Part shown: positions 1 to 64,000 of the stretch, piece after piece
How positions within the stretch are numbered: the stretch's first letter is position 1
How the letters are laid out: each line of letters opens with the position of its first letter
Assembly: GCF_000746085.1 (NCBI RefSeq)
Contig: NZ_JQKO01000001.1
Span: 186,001 to 250,000, forward strand
DNA length: 64,000 nucleotides
From: Methylocapsa aurea
GTDB lineage: Bacteria; Pseudomonadota; Alphaproteobacteria; Rhizobiales; Beijerinckiaceae
Direction: 5' to 3'
Notes under the pieces: generated by a model
Database searches by the model: none
What the model saw: only the letters and a program-made list of their open reading frames with translations
What the model was told of the DNA's origin: nothing
Position numbers and translations under genes: made by a program

Positions 1-583
1 TCCACAAGGCGGCCGGAAAGAAGGAATAAGAAATGATCATGCCGGTGTGCTGCAGCCGCGAGGAGGCGGCGCCGCCGAGAATGAAGATCAGCGCCGCGAG
101 GACCGCTCCGGCCGGATGCCAGCGCCAGCGCCGGCACAGGCCAAGCACGCCAAATCCGCCGAAGGCGAGATGGGCGAGGATCACGGCATCGAACAGCTGC
201 ATCGAGGCGTTTGGCGCGACCAGCGCGAAAAGCGCCATGCTCGGCGTGAAGATCAAGGATTGCGGATCGGCGATCGCCGGATGTCCGGCGAAATGATAGC
301 GGTTCCAGAGTGGAACTTCGCCGTGCTGGAGCGCATCGGCGAGAAAACGGAACATCGGGTAGAAATGGTTCTTTGAATCCCAGGGCACAACGGTTCCGCT
401 GGCGAGCCAACAGGCGAGAGCCAGACCGCAAAAACAGGCGAGGCTCGCAAGCGCGATCCAGGTCGCCTTGGGGGTCCACGCTGGCGCGGATGCGCGCTCT
501 AAGGCATCGGCGGAATTCAGGCCGCGCCGCGCAAGGCCAAGGCCGGGGGCGGCGGGAGAGGAGGCTGTATCCAGAAGCGACAT
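1..583 (-). CDS. YfhO-like integral membrane protein, 5' part only (runs off the left edge)
   Basis: An open frame runs from an ATG at 583 leftward to the window edge without a stop, giving the first 194 residues. It has a membrane helix at about 41-62, then a periplasm-like segment with WDSKNHFYP (68-76), PLWN (91-94) and AGHPAIADPQ (99-108), then helices at about 129-150 and 157-175. The pattern of an acidic residue after helix 1 followed by PLWN and G-x-P is typical of the YfhO / GT-C-like membrane protein family, linked to glycosylation of cell-surface polymers. The family is usually 700-900 residues, so most of the gene lies outside. Function beyond family is not inferable. Confidence 0.75.
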   Translation of the reverse strand, partial: MSLLDTASSPAAPGLGLARRGLNSADALERASAPAWTPKATWIALASLACFCGLALACWLASGTVVPWDSKNHFYPMFRFLADALQHGEVPLWNRYHFAGHPAIADPQSLIFTPSMALFALVAPNASMQLFDAVILAHLAFGGFGVLGLCRRWRWHPAGAVLAALIFILGGAASSRLQHTGMIISYSFFPAALW

Positions 584-1011
584 GATTTGGTCCGAGATGG
601 CGAGTCCGATGCAGGCGCATAGTATAGGCAAATTCAAGGCGAATTCATGCGGCCAGTCTTAGACCGGTGGGCCGGACCTTGGTTGACCAGGATAAATCCC
701 TACCGCAAGACTGCGGTTCACAGCGGCGATCGCAGTGCGGGCGCCGGTCAAAAATGGCGAGGTTGGGCAAGGAGGATGGGGATCTCGCAAACGAATAACG
801 CATAGGGACGCTGGTTACGAAGCGGGTTGCTTTAGTCCTGTCATTTCCTCCCGAAATCATTTTATATATAGTCTACAAACTTTATCTTATTTTATATCTT
901 TCGATAAGCCCCCAATTGGATTTCTTTGCCTTGTAGCTTGTGTCTTCGTGAATGGCGCGATTTGATGTCGTCATGGAACATTTTTCTTAACCCGGATACC
1001 GTGAACCCGCC
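584..1011. other. Intergenic region, no gene supported
   Basis: This 428-bp stretch lies between divergently transcribed genes. Positions 855-925 are strikingly AT-rich for this genome and could hold promoters for one or both neighbours. The short open frames here have no recognisable protein features or convincing ribosome binding sites. Confidence 0.4.
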
Positions 1012-1575
1012 ATGAACGATATGATCGAGCTACTCAAGACCAGACGCTCTGCGCCGGCCGCCTCTCTGACCGAACCGGGTCCCAATGGCGCGGAAATCGA
1101 CAGCCTGCTTCGGGTCGCCGCACGGGTCCCCGATCACGGCAAGCTCGCGCCATGGCGGTTCATTGTCTTTGAGGGCGAAGGCCGCGACCGCGCCGGCGCT
1201 ATCGTCGCGGAGGTCTATGCGAAGTCCCATCCCGACGCCGATTTGACGCGGCTGGCCGCGGAAAAAAAGCGCTTTTCGCTCGCCCCGCTCGTCATCGGCG
1301 TCGTCTCCCGCGCTGGCCGCCATGAGAAAATCCCGGAATGGGAGCAGGTTTTATCGGCGGGCGCGGTCTGCATGAATCTGATCGTGGCGGCCAACGCGCT
1401 TGGCTTCGCGTCGGTCTGGCTTTCGGAATGGTACGCCTATGACCGCGCAGTCCTGGCCCGTCTTGGCGTTGCGGAGAACGAAAAGATGGCTGGCTTCATT
1501 CATATTGGCCGAGCCGATTCCCCACGCGAGGATCGGCCGCGACCGGCGCTGGCCGATATCGTTACCCGGTTTTAG
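1012..1575 (+). CDS. Nitroreductase family protein (YdjA-like)
   Basis: The 187-residue product is a small FMN-dependent oxidoreductase of the nitroreductase superfamily, close in size to E. coli YdjA (183). The N-terminal RRS motif (12-14) is the usual FMN-phosphate contact. The segment around PDHGKLAPWRF (40-50) and the C-terminal GFIHIGRAD are typical of the YdjA branch. Such proteins use NAD(P)H; the physiological substrate is generally unknown. It stands alone, with a divergent YfhO-like gene on its left and a convergent HTH gene on its right. Confidence 0.85.
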   Translation: MNDMIELLKTRRSAPAASLTEPGPNGAEIDSLLRVAARVPDHGKLAPWRFIVFEGEGRDRAGAIVAEVYAKSHPDADLTRLAAEKKRFSLAPLVIGVVSRAGRHEKIPEWEQVLSAGAVCMNLIVAANALGFASVWLSEWYAYDRAVLARLGVAENEKMAGFIHIGRADSPREDRPRPALADIVTRF

Positions 1576-1650
1576 CGCGGCGACCCAAGAAGGTGCTGGC
1601 GGCTGGGAGAGATGCGCCGGGAGAGATCATGCGTCAGAGTAGCAGCGCCT

Positions 1651-2169
1651 TCATGCCGCCGCTGCGAACTTCCGCCGGTTGGAGCCAAAGATCCGCTCCC
1701 ACAAACCGCGCGGAGCCTCTTTCACTTGGCGTGTTCGCTCGTCGGTTAAGAGCTTCACGGCGCCGGTCTGATCCTCGATCAATTTCAGCAAGCGAAGGCG
1801 CTCTTCCTGCCAGTTTTGAGCGATGCGGTTGTGATCTTCTCTGATGTGCGACCGATCGGCTTCGAGATCGGCGATCCGGCGGTCTTTCTCGGCCATGAGG
1901 TGCTTAAGCCCGATCAGTTGGATCTCGAGAATCGCCGAAGAAACGCCCGTTTCCATGTGGCCTTGACTTGGTTTCCAATCGTTCGAGGGGAGTTCGTCCG
2001 GCTCTGTTTTCGAGGTTCTTGGAAACACGCGGAACAGTTCGGCGGCGTCAATCTTGTAACCGGCCGTTCCTTTCTCGGCATAAGATAACTTGCCGGAAGA
2101 CAAAGCTTTCGAGATCGTGGATTTGGCGACGCCCGCCTCTTTAGCGGCCTGTCCGAGGCTGAAATACAT
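1651..2169 (-). CDS. Helix-turn-helix protein with C-terminal coiled coil
   Basis: The product has 172 residues. Residues 3-28 (SLGQAAKEAGVAKSTISKAL region) form a clear helix-turn-helix of the excisionase/MerR-like type. Residues 78-148 are a charged heptad-like coiled coil, and the C-terminus is basic. I chose the ATG at 2169 because the HTH begins there; the frame stays open further upstream but loses protein character. From memory, small proteins of this build occur beside replication or transfer genes on alphaproteobacterial plasmids, so this may be a plasmid-derived gene in the chromosome. The sequence GGTTTCCAATCGTTC occurs both just upstream of the start and inside the gene, a possible autoregulatory site. 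Function unknown. Confidence 0.65.
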   Translation of the reverse strand: MYFSLGQAAKEAGVAKSTISKALSSGKLSYAEKGTAGYKIDAAELFRVFPRTSKTEPDELPSNDWKPSQGHMETGVSSAILEIQLIGLKHLMAEKDRRIADLEADRSHIREDHNRIAQNWQEERLRLLKLIEDQTGAVKLLTDERTRQVKEAPRGLWERIFGSNRRKFAAAA

Positions 2170-2171
2170 GC

Positions 2172-2204
2172 GGTTTCCAATCGTTCTAGTGGGGGTTTGG
2201 AAAC
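2172..2204. promoter_or_regulatory. Inverted repeat upstream of the HTH gene, candidate operator
   Basis: GTTTCCAA at 2173-2180 and its exact complement TTGGAAAC at 2197-2204 face each other across 16 bases, just upstream of the ATG at 2169. The 15-mer GGTTTCCAATCGTTC at 2172-2186 is repeated exactly at 1970-1984 inside the gene, where a second TTGGAAAC lies at 2019-2026. The placement suits autoregulation by the encoded HTH protein, but this is inference. Confidence 0.4.
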
Positions 2205-2377
2205 TATTCGATGAAACGCTTAAGGAAACGCTAAGCAAGAGCGTGGCGTAATGTTCCAATTTGCGATGTAGGCATTCGCCCTGTGTGGCGGCGGTTGTCC
2301 TCGACGCCATTGACCCGCCGTTGGCTTGCCGCATAATCGGGCCGGCGCTTCGTCGCCTCCAAGGGGTCGCCAGTGCA

Positions 2378-3091
2378 ATGAAAATCCGCGCAGATTTCTC
2401 GCAACGGGTCGTGGTTCGTCCGGGCGAGGCCGAATGGGTCGCCTCGCCCCAGCTTGGCGTCGATCGGATCATGCTCGACCGGATCGGCGCGGAAATCGCC
2501 CGCGCCACGAGCCTGGTGCGCTTCGCGCCGGGGAGCTTCTTCCCGCATCACGAACATGGCGGCGGCGAGGAGGTCTTCGTCCTTGAAGGCGTGTTCGAGG
2601 ACGAATATGGGCGCTATCCGGCTGGAGCCTATCTCAGGGACCCGATCGGCTCCTCGCATGCGCCGTTCACCAAGGAGGGCTGCACGCTGTTCGTCAAACT
2701 GTGGCAGTTCGCCCCTGATGACAAAGCGAGAGTGGTTATTGAGACCCTTTCGGGCGCTTGGGAACAGACGGCGACGGCTGGCCTTGCGATCCAGCCCTTG
2801 CACGCCTTTGCCGGCGTATCGACCATCCTGGCCCGCATGGCGCCGGGCCTTCGCGTCGAGCGGCCGCCTCAACAAGGGGGCGAAGAAATTCTCGTCCTCG
2901 GAGGCCGGTTCAGCGATGCGGAGGGAGCCTATCCGGCGGGCGCCTGGATTCGCGACCCGGGCGGACGGGCGCATGAGCTATTTTCGGAGCATGGTTGCGT
3001 GCTCCTTGTGAAAAGTGGGCATTTGTCCCAGAACGCGTCCGAGGATTTGGCCAAGACCTTTGAGCGGCAAATTGCAAAGGCGTCGGCGTAG
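2378..3091 (+). CDS. Double-cupin (ChrR-like) protein
   Basis: The 237-residue product consists of two cupin modules of the ChrR/anti-ECF-sigma type, a barrel that often binds zinc. Module 1 (about 25-112) keeps a metal site: His57, His58, His60, Glu64 and His94. Module 2 (about 140-212) repeats the framework (GEEILVLGG, YPAGAWIRDP), but the HHEH stretch is replaced by residues lacking histidine, so it has probably lost metal. I chose the ATG at 2378, preceded by AAGGGG, over upstream in-frame starts because the conserved part begins soon after. No sigma factor gene is adjacent, so it is more likely a stand-alone cupin than an anti-sigma factor. Confidence 0.8.
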   Translation: MKIRADFSQRVVVRPGEAEWVASPQLGVDRIMLDRIGAEIARATSLVRFAPGSFFPHHEHGGGEEVFVLEGVFEDEYGRYPAGAYLRDPIGSSHAPFTKEGCTLFVKLWQFAPDDKARVVIETLSGAWEQTATAGLAIQPLHAFAGVSTILARMAPGLRVERPPQQGGEEILVLGGRFSDAEGAYPAGAWIRDPGGRAHELFSEHGCVLLVKSGHLSQNASEDLAKTFERQIAKASA

Positions 3092-3130
3092 GGACCTCCG
3101 CCCAAATCGCCAAACGTCGAACCGCCTCGT

Positions 3131-5677
3131 TCAGCGGTTCGCCGCGCTGCGCAAGGGGAGGTCCGAGGCGAAATCGCTGATCGGTTTTTGAAATTTCTCG
3201 AAATGGTCCAGACCCTGGATTTGGATCTTGGTTGGCTCGGGCGCGGCGCCGACGAAAAAACCTTCCGCCTTGAACCGCTTGAAAATCTCGAAATGGAGGT
3301 CGCTTCTGACCCGGAACAGCTTTTCCACGTCGCCGACATAGGCGCGCAGCTCGAAATCGAGGGCGTTGGCCGACATTCCCATGAACAATATTTGCGGCGC
3401 GGGCAGTTTCAATACGAGTTCATGGGTTTTCGCGACGGCGATCAGAACCTCGCGAACCCTTTCCGGATCGGCGGTTCCGGCGACCGTGAGAGGGATCGTC
3501 AGTCGGCCAGTGCGATCGTTGCGCACGAGATTCTTGACGACTCCGGTGATCAGGCTCGAATTTGGGATGATGACCTGGGCGAGATCGAAAGTCTCGATTT
3601 CGGTCGATCGCACATTGATCTTGCGCACGAAACCCTGGTCCGAGCCGACCACGATCCAGTCGCCGACGCGCACCGCGCGCTCCCATAATAAGATCAGGCC
3701 GGAAAGAAAGTTATTGACGATCGACTGCAAGCCAAAGCCGATGCCGACCGACAAGGCGCCGGCGACGATGGCGAGCTTTTCGACATTCAATCCGAGATAG
3801 CTGAGCGCGAGTCCGGCCGCGATGACGAATCCGACATAGCCGAGACTTGTCTTGATCGAATTGCTCAGACCGGAATCAAGGCCCAGGAGGGGCATCAGGC
3901 TCGAGTTGAACCATCGTTGCAGCGTATGAATCGCGGCATAGGACAGGCCGAAGATGAGGACGGCCATGGCGATGCTGGAGAGAGAAATCGTGACGTCGCC
4001 GACCTTGAAGCCAAAAAAGGCGGCGCGGAAATCGCTCGGAACATCGGCTGATTGAACGCCCCATGGCGCCAGGATCAAATAGGCGGCGATGATGAAAAGC
4101 GCGAGCTTCATCACGCCGCCCATCAAAATGGCGAGCACCTCGAGCGAGCCGCGCCGCAGCCCGCTGCTGGCGACGAGCCTTTGACTGATGCGACTTGTCG
4201 GCTTCAGTCCGGTCGCGATTGCCTCATCGATCAGAACGGTCGACATGAACCAGAGGCAGCCGACCCAGCCAGTCAGCGCCACTTGGTCAAGCAGGAAGCT
4301 GCCGAAGGCGGCGTATCCGGTCAGAATTGAGACGACAACGGCGAGCGTGATCGTCCAGGCCAGGACGCGAAGAAGCCCGAACCAGTCGCGCTGGCCGGTG
4401 AGGTCAGGACCCAGACAATCTCCGGCGGCTTCATCGGCCGCGGCCGCGCCGCCAATTCCCCATAATCCCACGCCAAGGGTGATCGCTCCGATCAAGGCGC
4501 CGAGGCCACGCAGGGCGACGGAAAATGCCAAGGACGCCCCGACGACGTCGTTCAGGGCCTCTGAGGCGCGGGTCAGCGAAACGATGGCGGCGACGCTGAT
4601 CGCGACGCGGGCGACTCTTTCGCAGACGGGGGTGCTCAGTTTCGGCAGGCGCCAATTGGGGCGGGTCGGCGCAAACAAGCCTCTTGCGATGCCGACGGTG
4701 ATGGCGACTCGAAACACGCCGTCGCTGAGCGCCAGGAAGAACGGCTCCAATCGCGCGTTGCTGAGATTGAAGGCGTCAAAAACGGCGCTGATGACATAAA
4801 CCGCGGCGATCGGGGGGGCCGCCAATGTCAAGGCGACCCACCAGGCGCCCAGTATTTTCAGAAAGCGGCCTGGGTCCTTGGCGTCGGGACTGCGCGCGAG
4901 CACGCGGCGGGCCAGCCGGGCGAGCGGTGCGTAAAGCAGAAAGATCAGCGCGACGCTGCCCCAGTAGAACAGCAGGCGGTGGCCATCGAGCCGATTGTTG
5001 ATCCCATTGATCCAATTGCGGAACACCGACTGCACGGCGCCAAGATGCTCCGGCGCTTCGCGCCAGACGTCGATCCAGAATGTGGCGCTGGTGATGCTCG
5101 ATGTCCGCACGAACAGAGAGCGGGTGAACAAGGCGCGGCGCCGGGCCGCGATCTGGGTGGCGGTCTGCTGCGCCTGGACGGCGATCAGCCGGGCGTGTTT
5201 TAAGAGTTCGTTGACGCCGTCGTAACTTTTTTGCTGATCGGCGCGCTCGGCTGTGACCGCCGGGCTTTCGGGCTCCGACTTGTCGTCCGGCTTAGGGCCG
5301 AGTTGATCCAAGCGCGTCTGGATCGCGGCGAGGCGCGGCTCAAGCCGCCCGATGATGGCATGCGCCGAGTCCGCGACGGGATCAATCAGCTGGCGGAAGG
5401 CGACCAGTTCCGGATCAGTCAGGTTATGACGGTCGAGATTTGTCTCAATTTGCTTCAGGGCCGCGTGAATCTTGTCGAGTTCTGGGCCGGCTGGCGCCGG
5501 CTCGGGCGCCTCCGGTCCTGCCGCGATGGGCGGGGCGACTTCCGGCGCGGCGGGCGGCGGAGCCGGCGTCTGCGCTTGCGCTGCGGATAGTTGGGTGCGA
5601 GCGGGGCCCTTTGCTTGCGACGGCCCGCCGGAAAGGAGCGCGACGAAAGTCAAGGCGCAGGCAAGGAATTTCAGCAA
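3131..5677 (-). CDS. Large MscS-family mechanosensitive channel with DUF3772 domain
   Basis: The 848-residue product starts with a signal peptide (about 1-22), followed by a Pro/Ala-rich linker and a periplasmic DUF3772 domain (about 65-200). Multiple membrane helices follow (about 240-620), then the conserved MscS pore helix and beta domain (about 630-830) with GIGFGLQSIVNNFLSGLILL and IPNSSLITG. Such channels open under membrane tension and release solutes during hypo-osmotic shock; the large periplasmic variants resemble MscK/YbdG-type relatives. The gene stands between the convergent cupin gene and the co-oriented epmB. Spacing to epmB is 120 bp, so it may or may not be co-transcribed. 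Confidence 0.9.
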   Translation of the reverse strand: MLKFLACALTFVALLSGGPSQAKGPARTQLSAAQAQTPAPPPAAPEVAPPIAAGPEAPEPAPAGPELDKIHAALKQIETNLDRHNLTDPELVAFRQLIDPVADSAHAIIGRLEPRLAAIQTRLDQLGPKPDDKSEPESPAVTAERADQQKSYDGVNELLKHARLIAVQAQQTATQIAARRRALFTRSLFVRTSSITSATFWIDVWREAPEHLGAVQSVFRNWINGINNRLDGHRLLFYWGSVALIFLLYAPLARLARRVLARSPDAKDPGRFLKILGAWWVALTLAAPPIAAVYVISAVFDAFNLSNARLEPFFLALSDGVFRVAITVGIARGLFAPTRPNWRLPKLSTPVCERVARVAISVAAIVSLTRASEALNDVVGASLAFSVALRGLGALIGAITLGVGLWGIGGAAAADEAAGDCLGPDLTGQRDWFGLLRVLAWTITLAVVVSILTGYAAFGSFLLDQVALTGWVGCLWFMSTVLIDEAIATGLKPTSRISQRLVASSGLRRGSLEVLAILMGGVMKLALFIIAAYLILAPWGVQSADVPSDFRAAFFGFKVGDVTISLSSIAMAVLIFGLSYAAIHTLQRWFNSSLMPLLGLDSGLSNSIKTSLGYVGFVIAAGLALSYLGLNVEKLAIVAGALSVGIGFGLQSIVNNFLSGLILLWERAVRVGDWIVVGSDQGFVRKINVRSTEIETFDLAQVIIPNSSLITGVVKNLVRNDRTGRLTIPLTVAGTADPERVREVLIAVAKTHELVLKLPAPQILFMGMSANALDFELRAYVGDVEKLFRVRSDLHFEIFKRFKAEGFFVGAAPEPTKIQIQGLDHFEKFQKPISDFASDLPLRSAANR

Positions 5678-5797
5678 GGCTTCCCCTTGAAACGGTTGAG
5701 CATCACGCGGCGCGGCGCGATCGGTTCCCCCTCAGTCGCAGCGCCGCCGCAAATCGCCACGCAAGTTCGCATCCCGCCAAGCTCGGATCGCTCTTGA

Positions 5798-6883
5798 TCA
5801 GGGGCGCCGTGGGGACGCGGAGGACTGGCCTCGCGGGGGATAGAGATGCGAGTCTCCATGGTAATCGCTGATCCGGTAGGAATCGGCCTCGCCCGTCTTT
5901 GTCACATAATTTGGGCCAATTGGTGACTTTCCATGGCCTCCGGGGAGGTCGAGCATGTATGCCGGCTGGCAGAGCCCGGACACCCGGCCGCGCAACTGGC
6001 GCATCAAGTCGCGGCCGTGAGCGATCGGCGTCCGGAAATGCGCGGTTCCCGGCGCAAGATCGAGCTGATGCAGATAATAGGGCTTGATCCGGGCCTCGAC
6101 GAAGGCGCGCATGAGCGCGATCAGGGTTTCGATATCGTCATTGACGCCGGCGAGAAGGACACTCTGGCTCAACATTGGGATGCCCGCGTCGATGAAGCGG
6201 GCGCAGGCGGCGCGCGCCTCCGCCGTCAATTCGCGCGGATGATTGGCGTGGAGGGCGACATAGACGGTCTTGCCGGCGTCTCGTAAAATCGCGATGTGCT
6301 GATCCGTGATCGCCGCCGGATCAAGCGCCGGGACCCTTGTATGCAGCCGGATGATTTTGACATGGCCGATGGGCTTGAGCCGCGCCATGATGTCTTCAAG
6401 CCGGCGCGGCGACAGCGTCAGCGGATCGCCTCCGGTCAGAATCACTTCCCAGATCTCGGAATGAGCCGCGATATAGGCGACGGCGGCGTCGAGGGCCTTT
6501 GGCGCCAGATAAGTCGGGCTGCCCGGCCCGACCGTCGCGCGGCGAAAGCAGAACCGGCAATAGACCGGGCAAATATGCAGCAGTTTCAAAAGGGCGCGGT
6601 CGGGATAGCGATGGACGACGCCCTCGACCGGGCTGAAAGCCGCATCGCCGATCGGATCGGCCCGTTCTTCCGGGCTCACAACGAGTTCGGCCGTATCCGG
6701 CACGAATTGGCGGGCGATCGGATCGTGCGGATCAGCGGCGTCGATCAGGCCGGCGACAGTTGGCGTTAGGCCGATGGCGTAGGTTTGGGCCACCCGCTCG
6801 ATGTCGGCCTTCATTCTTGCAGGGAGGAGACCGGCTTCGACGAGATCGGCGGCGCTGCGCAGGGCCGGCGTCCTCCCGCTCAT
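5798..6883 (-). CDS. epmB: EF-P beta-lysylation protein EpmB (lysine 2,3-aminomutase family)
   Basis: The product (361 residues) is a radical-SAM, PLP-dependent lysine aminomutase. The CxxxCxxC cluster motif is Cys105, Cys109, Cys112 (CPVYCRFC). The PLP lysine is Lys319 in DLPGGHGKSP. It is shorter than clostridial KamA, as expected for EpmB, which converts (S)-alpha-lysine to (R)-beta-lysine. The start ATG at 6883 overlaps the epmA stop by 4 bp (ATGA), which shows translational coupling and fixes the start. With epmA and efp next door, the role in EF-P modification is well supported. Confidence 0.93.
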   Translation of the reverse strand: MSGRTPALRSAADLVEAGLLPARMKADIERVAQTYAIGLTPTVAGLIDAADPHDPIARQFVPDTAELVVSPEERADPIGDAAFSPVEGVVHRYPDRALLKLLHICPVYCRFCFRRATVGPGSPTYLAPKALDAAVAYIAAHSEIWEVILTGGDPLTLSPRRLEDIMARLKPIGHVKIIRLHTRVPALDPAAITDQHIAILRDAGKTVYVALHANHPRELTAEARAACARFIDAGIPMLSQSVLLAGVNDDIETLIALMRAFVEARIKPYYLHQLDLAPGTAHFRTPIAHGRDLMRQLRGRVSGLCQPAYMLDLPGGHGKSPIGPNYVTKTGEADSYRISDYHGDSHLYPPRGQSSASPRRP

Positions 6884-7932
6884 CGAATCCCCGTTATGTC
6901 CGCCACCGGCGTCCATAGAACCTGCTCGATATGGGTCGCCCCAGTGGCGAGCATCGCCAGCCGGTCGAAGCCGAGCGCAATGCCGCTGGCCTCCGGCATG
7001 ATCGCCAGCGCGTCGAGAAAATCCTCGTCGATCGGATAGGCCTCGCCGTAAATTTGCCGCCGCTCCGCCATTTCCGCCTCGAAACGCCGGCGCTGCTCGG
7101 CTGGATCGGTTAATTCGCCGAACCCATTGGCGAGTTCGACGCCGCAGGCATAGAGTTCGAAACGCTCGGCGAGCCGCCGGTCCGTCTGCAGTTTCGCCAG
7201 CGCCGCCTCGCTCGCCGGATAATCCATCAGGATCGTCGCCTGACCATGGCCGAGCTGCGGTTCGATTTTCTCCGACAGCATCTTGCTGAAAATATCCGAC
7301 CAAGTGTCGTCTTCGACGATTCGCAAGCCGCTATTTCGCGCCAGGACCGCGAAGGCGTCGCGGTTCGGTTCGTCGTCCTCGATCGTTGCAAGAAGATCGA
7401 CGCCGGCGAATCGGTCGAAAGCCTCCGCGACGCTCAAAACCTCGGGCTCGGCGAAAGGATCGGCGAAACAGCCGGCAAAGCTCAAGTCGCGCGTTCCCGC
7501 CGCGGCGGCGGTCGCGGCGAGGAGGCCGGCGCAATCTTCGACCAGTCTCTGGTAGGGCTCGTTGGCGCGGTACCATTCCAACATGGTGAATTCTGGATGG
7601 TGGAGCCTTCCCCTTTCGCGATTCCTGAACACATGGGCGAAAGTGAAAATCTTCTCCTCGCCGGCCGCAAGCAGCTTCTTGGCCGCAAATTCAGGCGATG
7701 AATGCAGATAGAGCCGGCCGCCGGCGCCCGCAGCATCGATGATCTCGGTGGAAAACGCGCTAATATGAGCTTCATTGCCCGGCGAGACCTGAAGAATCGC
7801 CGTATCCACCTCGACGAAGGATTCTGCGGCGAAGAACGCGCGCGCCGCCGCGACCATCTTGCCGCGCGCCTTGAGAAAAGGCCGCCGGTCGCGGTGAATA
7901 TGCGGCGTCCACCAAGGCGAGGGTTTGCTCAT
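6880..7932 (-). CDS. epmA: EF-P--(R)-beta-lysine ligase EpmA (GenX/PoxA)
   Basis: This 350-residue protein matches the class II lysyl-tRNA synthetase catalytic core without the N-terminal anticodon-binding domain, which is the hallmark of EpmA. Motif 2 is seen in FRNRERGRLHHPEFTMLEWY and motif 3 in GIALGFDRLAML near the C-terminus. It activates (R)-beta-lysine and transfers it to EF-P Lys34. I chose the ATG at 7932 (MSKPSPWW), eight codons inside the longest frame, as usual for the family. It is co-transcribed with epmB and divergent from efp. Confidence 0.93.
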   Translation of the reverse strand: MSKPSPWWTPHIHRDRRPFLKARGKMVAAARAFFAAESFVEVDTAILQVSPGNEAHISAFSTEIIDAAGAGGRLYLHSSPEFAAKKLLAAGEEKIFTFAHVFRNRERGRLHHPEFTMLEWYRANEPYQRLVEDCAGLLAATAAAAGTRDLSFAGCFADPFAEPEVLSVAEAFDRFAGVDLLATIEDDEPNRDAFAVLARNSGLRIVEDDTWSDIFSKMLSEKIEPQLGHGQATILMDYPASEAALAKLQTDRRLAERFELYACGVELANGFGELTDPAEQRRRFEAEMAERRQIYGEAYPIDEDFLDALAIMPEASGIALGFDRLAMLATGATHIEQVLWTPVADITGIR

Positions 7933-8007
7933 TGTGCTATTTCGCTTGAAAAGCAACCCCGAAGGCGGCTAGCGATGAGCCGGAATGTTGCGCTTATTCG
8001 CTCTTTA

Positions 8008-8055
8008 GAGCATGCCAAGAAAAAGGCGCTCGACTTTGCCGGTCGGGACATGCTC
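8008..8055. repeat. Dispersed palindromic repeat, family A
   Basis: GAGCATG (8008-8014) and CATGCTC (8049-8055) form the ends, with an AAAA...TTT inner pair. Similar elements lie at 37109-37156, 49732-49813 and 58882-58931. It sits in the 360-bp space between epmA and efp. Confidence 0.6.
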
Positions 8056-8070
8056 CAACTCCGTGAATTG

Positions 8071-8121
8071 GAGCGCGGGTTTGGCGATCAAACTGATTAT
8101 TTGATCGCCAAACCCGCGCTC
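8071..8121. repeat. Perfect 22-bp inverted repeat (hairpin) between epmA and efp
   Basis: The arm at 8071-8092 (GAGCGCGGGTTTGGC...) is exactly complementary to 8100-8121, with a 7-base loop CTGATTA. Such a long perfect stem is either a mobile palindromic element or an RNA structure in the leader of efp, whose GTG lies about 170 bp downstream. There is no T-run, so it is not a classical terminator. Confidence 0.75.
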
Positions 8122-8292
8122 TTGAGCATTTTCAAGCGAACCAGCCGCCGGTTCGCGTCAAGAAAATGCGACAAATAAAAAGTTAGGGCCGCTTTCTGAT
8201 CCTTGTGGAACCTGAAAGCGCTCCAGCCCCATTTCGCGAGCCGCGGCTTGAGCGCGCGGTTCAGCGAGCGCGTATCGTATAGAGGAAAGCCA

Positions 8293-8862
8293 GTGAAAGT
8301 CATCGCCAGTTCGATCCGCAAAGGCAATATTATCGAGAGAGAAGATGGCCAGCTCTATGTTGTCCTGACCGCCGAAAGTTTTCATCCCGGCAAAGGAACT
8401 CCGACGACGCAAATCGACATGCGGCGACTATCGGATGGCGTCAAGACGACCGACCGCTACAAGACGACCGAGCAAGTCGAACGGGCCTATGTTGAGGACT
8501 CGAATTTCAATTATCTTTACCAGGACGCCGATGGCTACACGTTCATGAATGCCGAAACCTATGATCAGGTCGTCGTGCCGCCTGAGGTGATCGGCGATCA
8601 GGCCATTTATTTGCAGGAAGGCATGACCTGCGTGTTGTCCATGTTCAATGGGGTCGCCGTCGCCATCCAATTGCCGGCGCGGGTCACGCTTGAAGTCGTT
8701 GAGACCGAACCGGCGATGAAGGGCCAGACCGCGTCGTCTTCCTATAAGCCCGCGAAGCTCTCGAACGGGGCCAGGGCCATGGTGCCGCCGCATATTTCCC
8801 CAGGAACCCGCATCGTCGTGCAGACCGAAGACGGCTCCTATGTGGAGCGCGCGAAGGACTAG
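8293..8862 (+). CDS. efp: Translation elongation factor P
   Basis: The 189-residue product has the three beta-barrel domains of EF-P, which relieves ribosome stalling at polyproline stretches. Domain I carries the loop HPGKG with Lys34, exactly the residue that EpmA modifies; epmA and epmB lie next to it on the other strand. The start is GTG at 8293, because AGAGGAAAG (8281-8289) is a strong ribosome binding site just before it and family length matches; the upstream in-frame extension has no EF-P similarity. Confidence 0.95.
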
Positions 8863-9016
8863 ATGCGCCGAGCCGAAACCGGCTGGCGCGGCCGATCGGC
8901 TCTCCTTCCGAACCAATCCAAGGACGCTCTCCTAGGCGTTCTGGCTTATGGGCGAGCGTAAACTTAATGGGGCGGGGACAAGGCTCGATCGCGGATTCGC
9001 ATTCGCGGATCAAACG

Positions 9017-9235
9017 TCAACGCTTCGCGTCAAACTCCGCTTCAATTTGACGCAGCAAGGCGCGAATTGCTTCCGGCTCGGTATGGGCCGCCGGCAATTC
9101 AAATGCTTTTTGAAGCTTGCCAAGAAATTGCGTGGAAATCGGCTTTTCACGCGGAAATCCCGGCTCGACCGTTTCGAACCTGCTCTCCAATAGCAAGTTC
9201 CTGGACGCGCCGTTGCGTTTCAGCATCCCATTCAT
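9017..9235 (-). CDS. Small hypothetical protein
   Basis: A 72-residue frame begins at ATG 9235, preceded by GAGGAAG at about 12 bases, a plausible ribosome binding site. The product is soluble and charged, with a helical C-terminal half (EAIRALLRQIEAEFDAKR). I do not recognise a family. A longer frame extends upstream to 9367 but has no better start. Confidence 0.45.
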   Translation of the reverse strand: MNGMLKRNGASRNLLLESRFETVEPGFPREKPISTQFLGKLQKAFELPAAHTEPEAIRALLRQIEAEFDAKR

Positions 9236-9690
9236 CTTAAAAATTCTTCCTCGTCGATCACCAACTGTGTTCTGATAGTTGACATTCTTCGAACAACCGC
9301 ATCTGCATGGCAGGACCCAAATATGGCGAAAATATGCTTCACGCCGCCCGAGCCCAGAACTTGCCAAGCCATGTTTTGTTCCCTTGCTTATCGTTGCTGC
9401 ATAAGCTTGCCTGAGCCGGGAACCGAGGCGCGTCTGTCATTGCGGCCATTTATACATTATTGGCTGTAGAATCCGCGGCGGCTGGTTCGGTCCCGCCACC
9501 CATCAACCTGGAAAGGCGGGAGGAGTTGATCCGGGGCGCCGCCGGCCAACCGATTTTGCCGATGCGCGGAATTGGACTTGGCCCAAATCCGATCGCTATC
9601 GCCCTCAAATCCGCGGATTGACGGCTGCTTTCGGCCAATTCCTTTGCTAGAACCGCCGTTCTCCTGGCAAATTGTGGGAAACTAGGCCGC
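9236..9690. other. Intergenic region, no gene supported
   Basis: This 455-bp stretch separates the small minus-strand gene from the FAD reductase. Open frames on both strands are short and low-complexity. I see no hairpin or tRNA; promoters for both divergent neighbours presumably lie here. Confidence 0.35.
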
Positions 9691-10953
9691 ATGTCATTTT
9701 CAACGGAACTCAGCGGCGCTTCGACAATTGCAATCGTCGGCGCGGGTCAGGCAGGCGGCGAAGTTGCGACGCTTCTCCGGCAAAACCGATTCGAGGGCGC
9801 CATTGTTCTACTTGGAGAAGAGCCTCATCTCCCCTATCTCCGGCCGCCTTTGTCCAAGACCTATCTTGCGGGTGAGATCGGCGCCGACGCGCTGATCTAC
9901 AAAGCCGCTGTGGCCTATGAGAAGGCGAATGTAGATGTGAGGCTGGGCGTCCGGGTGGAGGAGATCGATAGGAACGCCACGCGGCTTGTCTTTGAGGGCG
10001 GCGGCTCGCTCAATTACGACAAGCTTGTGATCGCGACCGGAGGCCGCGCCCGCGAGCTATCGGTTCCCGGCGCCGATTTGGGCAATATCTTCTCTATTCG
10101 CAAGATTTCGGACGTTGAGGCGCTGCGGCCGCATCTTGAGGCCGGACGGCGTCTTGTGATTGTCGGCGGCGGCTACGTCGGCCTCGAGGTTGCCGCGGTC
10201 GCCATCAAGCGCGGCCTCGACGTCACTGTCCTGGAAGGCGCGCCTCGCGTTCTCGCGCGCGTCACGGCTCCAGAGCTATCCAAGTTCTATGAACGGGTGC
10301 ATCGCGAGGCTGGGGTCGATATCCGCACCGGCGTCTCGGTCACCGGGTTTACGGCGGGTCCTGACGGCGTCAGCGTCGGCGCTGTCCAAAGCGGCGGCGA
10401 ATCCATCGCCGCCGATTTCGTCGTGATCGGCATCGGCCTCGTCCCCAACACGGAGCTCGCGGAGCGCGCTGGCCTCCTCGTCGACGGTGGGATCGTCGTC
10501 GATGATGTCTGCTTGGCCAGCGATCCCGACATTTATGCGATCGGGGATTGCACGACCCATGCGAGCCACGGCTTTCTGCGGCGCAAGATCCGGTTGGAAT
10601 CGGTTCCGAACGCGCTTGAACAAGCCCGCATCGTCGCCGCGGCGATCACCGGCAGGCCGAGCCCGGCTGTGGCGGCGCCCTGGTTCTGGTCCGACCAATA
10701 TGATCTAAAATTGCAGATGGTCGGCTTGTCCGATGGCTATGAGCAGGTCGTGATCCGCGGCTCGACGGACAGTTCGTCTTTCATCGCCTTCTATCTCAAG
10801 GAGGGCCTGGTTATCGCTGCGGATGCGGTGAATCGCCTGTCGGAGTTCATGGCCGCCAAGCGGCTCGTTGGCGAGCGAATGGCGGTCCCCGCGGATCAAC
10901 TCGCGGATGAGGCGGTTCCTATGAAAGCGTTGATCGCGGCCGCCGCCGGCTAG
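9691..10953 (+). CDS. FAD/NAD-dependent ferredoxin (rubredoxin-type) reductase
   Basis: The 420-residue product has an N-terminal FAD Rossmann motif (VGAGQAGGE, Gly17-Gly22), the PYLRPPLSK segment, an internal NAD(P) motif (IVGGGYVGLEVA, about 155-166) and the C-terminal FAD motif ending in YAIGDCT. This layout is that of putidaredoxin/rubredoxin/ferredoxin reductases, which pass electrons from NAD(P)H to a small iron-sulfur partner for an oxygenase or P450. No ferredoxin or oxygenase gene adjoins, so the partner is unknown. Confidence 0.88.
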   Translation: MSFSTELSGASTIAIVGAGQAGGEVATLLRQNRFEGAIVLLGEEPHLPYLRPPLSKTYLAGEIGADALIYKAAVAYEKANVDVRLGVRVEEIDRNATRLVFEGGGSLNYDKLVIATGGRARELSVPGADLGNIFSIRKISDVEALRPHLEAGRRLVIVGGGYVGLEVAAVAIKRGLDVTVLEGAPRVLARVTAPELSKFYERVHREAGVDIRTGVSVTGFTAGPDGVSVGAVQSGGESIAADFVVIGIGLVPNTELAERAGLLVDGGIVVDDVCLASDPDIYAIGDCTTHASHGFLRRKIRLESVPNALEQARIVAAAITGRPSPAVAAPWFWSDQYDLKLQMVGLSDGYEQVVIRGSTDSSSFIAFYLKEGLVIAADAVNRLSEFMAAKRLVGERMAVPADQLADEAVPMKALIAAAAG

Positions 10954-11014
10954 GTGCTTACCCGCATCCAGAGCATGGCCTCAGCCAAGAAAAGTCCGCA
11001 GCTATTTTTTGAGA

Positions 11015-12541
11015 TCACGGCTTCGGCGCGGCCGAGGCCGCCATCGCCATCCGCGAGGGCCGCGTCATGGTCTCAAGCTTGAGCAGATCGTTCAACTGCG
11101 CCTCGGTCAGGAGTCCTTCTTCGAGAATAATGTCGGCAACGCGGCGACCCTCCGTGAGGGCGCGGCGGGCGATGTGCGAGCAGGTTTCATAGCCGAGCAC
11201 GGGGCCAAGCGCGGTCACCAGGCCGATGCTGTTTTCGACGAGGCTGAGGCAGCGCTCGCGATCCGCCTCGATCCCGATGACGCAGCGCTTCGTCAGCGTA
11301 TCGATCGCGGCGGTTAAGGTGCGGATCGAAATCAGGATGCAGAAGCCGATCGTCGGCTCGAAGGCGTTGAGTTGGAGTTGGCCCGCCTCGGCGCACATCG
11401 TCACGGTGAGATCATGGCCAATGACGAGATAGGCCACCTGGCTCACGACCTCGGGGATCACCGGATTGACCTTGCCCGGCATGATGGTGGAGCCCGCCTG
11501 CATCGCCGGCAGGCGGATCTCGCCGAACCCGCCGCGCGGGCCGGAAGAGAGCAGGCGCAAATCATTGCAAATCTTCGAAAGCTTCACCGCGATACGCTTC
11601 AGCACGCCCGAGTACAGCACGAAGGCGCCCATGTCCGAGGTCGCCTCGATCAAGTTGGAGGCGAGGACCATCGGCTGGCCGGACAGACGCGCCAGCTCCG
11701 CGACGGCGAGCGAGCCATAGCGGGGATCGGCATTGATGCCGGTGCCGATCGCGGTGGCGCCGAGGTTGATTTCGCGGAACAAGGCGCTCGCCTCCTGCAA
11801 TCGGTCGATATCCTCCTTGATCGTTGTATGAAACGCATCGAATTCCTGGCCGAGAGTCATTGGCACGGCGTCTTGCAGCTGGGTGCGGCCGATCTTGAGC
11901 ACATCGCCGAATTCGACCGCCTTGGCCTTGAATGCGTAGGCGAGTTCCTGCAGTCCCAGCACAAGCGGCGCCGTTGCGAAGATCACGGCGAGGCGCAGCG
12001 CGCTCGGGTAGGCGTCATTGGTGGATTGCGCCATATTGACGTCGTCGATCGGGTGCAGCGCGTCATAGTCGCCCCGCTGTCGGCCCATGATCTCCAGCCC
12101 GAGATTGGCGACGACCTCGTTCGCGTTCATATTGGTTGAAGTGCCGGCGCCGCCTTGCACAGCGTCCACGACGAATTGATCGAGAAACCGCTTCTCCGTC
12201 GCGATGCGTTCGCAGGCGCGGTCGATCGCTTGCGCTTTCTGGAGCGGCAAATGTCCAAGCCGCCGATTGGCGCGCGCCGCCGCCTGTTTGACCAGGGCCA
12301 AGGCGCGGACGAGTTCCGGAAAATGCCCGATAGGAACGCCGGTGATCGGAAAATTCTCGACAGCGCGCAATGTATGCACGCCCCAATAGGCGTCGGCTGG
12401 GATGTCGGCCTCGCCGAGGAGATCGTGCTCGCGCCGCGTCTTGATCCGCGCGAGGTCGATTGAGCGGGTGGTCGCAAGCGCGAGGGTTGCGGGAGCCTCG
12501 GCTTCGGCGCCGGCGATGGGTGCGGTGGTTTCCATGGTCAT
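11015..12541 (-). CDS. aspA: Aspartate ammonia-lyase (aspartase)
   Basis: The 508-residue product belongs to the fumarase/aspartase superfamily. The signature GSTIMPGKVNPV with its mobile-loop serine-type region is present, and the following VIPEVVSQVAYLV fits aspartase rather than class II fumarase (which has GSSIMPGKVNPT). The reaction is L-aspartate to fumarate plus ammonia. An N-terminal extension of about 30 Ala/Glu-rich residues precedes the RREHDLLGE start of the conserved part. It is convergent with the FAD reductase. Confidence 0.9.
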   Translation of the reverse strand: MTMETTAPIAGAEAEAPATLALATTRSIDLARIKTRREHDLLGEADIPADAYWGVHTLRAVENFPITGVPIGHFPELVRALALVKQAAARANRRLGHLPLQKAQAIDRACERIATEKRFLDQFVVDAVQGGAGTSTNMNANEVVANLGLEIMGRQRGDYDALHPIDDVNMAQSTNDAYPSALRLAVIFATAPLVLGLQELAYAFKAKAVEFGDVLKIGRTQLQDAVPMTLGQEFDAFHTTIKEDIDRLQEASALFREINLGATAIGTGINADPRYGSLAVAELARLSGQPMVLASNLIEATSDMGAFVLYSGVLKRIAVKLSKICNDLRLLSSGPRGGFGEIRLPAMQAGSTIMPGKVNPVIPEVVSQVAYLVIGHDLTVTMCAEAGQLQLNAFEPTIGFCILISIRTLTAAIDTLTKRCVIGIEADRERCLSLVENSIGLVTALGPVLGYETCSHIARRALTEGRRVADIILEEGLLTEAQLNDLLKLETMTRPSRMAMAASAAPKP

Positions 12542-12824
12542 GACAAAGGTCCATTCCGCCTTGCAGGTGAAGGAGGGGCGCTGCGATTAAACGCGGCTTC
12601 GCGTCTGATAGCCTCAATATAGGCGCTTTCGCCGAAGCCGAATGGACGCGACCGCATAAATTTGACAGGAAGAGGCTGGAGCGAGGTCAGTCCAAGTGGA
12701 TTCTGCTATGGTATTTCCTGACTTTCATGCACCAGCCTTCATGCCTTGACTTTCATGCGAGGCGTTGCGGAGGGCCTGCCGCGCAACGCCGAAACCCTTC
12801 GTCCCAAACATCGGAGCGCCTTCG

Positions 12825-13631
12825 ATGAAAAGCCGCAGCAGCTTCATGACCCCCTTCGCCGGCGCAGTCCTGTTCTTTGCTGGCGCGGTCTTGCCCTCAG
12901 CGATGGCTCAGGCCCAGGATATGATGCGCAATGTCGATCTCTCGACGCCGATGTTCACCAATGCGGACATGACGCGCGAGGAGGTTGAAGCGGCGGCAAA
13001 GGCGGCCAAGGGCGCGCCGGCGGACCTTTCTGGCAAGAGCCTCAATGGCCTGGACCTCTCCGGGCTCGATCTGCGCGGCGTCAATTTCCGCGCCGCGCGG
13101 ATGAACAAGACCAAACTTGCAGGTGCGAAATTGGACGGCGCGGTGCTGGATCAAGTCTGGGCCGTGGCGGCGGATTTTTCCGGCGCGAGCTTGAAAAAAG
13201 CCGGTCTTTTCGCCAGCCAGATGCAGGACGCGAAGTTTGACGGCGCGGATCTTTCGGGCGCGCGGATCACAGCGGATTTTTCGCGCGCCAGCATGAAAAA
13301 CGCCAAGTTCAGGGACGCCGACCTTGCCGCCGACATGAAGAACCAATCAATGGGCCTGATGCGCGCGGTCCTGAAATCCGCCGATCTCACCGGCGCGGAT
13401 TTCGAAGGCGCCAATCTCGCCCAGACCGACCTGCAATTTGCCAAGCTTTCGGGCGCGAATCTGGCCAATGCCTCGCTCAGCCGGGCCGAAGCGGGGGGCG
13501 CCGATTTTCGCGGCGCGCGCCTGGCTCACACGGATTTCAGCGACGCCGACGTGACCTCGGCCAGGCTCGACGCCGCGCAGGAAGCGGCCTTCGCGGGCGC
13601 GAAGAATTTGTCCCGCGCCATCAAGGAATAA
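12825..13631 (+). CDS. Exported pentapeptide-repeat protein
   Basis: The 268-residue product begins with a signal peptide (about 1-28, ending AQAQD). From about residue 64 to 262 it is almost entirely A(D/N)LXX pentapeptide repeats (LSGLDLRGVNFRAA, LSGADFEGANLAQTD and others), which fold as a right-handed quadrilateral beta helix. The chosen ATG at 12825 gives a standard signal peptide; the longer frame upstream does not. The molecular role of periplasmic pentapeptide proteins is mostly unknown. Confidence 0.85.
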   Translation: MKSRSSFMTPFAGAVLFFAGAVLPSAMAQAQDMMRNVDLSTPMFTNADMTREEVEAAAKAAKGAPADLSGKSLNGLDLSGLDLRGVNFRAARMNKTKLAGAKLDGAVLDQVWAVAADFSGASLKKAGLFASQMQDAKFDGADLSGARITADFSRASMKNAKFRDADLAADMKNQSMGLMRAVLKSADLTGADFEGANLAQTDLQFAKLSGANLANASLSRAEAGGADFRGARLAHTDFSDADVTSARLDAAQEAAFAGAKNLSRAIKE

Positions 13632-13657
13632 TGTCTTTCGCTGCCTTGGCGCGGCGT

Positions 13658-15976
13658 CTATTTGCGCCGCAGCGCCTCGCTGAGGGCCGCGCCAAGGGCG
13701 CTCTGCGGCATTGACTTTTCTTTCGGCTGCGCCGCGGCCGGCTGTGCTTGACTGCGCCGTTCGCTTGCGCCGTTCGCCGGCCCGGCGGCCGGGCGCACGG
13801 ACGGAGCCGCGTCCTTTCGCATCGACAACGCGATCCGCTTGCGTTTCAGGTCCACTTCCACCACGCGCACTTCAACGACATCGCCCGCCTTGACCACGGC
13901 GGCCGGATCCTTGACGAAACGGTCGGCGAGCTGCGAGACATGGACGAGGCCGTCCTGATGCACGCCAATGTCGACGAAGGCGCCGAAATTCGCGACATTG
14001 GTGACAGTTCCCTCCAGCACCATGCCAGGCTTGAGATCCTTCATGTCATGGACGCCGTCGGCGAAACGCGCGGTCTTGAATTGGGGGCGCGGATCGCGGC
14101 CTGGCTTCTCGAGCTCGGCCAATATGTCGCGCACGGTGGGCAGGCCAAAGCGCTCATCGGCGAAGCGGGACGGATCGAGCGATTTCAATACTGCCGCATC
14201 GCCCATGAGCGAGCGGACGTCGCGGCCACAGGCGGCGACGATTTTGCGGGCCAGACCATAAGCTTCCGGATGAACCGACGAAGCGTCGAGCGGCTCCGTT
14301 CCATTGACGATGCGCAGGAAGCCTGCGCAAAGCTCGAAAGCGCGAGGACCGAGGCGGGATACGCCAAGAATGTCGCGCCGGCAGGCGAAGGCGCCCTTCT
14401 GGTCGCGGTGCGCGATGATCGCATCGGCCAGCGAGGCGCTGAGCCCGGAAACGCGCGAGAGCAGCGAGGCGGAGGCCGTGTTGAGATCGACGCCGACCGC
14501 ATTCACGGCATCCTCGACGACGGCGTCGAGAGAGCGGGCGAGCCGGGTCTGGTTGACGTCATGCTGATATTGACCGACGCCGATCGCCTTGGGATCGATC
14601 TTGACGAGTTCGGCGAGCGGGTCCTGGAGGCGCCGCGCGATCGACACCGCGCCGCGCAAGGACACATCGAGGTCGGGCATCTCGGCCGCCGCCTTGGCCG
14701 ATGCGGAATAGACCGAGGCGCCGGCTTCGCTGACGACCACTTTAACCGGTTTGGGATCGGGCAGGGCGTCGATTACGTCGGCGGACAATCGGTCGGTCTC
14801 TCGGCTCGCCGTCCCATTGCCAATCGCGATCAATTCGACGCGGTGTCTTTGGATGAGCCGGGCAAGCTCCGCCATCGCCCCGGCGATATCGTTGCGGGGC
14901 TGAAACGGATAGACGGCAGCGGTTTCGAGCAGCTTGCCGGTGGCGTCCACGACCGCGACTTTCACGCCAGTCCGGATGCCGGGATCAAGACCCATGGTCG
15001 GCCGCGCTCCGGCCGGCGCCGCCAGCAACAGATCCTTGAGGTTGCGCGCAAAAACATGAATGGCCTCCGCCTCGGCGCGCTCGCGCAATTCGTTCATCAG
15101 ATCGAGCGAAAGATGCAGCGAGAGTTTGACCCGCCAGGCGAAGCGGACGACATCGAGCAGAAAGACATCTCCCGGACCGCCTTGAAGGGGAATGTCGAAG
15201 GTCTCCGCGATCATCCGTTCGACCGGCTTCAGAGGCGCGGCGTTCTCGGCGTCGATTTCGAGGTCGAGCGAAAGGAACCCTTCGTTGCGGGCGCGCAGCA
15301 TGGCGAGCGCGCGATGGCTCGGAGCATTGGCCCAGCGTTCGCTATGGTCGAAATAGTCTGAGAATTTCGCGCCCGCTTCTTCCTTGCCTTCGACGACTTT
15401 TGCGCGAAGCACCGCATGGGCCTTGAGATAGGCGCGGAGCTGACCGATGAGATCGGCGTTTTCGGCAAAAGCTTCCGTCAGGATGTCGCGGGCGCCCTCA
15501 AGCGCGGTCTTGGCGTCGGGGACCGCCTCAGACAGAAATGCCTGCGCCAATTCGGTTGGAGCCGCTGTGCGATTGGCGAGGATTTGATCGGCCAAGGCCC
15601 CAAGTCCGCGCTCGCGGGCGATTTCCGCCCGCGTCCGGCGCTTGGGCCGGAATGGCAAATAGATATCTTCAAGCTCGGCTTTGGTAAGGACGCCGGCGAT
15701 CTTCGCCTCCAGCGCTTCGGTCAATTTGCCCTGGGAGCGGATCGAGTCGAGGATGCTGACGCGGCGCGCCTCTAGCTCGCGCAAATAGGCGAGGCGCTCT
15801 TCGAGATCGCGGAGCTGCGTGTCGTCGAGACCGCCAGTCGCCTCCTTGCGATAGCGCGCGATGAAGGGAACCGTCGCGCCCTCGTCGAGAAGATCGACCG
15901 CAACCTTGACTTGCTCGGGCCGCGCCTTGATTTCGGCGGCGATGGTTCGAAGAATCGGGTCGACGGCGGAGCCCAT
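13658..15976 (-). CDS. tex: Tex-family transcription/RNA-binding accessory protein
   Basis: The 772-residue product has the Tex order: N-terminal helical domain ([17 protein letters not shown]), YqgF/RNase H-like domain ([19 protein letters not shown]), helix-hairpin-helix region ([18 protein letters not shown]) and a C-terminal S1 domain (about 645-715, [23 protein letters not shown]), followed by a Pro/Ala-rich tail. I chose the ATG at 15976 because Tex proteins start just before the (I)[11 protein letters not shown] segment. Tex binds nucleic acids and affects transcription and stress fitness. Confidence 0.93.
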
Positions 15977-16222
15977 TTTGGATGATCCATTCGATTCGGG
16001 GCCGCGACCATAGGGGAAGCTGGCGTCAATTCCAACCCGGAGCGGACGCTGGAGGGGAGTTGGCAAGGCGTTGGCGGGATGTGGGGATGCAAGCTTGCGC
16101 CGCGCCGCGCCGCACGATAGTAGAGCCTATTCGCGACGCGCCGCATCGCCGGAGGCATTTTTCAGGATGCCCGGCAGGACGAGCAAATGGCGGACGCAAG
16201 ACGTCCGTTTGAGCGAAACTCC

Positions 16223-16312
16223 GGAGGGGTGGCCGAGTGGTTGAAGGCGCACGCCTGGAAAGTGTGTATGCGGGAAACCGTATCGCGGGTTCGAATCCCG
16301 CTCCCTCCGCCA
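16223..16312 (+). tRNA. tRNA-Ser (anticodon GGA)
   Basis: The 90-nt sequence folds into a complete class II tRNA: acceptor GGAGGGG/TCCCTCC, anticodon stem CACGC/GTGTG with loop CTGGAAA (anticodon GGA), a long variable arm, T-arm GCGGG-TTCGAAT-CCCGC, and an encoded CCA. Its 3' end is duplicated at 22282-22296, marking it as an integration site. Confidence 0.97.
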
Positions 16313-16313
16313 C
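16299..16313 (+). repeat. attL-like site: tRNA-Ser 3' end
   Basis: The 15 bases CGCTCCCTCCGCCAC at the tRNA 3' end recur exactly at 22282-22296. tRNA 3' ends are the classic attachment site for island and phage integrases. Confidence 0.7.
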
Positions 16314-16389
16314 ATCAGAACAAAACTGCGAACGCCGTTCGTCGGGCAGGGTGCTTCACTCCCAACCAGCCTTACCTGTTTGGAGAGCC

Positions 16390-16747
16390 CCCAACAACGC
16401 CTCCAGCTACATCTCGGCCGACCTCGCCAAATGGATCGACGGCCAGAACATGGAGCATGTCCGCGCTGCGCCCTATCATCCAATGACCCATGGCAGGATT
16501 GAGCGCTGGCATCTGACGCTCAAAAGCCGCATCCTGATCGAGACCTATTGCCTGCCGGCGATCTCGATGCGCAGATCGCGGACTTCGTCGCCGACTACAA
16601 CGACCGGCGCCATCACGAGAGCATCGACAATCCGACGCCAGCCAACGTCTACTTCGGCCGCGGCTCGCCATTCTCATCGAACGGGAAAGGATCAAACGAC
16701 GGAGCATAACCAATCGCCGCTTGCGGCGCCGTCGGAAAGCCGCATGA
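16390..16747 (+). pseudogene. IS3-family transposase (integrase-core) 3' remnant, frameshifted
   Basis: Translation from about 16390 gives NNASSYISADLAKWIDGQN and then APYHPMTHGRIERWH, typical of the rve integrase core of IS3-family OrfB. After residue LP (about 16560) the matching sequence continues in another frame (DFVADYNDRRHHESI, NPTPANVYFGR). It then shifts again to finish (LIERERIKRRSITNRRLRR) with a stop at 16745-16747. At least two frameshifts and loss of the 5' half make it non-functional. It starts only 80 bp after the tRNA-Ser gene. Confidence 0.8.
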
Positions 16748-16886
16748 CGTCACAAACCAGACGAGCCAGAGCCTCTCTTATTTTAAGCCGCCGACTGTCC
16801 TAAAAACTTGACGACCGATACCAGCGGCCTGCCTGTAGCCGGACGATTGCCAGCGCGTTCTGGTGCGGAAGATCCTGTCAAGGCCG

Positions 16887-17609
16887 TCAATGCCCGTGAT
16901 CGTGGTCGTGATCATCATGCTCATGGTGGTCATGGTCATGATTTTCCTTTTTGACCTTCGGCTTGATCAGCGCCTTGGCCAGAAATGTCTCGCAGGCCAT
17001 CACGCCATCATCATCGATCAGATGTTCAACGCCTTTGCGGGTCATGCTTTTGACCGGCGCGTCCAGAGCCTTCAAAGCCTCTTTCGTTTTGGTCATAGCG
17101 TCGAGCGGCGCGACGGGATCGGCGTCGCCATGAATGAGCAGGATTTGCGGCTTCGCCACGATCTCGGCGCTCTCTGCTTCGCCGCCGCTGTACGTCCCTG
17201 AAAAGGCGACTATGCCGCCGATGGTGTTGGGGCGGCGCAGGCCGACATGAAGCGCCATATCCGCGCCTTGCGAGAAACCGACCAAGGCCAGATGGCTGTC
17301 GTCGAGACGGCGCTTGGCCAGCATCTCATCCAGAAATGTGTTGAGGGCCGCGGCGGCTTCCTTGATCCCGGCCTGGATCTCGTCCGTGCTTTTGCTCTCG
17401 GTTTCGAACCATTTCCGGCTATTCGGCTGTTTTCCAGGCAACGGCGCCTCGGCCAGCAGAAAATCGGCTTTGAGCATCGTCGGCTGCCAATTGATCGCGA
17501 TGTCGACGAGTTTTGCATCCGCCGCGCCCGGCTCATCGAGCAACACGACAAGATAGACCGGCTTGCCGCAGGACATGGCTGCGAGGCAGGCTCCCTCTTT
17601 GATTTCCAT
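16887..17609 (-). CDS. Carboxylesterase/phospholipase-type alpha/beta hydrolase with His-rich tail
   Basis: The 240-residue product is an alpha/beta hydrolase with nucleophile Ser113 in GFSQG, Asp164 in HGDADPV and His196 in GVEHL, matching the phospholipase/carboxylesterase (YpfH/dienelactone-hydrolase-like) group. The start at 17609 follows GAGAGGAG at ideal spacing. Unusually, residues 224-240 are HDHDHHEHDDHDHDHGH, with nine histidines in seventeen residues, resembling metal-storage tails of urease/hydrogenase chaperones and CobW proteins. The substrate is unknown. The gene lies between the IS3 remnant and alr inside the tRNA-Ser island. Confidence 0.82.
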   Translation of the reverse strand: MEIKEGACLAAMSCGKPVYLVVLLDEPGAADAKLVDIAINWQPTMLKADFLLAEAPLPGKQPNSRKWFETESKSTDEIQAGIKEAAAALNTFLDEMLAKRRLDDSHLALVGFSQGADMALHVGLRRPNTIGGIVAFSGTYSGGEAESAEIVAKPQILLIHGDADPVAPLDAMTKTKEALKALDAPVKSMTRKGVEHLIDDDGVMACETFLAKALIKPKVKKENHDHDHHEHDDHDHDHGH

Positions 17610-17674
17610 GCTCGTCTCCTCTCGAAACGCGGCAGCGGGTGAATGGGCCCATATCAAAGATGCGCCCGGCCCGC

Positions 17675-18802
17675 TCACAGCTTCTGATAGCGGCGATGAC
17701 ATCTCTGGCCGAGCCGCGTCAAAACCTCGTAGCCGCTGATGCCGGCCGCCGCCGCGAAATCATCAATCGTGATCGACGGACCGATCAATTCGACGATGTC
17801 GCCGCGCTCAACATAGCCGGAATCGCTGGTGTCGACGGCGACGAGATCCATGCCGACCCCGCCGATATAGGGGCAGCGCTTGCCTTGCACGATCGCTACT
17901 CCACCCGCTCCATTTTTGGTTTTGGTGAGGCTCTGCGGGATGCCATCGGCGGTTCCAGCACTGATCGTTGAGATGCGCCGCGGCCCGCGCGCAGCCCAGC
18001 CCTGATCGTCGCCGACGCGTTCGCCGGGCTCCAAAATGCGCACTTGGATCACTTGCGATTCAAGCCGTATGACGGGCTTCATCGGATTGGGTCGCCCGGG
18101 CGCCGGATTGCCGCCATAGAGCGCATAGCCCGGCCGCACGACATCATAGAGCGGATTGGCTTCGAGAAAGATCGCCCCTGAATTGGCGATCGAGGCGCGC
18201 GCGTTCGGCAATCTCGTCCGCATGATTTCGAACTTTTCGATCTGTTTGGCGATCATCGCCTCATGCTCGGCGCGGGCGAGTTGCGTCATGACGAGCTTCA
18301 CGTCGAAGAGATGCGAAAGATGAATGCCGTGCTCCAGATCGTAGGGCTTGAGGCCAAGCTGATTGAGGCCGGTTTCAAGACGAAAGGCGGCGGGAAGCAA
18401 TCCGCCTTTTGGCGCGCGCCGCCCCGTCACGGCGCAATATTGCCCCCAATCTTCGATCTCAGGCACGGAGCAGAGCACTGGCGCCAGATCGAAATCGGCA
18501 AAAAGCGGCGCGGTGTCGGGCCGCATTCCGTTCAACACGAAGATTGCGGCGTCAGGCGCAATCGCGCGGGCGGCGCGGCCTTCGAAAGCATGCGCGACGA
18601 AAAAAGTCTTGCAGCCAGCCTCATAAAGCGCCTTGACGACGGGGCGCAACCCCAGGCCGTAAGCATCGGCCTTGACCACGGCGCCGCATTCGGCGTCGCC
18701 GCAGACGACCCGCAAGGTCTGCCAATTGGCCACGATCGCAGCGAGATCGACCGTCAGGATCGTACCCGCTTCGCTGGAGGTGACTTCCGTGGTGCGGTCC
18801 AT
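17675..18802 (-). CDS. Alanine racemase homologue lacking key catalytic residues
   Basis: The 375-residue product has the full Alr fold: PLP lysine Lys44 in VVKADAYG, the RPGYALYG segment (223-230) and a complete C-terminal beta domain. Several signature residues differ. The region normally reading VGYG has VGDD (Asp265/266), so the catalytic tyrosine is missing. The usual GYADGY is GTADGI (Thr284). DTGMNRLG is ETGLNQLG, replacing the carboxylate-binding Arg by Gln148. GRVSMD is GGVGMD. Core alr in Rhizobiales often lies beside dnaB/radA, which are absent here. I infer an island-borne paralogue with changed or lost racemase activity, so I withhold the alr symbol. Confidence 0.8.
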   Translation of the reverse strand: MDRTTEVTSSEAGTILTVDLAAIVANWQTLRVVCGDAECGAVVKADAYGLGLRPVVKALYEAGCKTFFVAHAFEGRAARAIAPDAAIFVLNGMRPDTAPLFADFDLAPVLCSVPEIEDWGQYCAVTGRRAPKGGLLPAAFRLETGLNQLGLKPYDLEHGIHLSHLFDVKLVMTQLARAEHEAMIAKQIEKFEIMRTRLPNARASIANSGAIFLEANPLYDVVRPGYALYGGNPAPGRPNPMKPVIRLESQVIQVRILEPGERVGDDQGWAARGPRRISTISAGTADGIPQSLTKTKNGAGGVAIVQGKRCPYIGGVGMDLVAVDTSDSGYVERGDIVELIGPSITIDDFAAAAGISGYEVLTRLGQRCHRRYQKL

Positions 18803-18865
18803 TCTTGTCCGTTATTTTGCGCCTGCCAACTGGGCAGCCCTTTACAGAGCAAGAAGTCTGCCGGT

Positions 18866-19177
18866 TTATTCGGCCGGCGCGGGCGCCTCGGTCTCCTGCG
18901 TCATACGGCTATGCTTGATGCCGTAAACAAAATTGATAACGAGACCGATCGCAAGCCATATAGCCAGCCTGACCCAAGTGTCGCCGGGGAGCCTCAGCAT
19001 CAGGAAAATCGGATTTTCCTCAAAGGGATCCTGCGGCGCTGGCCATAATCCGCGTTCGGCCATCATTTCCATGAGATCCCGGAAGGTAAGCTTGAACCGA
19101 AGACGCCAACGCGCGCAGAGGATGATAATCTCGCGGTCAAAATGGCGGCCTTTTAAGAGATCATCTACGCTCGGCAT
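18866..19177 (-). pseudogene. Chimeric ORF: IS6-type transposase N-terminus joined to amino-acid permease C-terminus
   Basis: The 103-residue frame starts with 44 residues typical of the IS6-family transposase N-terminus (LLKGRHFDREIIILCARW, RDLMEMMAERGL). It changes at about 19045 to a tail typical of APC-superfamily amino-acid permeases (LMLRLPGDTWVRLAIWLAIGL, then YGIKHSRM). The IS6 helix-turn-helix and catalytic parts and almost all of the permease are gone. It looks like a deletion junction between an IS copy and a permease gene; whether the fused frame is translated is unknown. Confidence 0.75.
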
Positions 19178-19305
19178 GGCGGTTGCTTTCACTCTTGTCA
19201 CTCCCTCACCGGCAAATATGCTCCGCTTGCGCCAGAGCCTCCTCGTCTGCCCAACCATCAAGCGTCGCAACCGCCTCGTGAATATCGTTGGCCCGCGCTG
19301 GGCGA

Positions 19306-19776
19306 TGACGATCGCTAAGCCGCGCCGGGTGGTCGCCACGGTGGAATGGCATTTGGGCGAACTTTGTCCGCGCGTCGGCTTCATCGTGACCAACATGGCG
19401 AGGCCTCCCGAGAATGTTGTCCTTCTACAACAAGCAGGGGACATGTCAGCGGTGGATTAAGGAAGGCAAGGGCGCGGTCAGACGGACGCGGTTCTTATGC
19501 CGCGCGTTTGCGGCCAACACGGTCCGCCTTCAACTTCATGCGCTGACCTACAATCTCGGTAATTTTCTGCGCGCGCTGGCGACGCCGGAGCCGATGAAGG
19601 ATTGGTCGCTGACGAGCCTGAAGGAAAAGCTGATCAAGATCGGCGCGAAGGTCGTTAGCCACAGGCGCTATGTCGCATTCCGAATGGCCGAAGCCGCCAT
19701 TTCAGGCAACCTCTTCGCAGACATTCTGGGGATGATCGCGGAACTGCAGCCACCGCAAGTTGCATCGTCAGCTTAA
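19306..19776 (+). pseudogene. IS1380-family transposase 3' remnant, frameshifted
   Basis: Frame 1 from about 19306 reads RRVVATVEWHLGELCPRVGF and TNMARPPENVV. After a shift near 19420 the adjoining frame continues with FYNKQGTCQRWIKEGKGA, FAANTVRLQLHALTYNLGNF and KLIKIGAKVVSHRRYVAFRM to a stop at 19774-19776. These blocks are characteristic of the C-terminal half of IS1380-family (DDE) transposases. The 5' half is missing. The 128 bp between this and the IS6 fragment contain no intact gene. Confidence 0.8.
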
Positions 19777-19974
19777 TGCGTCCGGCGTCGCGCATCCCAT
19801 CAAAAGCCAGGCGAAAGATGCGTCTTAACGACGGAAAATTTGGGAGCTTCAGCGTTCCGCCCGACCTCGGAACGTCCTACGCTTTTCGCCAACGTCTCCG
19901 CGGCGATCGGGGCTTGCCAATAACCACGAACAGGTGCAGGTTTGTTTTCAATCGGCGCTATCTGGAGAATGTCG

Positions 19975-22068
19975 ATGAATTGGGTTGGAAACGATAAGCC
20001 GAAGGCGGCGGTGGGCCTCGCAGCGTTTTTCGTCGGGGCGATTCTAGCTGCCGTTTGCCCCGCGAAGGCGCTTGTCCAGTGCCCCGTTACGCCGCCCACC
20101 ATGACGATCAAGATTTACAACGATTCCGACGATCAATATCTCTTTCCCGAGCTTGAGACCGGCCTCGGCGCCGAGGATGTCTGGATCCAGGCGATCTGCA
20201 AGGTGCCGAACAGTCAAATACCCAGTCATCAGTACCCGCGGACGTTGACCAACAGATTCTACATCAATCCGGACGGCGGCATCGCACCGCACCAAAGCGT
20301 GGTCATCACGCTTCCCCTTTATACGCAACTGGTTGCTTCCGTAAGCCCGAACGCGAACGACCAATATGCGGAATGGTGGCAGGGCCAGAACATACAATTG
20401 TTCACCAGCCCGACGTCGACGCCGCCAAAGGCGTATCTTGAGGCTTATCAATCAAAATCGAGGACGGGCCAGACGCCGCTGACGTCGCTGGCGGCGAACC
20501 CCACCTGGCCGACCTGCCCGGTGCCGTGCAAACTGGTATTTTTCAAGGATACCATGGGCACGCTGCCGAAGAACGGCCCGAGCCAGCTCATCGAAGCGAC
20601 CCTCGGCGCCCGGCAGGCGCAAAAGGTCGTTAATGATTCCCCGCCAAATTCGCTCGACATCCGCAACGCCGATTTTGACGTGAGTTACGTCAACGTCGCC
20701 TATGCGCCGGCTGCGATGGGGCCATACCAGAACGATCAGGTCGGTTATGTCGGTTCGCCTATGGCGATGGCGACCGCCCAGGCCCGCCTCAATAAATTCA
20801 AGACGGACTATCCGGGTTGGCCGCAATTCGTGGTCACCTATACGGATAGCACGCCGCCGGAAACAATTCTGAAATTCGCCTCGCCGCTTGAAGTATTTGC
20901 GAGATTGAGCCCGCCTAGCCCGAACCCCCCGCCCGATCTGACCGCGCCGCCGCAGTGGCCCAATAAATTGTGGGCTCCCATTGAGAATCTGCGGACCGAT
21001 TGGAAGAAATACACCGCGTCCTGCCGCCATAGCGATCGAGGGTCCACGACATTTTGCGACGCCCTCCTCGACGTGCGGGATCTCATCGTTGCGAATTACA
21101 ATCAATATGTCGCGCTCATCAAAAACAAGACCTGCACAGGAACCGCCGTTCCGAAAACAGACGATGCGATCATATCGCATGCCTATGGATGGGCTCCGTG
21201 GACCGCGGCGAATGAAGTGGGCAAAGGGTGCAGCGCGACGGCGAACTTGCTGGAGGACACGCCGGGCTACTGGACCCAGGCGCGAGGCAAACCTAAAGAT
21301 TATACCAAATATCTGAAGGTCAAGCTCGAATTCGATAAGTTGAACTACGGGACTCTGCCCAGCCCGGCATACGTGTTCAACCCGTGGGTGAACCTCATTC
21401 ACAACAAGACCTATCTGGACATACCCGGCGCATATGCCTATTCGGTCGACGACGCCGTGGGCAACATTCAGGCTGAGGCAACGGGATATATCATTGATTT
21501 CGCAAGCTTGGAGCATCTTGAGAATAAATTTCCGGCCGAGCCGCCGATCAATATTGCGCTCGGATATTCGGCGCAATCTCCAATCAGGTTTTCGAGCTAT
21601 CGCGTCTGCGTCAACGATTTGGCCCACGACAAGCCAGTCAACGAATTGAATCCGGCGTTTATCATCAACGCCCGCGATCCTTCCTCGTGCCCCGTGTACC
21701 TTATCGACAATGGCTACAATAAGAGCGCCCCGCAAACCTATACGTTCACGATCACCAAGGCGCCGCCGTTCACGGAATTTACGATTCCGCAAGTCAATGC
21801 TGGCGTGCCCAAATGGGATAATAGCTCGCACTCAATACCGAACACGAACACGACCAACATAATCTATTGCAACGGCAATACGTCGACGGCGCCCTTTCAG
21901 CAGTCGAGTAAGGCTTGGTGCTGCGATTTGAAATACAGCACCGGCGTTTGGGCGTACACAAAGCCGGATCCAACCAGCGCTCATGCGACGCAGGTCCACA
22001 CGGCTGTGACCAATCCAGCGCTGCCGAACTCGACCACCACCGACAAGGCCTGCAACCTCGGGCATTAG
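19975..22068 (+). CDS. Large secreted protein of unknown function, possibly thaumatin-like fold
   Basis: The 697-residue product begins with a signal peptide (about 1-34, ending CPAKA). I chose the ATG at 19975 because GGAGA lies six bases upstream. The mature part starts with a beta-rich domain (TIKIYNDSDDQYLFPELETG) and contains LIEATLG followed by DFDVSYVNVAYAPAAMGP. That pattern recalls thaumatin-like and GH64 proteins (a TL strand followed by D-x-DVS-V). The middle is Pro-rich (about 300-325) and many Cys suggest disulfides. No membrane anchor is seen. Codon use looks less GC-rich than the neighbours. It lies next to IS remnants in the tRNA-Ser island. Function unknown; the thaumatin relation is inference. 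Confidence 0.75.
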   Translation: MNWVGNDKPKAAVGLAAFFVGAILAAVCPAKALVQCPVTPPTMTIKIYNDSDDQYLFPELETGLGAEDVWIQAICKVPNSQIPSHQYPRTLTNRFYINPDGGIAPHQSVVITLPLYTQLVASVSPNANDQYAEWWQGQNIQLFTSPTSTPPKAYLEAYQSKSRTGQTPLTSLAANPTWPTCPVPCKLVFFKDTMGTLPKNGPSQLIEATLGARQAQKVVNDSPPNSLDIRNADFDVSYVNVAYAPAAMGPYQNDQVGYVGSPMAMATAQARLNKFKTDYPGWPQFVVTYTDSTPPETILKFASPLEVFARLSPPSPNPPPDLTAPPQWPNKLWAPIENLRTDWKKYTASCRHSDRGSTTFCDALLDVRDLIVANYNQYVALIKNKTCTGTAVPKTDDAIISHAYGWAPWTAANEVGKGCSATANLLEDTPGYWTQARGKPKDYTKYLKVKLEFDKLNYGTLPSPAYVFNPWVNLIHNKTYLDIPGAYAYSVDDAVGNIQAEATGYIIDFASLEHLENKFPAEPPINIALGYSAQSPIRFSSYRVCVNDLAHDKPVNELNPAFIINARDPSSCPVYLIDNGYNKSAPQTYTFTITKAPPFTEFTIPQVNAGVPKWDNSSHSIPNTNTTNIIYCNGNTSTAPFQQSSKAWCCDLKYSTGVWAYTKPDPTSAHATQVHTAVTNPALPNSTTTDKACNLGH

Positions 22069-22389
22069 CTCTGCCCGCCGCCTTGCCAACGCCGGTTCCG
22101 ATTGATCTCGCTTAAGCAGTTGCAATGCGGTTTCGATGGATGAAAGTTGAAGACATATAGCAACTGTGGTCCGGGCCATGCGATCAGATCGTTGACGTCG
22201 CCTCATGACGCGATAACCTTGGCGTTCAATTCGTTGAGTAGCTTCATATAGTTCAAATCAATACGATAAAAGTCGGGCGGACGCTCCCTCCGCCACCTAT
22301 GCATTTTGTCTTTGATCTTGCTGGCCGCCGTTTGGATAAGAGCGCCTTAGCTGGCTGTGAGTGGATGGAATTTGGGAGGAACAGCCGAT
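22069..22389. other. Intergenic region holding the island's right end
   Basis: No gene is supported. On the minus strand short stretches such as LLYVFNFHPS read like fragments of a coding sequence but are broken by stops. The attR-like repeat (22282-22296) lies near its right end. Confidence 0.4.
22282..22296 (+). repeat. attR-like site: copy of the tRNA-Ser 3' end
   Basis: CGCTCCCTCCGCCAC is an exact copy of 16299-16313. No further tRNA sequence precedes it, as expected for the displaced half-site left by integrase-mediated insertion. Confidence 0.65.
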
Positions 22390-22617
22390 ATGTTCGAGTG
22401 GTTCAAGAACCTCTTGAGGAAATATGTCATCCAGGACGTGCCGATGGAGCTTGCGATGTGCGAATTCGGGTGCAGGGTCAAGGAATGCCGGCGCGGGGAA
22501 TGGCAAACGTGCGAAAATAGGATTCTTGATATGGAACGTGAGGCCGCCTACGCTCAAAAAGTTTTAGATTCCAATTTCAATCCTGGGGGCGGCGGATTAG
22601 AACGGAAGCCAAATTAA
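22390..22617 (+). CDS. Small Cys-containing hypothetical protein
   Basis: The 75-residue product starts at ATG 22390, nine bases after a strong GGGAGGA site. Four cysteines occur in CEFGCRVKEC and C-terminal to it (QTCE), hinting at metal binding or disulfides. The N-terminus MFEWFKNLLRKY is amphipathic. I do not recognise a characterised family. It is the first gene outside the tRNA-Ser island. Confidence 0.6.
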   Translation: MFEWFKNLLRKYVIQDVPMELAMCEFGCRVKECRRGEWQTCENRILDMEREAAYAQKVLDSNFNPGGGGLERKPN

Positions 22618-22997
22618 TTCTAATTTAGTTCACGCATTGAACGAGATTTTATTCAGTTTTTTTGAGAGCTCCGGCCATTGCGGGCGCAAGCGCATGTTTT
22701 GGCAATGTGGAAACCAGAGCGCATTAAGAATTAAAAATGCGGAAGAAGTTAAAGCGGCGCCCAACTCCGCTGAATAGGGAGGCGCGCTGGCGCCGCTGAG
22801 CAGGATGTCGGCAGCCGGATTTTTCGGCTGTGTCCACGCCCTAGTCCGCATCTTCCGACGCCGAAATCCTGCCGCACGGACATGGTGGAAGCCGTTGCGC
22901 TCTCCATTTACGGGATTCTCAAGAATTCATTCTATCGCTAGAGTGAGAGAATTCGGCGGGCGGCGGGCTTGGGTCGGGACCGCACCGGGAGGCGTGG
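22618..22997. other. Intergenic region before the DivL-like gene
   Basis: These 380 bp hold no supported gene. The sequence near 22620-22670 is AT-rich and may contain promoter elements. No palindrome of the dispersed families is seen. Confidence 0.35.
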
Positions 22998-25535
22998 ATG
23001 GGGTGGCGCTGGCGCCAGCGAGGCGCGAGAATTTGGCGGCGGCTATCCTGGCTGCGCCTGGGCCAGGGGCTTGGCGGTTGCGCCGCGCTTGTCTGCCTTG
23101 GCGCGCCCGCGCTGGCGGTGCGCTTCTGGCCGGACCCCCTTCTCGCTGAGACCAGCCTTGCTGGCCGACTGCGCCAGAGCGCGGACGTCGCGGCCATCGC
23201 GCTGATTATCGGCCTGGTTCTTTTTTCGACTCTCACCGCCCTGTTGCATCTGACCGGACGGCGGCGGTGGATGCGCCGCGAGAACGCGCTCAATTTGGAG
23301 CTCGCCGCCTTGCGCGCCAGACTTGACCGCGCTGAACTTTTTCTTGCCGCCGAATCGCAGATTGTCATCGCCTGGGATCGGCCGGGCGAGGAGCCGGACA
23401 TCGAGGGCGATCTCGGCCTTGTGACCGACGCATCGAATGCCCGGCGCGTGCTTGCCTTCGGGTCGTGGCTGGCCCCCGACTTGGCGCAAAGCCTCGACGC
23501 CTGCCTCGCGAAGCTGCGCGATCGCGGCGAAGCCTTCCGCTTTACGCTGACGAGCCTCAGCGGACGCCATCTCGAAGCCGAGGGTCGCCCGGTCAATGGC
23601 CTCGCCGTCATGCGCATCCGAGATGTTTCCGGCGATCGCCTCGAACTCATTCGATTGCACGAGCTGCAGGTGCGAACGATAGGAGAACTTCACGCCTTGT
23701 GGGCGATGCTCGACGCGGTTCCAAATCCGGCATGGGTGCGCGATGGCGAAGGCCGGCTGACCTGGGTCAATGCCGCTTATGCCCGCGCAGTCGAAGCCGA
23801 GGATCCAACCGCGGCCGTCTCGCGAGGCATCGAGCTTCTCGACCGTCCGGCGCGCGATGCGAGCGCCGAGGCGCGCGCCGCCAGGGCCATCTGGCGTGGA
23901 CGTGCGCCTGCGGTGGTTGTCGGCGAGCGGCGGATGCTCGACATCGTCGATGCGCCAGCTGGGACCGCTTCTGTCGGGATGGCCATGGACGTATCCGAGA
24001 TCGAAGCCATGCGCGATGCGCTCGACCGTGAAATGCAGGCGCATGCGCGCACTCTCGATCAGCTTTCGACCGCCGTCGTCATTTTCGACCGTTCGAAGCG
24101 CCTTGTGTTTCACAATGCCGCCTATCGCCAACTATGGGCGCTCGATCAGGCCTGGCTCGATCAACATCCAACCGATTCCGAAATCCTCGACCGGCTGCGC
24201 GCGGCGCGGCTCTTGCCCGAACAAGCCGATTTCCGCGCCTGGAAGAGAGCCCTTCTTGACGCCTACCAATCGCTCGAGACGGACGAGCAGGCCTGGTACC
24301 TGCCTGATGGACGGACCTTGCGCATAGTCATCAATCCCAATCCGCAAGGCGGCGTCACTTATCTTTTCGACGACGTAACGGAGCGCTTCCACCTCGAATC
24401 CCAATTCAACGCTCTGATCCGGGTGCAGGGCGAAACCCTTGATACGCTCAAGGAAGGCGTCGCCGTGTTTGGCAGCGATGGCCGCCTGAAACTGTTCAAT
24501 CCCGCCTTCGCGCGCATGTGGACGCTCGAGTCAAATCAGCTTGACGACCGGCCGCATATCGATCGCGTGGCGGCGATCTGCGCACCGCTTTTCGCCGATA
24601 ACGAAGCCTGGGAGGATTTACGCGCAGTCGTCGCCGGGCTGCAGGATCAACGCCTTGGGTTCGAACGCCGCCTCGCGCGCCGCGACGGATCCGTCCTCGA
24701 TTGCGCGGCCGCGCCGCTGCCCGATGGCGCGACCCTTCTCACCTTCATCGATGCGACGGCAGGGGTGAATGTCGAAAGAGCGCTGACCGAACGAAACCAG
24801 GCGCTGATCGACGCCGAAAAGCTGCGCAACGATTTTGTCCATCATGTGTCCTACGAATTGCGTTCGCCGCTAACCAATATCATTGGCTTCATCCAGCTTC
24901 TGGGCGATCCGGCGGTCGGGCCGCTGAACAAGAAGCAGCTTGAATATGCCGGCTATGTGATGAAATCCTCGTCGGCGCTCCTGGCGATCATCAATGATAT
25001 TCTCGATCTTGCCTCGATCGACGCCGATGCGATGGAATTGTCGCTCGAGGAAGTCGACATTGCGCAAACGATGCAGGCCGCGGCCGAGGGCGTGCAAGAC
25101 CGCCTCGATGAAACGAGCCTCACGTTGCGCGTCTCGGTCATGGACGGCGTCGGCGCGTTTATCGCCGACGGCAAACGCATCCGGCAAATCCTCTTTAATC
25201 TCTTGTCCAACGCCATCGGCTTTTCGTCGCCGGGCCAGTTTGTTGATCTTGCGGCCTTGCGGCGCGGCGATGAAATCGTATTCAAGGTCACCGATCAGGG
25301 ACGCGGCATGCCGGCGGCGATCGTCGAACATATTTTCGATCGTTTCAAAACGCATACGACGGGTTCGCGCCACCGCGGCGTCGGGCTTGGCCTTTCTATT
25401 GTGCGATCCTTTGTCGAGCTCCACGGCGGCCGCATCTTGATCGACACAGCGCCGGGCGAAGGGACGACCGTCACTTGCATCTTTCCAGCCGAGGGTGTGA
25501 AGCTGGCGGCGGTTGAAACAGCGCAGGGAGTATGA
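22998..25535 (+). CDS. divL: DivL-like PAS sensor kinase with Tyr in place of the phospho-acceptor His
   Basis: The 845-residue product has two N-terminal hydrophobic segments (about 24-41 and 65-88), several PAS-like domains (about 230-600), a HisKA-type dimerisation helix and a HATPase domain (GVGLGLSIVRSFVELHGG near the C-terminus). The H-box reads HHVSYELRSPLTNIIGF: the position normally histidine is Tyr619. This Tyr is the defining feature of Caulobacter DivL, which regulates the CckA-CtrA cell-cycle phosphorelay and also lies near tsaE. The ATG at 22998 follows GGGAGG closely. The gene overlaps the next one by 4 bp, so the two are translationally coupled. Confidence 0.85.
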   Translation: MGWRWRQRGARIWRRLSWLRLGQGLGGCAALVCLGAPALAVRFWPDPLLAETSLAGRLRQSADVAAIALIIGLVLFSTLTALLHLTGRRRWMRRENALNLELAALRARLDRAELFLAAESQIVIAWDRPGEEPDIEGDLGLVTDASNARRVLAFGSWLAPDLAQSLDACLAKLRDRGEAFRFTLTSLSGRHLEAEGRPVNGLAVMRIRDVSGDRLELIRLHELQVRTIGELHALWAMLDAVPNPAWVRDGEGRLTWVNAAYARAVEAEDPTAAVSRGIELLDRPARDASAEARAARAIWRGRAPAVVVGERRMLDIVDAPAGTASVGMAMDVSEIEAMRDALDREMQAHARTLDQLSTAVVIFDRSKRLVFHNAAYRQLWALDQAWLDQHPTDSEILDRLRAARLLPEQADFRAWKRALLDAYQSLETDEQAWYLPDGRTLRIVINPNPQGGVTYLFDDVTERFHLESQFNALIRVQGETLDTLKEGVAVFGSDGRLKLFNPAFARMWTLESNQLDDRPHIDRVAAICAPLFADNEAWEDLRAVVAGLQDQRLGFERRLARRDGSVLDCAAAPLPDGATLLTFIDATAGVNVERALTERNQALIDAEKLRNDFVHHVSYELRSPLTNIIGFIQLLGDPAVGPLNKKQLEYAGYVMKSSSALLAIINDILDLASIDADAMELSLEEVDIAQTMQAAAEGVQDRLDETSLTLRVSVMDGVGAFIADGKRIRQILFNLLSNAIGFSSPGQFVDLAALRRGDEIVFKVTDQGRGMPAAIVEHIFDRFKTHTTGSRHRGVGLGLSIVRSFVELHGGRILIDTAPGEGTTVTCIFPAEGVKLAAVETAQGV

Positions 25536-27097
25536 ACGCGATGGCGGTTGAGGCGGCGCTGGAAACCAAGCCCGATACGATCTGGCCGCGCGCTCTCGAG
25601 GGCGAGGCGAGCGTTCGGGAGCTTGCGGCCGATGTCGCCGCATTGATTGGTCCAGGCGATCTCGTGACCCTGTCCGGCGATCTTGGCGCCGGGAAAACGA
25701 CCTTCGCCCGCGCGCTGATTCGCCTCCTCACGGGCGAGCCCGATCTTGAAGTTCCAAGCCCGACCTTCGTCTTGATGCAGGTCTATGAGGGCGAGCGCTA
25801 TCCGATCGTTCACGCCGATCTCTACCGGATCGGCAAGCCTGATGAACTCGCGGAACTTGGCTGGGAAGAGGCCTCCGAGGGGGCGCTTGTTCTCGTCGAA
25901 TGGCCGGACCGGGCCGGGGAATTTCTGAAGGCCGATCGGCTTGATATCGAATTCAACCTTGACCCCGATCGCGGCGAATCCTTCCGCGCGGCGACCTTGA
26001 CCGGCATCGGGGCATTCGCCGCGCGGCTCGGCAAGGCCAAGGCGATTCACGACATCCTCGAGCGCAGCGGCTGGAGCGACGCGGAGCGTCAATTCATGCA
26101 GGGCGATGCTTCGAGGCGCGCCTATGAGCGCTTGGTCAAGCCGGATGGACGAAGCGCCATCTTGATGATTTCGCCAAAGCAGTCGGATGGACCGCCGCTG
26201 CGCTACGGCAAGCCGTATAGCGCGATCGCGCGGCTCGCTGAGGACATCCGGCCTTTCATTGCAATCGACCAGGGCCTGCGCCAGCAGGGATTGTCAGCGC
26301 CGGAGATCTTCGCCTTCGACCTCCATGCCGGACTGATTCTACTGGAGGATCTCGGCTCGGAGCCGATTGTTGGCAAAGATGGAGTGAATCAGGAGCGCTA
26401 CGCCTGGGCGGTGACGGCGCTCGCAACCTTGCACAATGCGAACCTTCCCGACACGCTGCCGGTCGACGACAATGAGACCTATCGAATTCCAAATTATGAC
26501 CTCGATGCGCTTTCGATCGAGGTCGAACTGTTGCTCGACTGGTATGCGCCCCATGTCGCCGGCATCCAACTCGCCTCCGGCGCCAAGGCGACCTTCGTCA
26601 ATCTTTGGCGCCGGGCGCTGCAGGAGGGCGTCACCACGCGGACGACCTGGACGTTGCGGGATTATCATTCGCCTAACATTATCTGGCTGGCCGAGCGCGA
26701 AGGCGTTGCGAAGGTCGGCATGGTCGATTTCCAGGACTGCGTCCTCGGCCATCCCGCCTATGACGTCGTCTCGCTGCTGCAGGATGGGCGGGTTGACGTT
26801 CAAAATGTCATCGAATTGAAATTGCTCACTCATTACGCCCGCCTGCGGCGAGAGGCGGACCCCGGCTTCGACATGGCCGATTTTGCCCGCGCCTACGCCG
26901 TTCTCGGGGCGCAGCGGGCGACCAAGATCCTGGGGATCTTCGCCCGCCTCGATGCGCGCGACCACAGGCCGGATTATCTCGTCCATCTGCCGCATGTCGA
27001 AAAATATTTGGTCAAGGACCTTGCTCATCCGATTCTGGCGGACCTCAAGATCTGGTATGAGACGCATCTGCCGAGGATCTTCGATCCCGCCCCCTGA
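25532..27097 (+). CDS. TsaE-AmgK fusion: tRNA t6A ATPase plus MurNAc/GlcNAc kinase
   Basis: The 521-residue product joins two enzymes. Residues about 20-155 are TsaE (YjeE), with Walker A GDLGAGKT (49-56), the ATPase needed for tRNA threonylcarbamoyladenosine synthesis. Residues about 170-515 are an APH-type phosphotransferase like AmgK, with LRDYHSPNIIWL and DFQDCVLGHPAYD as catalytic and metal-binding segments. AmgK phosphorylates MurNAc at the anomeric position in peptidoglycan recycling. The next gene encodes MurU, the partner enzyme, which supports the assignment. Its start overlaps the divL stop (ATGA). Rhizobiales often carry this fusion or a tandem of the two genes. Confidence 0.88.
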   Translation: MNAMAVEAALETKPDTIWPRALEGEASVRELAADVAALIGPGDLVTLSGDLGAGKTTFARALIRLLTGEPDLEVPSPTFVLMQVYEGERYPIVHADLYRIGKPDELAELGWEEASEGALVLVEWPDRAGEFLKADRLDIEFNLDPDRGESFRAATLTGIGAFAARLGKAKAIHDILERSGWSDAERQFMQGDASRRAYERLVKPDGRSAILMISPKQSDGPPLRYGKPYSAIARLAEDIRPFIAIDQGLRQQGLSAPEIFAFDLHAGLILLEDLGSEPIVGKDGVNQERYAWAVTALATLHNANLPDTLPVDDNETYRIPNYDLDALSIEVELLLDWYAPHVAGIQLASGAKATFVNLWRRALQEGVTTRTTWTLRDYHSPNIIWLAEREGVAKVGMVDFQDCVLGHPAYDVVSLLQDGRVDVQNVIELKLLTHYARLRREADPGFDMADFARAYAVLGAQRATKILGIFARLDARDHRPDYLVHLPHVEKYLVKDLAHPILADLKIWYETHLPRIFDPAP

Positions 27098-27123
27098 GCG
27101 AACCGCAACAGGCTGTTGAGACG

Positions 27124-27849
27124 ATGTCCTCTTTCATGCCCGGCAAAGCCATGGTCTTCGCGGCGGGTCTTGGCAGCAGGATGCGCCCTTTGACGCAAAC
27201 CATGCCAAAGCCGCTGATCAAAGTGGCGGGCAAGCCGATGATCGACCATATGCTTGACCGGTTCGCGGCGGCCGGGGTCGGCACCGCAATTGTCAATGTG
27301 CATTATTTGGCGGACCAGATCGAGGCGCATCTTGGCGCCCGAATAAAGCCCAAAATCCTGATTTCGGACGAGCGCGAAAGACTTCTCGATCAAGGCGGCG
27401 GGATCGGCAAGGCCTTGCCCTTGCTGGGGCCCGAGCCGTTTTTTCTCTCCAACACCGACGCTTTTTGGATTGAAGGGCCAAAGGATAATCTGCGCCGCCT
27501 CGCCGCGGCCTGGGACCCCGGCGCAATGGACATTCTGCTGCTCGTCGCGGCGACGACGGCGAGCATTGGAGTCGATTGGCCGGGCGATTTCCTGATGGCG
27601 ACGGATGGCCGCCTGACGCGGCGCGAGGAGCGTCAGGTCGCCCCTTTCGTCTATACCGGCGTCGGCATCATCAAGAGCGAACTTTTCGAGAACGAGACCC
27701 GAGAGGTCTACGCGCTCGCGCCGTTCTTCTTTCAGGCGGCCGAGAAGGGCAGGCTATTTGGTCAAAGACTCGACGGACTCTGGCTGCATGTCGGCACGCC
27801 GCAGGCCGTCGAGGAAGCAGAGCAAAGCATCGCGCGGAGCGTGCTTTAG
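27124..27849 (+). CDS. murU: N-acetylmuramate alpha-1-phosphate uridylyltransferase
   Basis: The 241-residue nucleotidyltransferase has the signature AAGLGSRMRPLTQTMPKPL (about 13-31) and the NTDAFW metal-binding region. It follows the AmgK-containing fusion by 26 bp. MurU turns MurNAc-1-phosphate into UDP-MurNAc, by-passing de novo synthesis and fosfomycin-sensitive MurA. The context with AmgK separates it from mannose-1-phosphate guanylyltransferases, which it resembles. Confidence 0.88.
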   Translation: MSSFMPGKAMVFAAGLGSRMRPLTQTMPKPLIKVAGKPMIDHMLDRFAAAGVGTAIVNVHYLADQIEAHLGARIKPKILISDERERLLDQGGGIGKALPLLGPEPFFLSNTDAFWIEGPKDNLRRLAAAWDPGAMDILLLVAATTASIGVDWPGDFLMATDGRLTRREERQVAPFVYTGVGIIKSELFENETREVYALAPFFFQAAEKGRLFGQRLDGLWLHVGTPQAVEEAEQSIARSVL

Positions 27850-27963
27850 CGCGGTCGCCAGATCGATGCACGCCATAAGATCAATTTTCGTTCCCTAGTT
27901 GTTCTTGCGCGCGGGCTTGATCTCGGCTAAGCTTCGGGCAAGCTGCATTGCGGGGTTCGCCCA

Positions 27964-29502
27964 ATGGTCGTCAGGGTCGCGACGGTTGCGTTTGAAGGCA
28001 TCGAGGCGCGGCCCGTCGATGTGCAGGTGCAAATCGCCAATGGCAATGTGGTTTTTACCGTCGTCGGCCTCGGCGACAAGGCCGTAGCCGAGTCGCGCGA
28101 AAGAGTGCGCGCCGCGCTGAATGCCTCTGGCCTCGCTTTGCCAGCCAAGCGCATTACGGTCAATCTGGCCCCGGCCGATCTGCCGAAAGAGGGCAGCCAT
28201 TATGATTTGCCGATCGCGCTCGGCATCATGGCCGCCATCGGAGCCATTCCGCAAGACGCCTTGCAGAATTACACCGTCTTGGGCGAACTCGCGCTCGATG
28301 GAACCATCACCGCCGTCACCGGCGTTCTCCCCGCCGCCATCGCTGCGAACGCTCGCGGCCACGGCCTTATCTGCCCGCAGGCGAGCGGCCCGGAGGCCGC
28401 CTGGGCCAGCCAGGACATCGATGTCCTGGCCCCAATTTCCCTGATCCAGTTGGTCAATCATTTCAAGGGGACGCAGGTCATGGCGCCGCCGCGCCCGGCC
28501 ATTCGCAGCGCGGTGGGGACGCAGCCGGACCTCCGCGACGTCAAGGGTCAGGAAAGCGCCAAGCGCGCGCTGGAGATCGCCGCTGCCGGAGGCCATAATC
28601 TCTTGCTCAACGGGCCGCCAGGCGCTGGCAAGTCGATGCTCGCCGCGCGGCTGCCGTCGATCCTGCCGCCGCTGTCCCCGCGCGAACTTCTCGAGGTTTC
28701 GCTGATCCACTCGGTCGCGGGCGATCTTGCCGGCGGCGCGCTCACCGACAGACGTCCGTTTCGCGCGCCGCATCATTCGGCGTCGATGGCCGCTTTGGTT
28801 GGCGGCGGCTCGCGGGCGCGGCCGGGCGAAATTTCTCTCGCCCATCATGGCGTTCTCTTTCTCGACGAATTGCCCGAATTCCAGCCGCAGGTGCTGGACA
28901 GCCTGCGCCAGCCCCTCGAAACCGGCGAAGTCGCAATCGCGCGCGCCAATCATCGCGTTGTCTATCCCGCGCGGTTCCAGCTTGTCGCGGCGATGAACCC
29001 CTGTCGGTGCGGCCATGCGACGGACCCCGGATTCGCCTGCAACCGGCAACCGAACGCCCGCTGCATCGCCCAATACCTGGCGCGCCTTTCGGGTCCCTTG
29101 CTTGACCGCATCGATCTTCATGTCGAGGCCCCGGCTGTCGCCGCCGCAGACTTGATGCTGCCCCCGCCTGCGGAAGGCTCAAAGGAGGTCGCCGCGCGCG
29201 TCGCCGCCGCCCGCGCGATTCAGGTGCGCCGTTACGCAGAACTCGGGCTGCCGGGAATCGGATCGAATGCTGCGGCGCCTTCGGCAGTCATCGAGGCGGT
29301 GGCGCAACCGGACGCCGGCGGTCTCGCGCTGGTCCGCGACGCTTCCGACCGCCTGCATCTCTCGGCGCGCGGCTTCCATCGGATCTTGAAGCTCGCCCGC
29401 ACCATCGCCGATCTTGACGCGACGGAGAGGGTCGGAAGCTTGCATTTGGCCGAAGCTCTATCCTACCGGATCGATACGACGCGGCAGGCGCGGGCCGCGT
29501 GA
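27964..29502 (+). CDS. comM: ComM/YifB-family Mg-chelatase-like AAA+ ATPase
   Basis: The 512-residue product has the Lon-like N-terminal domain (FTVVGLGDKAVAESRERVR, about 38-56), a Walker A GPPGAGKSMLAARL (about 218-231), Walker B with LFLDELPEF, and a cysteine cluster CRCGHATDPGFACNRQPNARC-like segment characteristic of ComM. ComM is a helicase that promotes branch migration of incoming single-stranded DNA in natural transformation. The start ATG at 27964 fits the usual MVVRVATVAFEGIEA-type N-terminus. Confidence 0.92.
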   Translation: MVVRVATVAFEGIEARPVDVQVQIANGNVVFTVVGLGDKAVAESRERVRAALNASGLALPAKRITVNLAPADLPKEGSHYDLPIALGIMAAIGAIPQDALQNYTVLGELALDGTITAVTGVLPAAIAANARGHGLICPQASGPEAAWASQDIDVLAPISLIQLVNHFKGTQVMAPPRPAIRSAVGTQPDLRDVKGQESAKRALEIAAAGGHNLLLNGPPGAGKSMLAARLPSILPPLSPRELLEVSLIHSVAGDLAGGALTDRRPFRAPHHSASMAALVGGGSRARPGEISLAHHGVLFLDELPEFQPQVLDSLRQPLETGEVAIARANHRVVYPARFQLVAAMNPCRCGHATDPGFACNRQPNARCIAQYLARLSGPLLDRIDLHVEAPAVAAADLMLPPPAEGSKEVAARVAAARAIQVRRYAELGLPGIGSNAAAPSAVIEAVAQPDAGGLALVRDASDRLHLSARGFHRILKLARTIADLDATERVGSLHLAEALSYRIDTTRQARAA

Positions 29503-29599
29503 TCCGCTCGAGCGCAATCAGCCGGCCCCGCCATCACCGGGGAGAGGATTGGGGGCGCGAGCTAGACAGCGCTCCAAACTCGCGGCTATGTGTTGGCGC

Positions 29600-30829
29600 A
29601 TGACCAATCGAGACAAAGCCATCGCGCCGGATTTAGGCTCTTCCCTCAGTTCGAGCGGATTGACGCAGGCCCGCGCCAGTGCGAAAAATTTCAATCATTG
29701 GCTGATCTCAAAGGCGCTTCCGCTTTGGTCGACGGCCGGTTTTGACGCAAGGCGCGGATGCTTTCACGAGCGCCTGGATTGGAGCGGCGGGCCAGTCGGC
29801 GCGGTTCCGCGACGGGCCATGGCGCAGGCCCGGCAGATCTATGTCTTCGCCCATGCGGCCTATCTTGGCTGGTTTCCAGAAGGGGCGCGCCTTGCGGAGA
29901 TCGCCTTGGACTCTCTGCTGCGCGATTTTCGCGATGGTGGCGGCGCCATGGGCGGTTTCGCTTTTTCAGTCGACGCCGAAGGCGCTCCTGTTTCAAAAGT
30001 TCGCGATGCTTACGCGCATGCCTTCATTCTTTTCGCCCTGGCTTGGGTCTACCGCTTGAACGGCGATTCCCGCCTCGTGGCAATGGCCGATGAGACGATC
30101 GCGTTTATCGACGCCCATCTCGAGGATCGAGCGCACGGCGGCCTCTTCGACCAGGCTCCCATCGAAGATCGGTGCAAGCGGCAAAATCCGCATATGCATC
30201 TCCTGGAATCCTATCTCGCCTTGGAGGTTGCGGCTCCCGGCAAAGGCTATATCGAGCGGGCCAAAAAACTTGTCGCTTTGTTTCAAGACCGCATGTTCCT
30301 TGCCGATCCGGGCGTCCTGCTGGAATATTTCGCGCAGGACTGGAGCGCTCATCCTGACGCCGTGAAACGCCGGATTTTCGAGCCCGGCCATCACTTCGAG
30401 TGGGTGTGGCTCCTGCGCGAGTACGAAAAGCTGTCCGGCGAGGACCTCCAATTCTGGATCAAGCGTCTTGATCACAGCGCGCGCGGCGCCGGCCTTTCTG
30501 AAAATGGGCTCGTGTTCGACGAGGTCGCGACCGATATGAGCGTGCTGAAGAATTCGCACCGGATCTGGCCGCATACGGAAGGCGCGAAAGCGGCGGTCGC
30601 TCGGCATTTGCTCGGCGACGCCGATGCGGCGTCATTCGCATCGGCGATGAGCGACGCCTTGTTGGAAAACTTTCTCGACAGGCCCTTTGAGGGGGGCTGG
30701 ATCGACCAACTGGATGCGGCGCGGCGGCCGCTTGTCGGCTATGTCCCGGCGAGTTCGCTTTACCACCTGTTTCTGGCGGGCGCGGAACTGTCGCGCGGCT
30801 TTTCATCCGAAGAGAGGTCGGCGCTCTAG
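29600..30829 (+). CDS. AGE-family sugar epimerase/isomerase
   Basis: The 409-residue product is an (alpha/alpha)6-barrel protein of the N-acylglucosamine 2-epimerase family, which includes mannose isomerases and cellobiose epimerases. Diagnostic blocks are ARQIYVFAHAAYLGW, NPHMHLLESYLAL with the catalytic-site histidine, EPGHHFEWVWLL with a second catalytic His pair, and the final RRPLVGYVPASSLYH. I chose the ATG at 29600, with 29588 as an alternative; the frame upstream overlaps comM. The substrate cannot be told from sequence; a mannose or mannose-6-phosphate isomerase is plausible next to hldE. Confidence 0.85.
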   Translation: MTNRDKAIAPDLGSSLSSSGLTQARASAKNFNHWLISKALPLWSTAGFDARRGCFHERLDWSGGPVGAVPRRAMAQARQIYVFAHAAYLGWFPEGARLAEIALDSLLRDFRDGGGAMGGFAFSVDAEGAPVSKVRDAYAHAFILFALAWVYRLNGDSRLVAMADETIAFIDAHLEDRAHGGLFDQAPIEDRCKRQNPHMHLLESYLALEVAAPGKGYIERAKKLVALFQDRMFLADPGVLLEYFAQDWSAHPDAVKRRIFEPGHHFEWVWLLREYEKLSGEDLQFWIKRLDHSARGAGLSENGLVFDEVATDMSVLKNSHRIWPHTEGAKAAVARHLLGDADAASFASAMSDALLENFLDRPFEGGWIDQLDAARRPLVGYVPASSLYHLFLAGAELSRGFSSEERSAL

Positions 30830-31208
30830 ACTTACGTCCATTTTGGCGAGACCGGAGCGGCTTTTGCTTGAACGCGATTCTTGCAAGATAAATGACATTA
30901 GTGGGGCAAAAGCGGAGCGAGTAAGAAAGCGTTGACTGTCAACTGTCAGATTTGAGCTGACGAAACAGCAATTTTGCATTAGAGCTAGGCCGCTTCAGGG
31001 TCGCTCGATTATAATCTTTCGCATTTGTATTTGCGCTTGATGATGTACGAAAAACCGCACGCCGCTCGCAGGCCATGCTCGAATTTTGACTTGAAATGGG
31101 CATGGCGGCAATGGGCATGGCGGCTTCCCGCATCGTCGCTTGCCTGTCGCCCACCCATTGCATAGCGCTCCGGCTTCGGTTCGCTTCAGCCCGCGGATTG
31201 GACTTTAC
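30830..31208. other. Intergenic region before hldE
   Basis: No gene is supported in these 379 bp. A short palindrome GTTGACTGTCAAC lies at 30931-30943. The middle part is AT-rich (about 30960-31060) and probably holds the hldE promoter. Confidence 0.4.
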
Positions 31209-32684
31209 ATGCTCCCATTTCTCGATCGCTTCGCGACCTGTCGGGCTGCGGTGATCGGCGATCTCATTTTGGATTGCTATCTGCACGGCGACGTCAGCCG
31301 CATCTCGCCGGAGGCGCCGGTGCCGGTGGTTCGCTCCCTGTCGGAAAAATCAGTGCCGGGCGGCGCCGCCAATGTGGTGGCGAATCTCGCGACCCTTGGC
31401 GTCTTGGTCGATGTCGTCGGCTTGACCGGAGTGGATGGCGCGCGGGACCAGCTCCTCAATCTCCTGCACGACCACGGCCGCGTCGATGTCTCAGGAGTGA
31501 TCGCCGTCGACGGACGGCCGACGACGCGCAAGCTGAGGGTTCTTGGGGCGCATCAGCAAATCGTTCGCGTCGACCAGGAAGACACGTCTCCCTTTGGCGA
31601 AGAGGTCGAAGATCGCCTGGTCGCGGCCGCCTTCGCCGCGATCGAGCCGGCTGACGTCGTCATTCTTTCCGACTATGGCAAGGGAGCGCTTTCGGAACGC
31701 GTGTTGCGCGCCATCATCGGCAGGTGCAACGCCGCGCGCAAGGAGGTTCTGGTCGATCCGAAGCGCCTCGACCTCACCGCCTATCGGGGCGCATCCATCC
31801 TCACTCCGAACCGCAAGGAGCTGTCCGCCGCGACGCGACTTCCCTGCGAGAGCGACGCAGAGGCGACGGCCGCGGCCGCCCGCGCGCAGGAGATGTCCGG
31901 CGCCAATATTCTTTTGACCCGGTCGGAAAAGGGCATGTCTTTCTTCTCGGCCGGCAATGCGCCGATTCATCTCGCCACCGTGGCGCAGGACGTGTTCGAC
32001 GTGTCAGGCGCCGGCGACACCGTCATCGCCGTTTTGGCCGCCTCTCTCGCCGCGCAGCTGTCGATTCGCGACGCCATGAAAATGGCTAATCACGCCGCCG
32101 GCATCGTGGTCGCGAAGGTCGGCACCGCCACCGTGACGCTGGACGAATTGCACGCCTCGCTCGCTTCGGAGATGGCGTCTCCCTCAGTGAACGATGGTCG
32201 TCATGTCGGCCTCGCCGAGGCAGCCGCTTTGCGTTGGGCCTGGGCGAAGGAGAAACTGACCGTTGGCGTCGCCAACGGCTGTTTCGATCTTTTGCACCCA
32301 GGTCATATTTCTCTCATCCGGCAGGCGGCGGAAACCTGCGACCGCCTGATCATGGCTCTGAATTCCGACGAATCGGTGCGTCGTTTGAAAGGGCCGTCGC
32401 GTCCGGTTCAAGACGAAATTGCCCGCGCCGCGGTCATCGGCGCCATCAAGGGCGTCTCAGCAGTCGTCCTCTTCGACGAAGATACGCCGCTCGAGCTTCT
32501 CAAGGTCTTGCAGCCGGACATTCTCGTCAAAGGCGCCGATTATACCGAGGATACGGTGGTGGGCGCCGATATCGTCAAGGCGCGCGGCGGCAGGGTGGTG
32601 CTTGCGAACCTTTCGCCCGGCCAATCCACCACAAAACTCATTTCCAAGGCGGAAATCCCGGCGAGGGCGGGAGCGAAAGGGTAG
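31209..32684 (+). CDS. hldE: Bifunctional heptose-7-phosphate kinase / heptose-1-phosphate adenylyltransferase
   Basis: The 491-residue product joins a PfkB-type kinase (about 1-320, with VPGGAANVVANLA and the anion-hole motif SGAGDT) to a cytidylyltransferase-like domain (about 345-485, with NGCFDLLHPGHISLI containing HxGH). Together they make ADP-heptose for the LPS inner core from D-glycero-D-manno-heptose-7-phosphate; GmhB dephosphorylates between the steps. I chose the ATG at 31209 because the family begins at this RF-x-x-x-AVIGDLILD segment. Other hld genes are not in the window. Confidence 0.93.
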   Translation: MLPFLDRFATCRAAVIGDLILDCYLHGDVSRISPEAPVPVVRSLSEKSVPGGAANVVANLATLGVLVDVVGLTGVDGARDQLLNLLHDHGRVDVSGVIAVDGRPTTRKLRVLGAHQQIVRVDQEDTSPFGEEVEDRLVAAAFAAIEPADVVILSDYGKGALSERVLRAIIGRCNAARKEVLVDPKRLDLTAYRGASILTPNRKELSAATRLPCESDAEATAAAARAQEMSGANILLTRSEKGMSFFSAGNAPIHLATVAQDVFDVSGAGDTVIAVLAASLAAQLSIRDAMKMANHAAGIVVAKVGTATVTLDELHASLASEMASPSVNDGRHVGLAEAAALRWAWAKEKLTVGVANGCFDLLHPGHISLIRQAAETCDRLIMALNSDESVRRLKGPSRPVQDEIARAAVIGAIKGVSAVVLFDEDTPLELLKVLQPDILVKGADYTEDTVVGADIVKARGGRVVLANLSPGQSTTKLISKAEIPARAGAKG

Positions 32685-33113
32685 GGCGTTTGTCGATGCG
32701 ACAAGGTTAACCGCGTCGAAAACATCGCTCCGCCCATTTGCAATGCGGCGCAGCGATCGAACTGATCTTTACGCCTGTCAGGCCTTGCCTGATAAAAAAA
32801 ACCTCAACTGACAAAGCGGAGCGTGGCGCGCGCCCGGATGGATCGGATCGAATGGCGGCGCGTTTTATCGCCGAAAGCGCCTGGTTCCGCGGCGCATCGG
32901 TTTCAGGCTGGCGGATCAACGCCCCAGGTGATTGTTTGATTAGGATCAACGCGTCGGCTTGACCTTCGAACTACACATCTGGAGCGAAGCGGAGTCCGGT
33001 TTGCATTTAAAGTTTTGCACAAAGACAGACAGCTAAGTCGTCTGCCGATTTAACTTCAAGAGACGCTTTAGAGCGGATGCCGAGGCCAAGAAGGCCGCGA
33101 GTGGGAGCTGGTC
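32685..33113. other. Regulatory intergenic region before the UspA gene
   Basis: These 429 bp contain no supported gene. The notable element is the FNR/FixK-type palindrome at 32936-32949. The rest is unremarkable. Confidence 0.45.
32936..32949. promoter_or_regulatory. FNR/FixK-type box
   Basis: TTGATTAGGATCAA matches the FNR/FixK consensus TTGAT-N4-ATCAA at all ten fixed positions. It lies about 165 bp upstream of the UspA start. If it activates from about -41.5, transcription would start near 32984 with a 130-nt leader. It implies oxygen-limited control of UspA and perhaps the following genes. Confidence 0.65.
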
Positions 33114-33944
33114 ATGTCTTACGCCACCTTGATGGTTCACCTCGATCTGGACCAGCGCAATGACGCCCGCCTCAGGATCGCCGGCGATCTCGCCGAGCGA
33201 TTCACCGCGCGAGTCATCGGCGTCGCGGCGCAGGCCGAGATCATCCCCATGTATTACGCCACGGACGGCTATGGCGCGGCATTTGTGGCTGAAGATAATC
33301 TCGCCGAGATCAAGCAGCGCGTGCAACAGGCCGAGGAGCGTTTTCGCACGGCGCTCGCGGGCCGCGCTAAGGAGATCGAGTGGCGGTCGGCGCTCGAGGA
33401 GCCGGCAGTCTATATCGCCGAACAAAGCCGCGCCGCCGATCTCGTCATTATCGGCAAGACGTCAGTCGAGGACAAGAACGAACCGGCCCCTCAGATCGAT
33501 CCGGGCGACCTCATAGGGCGAACTGGGCGTCCTCTCCTCATCGTTCCAAATGAAGTCCCGATCCTGCGGGCCGAGCGGATTCTCATTGCTTGGAAGGACA
33601 CGCGCGAATCGCGGCGGGCGGTTTTCGACGCCCTGCCATTTTTGCGCGCGTGCCAGCAGGCGATCGTCGCTGAAATCGACGAGGATAATGATCCGGCGGA
33701 GGCCAATCGCCGGGTCCAGGACGTCGTCGCCTGGCTTGCCCGGCATGGCGTGAATGGCGTTGGCGTTGTCGAGCCTTTGCGCGACCACGCGGGCGCTCAA
33801 CTCGACGCGCTCGGCCACAAGGAAGCCGCCGATCTGATCGTCGCGGGCGCCTATGGCCATAGCAAGTTCCGGGAATGGATTCTGGGCGGCGTCACCCGCG
33901 ATCTCCTTAAGCAAACCGCCCGGTGCCAATTGCTGGCGCATTGA
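33114..33944 (+). CDS. Tandem universal stress protein (UspA family)
   Basis: The 276-residue product contains two Usp domains (about 3-145 and 155-275). The second has the ATP-binding-like GAYGHSKFREWILGGVTRDLL near its C-terminus. Tandem Usp proteins next to alcohol dehydrogenase and PHA genes are common in low-oxygen regulons of rhizobia and relatives. A perfect FNR/FixK box lies upstream. The biochemical role is not known. Confidence 0.88.
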   Translation: MSYATLMVHLDLDQRNDARLRIAGDLAERFTARVIGVAAQAEIIPMYYATDGYGAAFVAEDNLAEIKQRVQQAEERFRTALAGRAKEIEWRSALEEPAVYIAEQSRAADLVIIGKTSVEDKNEPAPQIDPGDLIGRTGRPLLIVPNEVPILRAERILIAWKDTRESRRAVFDALPFLRACQQAIVAEIDEDNDPAEANRRVQDVVAWLARHGVNGVGVVEPLRDHAGAQLDALGHKEAADLIVAGAYGHSKFREWILGGVTRDLLKQTARCQLLAH

Positions 33945-33990
33945 ATTGGCGGAGCTTTTTCGAGCAGAATGAGCCCGCATTTCATAGAAT

Positions 33991-34010
33991 CTGATCGGGA
34001 AGCGCTCTAG
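33991..34010. repeat. Half of a family B palindromic repeat
   Basis: CTGATCGGGAAGCGCTCTAG matches the right arm of the family B element at 49827-49875. It lies between the UspA and alcohol dehydrogenase genes. Confidence 0.45.
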
Positions 34011-34037
34011 CCTGAGTTCGTCGTCAAAGGGCTTTCC

Positions 34038-35030
34038 ATGTACGCCATGGCATTGCGGAAAATCGGCGCGCCTCTGGTCTTCGAGGAAATGCCCGATCCT
34101 ATCCCCGGCCCCGGCGAAGTGAGGGTCCGGATCGAGGCTTGCGGCGTCTGCAGGACCGATCTCCACGTCGTCGATGGCGAACTGCCGGACCCCAAGCTTC
34201 CGATCATCCCCGGACATGAAATCGTTGGGCGCATCGACGCCTTGGGTCCCGGCGTGGAGGGCTTCCAGGTCGGGGCCCGGGTCGGCATCCCTTGGCTCGG
34301 GCATACTTGCGGCGTTTGTCCCTATTGCGCGAGCGGGCGGGAAAATCTTTGCGATCGGCCGCTTTTCACCGGCTATACCCGAAATGGCGGCTACGCGACC
34401 CATGCCATCGCGGACGCGCGCTTCGCTTTTCCATTAAGCGAACAAGGCTCTGCGGCGGCGCTTGCGCCTTTGCTCTGCGCCGGCTTGATCGGCTGGCGCT
34501 CGCTGGGCTTTGCCGGCCCTGGCAAAATCCTTGGCCTTTACGGCTTCGGCGCCGCTGCCCATATCGTCGCGCAAGTGGCGAGAAAGCAAGGCCGAACGGT
34601 CTTCGCTTTCACCCGCCCGGGCGATGTCGGCGCACAGACCTTCGCAATGCGGCTCGGCGCCGCCTGGGCTGGCGGGTCAAACGAAAAGCCGCCTGAGCCG
34701 CTCGATGCGGCCATTATCTACGCGCCAGTCGGAGACCTCGTGCCTATGGCGCTTGCGAACCTCCGCAAAGGGGGCGTCGTCGTTTGCGCCGGAATCCATA
34801 TGAGCGATATTCCGCGCTTTCCTTATCGAATCCTGTGGGAGGAGCGTCAGATCGTCTCGGTGGCCAATCTGACGCGGCAGGACGGGATCGACTTTCTCGG
34901 CTTCGTCGCGCGAGAAGGGGTTGAGACCTCGACCAAGGCCTACCCGCTCGAACAAGCCAACGAGGCTTTAGCGGATTTGCGCGCCGGGAGACTCGAGGGC
35001 GCGGCGGTGCTGCTGCCGCCGAAGATTTGA
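34038..35030 (+). CDS. Zinc-dependent alcohol dehydrogenase (medium-chain)
   Basis: The 330-residue product has catalytic zinc ligands Cys38 (GVCRTD), His60-Glu61 (GHE) and a third Cys in PLLCAG. Structural zinc Cys residues are 91, 94, 97 and 105 ([15 protein letters not shown]). A Rossmann motif [10 protein letters not shown] binds NAD(P). It belongs to the AdhP/AdhA branch, interconverting primary alcohols and aldehydes. Lying beside UspA and PhaC, it may balance redox under low oxygen, which is inference. Confidence 0.9.
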
Positions 35031-35037
35031 AACAAAT

Positions 35038-36591
35038 CTACTGCGGCGCGCTCGGCGAGCTGCGGCGGATCGACGCGAGCGCATGGTCGATGAGAGAATC
35101 CCGCGAAGCTGACGCATCGAGGCGCTCCCAATCCATCGCGCCGATTTTCTCTTGCGCCTGCGCAGCCACCACGGCTTGCGTCGCGTCCGACGCATCGTCT
35201 TTTCGTCTGGCGACCCGCTCGAACAGAACATCGGTCGGCGCTTCCAGCCAAAGCCCCGTGAAATAGGCTTGGCGGCGGCCGGCGAGGTAGGCCTCGGCCA
35301 GACGCTCTGCCGCTTTCAGATGCGCGGCGTCGATCACCACGCTTTGGCCCGCGGCAAGCGCGACGGCCGCCATGTTGCGCAAACGCTCATAGATCTTCGC
35401 CGAGATTTCCGGCCGATAGGCCTCGTCCGGCAGGCGATCGAATTCGCGGAGACCATAGAGGCGCTTGCGTTCGATGTCGCTCCGAAGATGCAGGGCGCCT
35501 GGAGCGCGTCCAATCGACGGACTTAGAGCTCTTGCGAGCGAGCTCTTGCCCGTCCCTGACAGGCCGCCGATCGCGATCAGTTCCAGCTTGGCCGGCTCCA
35601 GGAAATCGCAGGCCGATTCGAAAAGACGGCGCGCCGCCGCTATATGTCCGGCGTCCCTGGCGGGCTGCAGCGCGGTCACCTTGGCGCGGATCGCGGCGCG
35701 CAACGAAAGAAAAAGCGGCAGCGCGGCAAGGCCATCGAGTTCGTTGGCGGCTTCGAGGCGCGTCGACAAGTAGCGGTTGAACAGCAAGTTGGCATGAGCG
35801 CGCAGTCCTCGCGTCCATAGGTCCATGAGCAGAAATCCGAGATCGTAGAGAAGGTCGCAAGTCGCCAACTTCTCATCAAATTCGAGCGCGTCGAAGAGCA
35901 CCGGCGCGGCGTCGATCATGGCGATGTTGCGAAGGTGCAGATCGCCATGGCACCGGCGCGTCAGGCCCTGATCTTCACGCGCGGAAAGGAGCGGGGAAAG
36001 CCGCTCGAAATCGCGGGTCATGCGGTTTCGAAGCAGGGCGGCGCCTTGCGGGGGGAAGATATCGGGCGCGGCTTCGAGGGAGAGCAAAGTTTCTTCGATC
36101 TGCGCTTGGAGCGCCAGCGTCGCGTGTTCCTCGATGACCGGGCGCGCGCGCCGGTGCGCGGCGGCGACCACATCCGCAAGCTTGGCGATGATTGCAGAAT
36201 CGAGTTCGCCGCGATCGGCGAGATGATCCAGAGTGCGGTTTTCATCGAAACGGCGCAAATGAACCGCCCATTCGACGATTGTCCCCCCGGCGCCAAGCTT
36301 CAGGCCGTTCTGGTCCTTCGAAATTGGCGTGACCCCGAGGTAGATCTCCGGCGCGTTCGCCTTGTTGACGGCAAGTTCGCTCTCGCAAGCGCGGCGGCGC
36401 TTGTCCAGCGTCGAGAAATCCATGAAAGGAAAGCGGACCGCTCGCTTGATCTTGTAGACGTCCCGGCCGGCGAGGAAAACGGCCGCCCCATGCGTGTCGA
36501 CGCGGATCACCGGCCCCGCGAGCCCGTGGGTCGCCGGATTGCCAAGGAAGGCGAAGATTTCGCTTTGATCTTGAAGGACATGCGACTCCAT
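35038..36591 (-). CDS. Two-domain protein: aminoglycoside-phosphotransferase-like plus AAA/gluconokinase-like ATPase
   Basis: In the 517-residue product, residues about 30-320 resemble APH/choline-kinase phosphotransferases (HGDLHLRNIAMID as the catalytic loop, then DALEFDEKLATCDLLYDLGFLLMD). Residues about 335-510 are a P-loop kinase-like domain (IGGLSGTGKSSLARAL, then SVVIDAAHLKAAER). This fused family is widespread in proteobacteria and of unknown substrate. It is divergent from the response regulator gene and convergent with the alcohol dehydrogenase gene. Confidence 0.85.
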   Translation of the reverse strand: MESHVLQDQSEIFAFLGNPATHGLAGPVIRVDTHGAAVFLAGRDVYKIKRAVRFPFMDFSTLDKRRRACESELAVNKANAPEIYLGVTPISKDQNGLKLGAGGTIVEWAVHLRRFDENRTLDHLADRGELDSAIIAKLADVVAAAHRRARPVIEEHATLALQAQIEETLLSLEAAPDIFPPQGAALLRNRMTRDFERLSPLLSAREDQGLTRRCHGDLHLRNIAMIDAAPVLFDALEFDEKLATCDLLYDLGFLLMDLWTRGLRAHANLLFNRYLSTRLEAANELDGLAALPLFLSLRAAIRAKVTALQPARDAGHIAAARRLFESACDFLEPAKLELIAIGGLSGTGKSSLARALSPSIGRAPGALHLRSDIERKRLYGLREFDRLPDEAYRPEISAKIYERLRNMAAVALAAGQSVVIDAAHLKAAERLAEAYLAGRRQAYFTGLWLEAPTDVLFERVARRKDDASDATQAVVAAQAQEKIGAMDWERLDASASRDSLIDHALASIRRSSPSAPQ

Positions 36592-36616
36592 GTGCGATCC
36601 ACCATCGTGTGTGCAT

Positions 36617-36630
36617 CTGACCTAGATCAG
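36617..36630. promoter_or_regulatory. Degenerate FNR/FixK-like palindrome
   Basis: CTGACCTAGATCAG in the 74-bp divergent space is symmetrical and partly matches TTGAT-N4-ATCAA. Its centre is 42 bp before 36666, so transcription activated from it would begin near 36665, fitting the response regulator start at 36711. Confidence 0.35.
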
Positions 36631-36710
36631 CGCGTCCCTGTTCGATCTCCGGCAGACTTCAAAAAATGGGCGGCGCCGTCTTGAACTCCAATGCAACAGC
36701 AGACGCTTTA

Positions 36711-37109
36711 ATGCAGGCTACCCTTTTCCAACGCGCTTCGATCGAGGCTCCAAAAGTCGTCCTTGTGGATGACGATCGCCCGGTTCTGGTTTCGCTGCGC
36801 TTTTTTTTGGAAACCGAGGGATTCGACGTTGAGGCGTTTGAAAGCGGCATGGATCTCTTGGCGCAGCCCACGCTGCCCGTCAAAGGCTGTTTCGTCATCG
36901 ATTATCATATGCCGGCGATGAATGGATTGGAGTTGCTTGCGCAGTTGCGGGATCGCCGTTCCTTGCTTCCCGCCTTTCTCATCACCGGGCATCCGGATCT
37001 AGCGATCGAGCAGAAGGCCGCGCACGCCGGCGTGTTGCAGGTATTTTGCAAACCACATCTAGGTGGGGCGCTTGTCCAGGGAATTCGAAAGGCGCTTCGA
37101 GAGCATTAG
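36711..37109 (+). CDS. Single-domain response regulator (FixJ-like receiver)
   Basis: The product is a receiver domain only (132 residues from the ATG at 36711; an in-frame ATG at 36666 would add 15). Numbered from 36666, the acidic pair is Asp36/Asp37 (LVDDD), the phosphorylation site Asp79 (VIDYHMP), Thr107 and Lys129 (CKP). There is no output domain. The VIDYHMP and ITGHPD segments resemble FixJ-type receivers. It probably acts as a phosphate shuttle or by binding a partner. No cognate kinase adjoins. I prefer 36711 because of the upstream palindrome, but the choice is uncertain. Confidence 0.85.
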   Translation: MQATLFQRASIEAPKVVLVDDDRPVLVSLRFFLETEGFDVEAFESGMDLLAQPTLPVKGCFVIDYHMPAMNGLELLAQLRDRRSLLPAFLITGHPDLAIEQKAAHAGVLQVFCKPHLGGALVQGIRKALREH

Positions 37110-37156
37110 AGCATAACGACAAAAAGTTGCAGACTTTTTGGCTAAAGACATGCGTC
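37109..37156. repeat. Dispersed palindromic repeat, family A, with internal hairpin
   Basis: The element begins on the stop codon of the response regulator: GAGCATAAC ... GACATGCGTC, with CAAAAAGT (37120-37127) and ACTTTTTG (37133-37140) as a perfect inner stem. It could serve as a terminator for the upstream gene. Confidence 0.6.
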
Positions 37157-37212
37157 AAAACTAACAGACAAGGGGCAATTTCGATTCTGCTTAAGGAATC
37201 TGGGGGCGCGGA

Positions 37213-39069
37213 TCATGGCTGGAGCACAAAGGTTCCAGGCGCGGCGCACAAAGAGTCCTGATCGTCGAAATGCGGCGGCTCTTGATCTGGGCCCGATGCT
37301 GCGGCCAGCCACGCCGCCCATTGCGGCCACCAGGAGCCGCTTTGAGGTTCTGTCGTCGCTATCCACCGATCCGGGTCGAGATAAATGTCCCGTTCGGTCT
37401 TTGTGCGAATCCGGTAATGCCGTCGCTTGTGGTTCGGCTCGGAAACGATTCCGGCGTTATGCCCTCCGGAGGTAAGCAGGAAGGTGACGTCGGCGTCGGC
37501 TAGGAGATGGATTTTGAAGGCCGAACGCCACGGCGACACGTGATCGCTCTCCGTTCCCACGGCGAAGATCGGCGCGCGGATGTCGGTCAGCGCAACCGGG
37601 CGGCCAGCGGTTTCGAACCTGCCTTCCGCGAGGTCGTTATCGAGAAACAGATGCCGGAGATAGTCCGAATGCATTCGGTAGGGCAGGCGGGTCGCATCGG
37701 CGTTCCAGGCCATGAGATCGCTGGGACTCTCGCGTTCGCCCATCAGATAGTCGCGGACGAGTTTCGACCAGATCAAATCGTTGGAGCGCAAGAGTTGAAA
37801 GGCTCCGGCCATGTGCATGCCGTCGAGATAGCCTTGGCTCCGCATCAACTCCTCGAGAAAGCTGACCTGGCTTTCGTTGATGAACAGCGTGAGTTCTCCG
37901 GCCTCGGTGAAATCATGTTGAGCCGCGAAAAGGGAAAGGCTCTTCAAGCGATTGTCGCCGTCGCGGGCCATGGTCGCCGTCGCGATCGATAGGAGCGTGC
38001 CGCCAAGGCAATATCCCGCTGCGTGGATCTTGCGGCCGGGGAGAATCGCGGAAATCTGATCGATCGCCGCCATAACCCCAAGCTGGCGATAATCCTCCAT
38101 CCCGAGATCGCGATCGGCCGCGTCCGGATTGCGCCAGGAAATCATGAACACGGTGAAACCCTGCTCGACGAGGTAGCGAACAAGGGAATTGCCCGGCGAA
38201 AGGTCGAGAATATAGTATTTCATGATCCAGGCCGGGACGAAAAGGATCGGCTCCGGTCGAACCGTTTCCGTTTGCGGCGCATATTGGATCAGTTCGATCA
38301 AGCGGTTGGCGAACACCACCTTGCCGGGCGTCACGGCGACATTGCGTCCAGGTTCGAAAGCCCTTGAGCGGGGCGGCGCATTGTCGTGAAGTTTGCTCCA
38401 ATCGTCGAGCAAATTGGCGAAGCCCTTGATGAGATTCGCGCCGCCGGTTTCATAAGTGCGGCGTAGGACGACCGGATTGGTGAGAATGAAATTGGATGGC
38501 GATACCATGTCGAGCATTTGCCGCATCGTGAAGGCGACGACATTTTCGTGTTGCTTGGTGACGCCGCCGACTCCGGTCGTCGCATTGTGCCACCATTGCT
38601 GCTGAAGCAAGAATCCTTGCGAGAACAGATGATAGGGCCAGCTCCGCCATTCCTCCGCGACAAAGCGCTTATCTTGCGGCAGCGGCTCGATGCTTTGCGG
38701 TGAGCGCGGGCTCATGAAGGCGTTGGCTGCGATCGCGCCGAAGCGGGCCGATTTGCGCGCCGCTTTGCCGAAGAGCTGCATCTGCTTTCCAGGCGAAAGC
38801 GCAAGATGCACCGCCCAATCCGCGAAAGACTTGCCAAGCGCCATGGGCGAGACGCCATTTGTCGTTTTGGCGAGCATTCCGTGAAACGCATGATCGATTC
38901 GGCGCGCGGCCTCATCCAATGGATCGCTCTCGACCTGATCGACGCTCAGCGTGGCCGCGAATGGCTGGCCCGCCGCCCGCGCTTCGACGAGCTGGCCGCC
39001 GCTCGACGTCGTCGCTAGGGCGCGGCGATCAAGCCCGGATGTGGGAGCGGGCGCAAAATCCTCTTGCAT
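37213..39069 (-). CDS. phaC: Poly(3-hydroxyalkanoate) synthase, class I
   Basis: The 618-residue product carries the PHA synthase lipase-like box GYCLGG with nucleophile Cys354, the N-terminal PhaC domain (SPRSPQ..., VMLTNPVVLRRT-type segment) and a C-terminal alpha/beta hydrolase with GTESDHVSPW and SGGHNAGI supplying Asp and His. It polymerises hydroxyacyl-CoA (usually 3-hydroxybutyryl-CoA) into storage granules. The ATG at 39069 is preceded by AGGAGG at seven bases, which decides it over the upstream frame. It lies in the UspA/ADH group rather than with phaA/phaB, so it may be an oxygen-regulated paralogue. Confidence 0.92.
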   Translation of the reverse strand: MQEDFAPAPTSGLDRRALATTSSGGQLVEARAAGQPFAATLSVDQVESDPLDEAARRIDHAFHGMLAKTTNGVSPMALGKSFADWAVHLALSPGKQMQLFGKAARKSARFGAIAANAFMSPRSPQSIEPLPQDKRFVAEEWRSWPYHLFSQGFLLQQQWWHNATTGVGGVTKQHENVVAFTMRQMLDMVSPSNFILTNPVVLRRTYETGGANLIKGFANLLDDWSKLHDNAPPRSRAFEPGRNVAVTPGKVVFANRLIELIQYAPQTETVRPEPILFVPAWIMKYYILDLSPGNSLVRYLVEQGFTVFMISWRNPDAADRDLGMEDYRQLGVMAAIDQISAILPGRKIHAAGYCLGGTLLSIATATMARDGDNRLKSLSLFAAQHDFTEAGELTLFINESQVSFLEELMRSQGYLDGMHMAGAFQLLRSNDLIWSKLVRDYLMGERESPSDLMAWNADATRLPYRMHSDYLRHLFLDNDLAEGRFETAGRPVALTDIRAPIFAVGTESDHVSPWRSAFKIHLLADADVTFLLTSGGHNAGIVSEPNHKRRHYRIRTKTERDIYLDPDRWIATTEPQSGSWWPQWAAWLAAASGPDQEPPHFDDQDSLCAAPGTFVLQP

Positions 39070-39429
39070 TCGATCCTCCTGCGGCCTCCGGATGGCAAGC
39101 GAACGCTTCCGCCTGCGTTTTTGGCGCTTGGGTTGCTTCACGCCGGGGGCAAGGGCTTAGCCCGCGGCGAAAAAATAGTGTGGCGAATGGAAGTGATGAT
39201 CCGGTGCGCTTCTATAGCCGGGACGGGAAAATAGACCAAGCGCGCGGCGTTTTAAACGAATGGCGCCGATCCGCCGCGACCGTCAATCGCGCGCTTCCGC
39301 CAATCTCCGCCGCGCAATGGCGCGCTTTGGACTTGCCGCGGCTGATTTCGCTTGTTACTCGAAGCGGGCTCGCTTGAAGAGCCTGGCGAAGCTTCCCCTT
39401 TGAACCCTCTTCTCGAGTGAAGGCGATTA
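39070..39429. other. Intergenic region between phaC and ribH
   Basis: These 360 bp lie between divergent genes. The frames here have no family resemblance. I looked for an FMN riboswitch before ribH and see none. Confidence 0.4.
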
Positions 39430-39921
39430 ATGGCCCTGCCGCGCCGCTCCGATGCTCCAGCCGACACAGGCGTCGATGGCGCCCGTTTCCTCATTGTCGA
39501 GGCGCGCTTTTATGACGAAATCGGCGCCATGCTGTTTGAGGGCGCAACGCGGGCCTTTGACGCGGCCGGCGCCGTTTTCGACCGCGTCGGCGTGCCGGGC
39601 GCGCTCGAAATTCCGATCGCGATGGCGATCGCGCTCGACCACGCCGAGGAATTGGGTCAGCCTTTCGCCGGCGCGGTCGCGCTCGGCTGCGTTATTCGCG
39701 GCGAAACCTATCATTTCGAGATTGTCGCGAACGAGAGCGCGCGGGCTTTGATGGCGCTCGCCGTGTCGCGCAAACTGGCGCTCGGCAACGGAATCCTCAC
39801 TGTCGAGACCGAGGCGCAAGCGTTGGAGCGCGCGGCGCAAAAGCAGGGCGACAAAGGCGGCGACGCCGCGCGCGCGGCGCTGGCGCTCTATCGCCTTAAA
39901 GCCGAAATAGGGCGCGTCTGA
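39430..39921 (+). CDS. ribH: 6,7-dimethyl-8-ribityllumazine synthase
   Basis: The 163-residue product has lumazine synthase signatures: PGALEIPIA (the diphosphate-binding loop region), [22 protein letters not shown] with the catalytic His, and GILTVET. It joins ribitylaminouracil and dihydroxybutanone phosphate in the penultimate step of riboflavin synthesis. Its stop overlaps the nusB start by one base, so ribH-nusB are coupled, as in most alphaproteobacteria. Confidence 0.95.
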
Positions 39922-40385
39922 TGGCCAATGCCGATGGACGCTCCGCCGCTCGCCTCGCCGCTGTCCAGGCGCTTTATCAGATGGAGGTGACGGAGAAGGG
40001 CCTGAACGAAACCTGCGCCGAATTCGAATCCTTCTGGATTGGCAACGAAATCGAAGGCGAGCGCTATAAGGCCGCCGAAATCGAATTTTTCCGCGATATC
40101 ATGAAGGGCGTCATCGCCAATCAGGGTCCGCTGGACCGCCTTATCGACAAGACTCTGGTTGAAGGGTGGCCTTTGGCGCGGATCGATTCCGTCATTCGCG
40201 CTATCTTGCGGGCAGGCGCCTACGAATTGAAGCAACGCTCCGATATTCCCGCGCGCGTCTCCATCAAGGAATATGTCGATGTCGCCGGCGCTTTTTTTGG
40301 CCGAGAAGAGGCCGGAATGGTCAACGCCGTGCTGGATGGGCTGGCGCGGCGCTTTCGCGCCGAGGAATTCGAACCGAGAATTTAG
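39921..40385 (+). CDS. nusB: Transcription antitermination factor NusB
   Basis: The 154-residue all-helical product begins RSAARLAAVQALYQME and contains ARIDSVIRAILRAGAYEL and VSIKEYVDVAGAFFG, typical of alphaproteobacterial NusB. It binds boxA RNA with NusE for rRNA antitermination. It is translationally coupled to ribH and followed at 38 bp by thiL. Confidence 0.95.
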   Translation: MANADGRSAARLAAVQALYQMEVTEKGLNETCAEFESFWIGNEIEGERYKAAEIEFFRDIMKGVIANQGPLDRLIDKTLVEGWPLARIDSVIRAILRAGAYELKQRSDIPARVSIKEYVDVAGAFFGREEAGMVNAVLDGLARRFRAEEFEPRI

Positions 40386-40423
40386 CCGCGCAACTTTGCA
40401 CGCTCTAAACTTGGGGTGAGATC

Positions 40424-41419
40424 ATGCCGCGCCCCTCCGAAGACGATTTGATCGCAACCTATTTTGCGCCGCTTGCGGGGCCGGGGGCTTTTGGGCTGCG
40501 CGACGACGCCGCGGCTCTGGCGCCAAGACCCGGCCAGGACATCGTCTTGACTAAGGATCTCTTGGTCGCCGGGGTGCATTTTTTCGTGAATGATCCGCCG
40601 GACGCGATCGCGCGCAAGGCTCTGCGCGTCAACCTCTCCGACCTCGCCGCCAAGGCCGCCGAGCCGATTGGCTATCTCCTTGGCCTCGCGCTGCCGGAGG
40701 ATTGGACGGCGGACTGGCTCGCGGCTTTCGCTCTGGGACTTCAGCAGGATGGGGCGGCTTACCAATGCCCGCTGCTCGGCGGGGATACGGTGAAGACGCG
40801 GGGCCCGCTCATGCTGTCGGTGACGGCGCTCGGCGCGGTTCCCTCGCAAAAAATGCTTCCGCGGGGAGGCGCCGCCGTTGGCGATCTGCTCTATGTGAGC
40901 GGGACCATCGGCGATGGCGCGCTCGGCTTGAAGCTGCGGCTTGACGCGCCGGAAGACCGGCATTGGACCGCTGTCATGACTCCGGCCTCCGCCGCCTATC
41001 TCCGCGAGCGCTACTTATTGCCGCAGCCGCGCCTGGCCTTGCGCGAGGCGCTGCGCCTCCATGCTCATGCCGCAATGGATATATCGGATGGTCTTGCCGG
41101 GGATCTCGCTAAAATGCTGGGCCTCGTCGGCATGACGACGGAGATTGTGGCGGCGAAGGTTCCGCTCTCGGCGGCCGCGCGGGAGGCCTTGAAGTTGGAG
41201 CCGAAACTTATCGAGACGATCCTGACCGGGGGCGACGACTACGAGATTCTTTGCGCCGTTGCGCCCGCAAAAGCCGCCGGCTTCGAGGCCGCCGCCGCTG
41301 CGGCCGGAATAAATGTGAGCGTAATCGGCGGCGCAGCGCCGGGCGCATCGCCGCCCATATTCAAGGATGGTGAGGGTAGGGCTTTGAGCTTCGCCAGACC
41401 ATCGTTTCAGCACTTCTAG
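40424..41419 (+). CDS. thiL: Thiamine-monophosphate kinase
   Basis: The 331-residue product is an AIRS/PurM-fold kinase. It has [12 protein letters not shown] and [16 protein letters not shown] in the N-terminal half, the [16 protein letters not shown] motif and [13 protein letters not shown] near the C-terminus. It phosphorylates thiamine phosphate to thiamine diphosphate. No TPP riboswitch is seen upstream; it follows nusB closely. Confidence 0.94.
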
Positions 41420-41606
41420 AACGCTTGCAGCCACCGGGAACTTGCATTGCGAGGTGGGCCAAGCATTACTGGAGATTGACCGGGTGGGAGGCGATTGCGT
41501 CCTCTCGCACTTTCTGCAAAGGTTTAGATTCGAGCGCGGGCATTTGGCCTCGTCCAACGCCGTGAACAGCACTAAAGGCTGCAACAAAAATAAAGGGTGG
41601 AAGCAG

Positions 41607-43745
41607 ATGAGTCCAATTTGGCTGATCATTCTGGCCGGGCTTTTGTCGATCGTTTATGGCGTCGTGACGTCATTGAAGCTCTTGGCCGCCGATCCCGGCT
41701 CGGCCCGGATGCAGGAAATCGCCGGCGCCATCGCCGAGGGCGCGCAAGCCTATTTGAAACGCCAATATTTGACCATCGGCATCGTCGGCGTCGTGATCTT
41801 CCTTGGCTTTGGCCTGCTTCTGTCCTGGACGATCGCCATCGGGTTCTTGATCGGCGCGATCCTGTCGGGCGCGGCGGGATTCGTCGGCATGAATGTCTCG
41901 GTCCGCGCCAATGTCCGCACCGCGCAGGCTGCGGCGCAATCGCTTGGCGCCGGCCTCGATATTTCGTTCAAGGCGGGGGCCGTCACCGGCATGCTGGTGG
42001 CCGGTCTGGCGCTGCTCGGCGTCGCCGCCTATTTCTATGTTCTCATCGGACCGCTCCATCACGCGCCCAATGCGCGCGAGACGATCGACGCGCTTGTGGC
42101 GCTCGGTTTCGGCGCCTCCTTGATTTCGATTTTCGCGCGGCTCGGCGGCGGCATCTTCACCAAGGGGGCCGATGTCGGCGCCGACCTTGTCGGCAAGGTC
42201 GAGGCCGGAATCCCAGAGGACGATCCACGCAATCCAGCGACGATCGCGGACAATGTCGGCGACAATGTCGGCGATTGCGCCGGCATGGCGGCCGATCTTT
42301 TCGAGACCTACGCGGTGACGGTTGTCGCCACCATGGTTCTGGCCTCGATCTTCTTCACGGGCCAGCCGGTCCTGTTCCTGGCCATGCTCTATCCTTTGGC
42401 GATCTGCGCGACCTGTATCGTGACCTCGATCGCGGGGACCTATTTCGTCAAGCTCGGCGCCAATAATTCGATCATGGGCGCGCTCTATAAGGGCCTGATC
42501 GCGGCTGGGCTTTTATCGATCATCGGCCTTGCCGTCGCAACCGCCTTAACGGTCGGATTCGGCGAGATCGGCACGGTGAATGGGGTCGAGATCTACGGCT
42601 GGCGCCTTTTTCTCTGCGGGCTCATCGGGCTCATCGTGACCGGCCTCATCGTCGTCATCACTGAATATTATACCGGGACGGGCAAGCGCCCTGTCGTCTC
42701 GATCGCCCAGGCCTCTGTGACGGGGCATGGCACCAATGTGATCCAGGGCCTCGCCGTCTCGCTCGAATCGACCGCGCTGCCAGCGCTGGTCATCATCGGC
42801 GGCATCATCGCGACCAGCCAGCTCGCCGGTCTTTTCGGAACGGCGATTGCGGTGACCACTATGCTCGGCATCGCCGGAATGATCGTGGCGCTCGACGCGT
42901 TCGGGCCGGTGACCGACAATGCCGGCGGGATCGCCGAGATGGCGGGCCTGCCTAAGGATGTGCGCCGCGTCACCGATGCGCTCGACGCGGTCGGCAATAC
43001 GACGAAAGCGGTGACCAAAGGATATGCGATCGGCTCTGCTGGACTTGGCGCCCTGGTCCTGTTCAACGCCTATAGCCATGATCTCGAACATTTCGCCGCG
43101 AACCCGGATCTGTTTCCCTATTTCAAGGGAATGGAGGCCGTTTCCTTCGACATTTCCAATCCCTATGTCGTGTCGGGCCTGATCTTTGGCGGCTTGATCC
43201 CCTATCTCTTCAGCGGAATCGCGATGACGGCGGTCGGTCGGGCGGCGGGATCGGTCGTTGAGGAGGTGCGGCGCCAGTTCCGCGAAAAGCCGGGAATCAT
43301 GCTGGGAACGGAGCGTCCCGATTACGGTCGCGCGGTCGACATGCTGACCAAGGCGGCGATCAAGGAAATGATTGTGCCCTCGTTGCTGCCGGTTCTCGCT
43401 CCGCTCGTCGTCTATTTCGGCGTGCTTTTCATCTCAGGCTCGAAGGCCTCCGCCTTCGCGGCGCTGGGCGCTTCGCTGCTCGGCGTCATCGTCAACGGAT
43501 TTTTCGTGGCGGTTTCAATGACCTCGGGCGGCGGCGCCTGGGACAACGCCAAGAAAAGCTTCGAGGATGGCTTTGTCGATAAGGACGGGGTCAAGCATTT
43601 CAAGGGCGACGACGCGCACAAGGCGTCCGTCACCGGCGATACGGTCGGCGATCCCTACAAGGACACCGCCGGCCCCGCCGTGAACCCGGCGATCAAGATC
43701 ACCAATATCGTCGCGCTCTTGCTGCTTGCGGCGCTCGCCCATTGA
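41607..43745 (+). CDS. hppA: Membrane-bound H+-translocating pyrophosphatase, K+-independent type
   Basis: The 712-residue product has about 16 membrane helices and the catalytic segments [21 protein letters not shown] and [19 protein letters not shown] for Mg-PPi. Lys467 in [15 protein letters not shown] is the residue that makes these pumps potassium-independent (K+-dependent ones have Ala). It couples PPi hydrolysis to proton export. The ATG at 41607 follows AGGGTGG. A 187-bp leader separates it from thiL. Confidence 0.94.
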
Positions 43746-43759
43746 GGTTGGGGGCGAAC

Positions 43760-43784
43760 CTTCGCCGGCGTTCAACCGGCGAAG
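43760..43784 (+). terminator. Hairpin after hppA
   Basis: CTTCGCCGG (43760-43768) pairs perfectly with CCGGCGAAG (43776-43784) across a 7-base loop, 15 bp after the hppA stop. There is no T-run, so it may be a stabilising or Rho-assisted 3' structure. Confidence 0.5.
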
Positions 43785-43797
43785 CCCACACTGGCGA

Positions 43798-43833
43798 GAG
43801 CTGCTGCTCTAGGCTTTCAGTAGAAAGCAGCTC
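43798..43833. repeat. Nested inverted repeat between hppA and bamE
   Basis: GAGCTGCT (43798-43805) pairs with AGCAGCTC (43826-43833), enclosing an inner stem CTTTC/GAAAG (43814-43818 and 43823-43827). A T-rich run follows at 43838-43860, so on the plus strand it may also terminate transcription. Confidence 0.5.
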
Positions 43834-43897
43834 GAGCTTTTTGTATTTTATCGCATTTTTATAACGCGAACAGGTGCTTGCTTGACTAGGAAATTGT

Positions 43898-44389
43898 CTA
43901 GCTGAATTTCAGCAGGTTGAGGAACATTCCCTTGAGGAAGGTGGATTCCGCTCCTGCGGTTGGCGTCGTCCGGGTCACGAAGTCGATGAGCTTCCCGTCC
44001 TCCATGCCATAATTAGCGATGCGCTCGACTTTTTTCGCCTTGCTGAAATAGACGGCGAACACGCGCTGGTCGATCAGACTCGGCGCCATGAACTGGACGC
44101 TGCGATCCGTCACCTGAGTGATGTAATACCAGGCGTCGCCGCCGATGGTGGACGTGGTCGTTGGCGTTCCCATGAGCACCAGTATCTGTTCAGCCGACGC
44201 GCCCACTTTGACTTGGTCGATCGTTTTTGAGTCAAGCTGATACCCGTGGATGACCTTCCCGTCATAGCCGAGGCAGCCGCCAAGCCCGAGCGCAAGCGTC
44301 GCCGCAACGGCGAGTTTCAAGCAGGCTGCGCCGAAAGCCGGTTTGCCGGTCTTCCGATGGCGAGCAGGGGCCGCAATGTCCAACCGCAT
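43898..44389 (-). CDS. bamE: Outer-membrane assembly lipoprotein BamE (SmpA/OmlA family)
   Basis: The 163-residue product has a signal sequence ending in the lipobox LGGC, then the SmpA/OmlA fold (GYQLDSKTIDQVKVGASAEQILVLMGTPTTTST, the conserved QVKxG-x-S-x-x-x-V-x-x-x-x-G-x-P pattern, shown here in parts). It is a subunit of the BAM complex that inserts outer-membrane beta barrels. It is divergent from the bc1 chaperone gene, an arrangement common in alphaproteobacteria. Confidence 0.9.
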   Translation of the reverse strand: MRLDIAAPARHRKTGKPAFGAACLKLAVAATLALGLGGCLGYDGKVIHGYQLDSKTIDQVKVGASAEQILVLMGTPTTTSTIGGDAWYYITQVTDRSVQFMAPSLIDQRVFAVYFSKAKKVERIANYGMEDGKLIDFVTRTTPTAGAESTFLKGMFLNLLKFS

Positions 44390-44405
44390 CCTTGAGCCTC
44401 CAGCC

Positions 44406-44452
44406 TAAAGCATTTTCCGGTGAAGCGGGAACGGGTTCGCCCGCGGAAAAGC
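44406..44452. repeat. Rhizobial-type palindrome between bamE and the bc1 chaperone
   Basis: TAAAGCATTTTCCGGTG begins an imperfect palindrome closed by CCCGCGGAAAAGC. Elements of this look are common between genes in Rhizobiales. Confidence 0.5.
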
Positions 44453-44643
44453 AACAAAACGAACTTTTGAATTTGCCGATCGAGTCGCTTGGATTTAAAG
44501 CAATCTTTTCAGAAACGATCCGCTCGTCGCCGCGATCCGAGGATGCGTCGACGCCTAACGCCCGGCCGTGCGAAAAGCAAGGCGGCGGAAGTCGGATTCC
44601 CTCTATGTGGCCGGATGACGGCGAAAGTTGGACGGGAGACAGA

Positions 44644-45171
44644 ATGATTTTCGGGCTCTTCCGGCGCTCCGCCAACCGTAAAGTTATTGAACGGCTTCAC
44701 GGCGAAATCGTGGACGCGGCCCGCAATCGCAGCTTGTTCACGGAATATGCCATCGAAGACAGCTTCGAGGGCCGCTTCGAATCGATTGCGCTCCACGCTA
44801 GTCTAGTTCTGCGCCGACTCAATGCGATGGCGGCTCCAGCTCCCGCCATGGCTCAAGATCTCGCGGACGCGCAGTTTCGTCATTTTGAGATTGCCTTGCG
44901 GGAAATGGGCATCGGCGACGTCAGCGTGCCAAAGCGCATGAAGACGCTTGCCGAGGCCTTCCTCGGGCGCGCCGCGGCCTATGATCAAGCTTTGCGCGCT
45001 GGCGCGCCAGCCCTCAAGGCCGCGCTCGCGCGAAACGTCTATTGCAACCACGAAAATCCGGGCCGCCTTGCCCGTTACGTTGCTGCGATGCATTTGGCGC
45101 TTGAAAAGGCGCCGCTTGAGGCCTTTGCAACGGGCCCGGTTCCGTTTCCTGAGCCTTCAACCATTGTCTGA
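44644..45171 (+). CDS. Ubiquinol-cytochrome c chaperone (CBP3 / UQCC1 family)
   Basis: The 175-residue product has the CBP3 domain pattern: FRHFEIALREMGIGDVSVPK followed by KRMKTLAEAFLGRAAAYD. Family members assist assembly of cytochrome b of the bc1 complex. I chose the ATG at 44644, directly after GGGAGACAGA, because residues upstream do not match the family. DUF177 follows in the same direction, as in many alphaproteobacteria. Confidence 0.88.
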   Translation: MIFGLFRRSANRKVIERLHGEIVDAARNRSLFTEYAIEDSFEGRFESIALHASLVLRRLNAMAAPAPAMAQDLADAQFRHFEIALREMGIGDVSVPKRMKTLAEAFLGRAAAYDQALRAGAPALKAALARNVYCNHENPGRLARYVAAMHLALEKAPLEAFATGPVPFPEPSTIV

Positions 45172-45438
45172 GGGAGAGGACCGCCGCATCGAGCGTTGGC
45201 GGCGCTCGAAATTTTCGCTATCGCTGCTTCAGCAGACGGCATTTGTTGAGGCGCCGGAGCAGGAGAGCCGACGCTGTCCTGCTTGGAGTTTTGCGTCATT
45301 TCTTTCTGACTGGCGGCTGATCTTTGGAGAGGATGCCTGCGGCGCGATCGGGAATTGCAGATTTCTCGGATCGGGCCAATTAGATTTGAAGCGATTGCGC
45401 TCAAATGCGTAGATCTGCAGCAGCAGGAGGCGGTTGCG

Positions 45439-46068
45439 ATGAAATCCAAGGGCAATCCAGGCGCCAAATCCCGCAATGCCGACGCGGGTGGAACCGCGCT
45501 CCGGAGTGAGGCAGGACATTTCTCGCGTCCGCTGGCGGTTGACGACGTTCCCGAAGGCGGGCTCGAAATATCGATCCGCGCTGATCCGGCCGAATGCGCG
45601 GCGATGGCGCAAAACGACGGCCTGGAGGCAATCTTAAGCCTTGACGCCAATTTCCAGGCGACGAAACAGGGCCGCGGAGGGATAAGGATCAGGGGGCGTC
45701 TCCATGCCCTGGCAGTTCAGACATGCGTCGTCAGCCTCGATCCTTTCGAGGCCGAGATCGAAGCGGACATCGATGTTGGCTTCGCGCCCGCCCCCGAAAT
45801 CGCATCAGAATCCGGCCGCGCCAGTTGGGACCTCGATACAGGAAGCGAGGCTCCGGCGGCTTTTTCAACGCAAGGGAGGGATCCGCCCGATCCGATTGTC
45901 GACGGACGCATCGATCTTGGCGCGCTGGCTGAGGAATTCTTGGTCTTGAGCCTCGATCCATATCCGCGCAAGCCGGGCGCGCGCTTCGACGAAAGCATTC
46001 TTTCCGGCGATCCGGTGGAAAAGGTCTCGCCTTTCGCGGTGCTGAAGAAGCTCAAGGAAGAGCCCTGA
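45439..46068 (+). CDS. DUF177 / YceD-family protein
   Basis: The 209-residue product matches the DUF177 (YceD) family: FSRPLAVDDVPEGGLEISIRAD at the N-terminus, RIRGRLHALAVQTCVVSLDPF in the middle and the acidic DGRIDLGALAEEFLVLSLDPYPRKPG near the end. The start ATG 45439 follows AGGAGG. YceD relatives are linked to 23S rRNA maturation or ribosomal assembly. It usually precedes plsX, but here 850 bp intervene. Confidence 0.88.
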   Translation: MKSKGNPGAKSRNADAGGTALRSEAGHFSRPLAVDDVPEGGLEISIRADPAECAAMAQNDGLEAILSLDANFQATKQGRGGIRIRGRLHALAVQTCVVSLDPFEAEIEADIDVGFAPAPEIASESGRASWDLDTGSEAPAAFSTQGRDPPDPIVDGRIDLGALAEEFLVLSLDPYPRKPGARFDESILSGDPVEKVSPFAVLKKLKEEP

Positions 46069-46920
46069 AGGCGCGCCTCGCAGTCTTCGCGCTGGCGAAG
46101 CGAGGCGGGTCAGCGATCCTGCATCGGACGCATACAGGCGGGGGCGTTGGAGTCTTCCAATCCCGGACGCAAGCTTGCCCATAGCGGACCACATCGAGGA
46201 TGAGGACGAAGCAGGGAGGGCCTTTGAACGCATCAGATTCCCAAAAAAGCGGGCGGCTGGCGCGCGGGGCGAAAAAAAAAGCTTGAACAAAATGGATTTC
46301 CCAGTGTTTACCCATGTTTGTCGCGGCGAAAAAGGGAGACGCCGCTTCAATGCGCCGCCCGATCCTCCAACTTAAGGTCTGGATCCGCCGTCTCCGCTCG
46401 AGGGAAGAACGCTTGGCAAGATTGATCGCGCTGCTGAACGCAAAAGTCGGATCGAGGCCGTCGCCGAGGGGTTGCTCCGCGCTCCGGCTGGCGGTTTTCC
46501 GATGAATCGCGGCCAGGAGCGGGCGCGTCATTCCGATGCCGCCGGATCGGTGGGCAATGGATGCGTCTTGAAATGGACAATGAGGCTGTCGCGGGCCAGG
46601 ACCCGAGCCAAGGCAGACGAAAATTGAACGTCGCCGGCGGCGCAAAGGGCCATAATCAAAATGCGCGAACTTCCTGTGCTATTCCCTACAGAGGCGACTC
46701 TCCTATATTGGAGAGATCAAAGCGGCGAGATGGGACCTGAACTTGGCGATGCGGTCCATTTGGACGGCGTAGCGTTGAATCCATCGAGGCGAAACGCAGC
46801 CGCGCCGCCTAATTTTTCCCGCCGCCGAAATAGGGTGATTCCTCAAACTGTTTCGTCCAAGACGATTTCGCCTGGCGCGAACGGCGCGCTTTTTGGGGTG
46901 ACCCGGAGTTCCGGACTTAA
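46069..46920. other. Long region without a supported gene between DUF177 and plsX
   Basis: This 852-bp stretch interrupts an operon that is usually compact. Open frames exist on both strands (for example minus 46052-46645), but they are Arg/Ser/Pro-rich, lack family features and overlap one another. A nine-base A-run occurs near 46269. It could hold a degraded gene, a promoter for plsX-fabH-ihfA or an sRNA. Confidence 0.4.
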
Positions 46921-48009
46921 ATGATGCAGCCAGTGCGAATTGCGCTCGACGCCATGGGCGGAGACTTTGGGCCCGAAATGCTCGTTCCCGGCGCCGCCCG
47001 CGCGCTTGAACGTCGACCGGACATGAAATTTGCCTTTTTCGGCGATGAGGCATTGATCCGGCCGCATCTTGACGCCTTTCCGAAACTCAAGACGGCTTCG
47101 ACGGTGCAGCATACGGACGTCGCCGTCCGGATGGATGACAAGCCGAGCCAAGCCTTGCGCGCCGGCCGCCGGACCTCGTCGATGTGGCTTGCGATCGACG
47201 CCGTGCGAAAAAATGAGGCCGATGTCGTCGTTTCCGCGGGCAATACAGGCGCGTTGATGGCGATGGCCAAGACCTGCTTGCATACGATGCCGCAAATCGA
47301 CCGGCCCGCCCTCGCGGCAATCTGGCCGACCATTCGGGGTCGGACCATCGTTCTCGATGTCGGCGCCTCCATTGGCGCGGATGCGCAGCACTTGGTCGAT
47401 CTCGCGATCATGGGCTCGGCCATGGCGCGGATCGTCCTCGCGGTTGAGCGGCCGTCGGTGGGCTTGCTGAACATAGGCGTGGAGGAGGTCAAGGGAATCG
47501 AGGAGGTGAAGAAGGCCTCGCGCCTGCTCCGGGAAACCGCCTTGCCGAACCTTGACTATCTCGGTTTCGTCGAAGGCGGCGATATTGGCAAGGGAACCGT
47601 CGATGTCGTGGTGACCGAGGGATTTACCGGCAATATCGCGTTGAAGACGGCCGAGGGCACGGCCAAGCAGATGGGATATTATCTGCGCGAGGCGCTCAGT
47701 CAGGACATCATGTCCAAAATTGGCTATTTCCTAGCGAGGCGCGCCTTTGCGGCGCTGAAGGGAAAAATGGATCCGCGCAACCTCAATGGCGGCGTTTTCC
47801 TCGGCCTGAACGGCGTCGTCATCAAAAGCCACGGCGGCTCTGACGCCGTCGGAACCGCTGGCGCGATCGAAATCGGCTACGACATGGCGCGGCACGAATT
47901 GCTCGGCAGAATACGCGCCTCTCTCGCTCTCTCGCATCAGGATCGTCCAGCGGCGCCTCCGAAGCTCAGGGCCATGGGTGAGCCGGAGAACACCTCGACC
48001 GGTTCTTGA
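46921..48009 (+). CDS. plsX: Phosphate acyltransferase PlsX
   Basis: The 362-residue product begins [18 protein letters not shown] and contains [19 protein letters not shown] and [20 protein letters not shown], all PlsX signatures. It makes acyl-phosphate from acyl-ACP for PlsY in phospholipid synthesis. fabH follows at 28 bp. Confidence 0.95.
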
Positions 48010-48037
48010 AATACTTCGTTCTCGATGGATATTCCCC

Positions 48038-49030
48038 GTGACAGATGAATCGCCAGGCAAGCTTCGCTCCGTTGTCGTGGGTCTGGGCTCCTATCTCCCC
48101 AAGCGCATCGTCAGCAATGCCGATCTTGAAAAGTCGCTGGATACGACCGACGCCTGGATCGTGCAGCGGACCGGCATTCGCCAGCGCCATATCGCGGCCT
48201 CGGACGAGCCGACGTCCCAGCTTGGCCTCAACGCCGCAAAAGCGGCTCTCGCCGATGCTGGCCTAAGCGCCGCCGACCTCGATCTCGTCATAGTGGCGAC
48301 CTCGACGCCAGATTATACCTTCCCATCCGTCGCAACCCAGATTCAGGCTGGACTTGGCATGACTCATGGCGCGGCCTTCGATGTCCAGGCCGTGTGCTCC
48401 GGCTTTGTCTTCGCCTTGGCGACCGCCGATAAGTTCCTGCTCTCGGGATCGCACAAGCGCGCCTTGGTCATCGGCGCGGAGACCTTTTCGCGTCTCCTCG
48501 ATTGGACCGATCGGACCACCTGCGTTCTCTTTGGCGATGGGGCGGCGGCGGTCGTGCTCGAAGCGCAGCAAGGGGAGGGGACGGCGCAGGATCGCGGCGT
48601 CCTTACCTCGCATCTGCGCTCGGATGGGCGCCACCGCGAGAAGCTTTATGTCGACGGAGGTCCGTCGACGACCAGGACGGTTGGCCACTTGCGCATGGCC
48701 GGCAGGGAAGTCTTTCGCCACGCGGTCGGGATGGTTGCCGATGTCGTCAACGAGGCTTTCGCCGCCACCGGGACGACCGCCAGTGAACTCGATTGGTTCG
48801 TGCCGCACCAGGCCAACCGCCGGATCATCGATGCATCCGCCGAGAAGCTTGGGATAGCGCCTGAAAAAATTGTCGTAACCGTCGATATGCATGGAAATAC
48901 GTCGGCGGCTTCGATCCCGCTCGCCTTGGCTGTGGCGCGCGATGACGGCCGGATCAAACGCGGCGACCTTGTGATGATCGAAGCCATGGGCGGCGGGTTC
49001 ACCTGGGCGTCGGCGCTTATTCGCTGGTGA
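48038..49030 (+). CDS. fabH: 3-oxoacyl-ACP synthase III
   Basis: The 330-residue product has the catalytic triad of KAS III: Cys in VQAVCSGF, His in WFVPHQAN and Asn in [10 protein letters not shown]. It condenses acetyl-CoA with malonyl-ACP to start fatty-acid synthesis. The start is GTG at 48038, because the family begins close to the [12 protein letters not shown] segment. It lies between plsX and ihfA. Confidence 0.95.
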
Positions 49031-49322
49031 GGGTTCGAGACCGGCGATTATGGAAGATACCTTGATTTGACGTGAAATTTGTTCCAGACTTTTCAAAAGC
49101 GCGCCGGAAGCAACATTGGTCCCTCGAAAGGCCGCGCGCGATTGGAATCATCTCAACCGGTGATTCCGGCATTTCTCGAATGAAAATGGATTTAATGAAT
49201 AAGCTAGAGGCGTCCCGCCCTCCGCCGCTTGATGCGAGACATCCGACGGGGCCGGCGCCCTTCCAGCACACCCCTTTTTCCATCCCATTCAGTTTGAATT
49301 AAACAGATATCGAGATTTCGGA

Positions 49323-49718
49323 ATGATTAAATTTGCAGCCATGTCCGCTGCTGAACCCGCTGGAGCCTCGCCTGCGGATCAAATGGCTGAGTCCTTGGCG
49401 GAATTGGCGCCTCGCACGATCACGCGGGTTGATCTTGCGGAAGCGGTATACCGATGCGTCGGCTTGTCGCGCAAGGAATCAGCGGTTCTTGTGCAAATGG
49501 TGCTCAATGAATTGGCTGATACTTTGGCCGCGGGCGAAACGGTAAAACTGTCGTCCTTCGGATCATTCGTCGTGCGCTCCAAGTCTGAGCGCATCGGGCG
49601 CAATCCAAAAACCGGCATCGAGGTGCCGATCACGCAGCGCCGCGTCATGGTGTTCAAGCCTTCGAGCGTATTGAAGGCTCGGATCAATGGACAGGTGGTG
49701 GCGGACGAAGCCGACTGA
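49323..49718 (+). CDS. ihfA: Integration host factor alpha subunit
   Basis: The 131-residue product has a HU/IHF domain from about residue 34: [53 protein letters not shown] (quoted in parts), with the DNA-intercalating Pro in GRNPKTG. The N-terminus is about 25-30 residues longer than E. coli IhfA. A later in-frame ATG (MSAAEP at residue 7) is possible. The ihfA-merR order after fabH is conserved in alphaproteobacteria. Confidence 0.92.
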
Positions 49719-49731
49719 GGCGGCTCCCTTA

Positions 49732-49813
49732 GTGCATGTTCTTAAAAAAGCTGATCGACTTTCTTGATGCTTCGACATCGGATATATCCGATGTCTCATA
49801 AGAACATGTTCTA
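49732..49813. repeat. Family A repeat with inserted 22-bp perfect palindrome
   Basis: GTGCATGTTCTTAAAAAAG opens the element and AAGAACATGTTCTAAC closes it. Between them GACATCGGATA / TATCCGATGTC (49774-49795) is a perfect palindrome. It follows the ihfA stop by 14 bp. Confidence 0.6.
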
Positions 49814-49826
49814 ACTTTTTAAAATC

Positions 49827-49875
49827 TGAGCGATTCCTTTCGATCGGATGTTTCCAATCGATCGGGAAGCGCTCT
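49827..49875. repeat. Family B palindromic repeat
   Basis: TGAGCGATTCCTTTCGATCGG pairs imperfectly with AATCGATCGGGAAGCGCTC. Related elements lie at 33991-34010, 56730-56768, 58818-58876 and 63728-63761. Confidence 0.55.
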
Positions 49876-49950
49876 TGAGCCGGATGATTTTGGACGGAAT
49901 CGCAAGGCGATCTCGTCCAAAGTCTGAATCCGTCTCTTCTCAAAGAGTTA

Positions 49951-49999
49951 GAGCATGATGTCGTCCGAAAACCGGTTTCCACTTTTCGGCATCATGCTC
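49951..49999. repeat. Rhizobial 49-bp extragenic palindrome
   Basis: GAGCATGATG (49951-49960) pairs with CATCATGCTC (49990-49999), and CCGAAAA (49965-49971) pairs with TTTTCGG (49983-49989). Close matches to this element are a common sight in Bradyrhizobium-like genomes, from memory. Confidence 0.7.
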
Positions 50000-50236
50000 T
50001 AGACGCCGTCTTTGCCGCTGATCTCCTGCAGCATGTGCGTTTTGTTGTTTCCCGCCAATCTCATGAGGGCATTTGATCGGCAGGCGCTTCAGGCGTTATG
50101 CTTCGGCAAGCGGCGGTGGGTCAAACTTGAGCCTTGCGGCCCGCGCGCAAGATCGTGCTTGCGAGAGCGGGTTAGGAGCGAAAAGCCAGGGTCAGCGGTG
50201 GAGCAGAGGGTCACGAGAGATCCGGAGCGTGAGGCC

Positions 50237-50821
50237 ATGGACAAAAGCGCCGACGCATATCGCACGATCAGCGAAGTGGCCGACGAGCTCGATGTGCCGC
50301 AGCATGTCCTTCGCTTCTGGGAAACGCGCTTCACGCACATTAAGCCCCTGAAGCGCGCAGGGGGCCGACGCTTCTACCGCCCCCAGGATGTTGAGCTGCT
50401 CCGCGCGATCAAACGGCTCCTCTACGGCGAAGGCTATACGATCAAAGGGGTGCAAAGAATTTTGAAAGAGCAGGGCGCCCGCGCCGTCGCCGCGGCGAGC
50501 CAAAGCGGGGCTGACTTCGCGTCTTTTGCCGCGCGCGATCTGCCGCTTCTGCACCAGGACGCCGCCTGGAAGGAGGATCGGACGGAAAGTGTTTTCGATC
50601 GGCGCTCTTTGGATGCCGATTCATTGGAATTCGGGCCTGCCTCCCTAGCCGCCGAAGAGTTTGCGGCGCAGCCCTCCGCCGCACCGGATGCGGACAGCCT
50701 TATCTTTCCTGGCCGGCCGCCGGCAGCCGCCTTGCCGGCTAGGGCCGTCGCAGGATTGCGCGCGGCTCTGATCGACCTGGAGGAATGTGAACGGATCCTC
50801 GAAGCGGTGCGCCGGCTCTGA
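50237..50821 (+). CDS. MerR-family transcriptional regulator
   Basis: The 194-residue product has an N-terminal MerR winged helix ([43 protein letters not shown], residues about 8-75). The C-terminal half is Ala/Pro-rich and low in complexity. This is the regulator usually found directly after ihfA in alphaproteobacteria; its targets are unknown. I chose the ATG at 50237, with GGAG and GAGG upstream; a longer frame from 50012 runs through the palindromic region. Confidence 0.88.
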
Positions 50822-50951
50822 GCCTCGCGACCGAGCGGCTTTCTTATAAGCTTTTGAAACCTATCCGGTAAATGCAATTCGCCGCGTTCCATCCGGCTGG
50901 CGCATAGCAAGCGTTGCGCGCGGCAAAGGCTTTCTCTATAAGGGCCGAAGT

Positions 50952-51029
50952 CGGAGTGTAGCGCAGCCCGGTTAGCGCACTAGTCTGGGGGACTAGGGGT
51001 CGTGGGTTCGAATCCCGCCACTCCGACCA
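50952..51029 (+). tRNA. tRNA-Pro (anticodon GGG)
   Basis: The 78-nt sequence folds with acceptor CGGAGTG/CACTCCG, anticodon stem CTAGT/ACTAG and loop CTGGGGG (anticodon GGG), T-arm GTGGG-TTCGAAT-CCCGC and encoded CCA. No second copy of its 3' end was found in the window. Confidence 0.96.
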
Positions 51030-51232
51030 ATCGGCCCGGTCTATGCTTGCAGCAGGGCAAGGGTTTCGGGCGCGTCCGCTCATCTCTGCGCGCGCGGCGT
51101 GCGGACGGGGCTATTCGACCGGAAGCCCCGTAGCAAGAGTCACCTTCTCGCGCTTTGCGCCAAGATCGCGGTTTGCGACCCGCGGCGCGTTCCCGCGAAG
51201 GTTGCCTGTCGCGATTGGGACCGAAGCCGCGC

Positions 51233-51529
51233 ATGAGGACTTTGAAAAAGCAATTCGATTGCTACGATGCGCTTCCTTCTAACCTAAGGAAGATCCTGGC
51301 GAATGCCGCTTTTGATTGGGATGCGGCCCTGGTTGCGCAAGCGCTTGAACTCGGAGCCGCAGCCGAGGGAATCATAGCGCGGATCCTTGAGGATGAGCGG
51401 CGGCGGTTGCCGATCGACGCCTATGTCATGTATGGACCCGATCATCCCGGCGCGGCGCGCAATGTCCAGGCTAACTGGCTAAGATATTACCATTATCCCG
51501 CGAAAACAGGTTATTGGTGGGCGCGCTGA
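51233..51529 (+). CDS. Small hypothetical protein, possibly DUF6525-like
   Basis: The 98-residue product has CYDALPSNLRKILANAAFDWD at its N-terminus, then a helical segment and an aromatic C-terminus (WLRYYHYPAKTGYWWAR). The YDALP-x-x-LR start recalls DUF6525 proteins, but I recognise it only loosely. The gene lies 200 bp after tRNA-Pro. Confidence 0.55.
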   Translation: MRTLKKQFDCYDALPSNLRKILANAAFDWDAALVAQALELGAAAEGIIARILEDERRRLPIDAYVMYGPDHPGAARNVQANWLRYYHYPAKTGYWWAR

Positions 51530-51834
51530 GCCTGCGCTGACTGCGGTGGAAGTGAATTCAAAAGAAACCGGGCGCCGTCTTCGCCGGGGCGCAATATTTC
51601 GCATCCAAACCGGCGACAGCCGCCTCGGGCGCGCCGAAGCGGAAAGGCTTGCCCTCTCTTTCGAAGGGAGATCCTCGACCCAAAGCGGCGCCAATTTTGC
51701 TCGCCCCTTCCTTGTTCACGGGCTGCAGAAACCGCCTCGATCAGGTGACGAGGTCCGGCGCTATGCTGAGGACAATCGCTGATCTTGAGCCTTTGCCAAT
51801 TGGACCTCGGATTACGCAAAATAGGAAACGGAAA
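51530..51834. other. Intergenic region, weak small frames only
   Basis: Frames on both strands (plus 51546-51782, minus 51511-51819) cover most of these 305 bp, but neither has a convincing binding site or family likeness. Confidence 0.35.
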
Positions 51835-52071
51835 ATGTTCGAAGGATGGCTAATTCAGGTGACTTCTGGGAACCCCGCGGAGGGCGAGCAAGATGTTGCG
51901 CTCTACGCTTCCTGGCTTCCCAAGGAGGATGACGCGGTCCTGAATGTGATCAAGACATTCAATCTCACAGACGACCATATTGTCTCCATGGTCATCGATC
52001 TGCCGAAAGAAACCTTCGAGAAACTTGGCCTGAAGCCAGGCGAGGCGGGTCCCTATAAAGAAGTGGAATAG
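51835..52071 (+). CDS. Small hypothetical protein
   Basis: The 78-residue acidic product starts at ATG 51835 after AGGAAACGGAAA. Its sequence alternates hydrophobic and polar residues (GWLIQVTSG, DVALYASWLP) and then helical segments, so a compact alpha/beta fold is likely. I recognise no family. Confidence 0.55.
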   Translation: MFEGWLIQVTSGNPAEGEQDVALYASWLPKEDDAVLNVIKTFNLTDDHIVSMVIDLPKETFEKLGLKPGEAGPYKEVE

Positions 52072-52275
52072 CCCGCTTTCGGCAGGCGACGGGACCACGG
52101 GGTGACGCTGGACTGTCCCGCCGCTCGCGATGGCGACGGCGAGACGCCAACTTGGCCTAGGCTCTCCGGCTGAGCGGCTCTCTTGGCGCCTTTGCGGGGC
52201 AACGCCATGTCGGCGGGTCAGCTTCGCCGTTGACAAGACGATCGCGCCCTCATCCAGTTGCCCCACGCGGGCGCG

Positions 52276-52506
52276 TCAGCCTGCGATGGCCTTGAATTCG
52301 GCTACGGCAAAATCGAAAAAGTTTGTGATGTCGTAGACGGCGCCCTTTTCTTTGAACTTCTGGTTCTGCACCGTATAGCTAGCAAGATTCTTCTGGGTCG
52401 TCTTGTCGATAAACATAACCTCGAAGCTTCCATTGCTGAGATCATCAAGCGTGAAGGCCTCGATGTCCTTACCACCGCTCTTGAATTCTGTTCTTGGTAA
52501 AACCAC
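52276..52506 (-). CDS. Small hypothetical protein
   Basis: The 76-residue product starts at GTG 52506, six bases after GGAGA; a TTG at 52530 is the alternative. It is rich in Phe, Lys and Asp (NGSFEVMFIDK, NFFDFAVAEFKA) and looks well folded. It shares no neighbours that hint at function. Confidence 0.5.
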   Translation of the reverse strand: MVLPRTEFKSGGKDIEAFTLDDLSNGSFEVMFIDKTTQKNLASYTVQNQKFKEKGAVYDITNFFDFAVAEFKAIAG

Positions 52507-52703
52507 GTCTTGTCTCCACACGTTAAACAAAAGCTATGCGCCACATACACCAGCTTTGCGCTGTGCGCCAGCCCTGTCAGACCTCCGGCAAACCGTATTC
52601 GAGCGCGGCGATGTTGTCGCAACGGCGATCAAGAGGCAAACCGATGCAATTTTGCTTTGACCTACGTGGATTTGCGCGGACCGCCACGTTTGTTGGCTCG
52701 AAC

Positions 52704-54659
52704 CTATTGGTTCGCGGTCGCCTCTATTTCGAGCTTTCGTAGGAGCGCGCCGGGTGTCTGCAGCAATGTCAGGTCCGCGGCGCCGAGGCCGGCCGGCGCC
52801 GTCGCGACGAGGCGCAGGGATTTTGGATCGGCGACAAATTTCGCGATGGCCGCGCCGATGGCTTTTGCCGCCGGCCCATTTTCAAGCGCGATCGGCGCCA
52901 GCAGGGCGACGGCGGCCGCATAGCTTTGGCGCAGTTCATCGGGCGACTTATTCTGGCTTCTCGCCTGTGCCGCGATCGCTTTTTCAAAAAATCCGTTGTT
53001 TTCAATGCGTAAATCGAGTTTTCTCAACCGGGCTCCTAGGGCTGCAGCCGTGGAAACCACTCGGTTTGGCGACAAAAGGTCCTTCGAGACATTGCCGACA
53101 AGTCCGGAGACCTGCACCGTTCCCATGTTCGCCCCCTCCAGCGCAATCGTCCCTATCTCGAGTTCTTGCTTGGGCTCGTTGAAATCCGCCTCGATGCGGC
53201 CCGAGAGATCGAGCTGCGAATAGCCCATGGCGGCCAGATCCTTGAATGCTCCTTCCTCGGCCAGGCCGATTGCGCAGGTAAAGTGATCGAGCGCGACGTT
53301 GAGGCGGGTCGGCAGCCCGTCCTTCTGGTTCGAACCGCGCAGCCCGAAGCGCTCCGTCTTGAATGAGACGCCGGCCCCTTCCGGCTCCTTCGCGGCGATT
53401 TCAATTTGGATCCCTTTCAGAATGATCTCCTCGATGGAGGGAATCGCGGCCCTGGCGCTGGCGCCAGGCGCAGCGCCAGGGCTATTTGGCGCGGCCTTCG
53501 CGACGGCCTCGCGCAGATTTTTCAGATCGATTCCCTGAAAGGAGATGTCGGCAATCCCTATTGTGGCTTTGTCGGCGACGAGCGCCATATTTCGGAAGTT
53601 GATTTCGGCAATCTTATCGCCAGAAAGCCGCGCGGCCCCGACATGCGCGACCGAAAGAGTAACGGGCTTATCGCCTTGATGTGTGGTTAGCCTCACATCG
53701 TCTGCGTCCATTTCATCGACATCGAAGGAATCTAAGACATCGGCGAAAAGCAGCGCGGCGCGTTTTTGAGACCCGCCGGCGGATTGGTCGCCGTTCTTGG
53801 CCTCGAACCAAGGCAGACGCGGCGGGCGCCCCTTGACCCCACGTCCGGTCAGGCTTTTGACGTCAATTTCGAAGCGCGTCTTCGCGTCGGAAAAATAAAA
53901 TCCATCGACAGCGTAGCTCTCATAGAGAGGGCGCATCGGCGCGTCGATTTGGTCTCGCGTCCCGGTCATGATCTTTGCGGCGAGGAGAAGATCGATGTTT
54001 TTCGCACTCATCGGACCATAGGCGCCCTTGGCTTCGCCGCCTTCGGAATCCGACATCGAAAAGCTGGCCCCGGCAGCGCTCGCGGCCGAGATTTTGCCAT
54101 TGACGACGTCGGTCAATGAAATATCGCGATAGAGGACCTTCTGGCTCACGGAGCCGAACTTCGTTTCGGCGACAAGTTCGGGGATCGAGATCGCTGAAGC
54201 GGAAAATTTGCCGAGTCTTTCGGCCGTCGTCATCGCGCTCTTTGGATCGAGAATTTGCGCGAGTTCGGCCTTCGTGAGCGATGCCCCGGAAAGGTCCAGG
54301 CGCTTGATCCTATAGGTCGCAAGACCGGTCTCGATCGTTACGTCCTCGGCGCTCGCAATGTTTGTCGCAGCCCGCGCCGCCGCGACAAGGACTGCGGGAG
54401 GCGCCTCGCTCCCGAGGGGGAAAATAAGAGAGCCCGCATGAACCGACAACTCGTCGTTTCGGAACGCCGCTCCGGCGACGCGCACCCGGCCGCTCCAAGG
54501 ATCGGCGATGATTTGATCGGCGCTCCACCGGCCGGCGCCGGTTGCGATCGCGCCAAAGGCCTCTCGCGCTGTTCGGTTGGCGATGCCATCGGTCACAGCG
54601 CTGACAAGCGCGGCGCCGGCCAAGAGGCCAGCGCCAGCGAGGGAAGCTTTCCAAAGCAT
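52704..54659 (-). CDS. Exported/membrane-anchored protein of unknown function
   Basis: The 651-residue product has an N-terminal signal or anchor (MLWKASLAGAGLLAGAALV). The rest is a long run of beta-strand-rich segments (DLSGASLTKAEL, RNMALVADKATIGIADISFQGIDLKNL, DLSGRIEADFNEPKQELEIGTIALEG in parts), recalling AsmA-like or DUF945-like periplasmic proteins. I do not assign a family. The ATG at 54659 is preceded by GAGGT at five bases. It has no obvious operon partner. Confidence 0.75.
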   Translation of the reverse strand: MLWKASLAGAGLLAGAALVSAVTDGIANRTAREAFGAIATGAGRWSADQIIADPWSGRVRVAGAAFRNDELSVHAGSLIFPLGSEAPPAVLVAAARAATNIASAEDVTIETGLATYRIKRLDLSGASLTKAELAQILDPKSAMTTAERLGKFSASAISIPELVAETKFGSVSQKVLYRDISLTDVVNGKISAASAAGASFSMSDSEGGEAKGAYGPMSAKNIDLLLAAKIMTGTRDQIDAPMRPLYESYAVDGFYFSDAKTRFEIDVKSLTGRGVKGRPPRLPWFEAKNGDQSAGGSQKRAALLFADVLDSFDVDEMDADDVRLTTHQGDKPVTLSVAHVGAARLSGDKIAEINFRNMALVADKATIGIADISFQGIDLKNLREAVAKAAPNSPGAAPGASARAAIPSIEEIILKGIQIEIAAKEPEGAGVSFKTERFGLRGSNQKDGLPTRLNVALDHFTCAIGLAEEGAFKDLAAMGYSQLDLSGRIEADFNEPKQELEIGTIALEGANMGTVQVSGLVGNVSKDLLSPNRVVSTAAALGARLRKLDLRIENNGFFEKAIAAQARSQNKSPDELRQSYAAAVALLAPIALENGPAAKAIGAAIAKFVADPKSLRLVATAPAGLGAADLTLLQTPGALLRKLEIEATANQ

Positions 54660-55027
54660 GCGGACCTCGTGAACCTCAAGGATCAATGTGGGGGGCGCGC
54701 GCGGATCGAACGGTCCGGGCCGGGCGCTTCTCGAGTGGATTGAGTCATCTGTTCGGGAAGGAATAGCTCGGATTCAAACAATTGAAGCATTCCACAGTGA
54801 ACATGGTCCAACCGCGGGTGCGCCTAGCCTGTCATGTAGCAGACAATAGCCGATCATGTTTGGATGAAATGTGGGCCGGGGGGCCGCCATCAGCGTTAAC
54901 TTGCCGACGATCCAAGGCGAAAGGGACCCGAAGACTCGGATCTCGAGGCGGCTCCAAAAACAATAGGGACAATGCGAATGTGACGCATTGTCCCCATAGA
55001 TCACTGAAATTCCGCGTGTTCGAGACG
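54660..55027. other. Intergenic region between the exported protein and erpA
   Basis: These 368 bp hold the promoter of the minus-strand exported-protein gene and the erpA terminator. No gene is supported. Confidence 0.45.
54966..54994 (-). terminator. Rho-independent terminator of erpA
   Basis: GGGACAATGCG (54966-54976) pairs perfectly with CGCATTGTCCC (54984-54994). Read on the minus strand, the stem is followed by TATTGTTTTTGG, a T-rich tail. It lies 34 bp after the erpA stop. Confidence 0.75.
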
Positions 55028-55372
55028 TCAGACAGCGAAGCTGGAGCCGCAGCCGCAGGACGCCGTCGCGGCCGGATTGACGATTTTGAACATCCGGCCC
55101 ATCAGATCGTCGATGAAATCAATCCGGCAGCCGCGCAAAAACTCCAGAGAAACTTGGTCGACCAACACGGTCGCCCCTTCGCGCTCCAAAACGAGGTCGT
55201 CCTCGGCGCGTTCGGTCGTGATGTTGTAAGTATAGGTGAATCCAGAACACCCGCCGCCGTCGACGCCGACGCGCAGGAAGGAGCCGGCAGGTTCTGTCTT
55301 CAAGATCTCGGCGACGCGCCGCGCCGCGTTATCAGTCAATTCGACAGGGGCTTCGGCCAAAACTTCGCTCAT
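55028..55372 (-). CDS. erpA: Iron-sulfur cluster insertion protein ErpA (HesB/IscA family)
   Basis: The 114-residue A-type carrier has the three conserved cysteines in GGGCSGF and SCGCGSSF at the C-terminus. It delivers Fe-S clusters to apo-proteins. The erpA-dgt divergent pair is typical of alphaproteobacteria. A perfect palindrome lies in the shared promoter region. Confidence 0.92.
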   Translation of the reverse strand: MSEVLAEAPVELTDNAARRVAEILKTEPAGSFLRVGVDGGGCSGFTYTYNITTERAEDDLVLEREGATVLVDQVSLEFLRGCRIDFIDDLMGRMFKIVNPAATASCGCGSSFAV

Positions 55373-55385
55373 TTCGATACCTCGA

Positions 55386-55409
55386 TTGGAAACCGTAGGC
55401 GGTTTCCAA
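55386..55409. promoter_or_regulatory. Perfect 10-bp inverted repeat upstream of erpA
   Basis: TTGGAAACCG (55386-55395) and CGGTTTCCAA (55400-55409) flank TAGG, 13 bp before the erpA start. It could be an operator or an RNA hairpin in the erpA leader. The half-site shares CGGTTTCCAA with 2171-2180. Confidence 0.45.
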
Positions 55410-55513
55410 GCAAAATGCGCGCCATTGCGAGAGTGCTTGCTTCACCGTCAAATAGGGAACATATGTCTCCTTCCTAGCGACTGCAATAAGACAAGCCGCT
55501 GAATCAGGATTTC

Positions 55514-56731
55514 ATGCAAGCGTTTGCCTTTCTACCTGCGCGCGCGCCCTATGCGGCGGCCGCGTCGCTAAGTCGTGGGAGACTCATCGCCGAGCCCGCT
55601 TCGCCGTCGCGCTCGGAGTTTCAACGCGATCGCGATCGGATCATTCATTCGTCGGCGTTCCGGCGGCTGGCGCATAAGACGCAAGTCTTCGTTCCCCATG
55701 AGGGCGATCACTATCGCACGAGGCTCACCCATTCGCTCGAGGTCGGTCAGATCGCCCGTTCGCTCGCTCGGGCGCTTGGCCTTGACGATGATCTGGCCGA
55801 AGCTCTCGCCCTGGCGCATGATCTGGGCCATACGCCCTTTGGCCACACCGGCGAGGATGCGCTCGACGAGTTGATGGCGCCCTATGGCGGCTTCGATCAT
55901 AATGCCCAGACGCTGCGGATCGTCACCAAGCTGGAGCGGCGCTACGCCGCCTTCGACGGGCTCAACCTGACTTACGAGACGCTGGAGGGACTGGTCAAGC
56001 ACAATGGCCCTCTGCTGCAAGCCGATGGCGCGCCGGTCGGGCGTTACTCCAAACGAGGGCTCCCGGCGGCAATTCTCGAATTCAACTCGGTGCGAGACCT
56101 CGACCTTGCGCGTTTTGCCAGCGCCGAAGCCCAGGCCGCCGCGCTCGCCGACGACATCGCCTATAATGCGCATGACATAGATGATGGCCTGCGCGCGGGG
56201 CTGATCGACTTCTCGCAAATTGCCGAGGTGGATTTTCTGCGCGACCTTGGCAGCGAAATCGAGTCGCTTTATCCCGGTCTTGAGCCGGTCCGGGTCATCC
56301 ATGAGCTGGTGCGCCGCCTCATCACCCATTTCATTGAGGACGCGATCGAGGAAAGCGCGCGCCGGATCGCGGCGAGCGGGGTTGCGAGCGTCGATGAGGT
56401 GCGGGCGCAAGACCTGCCGCTGATCGGATTTTCCGAGGCGACCTGCAGCGTCGAGCGGCTGATCAAAAGCTTTCTATTTCAAAACATGTATCGGCATCAG
56501 CGCCTGGCCCGCGTGCGGGAGCAGGCGGCCGAGATCATCTACAATCTGTTCCCGCAGTTTTTCAAAGTGCCGGAGCTGATGCCCGAGGAATGGGCCGCCG
56601 CGGCGCTCAAAGCTGGCACAGACGAGGCGCGCCGCGCCCGGCTCGTCTGCGACTACATCGCCGGAATGACCGACCGTTATGCCGTCGCCGAACATCGCAG
56701 GCTTTTTGACGAGGCGCCGGATTTGCGCTAG
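55514..56731 (+). CDS. dgt: dGTP triphosphohydrolase-like protein
   Basis: The 405-residue HD-domain protein has [33 protein letters not shown] and the downstream [12 protein letters not shown], giving the HD metal ligands. It is of the short (about 400 residue) deoxyguanosinetriphosphate triphosphohydrolase-like type common in alphaproteobacteria, which hydrolyses dNTPs to nucleosides and triphosphate. It is followed by palindromic DNA and argS. Confidence 0.93.
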
Positions 56732-56768
56732 AGCGCTTCCCAATCGGGCGCTCAGATTCAATGCGTTA
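56730..56768. repeat. Family B palindromic repeat after dgt
   Basis: AGAGCGCTTCCCAATCGGGCGCTC begins on the dgt stop codon. It matches the left arm of other family B elements. Confidence 0.5.
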
Positions 56769-57040
56769 GCGCAGGTTGGAATTGAAAGAGGCGATCGCTT
56801 TTTTCAAGCGCGCGCTCCATAGCGACCTCAGATCGTTGGGGAATCAGAAGGCGGTCCTAGCTTTTTATTTTCTCGCGCATTCTTAACGCGAACCGGACCC
56901 CAGTTAACGTTCGGCTGATGTTTCAGCGAAGGAGGTCGGCGGTCGCGGTTCCGCCCGCCCGTCGTTTTGGTCGAACACAGGCGGATCAAAGCCGGGTCTA
57001 ACGACTGAGTTCGGATCCCGGTTGGAGTAAAATTTTAGAA
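56732..57040. other. Intergenic region before argS
   Basis: Apart from the family B repeat at its left end, these 309 bp have no supported gene. The argS promoter must lie here. Confidence 0.4.
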
Positions 57041-58819
57041 ATGAACTTGTTTGCTGAGTTTCACGAACGCATCGCGTCCATCTTGCAGAAAATCATAGTC
57101 AGCGGGCGCCTGCCGGCCGACCTCGATTTGGGGCGTTTCGTCGTGGAGCCGCCGCGCGATCCCTCGCATGGCGACGTCGCCGCCAATGCGGCAATGGTCT
57201 ACGCCAAGGAGGCCAAAGCCTCCTTCGCTAATCCGCGCCAACTCGCCGTTGAGATCGCCGCGGCGCTCGCCGATGATCCCGATGTCGCAGAGGCCGAGGT
57301 CGCCGGGCCGGGATTCATCAATATTCGCGTCAAGCCGAAAGTCTTTTCCCGCATATTGCGCGCGGCTCTGCTACAAGGGCCGGAATTTGGACGGCCCGCG
57401 CCCGCCAGCGGCGCACAGCTGAAAATCAACATCGAATATGTGTCGGCGAACCCGACAGGTCCGATGCATGTTGGCCATGGGCGCGGCGCGGTCTTCGGCG
57501 ATGCGCTCGCCAATTTGCTGGCTTTCGCCGGCCATTTTGTAACGCGCGAATATTATATCAATGATGCGGGGGCGCAGGTCGACGTCTTGGCCCGTTCGGC
57601 CTATTTGCGCTACCGCGAGGCCCTGGGCGAGGCGATCGGCGTCATTCCCGAAGGCCTTTATCCAGGCGACTATCTCAAGAACATCGGCGCGGCTCTGGCG
57701 CAAAAATACGGCGAAGAGCTGCTCACCCGCCCTGAAAGCGAATGGCTTGAGGATGTGCGCGCCGTAGCGATTGATGGCATGATGGCGATGATCAAAGAAG
57801 ATCTCGCCGCGCTCAATATAGAGCATGAGGTGTTCTTCTCGGAGCGCTCCCTGACCCGCGGAGCCGAGGGCGATCAGGTGGCTGCAGCCATCGCCGAATT
57901 GCGTCGGCGCGGCCTTGTCTACGAGGGGCGCCTGGAGCCGCCAAAAGGGCAGGTGGTGGAGGATTGGGAGGACCGCGAGCAGGTCTTGTTCAAGTCGACG
58001 GCTTTTGGCGACGATGTCGACCGGCCGCTGCTGAAATCGGACGGCGCCTATACTTATTTTGCCTCCGACATAGCCTATCATAAGGCCAAGATCGACTGTG
58101 GCTATGCGGTTTTGGTTGACGTCTGGGGCGCCGATCATGGCGGTTACGTCAAGCGGATGCGGGCCGCGGTCGATGCTCTGTCGGAGGGCCGCGCGAGCCT
58201 CGACGTAAAGCTGTGCCAATTGGTCAAATTGATGCGCAATGGCGAGCCGGTGAAAATGTCGAAACGCTCCGGCGACTTCGTGACTCTGCGCGAGGTCGTG
58301 GATGAAGTCGGCGTCGACGCGGTTCGGTTCATGATGCTTTTTCGTAAGAACGACGCGGTCTTGGAGTTTGATCTGGCGAAAGTAATTGAGCAATCGAAAG
58401 ATAATCCGGTCTTTTATGTTCAATATGCACATGCACGAACAAAATCCGTGTTACGCCAATCGCTTATAGCAATATCTGGAATTGATCTCTCAGTAGAAGC
58501 ATTGGCGGCGGCGGATCTCGGCCTGCTCCAGGACGAAGGAGAAATCGGGCTCGTCAAGCTTGTCGCCCAATTTCCCCGGGCGATGGAAGCCGCGGCGCTT
58601 GCGCATGAGCCGCATCGCGTCGCGTTTTATCTGCACGAACTGGCGTCTAGTTTGCATTCGCATTGGACTCGCGGCAAAGATCAGCCACAATTACGATTTC
58701 TTAATGAAGAACGGCCAGATTTGACCATTGCAAGGCTGGCTCTGGTCAGAGTATTGGCGATGGTTCTTGCCTCCGGGCTCGGTATTTTGGGGGTCAGCGC
58801 TCCCGAGGAAATGCGCTAG
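57041..58819 (+). CDS. argS: Arginyl-tRNA synthetase
   Basis: The 592-residue class I synthetase has an N-terminal Add-1 domain ([17 protein letters not shown]...), the HIGH-type motif in [13 protein letters not shown], the KMSKS-type [12 protein letters not shown] and a C-terminal DALR anticodon-binding domain. Codons near 58380-58500 are somewhat less GC-rich than the rest, but the frame is intact. Confidence 0.96.
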
Positions 58820-58876
58820 AGCGCGTCTCGATCGGACGGACTTGTCTGATCGAAAAGGAAGCGTTCAGATTCAAGA
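58818..58876. repeat. Family B palindromic repeat after argS
   Basis: AGAGCGCGTCTCGATCGG begins on the argS stop codon and pairs imperfectly with CTGATCGAAAAGGAAGCG. A family A element follows directly. Confidence 0.5.
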
Positions 58877-59176
58877 GGTTGGAGCATGTCGGAACCAAAA
58901 AAGTTGATCAACTTTTTTTGAGGACATATTCTAGCCGGATCGGCCAGGCGTCGATCGGTGAATATTCTCTCGCCGGCGAGGGGGCGTCGCGCGGCGGATC
59001 CGCCAAGTTCTCGGTCGACCAAGGTACTTGTTGAATTTAAGAGATTTGTTGACGGAAGCCTTTGACGTTAAGGAGCATTGTCCGCTGCGGCCTTTGTCCG
59101 CCGCGGATGCCACAGTCGCCGTGACGCCGATGGACGCAAGATTGTCCATGACGTGAGCGCGGCAGGAGGTAGGAAC
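58820..59176. other. Intergenic region after argS
   Basis: These 357 bp hold a family B then a family A palindrome in the left third. The right part contains no supported gene. Confidence 0.45.
58882..58931. repeat. Dispersed palindromic repeat, family A
   Basis: GAGCATGTC (58882-58890) and GACATATTC (58923-58931) form the ends. AAAAAAGTTGA / TCAACTTTTTT (58897-58918) is a perfect 22-bp palindrome at its centre. Confidence 0.65.
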
Positions 59177-60559
59177 ATGCGCGAGCCTGTTGCGAAGCGG
59201 CGGTCGATGATCGATTTTGAGGAGTTTGAAAGGCGCTTGCGTCCGGCAAACTCCGCCAGCCGCACGGAGGGCGATCCTCTTGCTGAGCTTGCCCGTCTCG
59301 GCGGCGGACGGGAGGATCCTTACAAATCCGTTTTTGAGCCTCGTGGCCAAGGTTCGGCCAACGCCTGGGACCAGGGCGAGTCCAGCCTGGCCGATCCCAG
59401 TCGCGGCGTCAGCAGCGATTTCGCGGCGATCGAAGCTGGATTGCTCGGCGCGCGCCAGCGCGATGCGACGACTCAGCCGGTCGATATGGATGACGCCGCC
59501 ACCTTCCTGGCCATCGATGACGGGTCCGAGCATTGGCGTTACGAAGATGAACATGCGCCTTCGCAGCCCATCGATAATTTCGGTGAGGAAATTCGGTCGC
59601 GGCGGCCGCTTTATCTGATGGCGGCGATTATCGTTGTCGGGGTTGCCGGCATCGGGGCCAGCTTCGCCTTCAAGAGCGGAGGATCCAGCGTTCGAGAAGT
59701 TGCTACGATCAAGGCCGCGGAAGGGCCTACCAAGATCCAGCCTGAATCAACCGCGACGGCGGATGTTCCCGCCCAGGATGCTTCGATTTTGAACAGGACG
59801 CCGCAAGCGGCGCCCGCAGCGCTTGTCAATAATGCCGAACAGCCTGTGGATCTGTCGCATGTGCAGGAGAAGGCGCCGCGCGTTATTGCCTTGGGCGGAT
59901 CGAGGCCGCGTTCAGACCACGCCGGCGTGAGCGGAGCCGCAAGCGTTCCTGTGCCGCCGCCGGAGCCGGCGCAGCCGCAAGCGCAAGCTCATGGCGAAGC
60001 GCTCAGCATCGCCGGTTTGATTGAGCCCAGGAAAGTGAAGACCATATCGGTCCGCCCCGACGGGACGCTTCTTCCCAACGATCGGCCGCCTCCGATCCAG
60101 GCCCAGGCAGCGCCCCCGTCGCAGCACCCGACCGCGGATGCCGCCAAGGCTTCCACACCAAAAACAACCGCCCGCGTGGCGACGACGCCAAAAGCGCCCG
60201 CGTCCGGAGCAGAGGGCGGCCAGCCGGCGCAGGCGGCGAATACCGCCAAAGCGAAGCCTGTTCAGGTGGCCGATGCCGCGGCTGGGGCGATGCCGGCAAA
60301 GGCCAGCTCCGCGGCGGCCGGGACTTTCGCGGTGCAGCTTGCGGCGCCCACGTCGGAACAGGAGGCGCGCGATATTCAGGTGCGCCTGATGAAAAAGCAC
60401 AGCGAATTGGCGGGTTTCCATCCTTCAATTCGCAAGGCCGCCAGCGGCGACAAGACGGTCTATCGCGTTCGGGTGGGCAATCTTTCGCACGAGGAGGCCA
60501 ACGCCTTGTGTCAAAAAATACAGAGTGGCGGAGGCAATTGCTTCGTCGCCAAGAACTGA
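59177..60559 (+). CDS. SPOR-domain membrane protein
   Basis: The 460-residue product has a soluble N-terminal region (about 1-140), one membrane helix (about 146-166, PLYLMAAIIVVGVAGIGASF), a long Pro/Ala-rich periplasmic linker and a C-terminal SPOR domain (about 385-460, GTFAVQLAAPTSEQEARD, VYRVRVGNLSHEEANALC). SPOR domains bind denuded peptidoglycan at the division septum. The ATG at 59177 follows GGAGGTAGGAAC. Position between argS and scpA is usual for this protein. Confidence 0.9.
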   Translation: MREPVAKRRSMIDFEEFERRLRPANSASRTEGDPLAELARLGGGREDPYKSVFEPRGQGSANAWDQGESSLADPSRGVSSDFAAIEAGLLGARQRDATTQPVDMDDAATFLAIDDGSEHWRYEDEHAPSQPIDNFGEEIRSRRPLYLMAAIIVVGVAGIGASFAFKSGGSSVREVATIKAAEGPTKIQPESTATADVPAQDASILNRTPQAAPAALVNNAEQPVDLSHVQEKAPRVIALGGSRPRSDHAGVSGAASVPVPPPEPAQPQAQAHGEALSIAGLIEPRKVKTISVRPDGTLLPNDRPPPIQAQAAPPSQHPTADAAKASTPKTTARVATTPKAPASGAEGGQPAQAANTAKAKPVQVADAAAGAMPAKASSAAAGTFAVQLAAPTSEQEARDIQVRLMKKHSELAGFHPSIRKAASGDKTVYRVRVGNLSHEEANALCQKIQSGGGNCFVAKN

Positions 60560-60859
60560 ACCATAGGCGGCTATTGCGGGCGGAGGGCCCGCAATGGCTA
60601 TGGAAGACGGCGCAAGGCGCGACAGCGGAGCAGTGAAAAGGCGCGGCGTTTTTCCGGGACTTGGCTATTTGGCGCAAGACTTTGGCCTGATTTGATCAAA
60701 CCCCCTTTGGCGCGGGCGCGATCCGGGGTGGCCTTTGGCCCTAGGTTGGGCGGTTTAAGAGATTTGTGGATATAGACGCGCTGCCCCAACGCCTCCTTGC
60801 GATGCGATGGCCATCGCGTCAAAGTTCGGCGCCGGGGTGCGCGCCATGTTGCTCGGCTT
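60560..60859. other. Intergenic region where nagZ is often found
   Basis: About 300 bp separate the SPOR gene from scpA. In many Rhizobiales a nagZ gene lies at this place. I see no nagZ remnant on either strand. Confidence 0.45.
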
Positions 60860-61693
60860 ATGACGCATCTTGGCGATGGAGCGGGCTTCTTGAATATAGG
60901 TTTTGAGCAAGATTCGGTCGAGGTTGGAGGCGAGGCCTCTTTCGTGGTCGATGTCGAAGGTTTCGAGGGACCGCTTGACCTGCTGCTCGACCTTGCCCGG
61001 CGCCAGAAGGTGGATCTCCACAAAATTTCGGTGCTCGCGCTGGCCGAACAATATCTCGAATTTGTCGAGGCGGCGCGCAGCCTGCGGCTCGAGCTTGCGG
61101 CTGATTATCTCGTTATGGCGGCCTGGCTCGCTTATTTGAAATCGCGCCTCCTCCTGCCCCAGGCGGCGAAGGATGAAGAACCCGCCGCCGCCGAACTCGC
61201 CGAGGCGCTGCAAATGCGGCTGCGCCGCCTAGAAGCGATCCGCGCCGCCGCCGAAGCGCTGGTCAACCGGCCGCGCCTGGGGCGCGATATTTTCATGCGC
61301 GGTCAGCCGGAGCACATTGAGGCGGGCGGTGCGCCGCAATGGCGGGCGAGCCTCTATGATCTTCTCTCAGCCTATGCAAATCGGCGTCAGAAGCACGCCC
61401 TGGCGCGGGTAACCTTAAAGCAGCGCTTTGTCTGGTCGCTGGCGCAGGCGCGCGGAGAACTCGAAAAACTTGCCGGGCAGGCGCTCGATTGGACAGTTCT
61501 CGACACTTTCCTCATCGCCTTTTGCGCATCTCCCGAGATCGCCCGCACAATTCGCGCGTCGTCGCTTTCGGCCGCGCTTGAAATGGCGCGCGAAGGCGCA
61601 ATTCTGCTCCGTCAGGACGAGCCTTTTGCGCCGCTCTGGATCAAGTGCAAAGCCCGCCCCGCGGAGACGATCGTCCAGGTGGTGGAATGTTGA
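60860..61693 (+). CDS. scpA: Segregation and condensation protein A
   Basis: The 277-residue kleisin has FEGPLDLLLDLARRQKVDLHKISVLALAEQYLEF (quoted in part: residues about 34-66), LAADYLVMAAWLAYLKSRLLLP and the C-terminal winged-helix region. It bridges SMC heads with ScpB in chromosome condensation. The start is uncertain: ATG 60860 has no strong binding site, and 60797 is in frame. scpB overlaps its 3' end by 7 bp. Confidence 0.9.
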   Translation: MTHLGDGAGFLNIGFEQDSVEVGGEASFVVDVEGFEGPLDLLLDLARRQKVDLHKISVLALAEQYLEFVEAARSLRLELAADYLVMAAWLAYLKSRLLLPQAAKDEEPAAAELAEALQMRLRRLEAIRAAAEALVNRPRLGRDIFMRGQPEHIEAGGAPQWRASLYDLLSAYANRRQKHALARVTLKQRFVWSLAQARGELEKLAGQALDWTVLDTFLIAFCASPEIARTIRASSLSAALEMAREGAILLRQDEPFAPLWIKCKARPAETIVQVVEC

Positions 61694-62454
61694 AGCGGGA
61701 AGGGGGATTTCACTTGGCGGAAATCGCCAGACTTTTTTCCGAAGCCGACGGCGACCGCCCCTCGCCCGAAGGTTCGCGTGAGGTCGATGCGGTCATGGCC
61801 GAGGCCATGCGGATCGCCGAGGCGCTTCTCTTTGCCGCGCCCGAGCCTCTTGGCGAGCAGGACATCGAGAAGCGGCTGCCGCGCGGCGTCACGGCCGTAG
61901 CGGTGCTCGATCAGTTGAAGGCGGCTTATAGTTCGCGCGGCGTCAATCTTGTGCGGGTCGGCGGCAAATGGATGTTCCGGACGGCCGCGGATCTCGCCTG
62001 GCTGCTGGCGGGCGGCGAAAGCGAGCCGAAAAAGCTTTCGCGCGCGGCTCTGGAAACTCTCGCGATCGTTGCCTATCACCAGCCGGTGACGCGCGCCGAA
62101 ATCGAGGAGATCCGCGGCGTCGCCATTTCGAAAGGAACGTTGGACGTTCTCCTCGAAACGGGCTGGGTTCGTCTGCGGGGCCGAAGACGGGCCCCAGGCC
62201 GTCCAATCACCTATGGGACCACGCAATCGTTCCTCGTCCAATTCGGTCTCGACGCCATCACCGATCTGCCCGGCCTTGAGGAGCTGAAAGGCGCTGGTCT
62301 CTTCGATGGCCGTCTTCCATCCGGTTTTGGGATTCCGCAGCCATCCGACCAAGCGGATCTCGCTCCGGACGAGGACCCGCTCACGGATGAAGGGCTTGAG
62401 GATTTTGCCGCAGATGCGCCTGGGCCGGACCCGGAAGATCCAGCGATCGGATGA
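61687..62454 (+). CDS. scpB: Segregation and condensation protein B
   Basis: The 255-residue product has two winged-helix domains with AEALLFAAPEPL, ALETLAIVAYHQPVTRAEIEEIRG and GRPITYGTT, all ScpB signatures. The C-terminus is an acidic tail (about 220-255). The ATG at 61687 overlaps the scpA stop, so scpAB are translationally coupled. The tat genes that often follow in alphaproteobacteria are absent here. Confidence 0.93.
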   Translation: MLKREGGFHLAEIARLFSEADGDRPSPEGSREVDAVMAEAMRIAEALLFAAPEPLGEQDIEKRLPRGVTAVAVLDQLKAAYSSRGVNLVRVGGKWMFRTAADLAWLLAGGESEPKKLSRAALETLAIVAYHQPVTRAEIEEIRGVAISKGTLDVLLETGWVRLRGRRRAPGRPITYGTTQSFLVQFGLDAITDLPGLEELKGAGLFDGRLPSGFGIPQPSDQADLAPDEDPLTDEGLEDFAADAPGPDPEDPAIG

Positions 62455-62493
62455 AGCGGGCCGAAGGATCGGCCGCGCCTACAGTTCGCGATG

Positions 62494-63525
62494 TCAGACG
62501 AAATCGGGCTTGATCGAGGGCTTGCGATCCATCCATGCTGGGACGGGCAAATTCTTCGAGCGCAAGAACTCAGGATTAAAAAGCTTTGACTGATAGCGGG
62601 CGCCCGAATCGCACAAGATCGTCACGATCGTGTGGCCTGGCCCAAGGTCCTTCGCGAGTCGGATGGCGCCCGCCACATTGATCCCTGACGAGCCGCCAAG
62701 CAGCAGGCCTTCGTGTTCGGCGAGATCGAATACAATCGGCAGGGCTTCCTCGTCGCTGATTTGATAGGCGAGATCGATTGGCGCATCCTCGAGATTGGCG
62801 GTGATCCGGCCCTGGCCGATCCCCTCGGTGATCGAGGAGCCGGAGGATTTCAATTCGCCGCTGGTGTAAAAGGCATAAAGAGCGGCCCCGAGCGGATCGG
62901 CGATTGCGATCTTGATGTTGGGATTCTTGCCCTTCAGCGCCATGGCGACGCCCGCGAGCGTTCCTCCGGTGCCGACAGCGCAAGTGAAGCCGTCGATCCT
63001 GCCTTCTGTCTCAGCCCAAATTTCCGGTCCGGTCGTCTCCAGATGGCCTTGACGATTGGCGACATTGTCGAATTGATTGGCCCAGATCGCGCCGGCAGGA
63101 TATTCCTTGGCTAGGCGTTCGGCGAGACGGCCCGACAGCTTTACGTAATTATTCGGGTCTGAGTAGGGGACCGCCGGAACCTCGATCAATTCGGCGCCCT
63201 GCAACCGCAGCAGGTCTTTCTTTTCCTGGCTCTGCGTGTCGGGAATGACGATCACGGTCTTGAATCCCAGCGCATTGGCGACGAGGGCGAGGCCAATTCC
63301 GGTATTGCCGGCGGTGCCTTCGACGATCAGGCCACCTGGCTTCAATGCGCCGCGCTTGATCGCGTCATGGATAATCGCGAGCGCCGCGCGATCCTTGACC
63401 GATCCGCCAGGGTTCATGAACTCGGCTTTGCCAAGAATGGTGCAGCCGGTCGCCGCAGAGGCCTTCCTTAATTTGATGAGTGGCGTTTTTCCGATCGCCT
63501 CGATGACGTTTTCCGGTGAGTTCAT
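62494..63525 (-). CDS. cysK: Cysteine synthase A (PLP-dependent)
   Basis: The 343-residue product has the PLP lysine Lys44 in NPGGSVKDRAAL, the substrate loop EGTAGNTGIGLA and the phosphate-binding GTGGTLAG. It makes cysteine from O-acetylserine and sulfide; a cystathionine beta-synthase-like use is possible, since the PYSDPNNYVKLSGRLA segment is longer than in E. coli CysK. It is convergent with scpB. Confidence 0.88.
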   Translation of the reverse strand: MNSPENVIEAIGKTPLIKLRKASAATGCTILGKAEFMNPGGSVKDRAALAIIHDAIKRGALKPGGLIVEGTAGNTGIGLALVANALGFKTVIVIPDTQSQEKKDLLRLQGAELIEVPAVPYSDPNNYVKLSGRLAERLAKEYPAGAIWANQFDNVANRQGHLETTGPEIWAETEGRIDGFTCAVGTGGTLAGVAMALKGKNPNIKIAIADPLGAALYAFYTSGELKSSGSSITEGIGQGRITANLEDAPIDLAYQISDEEALPIVFDLAEHEGLLLGGSSGINVAGAIRLAKDLGPGHTIVTILCDSGARYQSKLFNPEFLRSKNLPVPAWMDRKPSIKPDFV

Positions 63526-63727
63526 GAATCATAGTCCCGCTTATGTCGCGAAACTATAGAGCGTGCGCGCGCCTCGTGTCGAGCATTCCGGCGGCGCATA
63601 AAAGCGCCTTTTTGCGGATCGAAAATCATAGTCGCAGCGGAATTTCGCCTTGCTGCAAGGGGCTATGATTTTAGCCGCGCCGCCCGGCTCTCTTTACAGA
63701 CCAAGAGAAGGCGATGAGAGTTTTTCA

Positions 63728-63761
63728 AGCGCTTTCAGACTCGACGGAATCGGAAAGCGCT
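63728..63761. repeat. Family B-like palindrome between aqpZ and cysK
   Basis: AGCGCTTTC (63728-63736) pairs perfectly with GAAAGCGCT (63753-63761) across 16 bases. It lies downstream of the aquaporin gene on the minus strand. Confidence 0.55.
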
Positions 63762-63815
63762 CTAACTCTTTACTTGTCGCCACTAGAGGCGTTGCCATAT
63801 CGCTTGGAAATATTT

Positions 63816-64000
63816 CTAGCGCGGCTCATGGTAGAGGAACCGCCCGAACAAGCCTGCGATGACCGCCCCGCCGATCGGCGCCGCCCAAAACAGCCAAAGC
63901 TGCTCGATATATTCCCTGCCGGCGAAAAGCGCCGGGCCGAGGCTCCGCGCGGGATTGACCGACGTGTTCGTGACGGGGATGGAGATCAGGTGGATAAGGG
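63816..64000 (-). CDS. aqpZ: Aquaporin, 3' part only (runs off the right edge)
   Basis: The minus strand from 64000 to a TAG at 63816-63818 encodes the last 60 residues of an aquaporin. It includes the second NPA box in [17 protein letters not shown] and the final helix [18 protein letters not shown]. This matches AqpZ-type water channels, with Arg after NPA (the selectivity-filter Arg). Most of the gene lies outside the window. Confidence 0.88.

Follow-up and report, generated by a model that had tools for sequence, protein, structure and literature searches.

A probable decayed island at tRNA-Ser(GGA) in Methylocapsa aurea, bounded by a tyrosine integrase attachment site

The window studied here, a 64,000-nucleotide stretch of a Methylocapsa aurea contig, holds an intact tRNA-Ser(GGA) gene (16223 to 16312, forward strand, identified with ARAGORN) whose 3' end recurs nearly 6 kb further on. 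As the first-pass annotation had stated, the 15-mer CGCTCCCTCCGCCAC lies at 16299 to 16313 and again, without a mismatch, at 22282 to 22296, both on the forward strand. The proximal copy consists of the final 14 nt of the tRNA gene, CGCTCCCTCCGCCA (16299 to 16312), and the one C that follows. The displaced tRNA fragment has the same orientation as the tRNA and is found outside any conserved protein domain, between the last gene of the interval (end at 22068) and a small ORF to the right of the island (22390 to 22617, forward strand), homologues of which occur elsewhere in 6 of the 14 genus relatives.

Between the two copies, the forward strand carries an IS3-family transposase remnant (ca. 16391 to 16849, with a weak rve_3 match below the cut-off as part of the evidence), the C-terminal part of an IS1380 transposase (19317 to 19826, from family matches), and an orphan gene of 696 codons for a secreted-type protein (19978 to 22068). 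On the reverse strand are an Abhydrolase_2 esterase with a His/Asp-rich tail (16887 to 17702; start codon uncertain, 17609 or 17702), an alanine racemase homologue (17675 to 18802), the C-terminal stub of an amino acid permease (18866 to 19011, from homologue matches), and an IS6-type transposase remnant (ca. 19045 to 19232, labeled from one annotated match), with matches on Methylocystis, Methylocella, and Methylocapsa plasmids. Three transposase remnants and a His-tailed esterase had been expected from the first reading and were borne out. The truncated permease stood in part: residues 52 to 100 match permease C termini, but the ORF is a chimera in which residues 1 to 45 match other loci with a transposase and the permease stub runs together with the IS6-type remnant. 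The island ORFs that were scanned with Pfam gave no tyrosine-family integrase, and the listed Phage_integrase matches of the whole genome (9 of its own 12) all fall outside the interval, in agreement with the earlier remark that no integrase is inside. Along similar lines, Pfam gave no transfer or integration genes in the listed island ORFs, only transposase remnants.

The racemase homologue passes TIGR00492 (196.6 bits; cut-off, 168) and retains the PLP lysine. It had been described as aberrant, which fits the Thr that replaces the Tyr of its GYADG motif. We tried 20 homologues in the alignment, from which G035, G027, and G038 were dropped (no frame passing the motif filter), giving 18 rows including the window. 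At the Tyr position, there is Thr in the window and G011, Phe in G023 and G005, and Leu in G013 and G017, and the Tyr is kept in the 12 other aligned homologues. Judging from these residues, the racemase-like clade of the six genomes may have a different activity. An alanine racemase match was absent in 11 of the 14 genus relatives (this query, E of 0.001), and nearly all genomes of other genera gave one. Outside the island, the cassette is also present in G023 and on a 186-kb G011 contig, with 80 to 86% identity to the esterase-racemase DNA of the window; in G023, the two genes are preceded by an intact permease homologue of 516 aa.

The orphan protein, initially noted as an unknown secreted protein, indeed had no match in Pfam, PHROGs, NCBIfam, or PDB sequences. 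A single homologue was found among 98 relatives (G047, 34% identity), and an AlphaFold2 model built from the two-sequence alignment had a mean pLDDT of 27.3. Plasmid searches with this protein and with the flank ORF gave zero matches. By eye, the G047 homologue (L122, 7354 to 8862, reverse strand) adjoins UDP-glucose epimerase-like and UTP-glucose-1-phosphate uridylyltransferase-like genes.

Taken alone, without the relatives, the 15-mer repeat is suggestive. It appeared in none of 100 shuffles, and the own assembly (34 contigs, 3.97 Mb) has exactly the two copies, not the many unrelated ones that would speak against an island. A rough estimate of the chance of an exact repeat is ca. 2e-4 for one given start and ca. 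1e-3 with a few allowed starts. The repeat by itself is not decisive, because the window contains 12 same-strand 15-mer pairs at most 10 kb apart (10 separate repeats).

In tyrosine recombinase core sites, inverted half-sites flank a short spacer, and the spacer is identical in both att sites. This is the arrangement found at 22276 to 22294, a perfect inverted repeat (GGCGGA-CGCTCCC-TCCGCC) in which the spacer and the right half are identical to the tRNA, while the left half differs there (GAATCC). From the first base of the 7-nt spacer through CCA, the site is identical to the tRNA. The distal copy can also be written as CGGA plus CGCTCCCTCCGCCA, an 18-mer at 22278 to 22295.

We followed both strings through the relatives, and it is this comparison that decides the matter. 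Across 15 genus genomes, the 14-mer core was single and at tRNA-Ser(GGA) in 11, absent in G006, and single in G004, but there away from the tRNA, of which the search gave no close copy in that genome. It was double in the own genome (G000) and in G013, whose second copies are 5,983 and 9,447 bp further downstream, respectively, on the same strand. CGGA precedes the core in all three off-tRNA copies (G000, G013, and G004) but not in the tRNA. Of 397 family genomes, 15 contained the 18-mer, at 16 places in all, and a reversed-pattern control gave 0 in every row. Ten of these places have, on the CGGA side, a tyrosine integrase of one and the same family, which we take to be P4 type from its domain order, with 132 to 222 nt from the BLAST start to the site; excluding the window, G004, and G013, the count was 8 of 13. 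In one of the ten (G432), the match is fragmented, and the integrase may be broken. The six places lacking an integrase were the window, G067, G379, G064, G302, and one of two in G266.

The integrases of G013 and G004 (403 to 405 aa, with Arm-DNA-bind_3, Phage_int_M, and Phage_integrase domains) begin ca. 140 nt from the 18-mer site and read away from it. In G013 and G353, tRNA-Ser(GGA), integrase, and 18-mer are in one stretch, the integrase between the other two, and in G353 the 18-mer is 8,456 bp downstream of the tRNA. Among the 12 stretches fetched at other 18-mer sites, G353 alone showed tRNA-Ser(GGA), several of the others being short contigs. In G002 (64% identical to that of G013) and G014 (69%; ORF of 265 aa), an integrase of the same clade immediately follows tRNA-Ser(GGA). 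In IMG/VR, the 18-mer was present in five stretches, with the integrase seen in one of them. The integrase of Caulobacter phage DMCA is 53.5% identical, but a look at the 700 bp upstream did not show the 18-bp core. Given the 18-mer and the integrase beside the site in relatives, the distal copy is best read as the attR (22276 to 22295) of a sister integrase element family. The four further bases (CGGA) held in common with integrase-flanked sites support the integrase-mediated insertion proposed at the outset.

The elements of G013 (9.4 kb) and G353 (8.5 kb) have the same target tRNA and the same 18-bp distal site as the window, and in G004, with the same distal site, the att-integrase end is seen. 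They differ from the window in having an integrase ca. 140 to 170 nt from attR, and none of the island genes of the window turned up in these or in any other of the fetched sister elements. The 210 bp from the orphan gene to attR showed no similarity to the att-integrase region of G004 and G013 beyond the 18 bp. The orphan gene occupies the place of the sister elements' integrase, on the other strand, and for this reason the integration module would appear to have been lost or replaced.

Several features of these elements were recorded as well. On contig C164 of G266, 18-mer att sites are in tandem at 3251 and 11338, 8,087 bp apart, with an integrase at the distal one only, which looks like accretion. 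In the G353 element, tRNA-Ser(GGA) is closely followed by tRNA-Leu and tRNA-Asp-like genes, and RTX-repeat proteins are also encoded. That of G013 encodes a DUF927 protein (L178, 13569 to 16526, forward strand), a possible replication or satellite-type module. No conjugation genes were seen in the G013 and G353 ORFs scanned (10 proteins).

The tRNA-Ser(GGA) gene adjoins tex in G000, G003, G007, G008, G009, and G011 and is 2 to 4 kb away from it in G002 and G014; behind it are EVE, glyoxalase, and MarR genes in G011 and a MarR gene in G007. All 20 loci fetched from relatives have tsaE behind a kinase gene, and four of them (G004, G005, G006, and G021) extend <5 kb upstream of the kinase. Only G011 among these 20 has tex, tRNA-Ser, and kinase together, where tRNA and kinase are separated by 8.4 kb of quite different genes in which the core does not recur. 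The synteny comparison suggested by the first-pass annotation was successful in one respect: the gene order from tex to 22390, conservation of which would have argued against an island, was not conserved at the loci fetched, but no empty site was found at the kinase, tex, and tRNA loci in relatives or with the flank ORF and the G011 EVE gene. The suggested GC profile was likewise of partial help. The island (58.2%) is below its 6-kb flanks (63.7% and 63.1%), and GC is as low in 1.9% of the 581 intervals of that length within the 64 kb, but there is no rise at 22296. The right edge is not marked by composition, because the 700 bp beyond attR (22297 to 22997) are even lower (52.9%).

We consider it very probable that 16313 to 22281 is the remnant of an element integrated at tRNA-Ser(GGA), with attL at 16299 to 16312 and attR at 22276 to 22295. 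The lack of integrase and transfer genes and the failure to find an empty site in relatives stand against it, as do the 6 of 16 18-mer places (the window included) with no adjacent integrase, the low GC right of attR, the dissimilar 210 bp before it, and the sister elements devoid of island genes. In the proposed sequence of events, a P4-type tyrosine integrase would have recombined an attP, GGCGGA-CGCTCCC-TCCGCCA, with the junction of T-stem and acceptor stem of tRNA-Ser(GGA), the attB (placed by eye). The crossover would fall inside the 7-nt CGCTCCC spacer, as the point at which identity with the tRNA begins would lead one to expect, so that the tRNA 3' end was restored by the element (attL) and the old end displaced to 22282 to 22295, within attR. 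Deletion or replacement would later have removed the integrase as IS elements and cargo built up. A related integrase could presumably still join attL and attR, releasing a circle of 5,983 bp.

A rather different history, to which we give a smaller but still appreciable probability, is that the att scars are real and the present content came later, the original element having been deleted and the esterase-racemase-permease cassette and the orphan gene brought in by IS transposition. The three IS remnants inside the island favor such a replacement, as do the cassette copies without a tRNA-Ser in G023 and on the 186-kb G011 contig and the fact that no cargo is common to the sister elements; on the other hand, no complete IS or target site duplication was identified around the cassette.

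Less likely, in our opinion, is that the island never had an integrase and was a nonautonomous passenger that was inserted in trans and may still be moved that way. The own genome has 12 Phage_integrase matches, 8 of which were fetched, and on contig C20 (within 26500 to 30500) an integrase is located ca. 160 nt behind tRNA-Ser(CGA), a second tRNA-Ser used by the clade. Its frame is open over 411 codons, and it is 62 to 64% identical to the G013 and G004 integrases. Mobilization in trans would be possible because this same-clade integrase is present in the same genome, and there are five further 18-mer places without an adjacent integrase, one of which (in G266) is 8,087 bp from an integrase-bearing copy. 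However, the 3' end of tRNA-Ser(CGA) differs from the window core, the C20 enzyme is on the other side of its tRNA, and the IS remnants and permease stub point to decay. We regard as quite unlikely the stronger version, a still-mobile, integrase-less mini-island whose att pair, as the sequences might permit, would be worked in trans by the C20 integrase or by incoming sister elements; if true, cargo would be shuttled by att sites alone. Finally, a chance recurrence of the tRNA 3' end in a region that IS elements have made variable is highly improbable, since the other 15-mer pairs in the window and the varying neighbors upstream of the kinase across relatives, which it could invoke, are set against the full inverted-repeat core of the distal copy and an 18-mer with CGGA found at 16 places (control, 0), 10 of them beside one integrase family.

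The favored reading, an integrated element in decay, can be compared with two described classes. In the accessible part of the Islander description (PMC4383910), tRNA islands have, as here, an intact tRNA gene, a displaced 3' fragment downstream in the same orientation, and the island between them, with a length within 2 to 200 kb and a crossover at or near the T-stem/acceptor junction, the T-stem junction being listed among the usual crossover subsites. The difference is that the window interval is without an integrase, and for this reason the Islander filter, as given there, would reject it. Cis-mobilizable elements (CIMEs), according to the accessible part of PMC5704250, are att-bounded elements that have lost their integration and transfer genes. 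The window island similarly keeps attL and attR and has no such genes, but it shows no sign of ever having moved in cis with a neighbor. By analogy, it works like a CIME, whether or not it derives, as CIMEs do, from an ICE or IME. No report of this att site appeared in the literature searched by topic or by the core string (listings and abstract starts), and the core is unmentioned in the accessible part of PMC11476347.

The locus is a genuine but ordinary decayed tRNA-Ser island, of a kind already known. It illustrates how, when neither an empty site nor an integrase of its own is available, the boundary of a worn-out island can still be supported through a distal att that is found beside an integrase in relatives. 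The 18-bp attR signature is usable to find other decayed islands, and a single P4-type integrase clade has repeatedly targeted tRNA-Ser(GGA) within the family.
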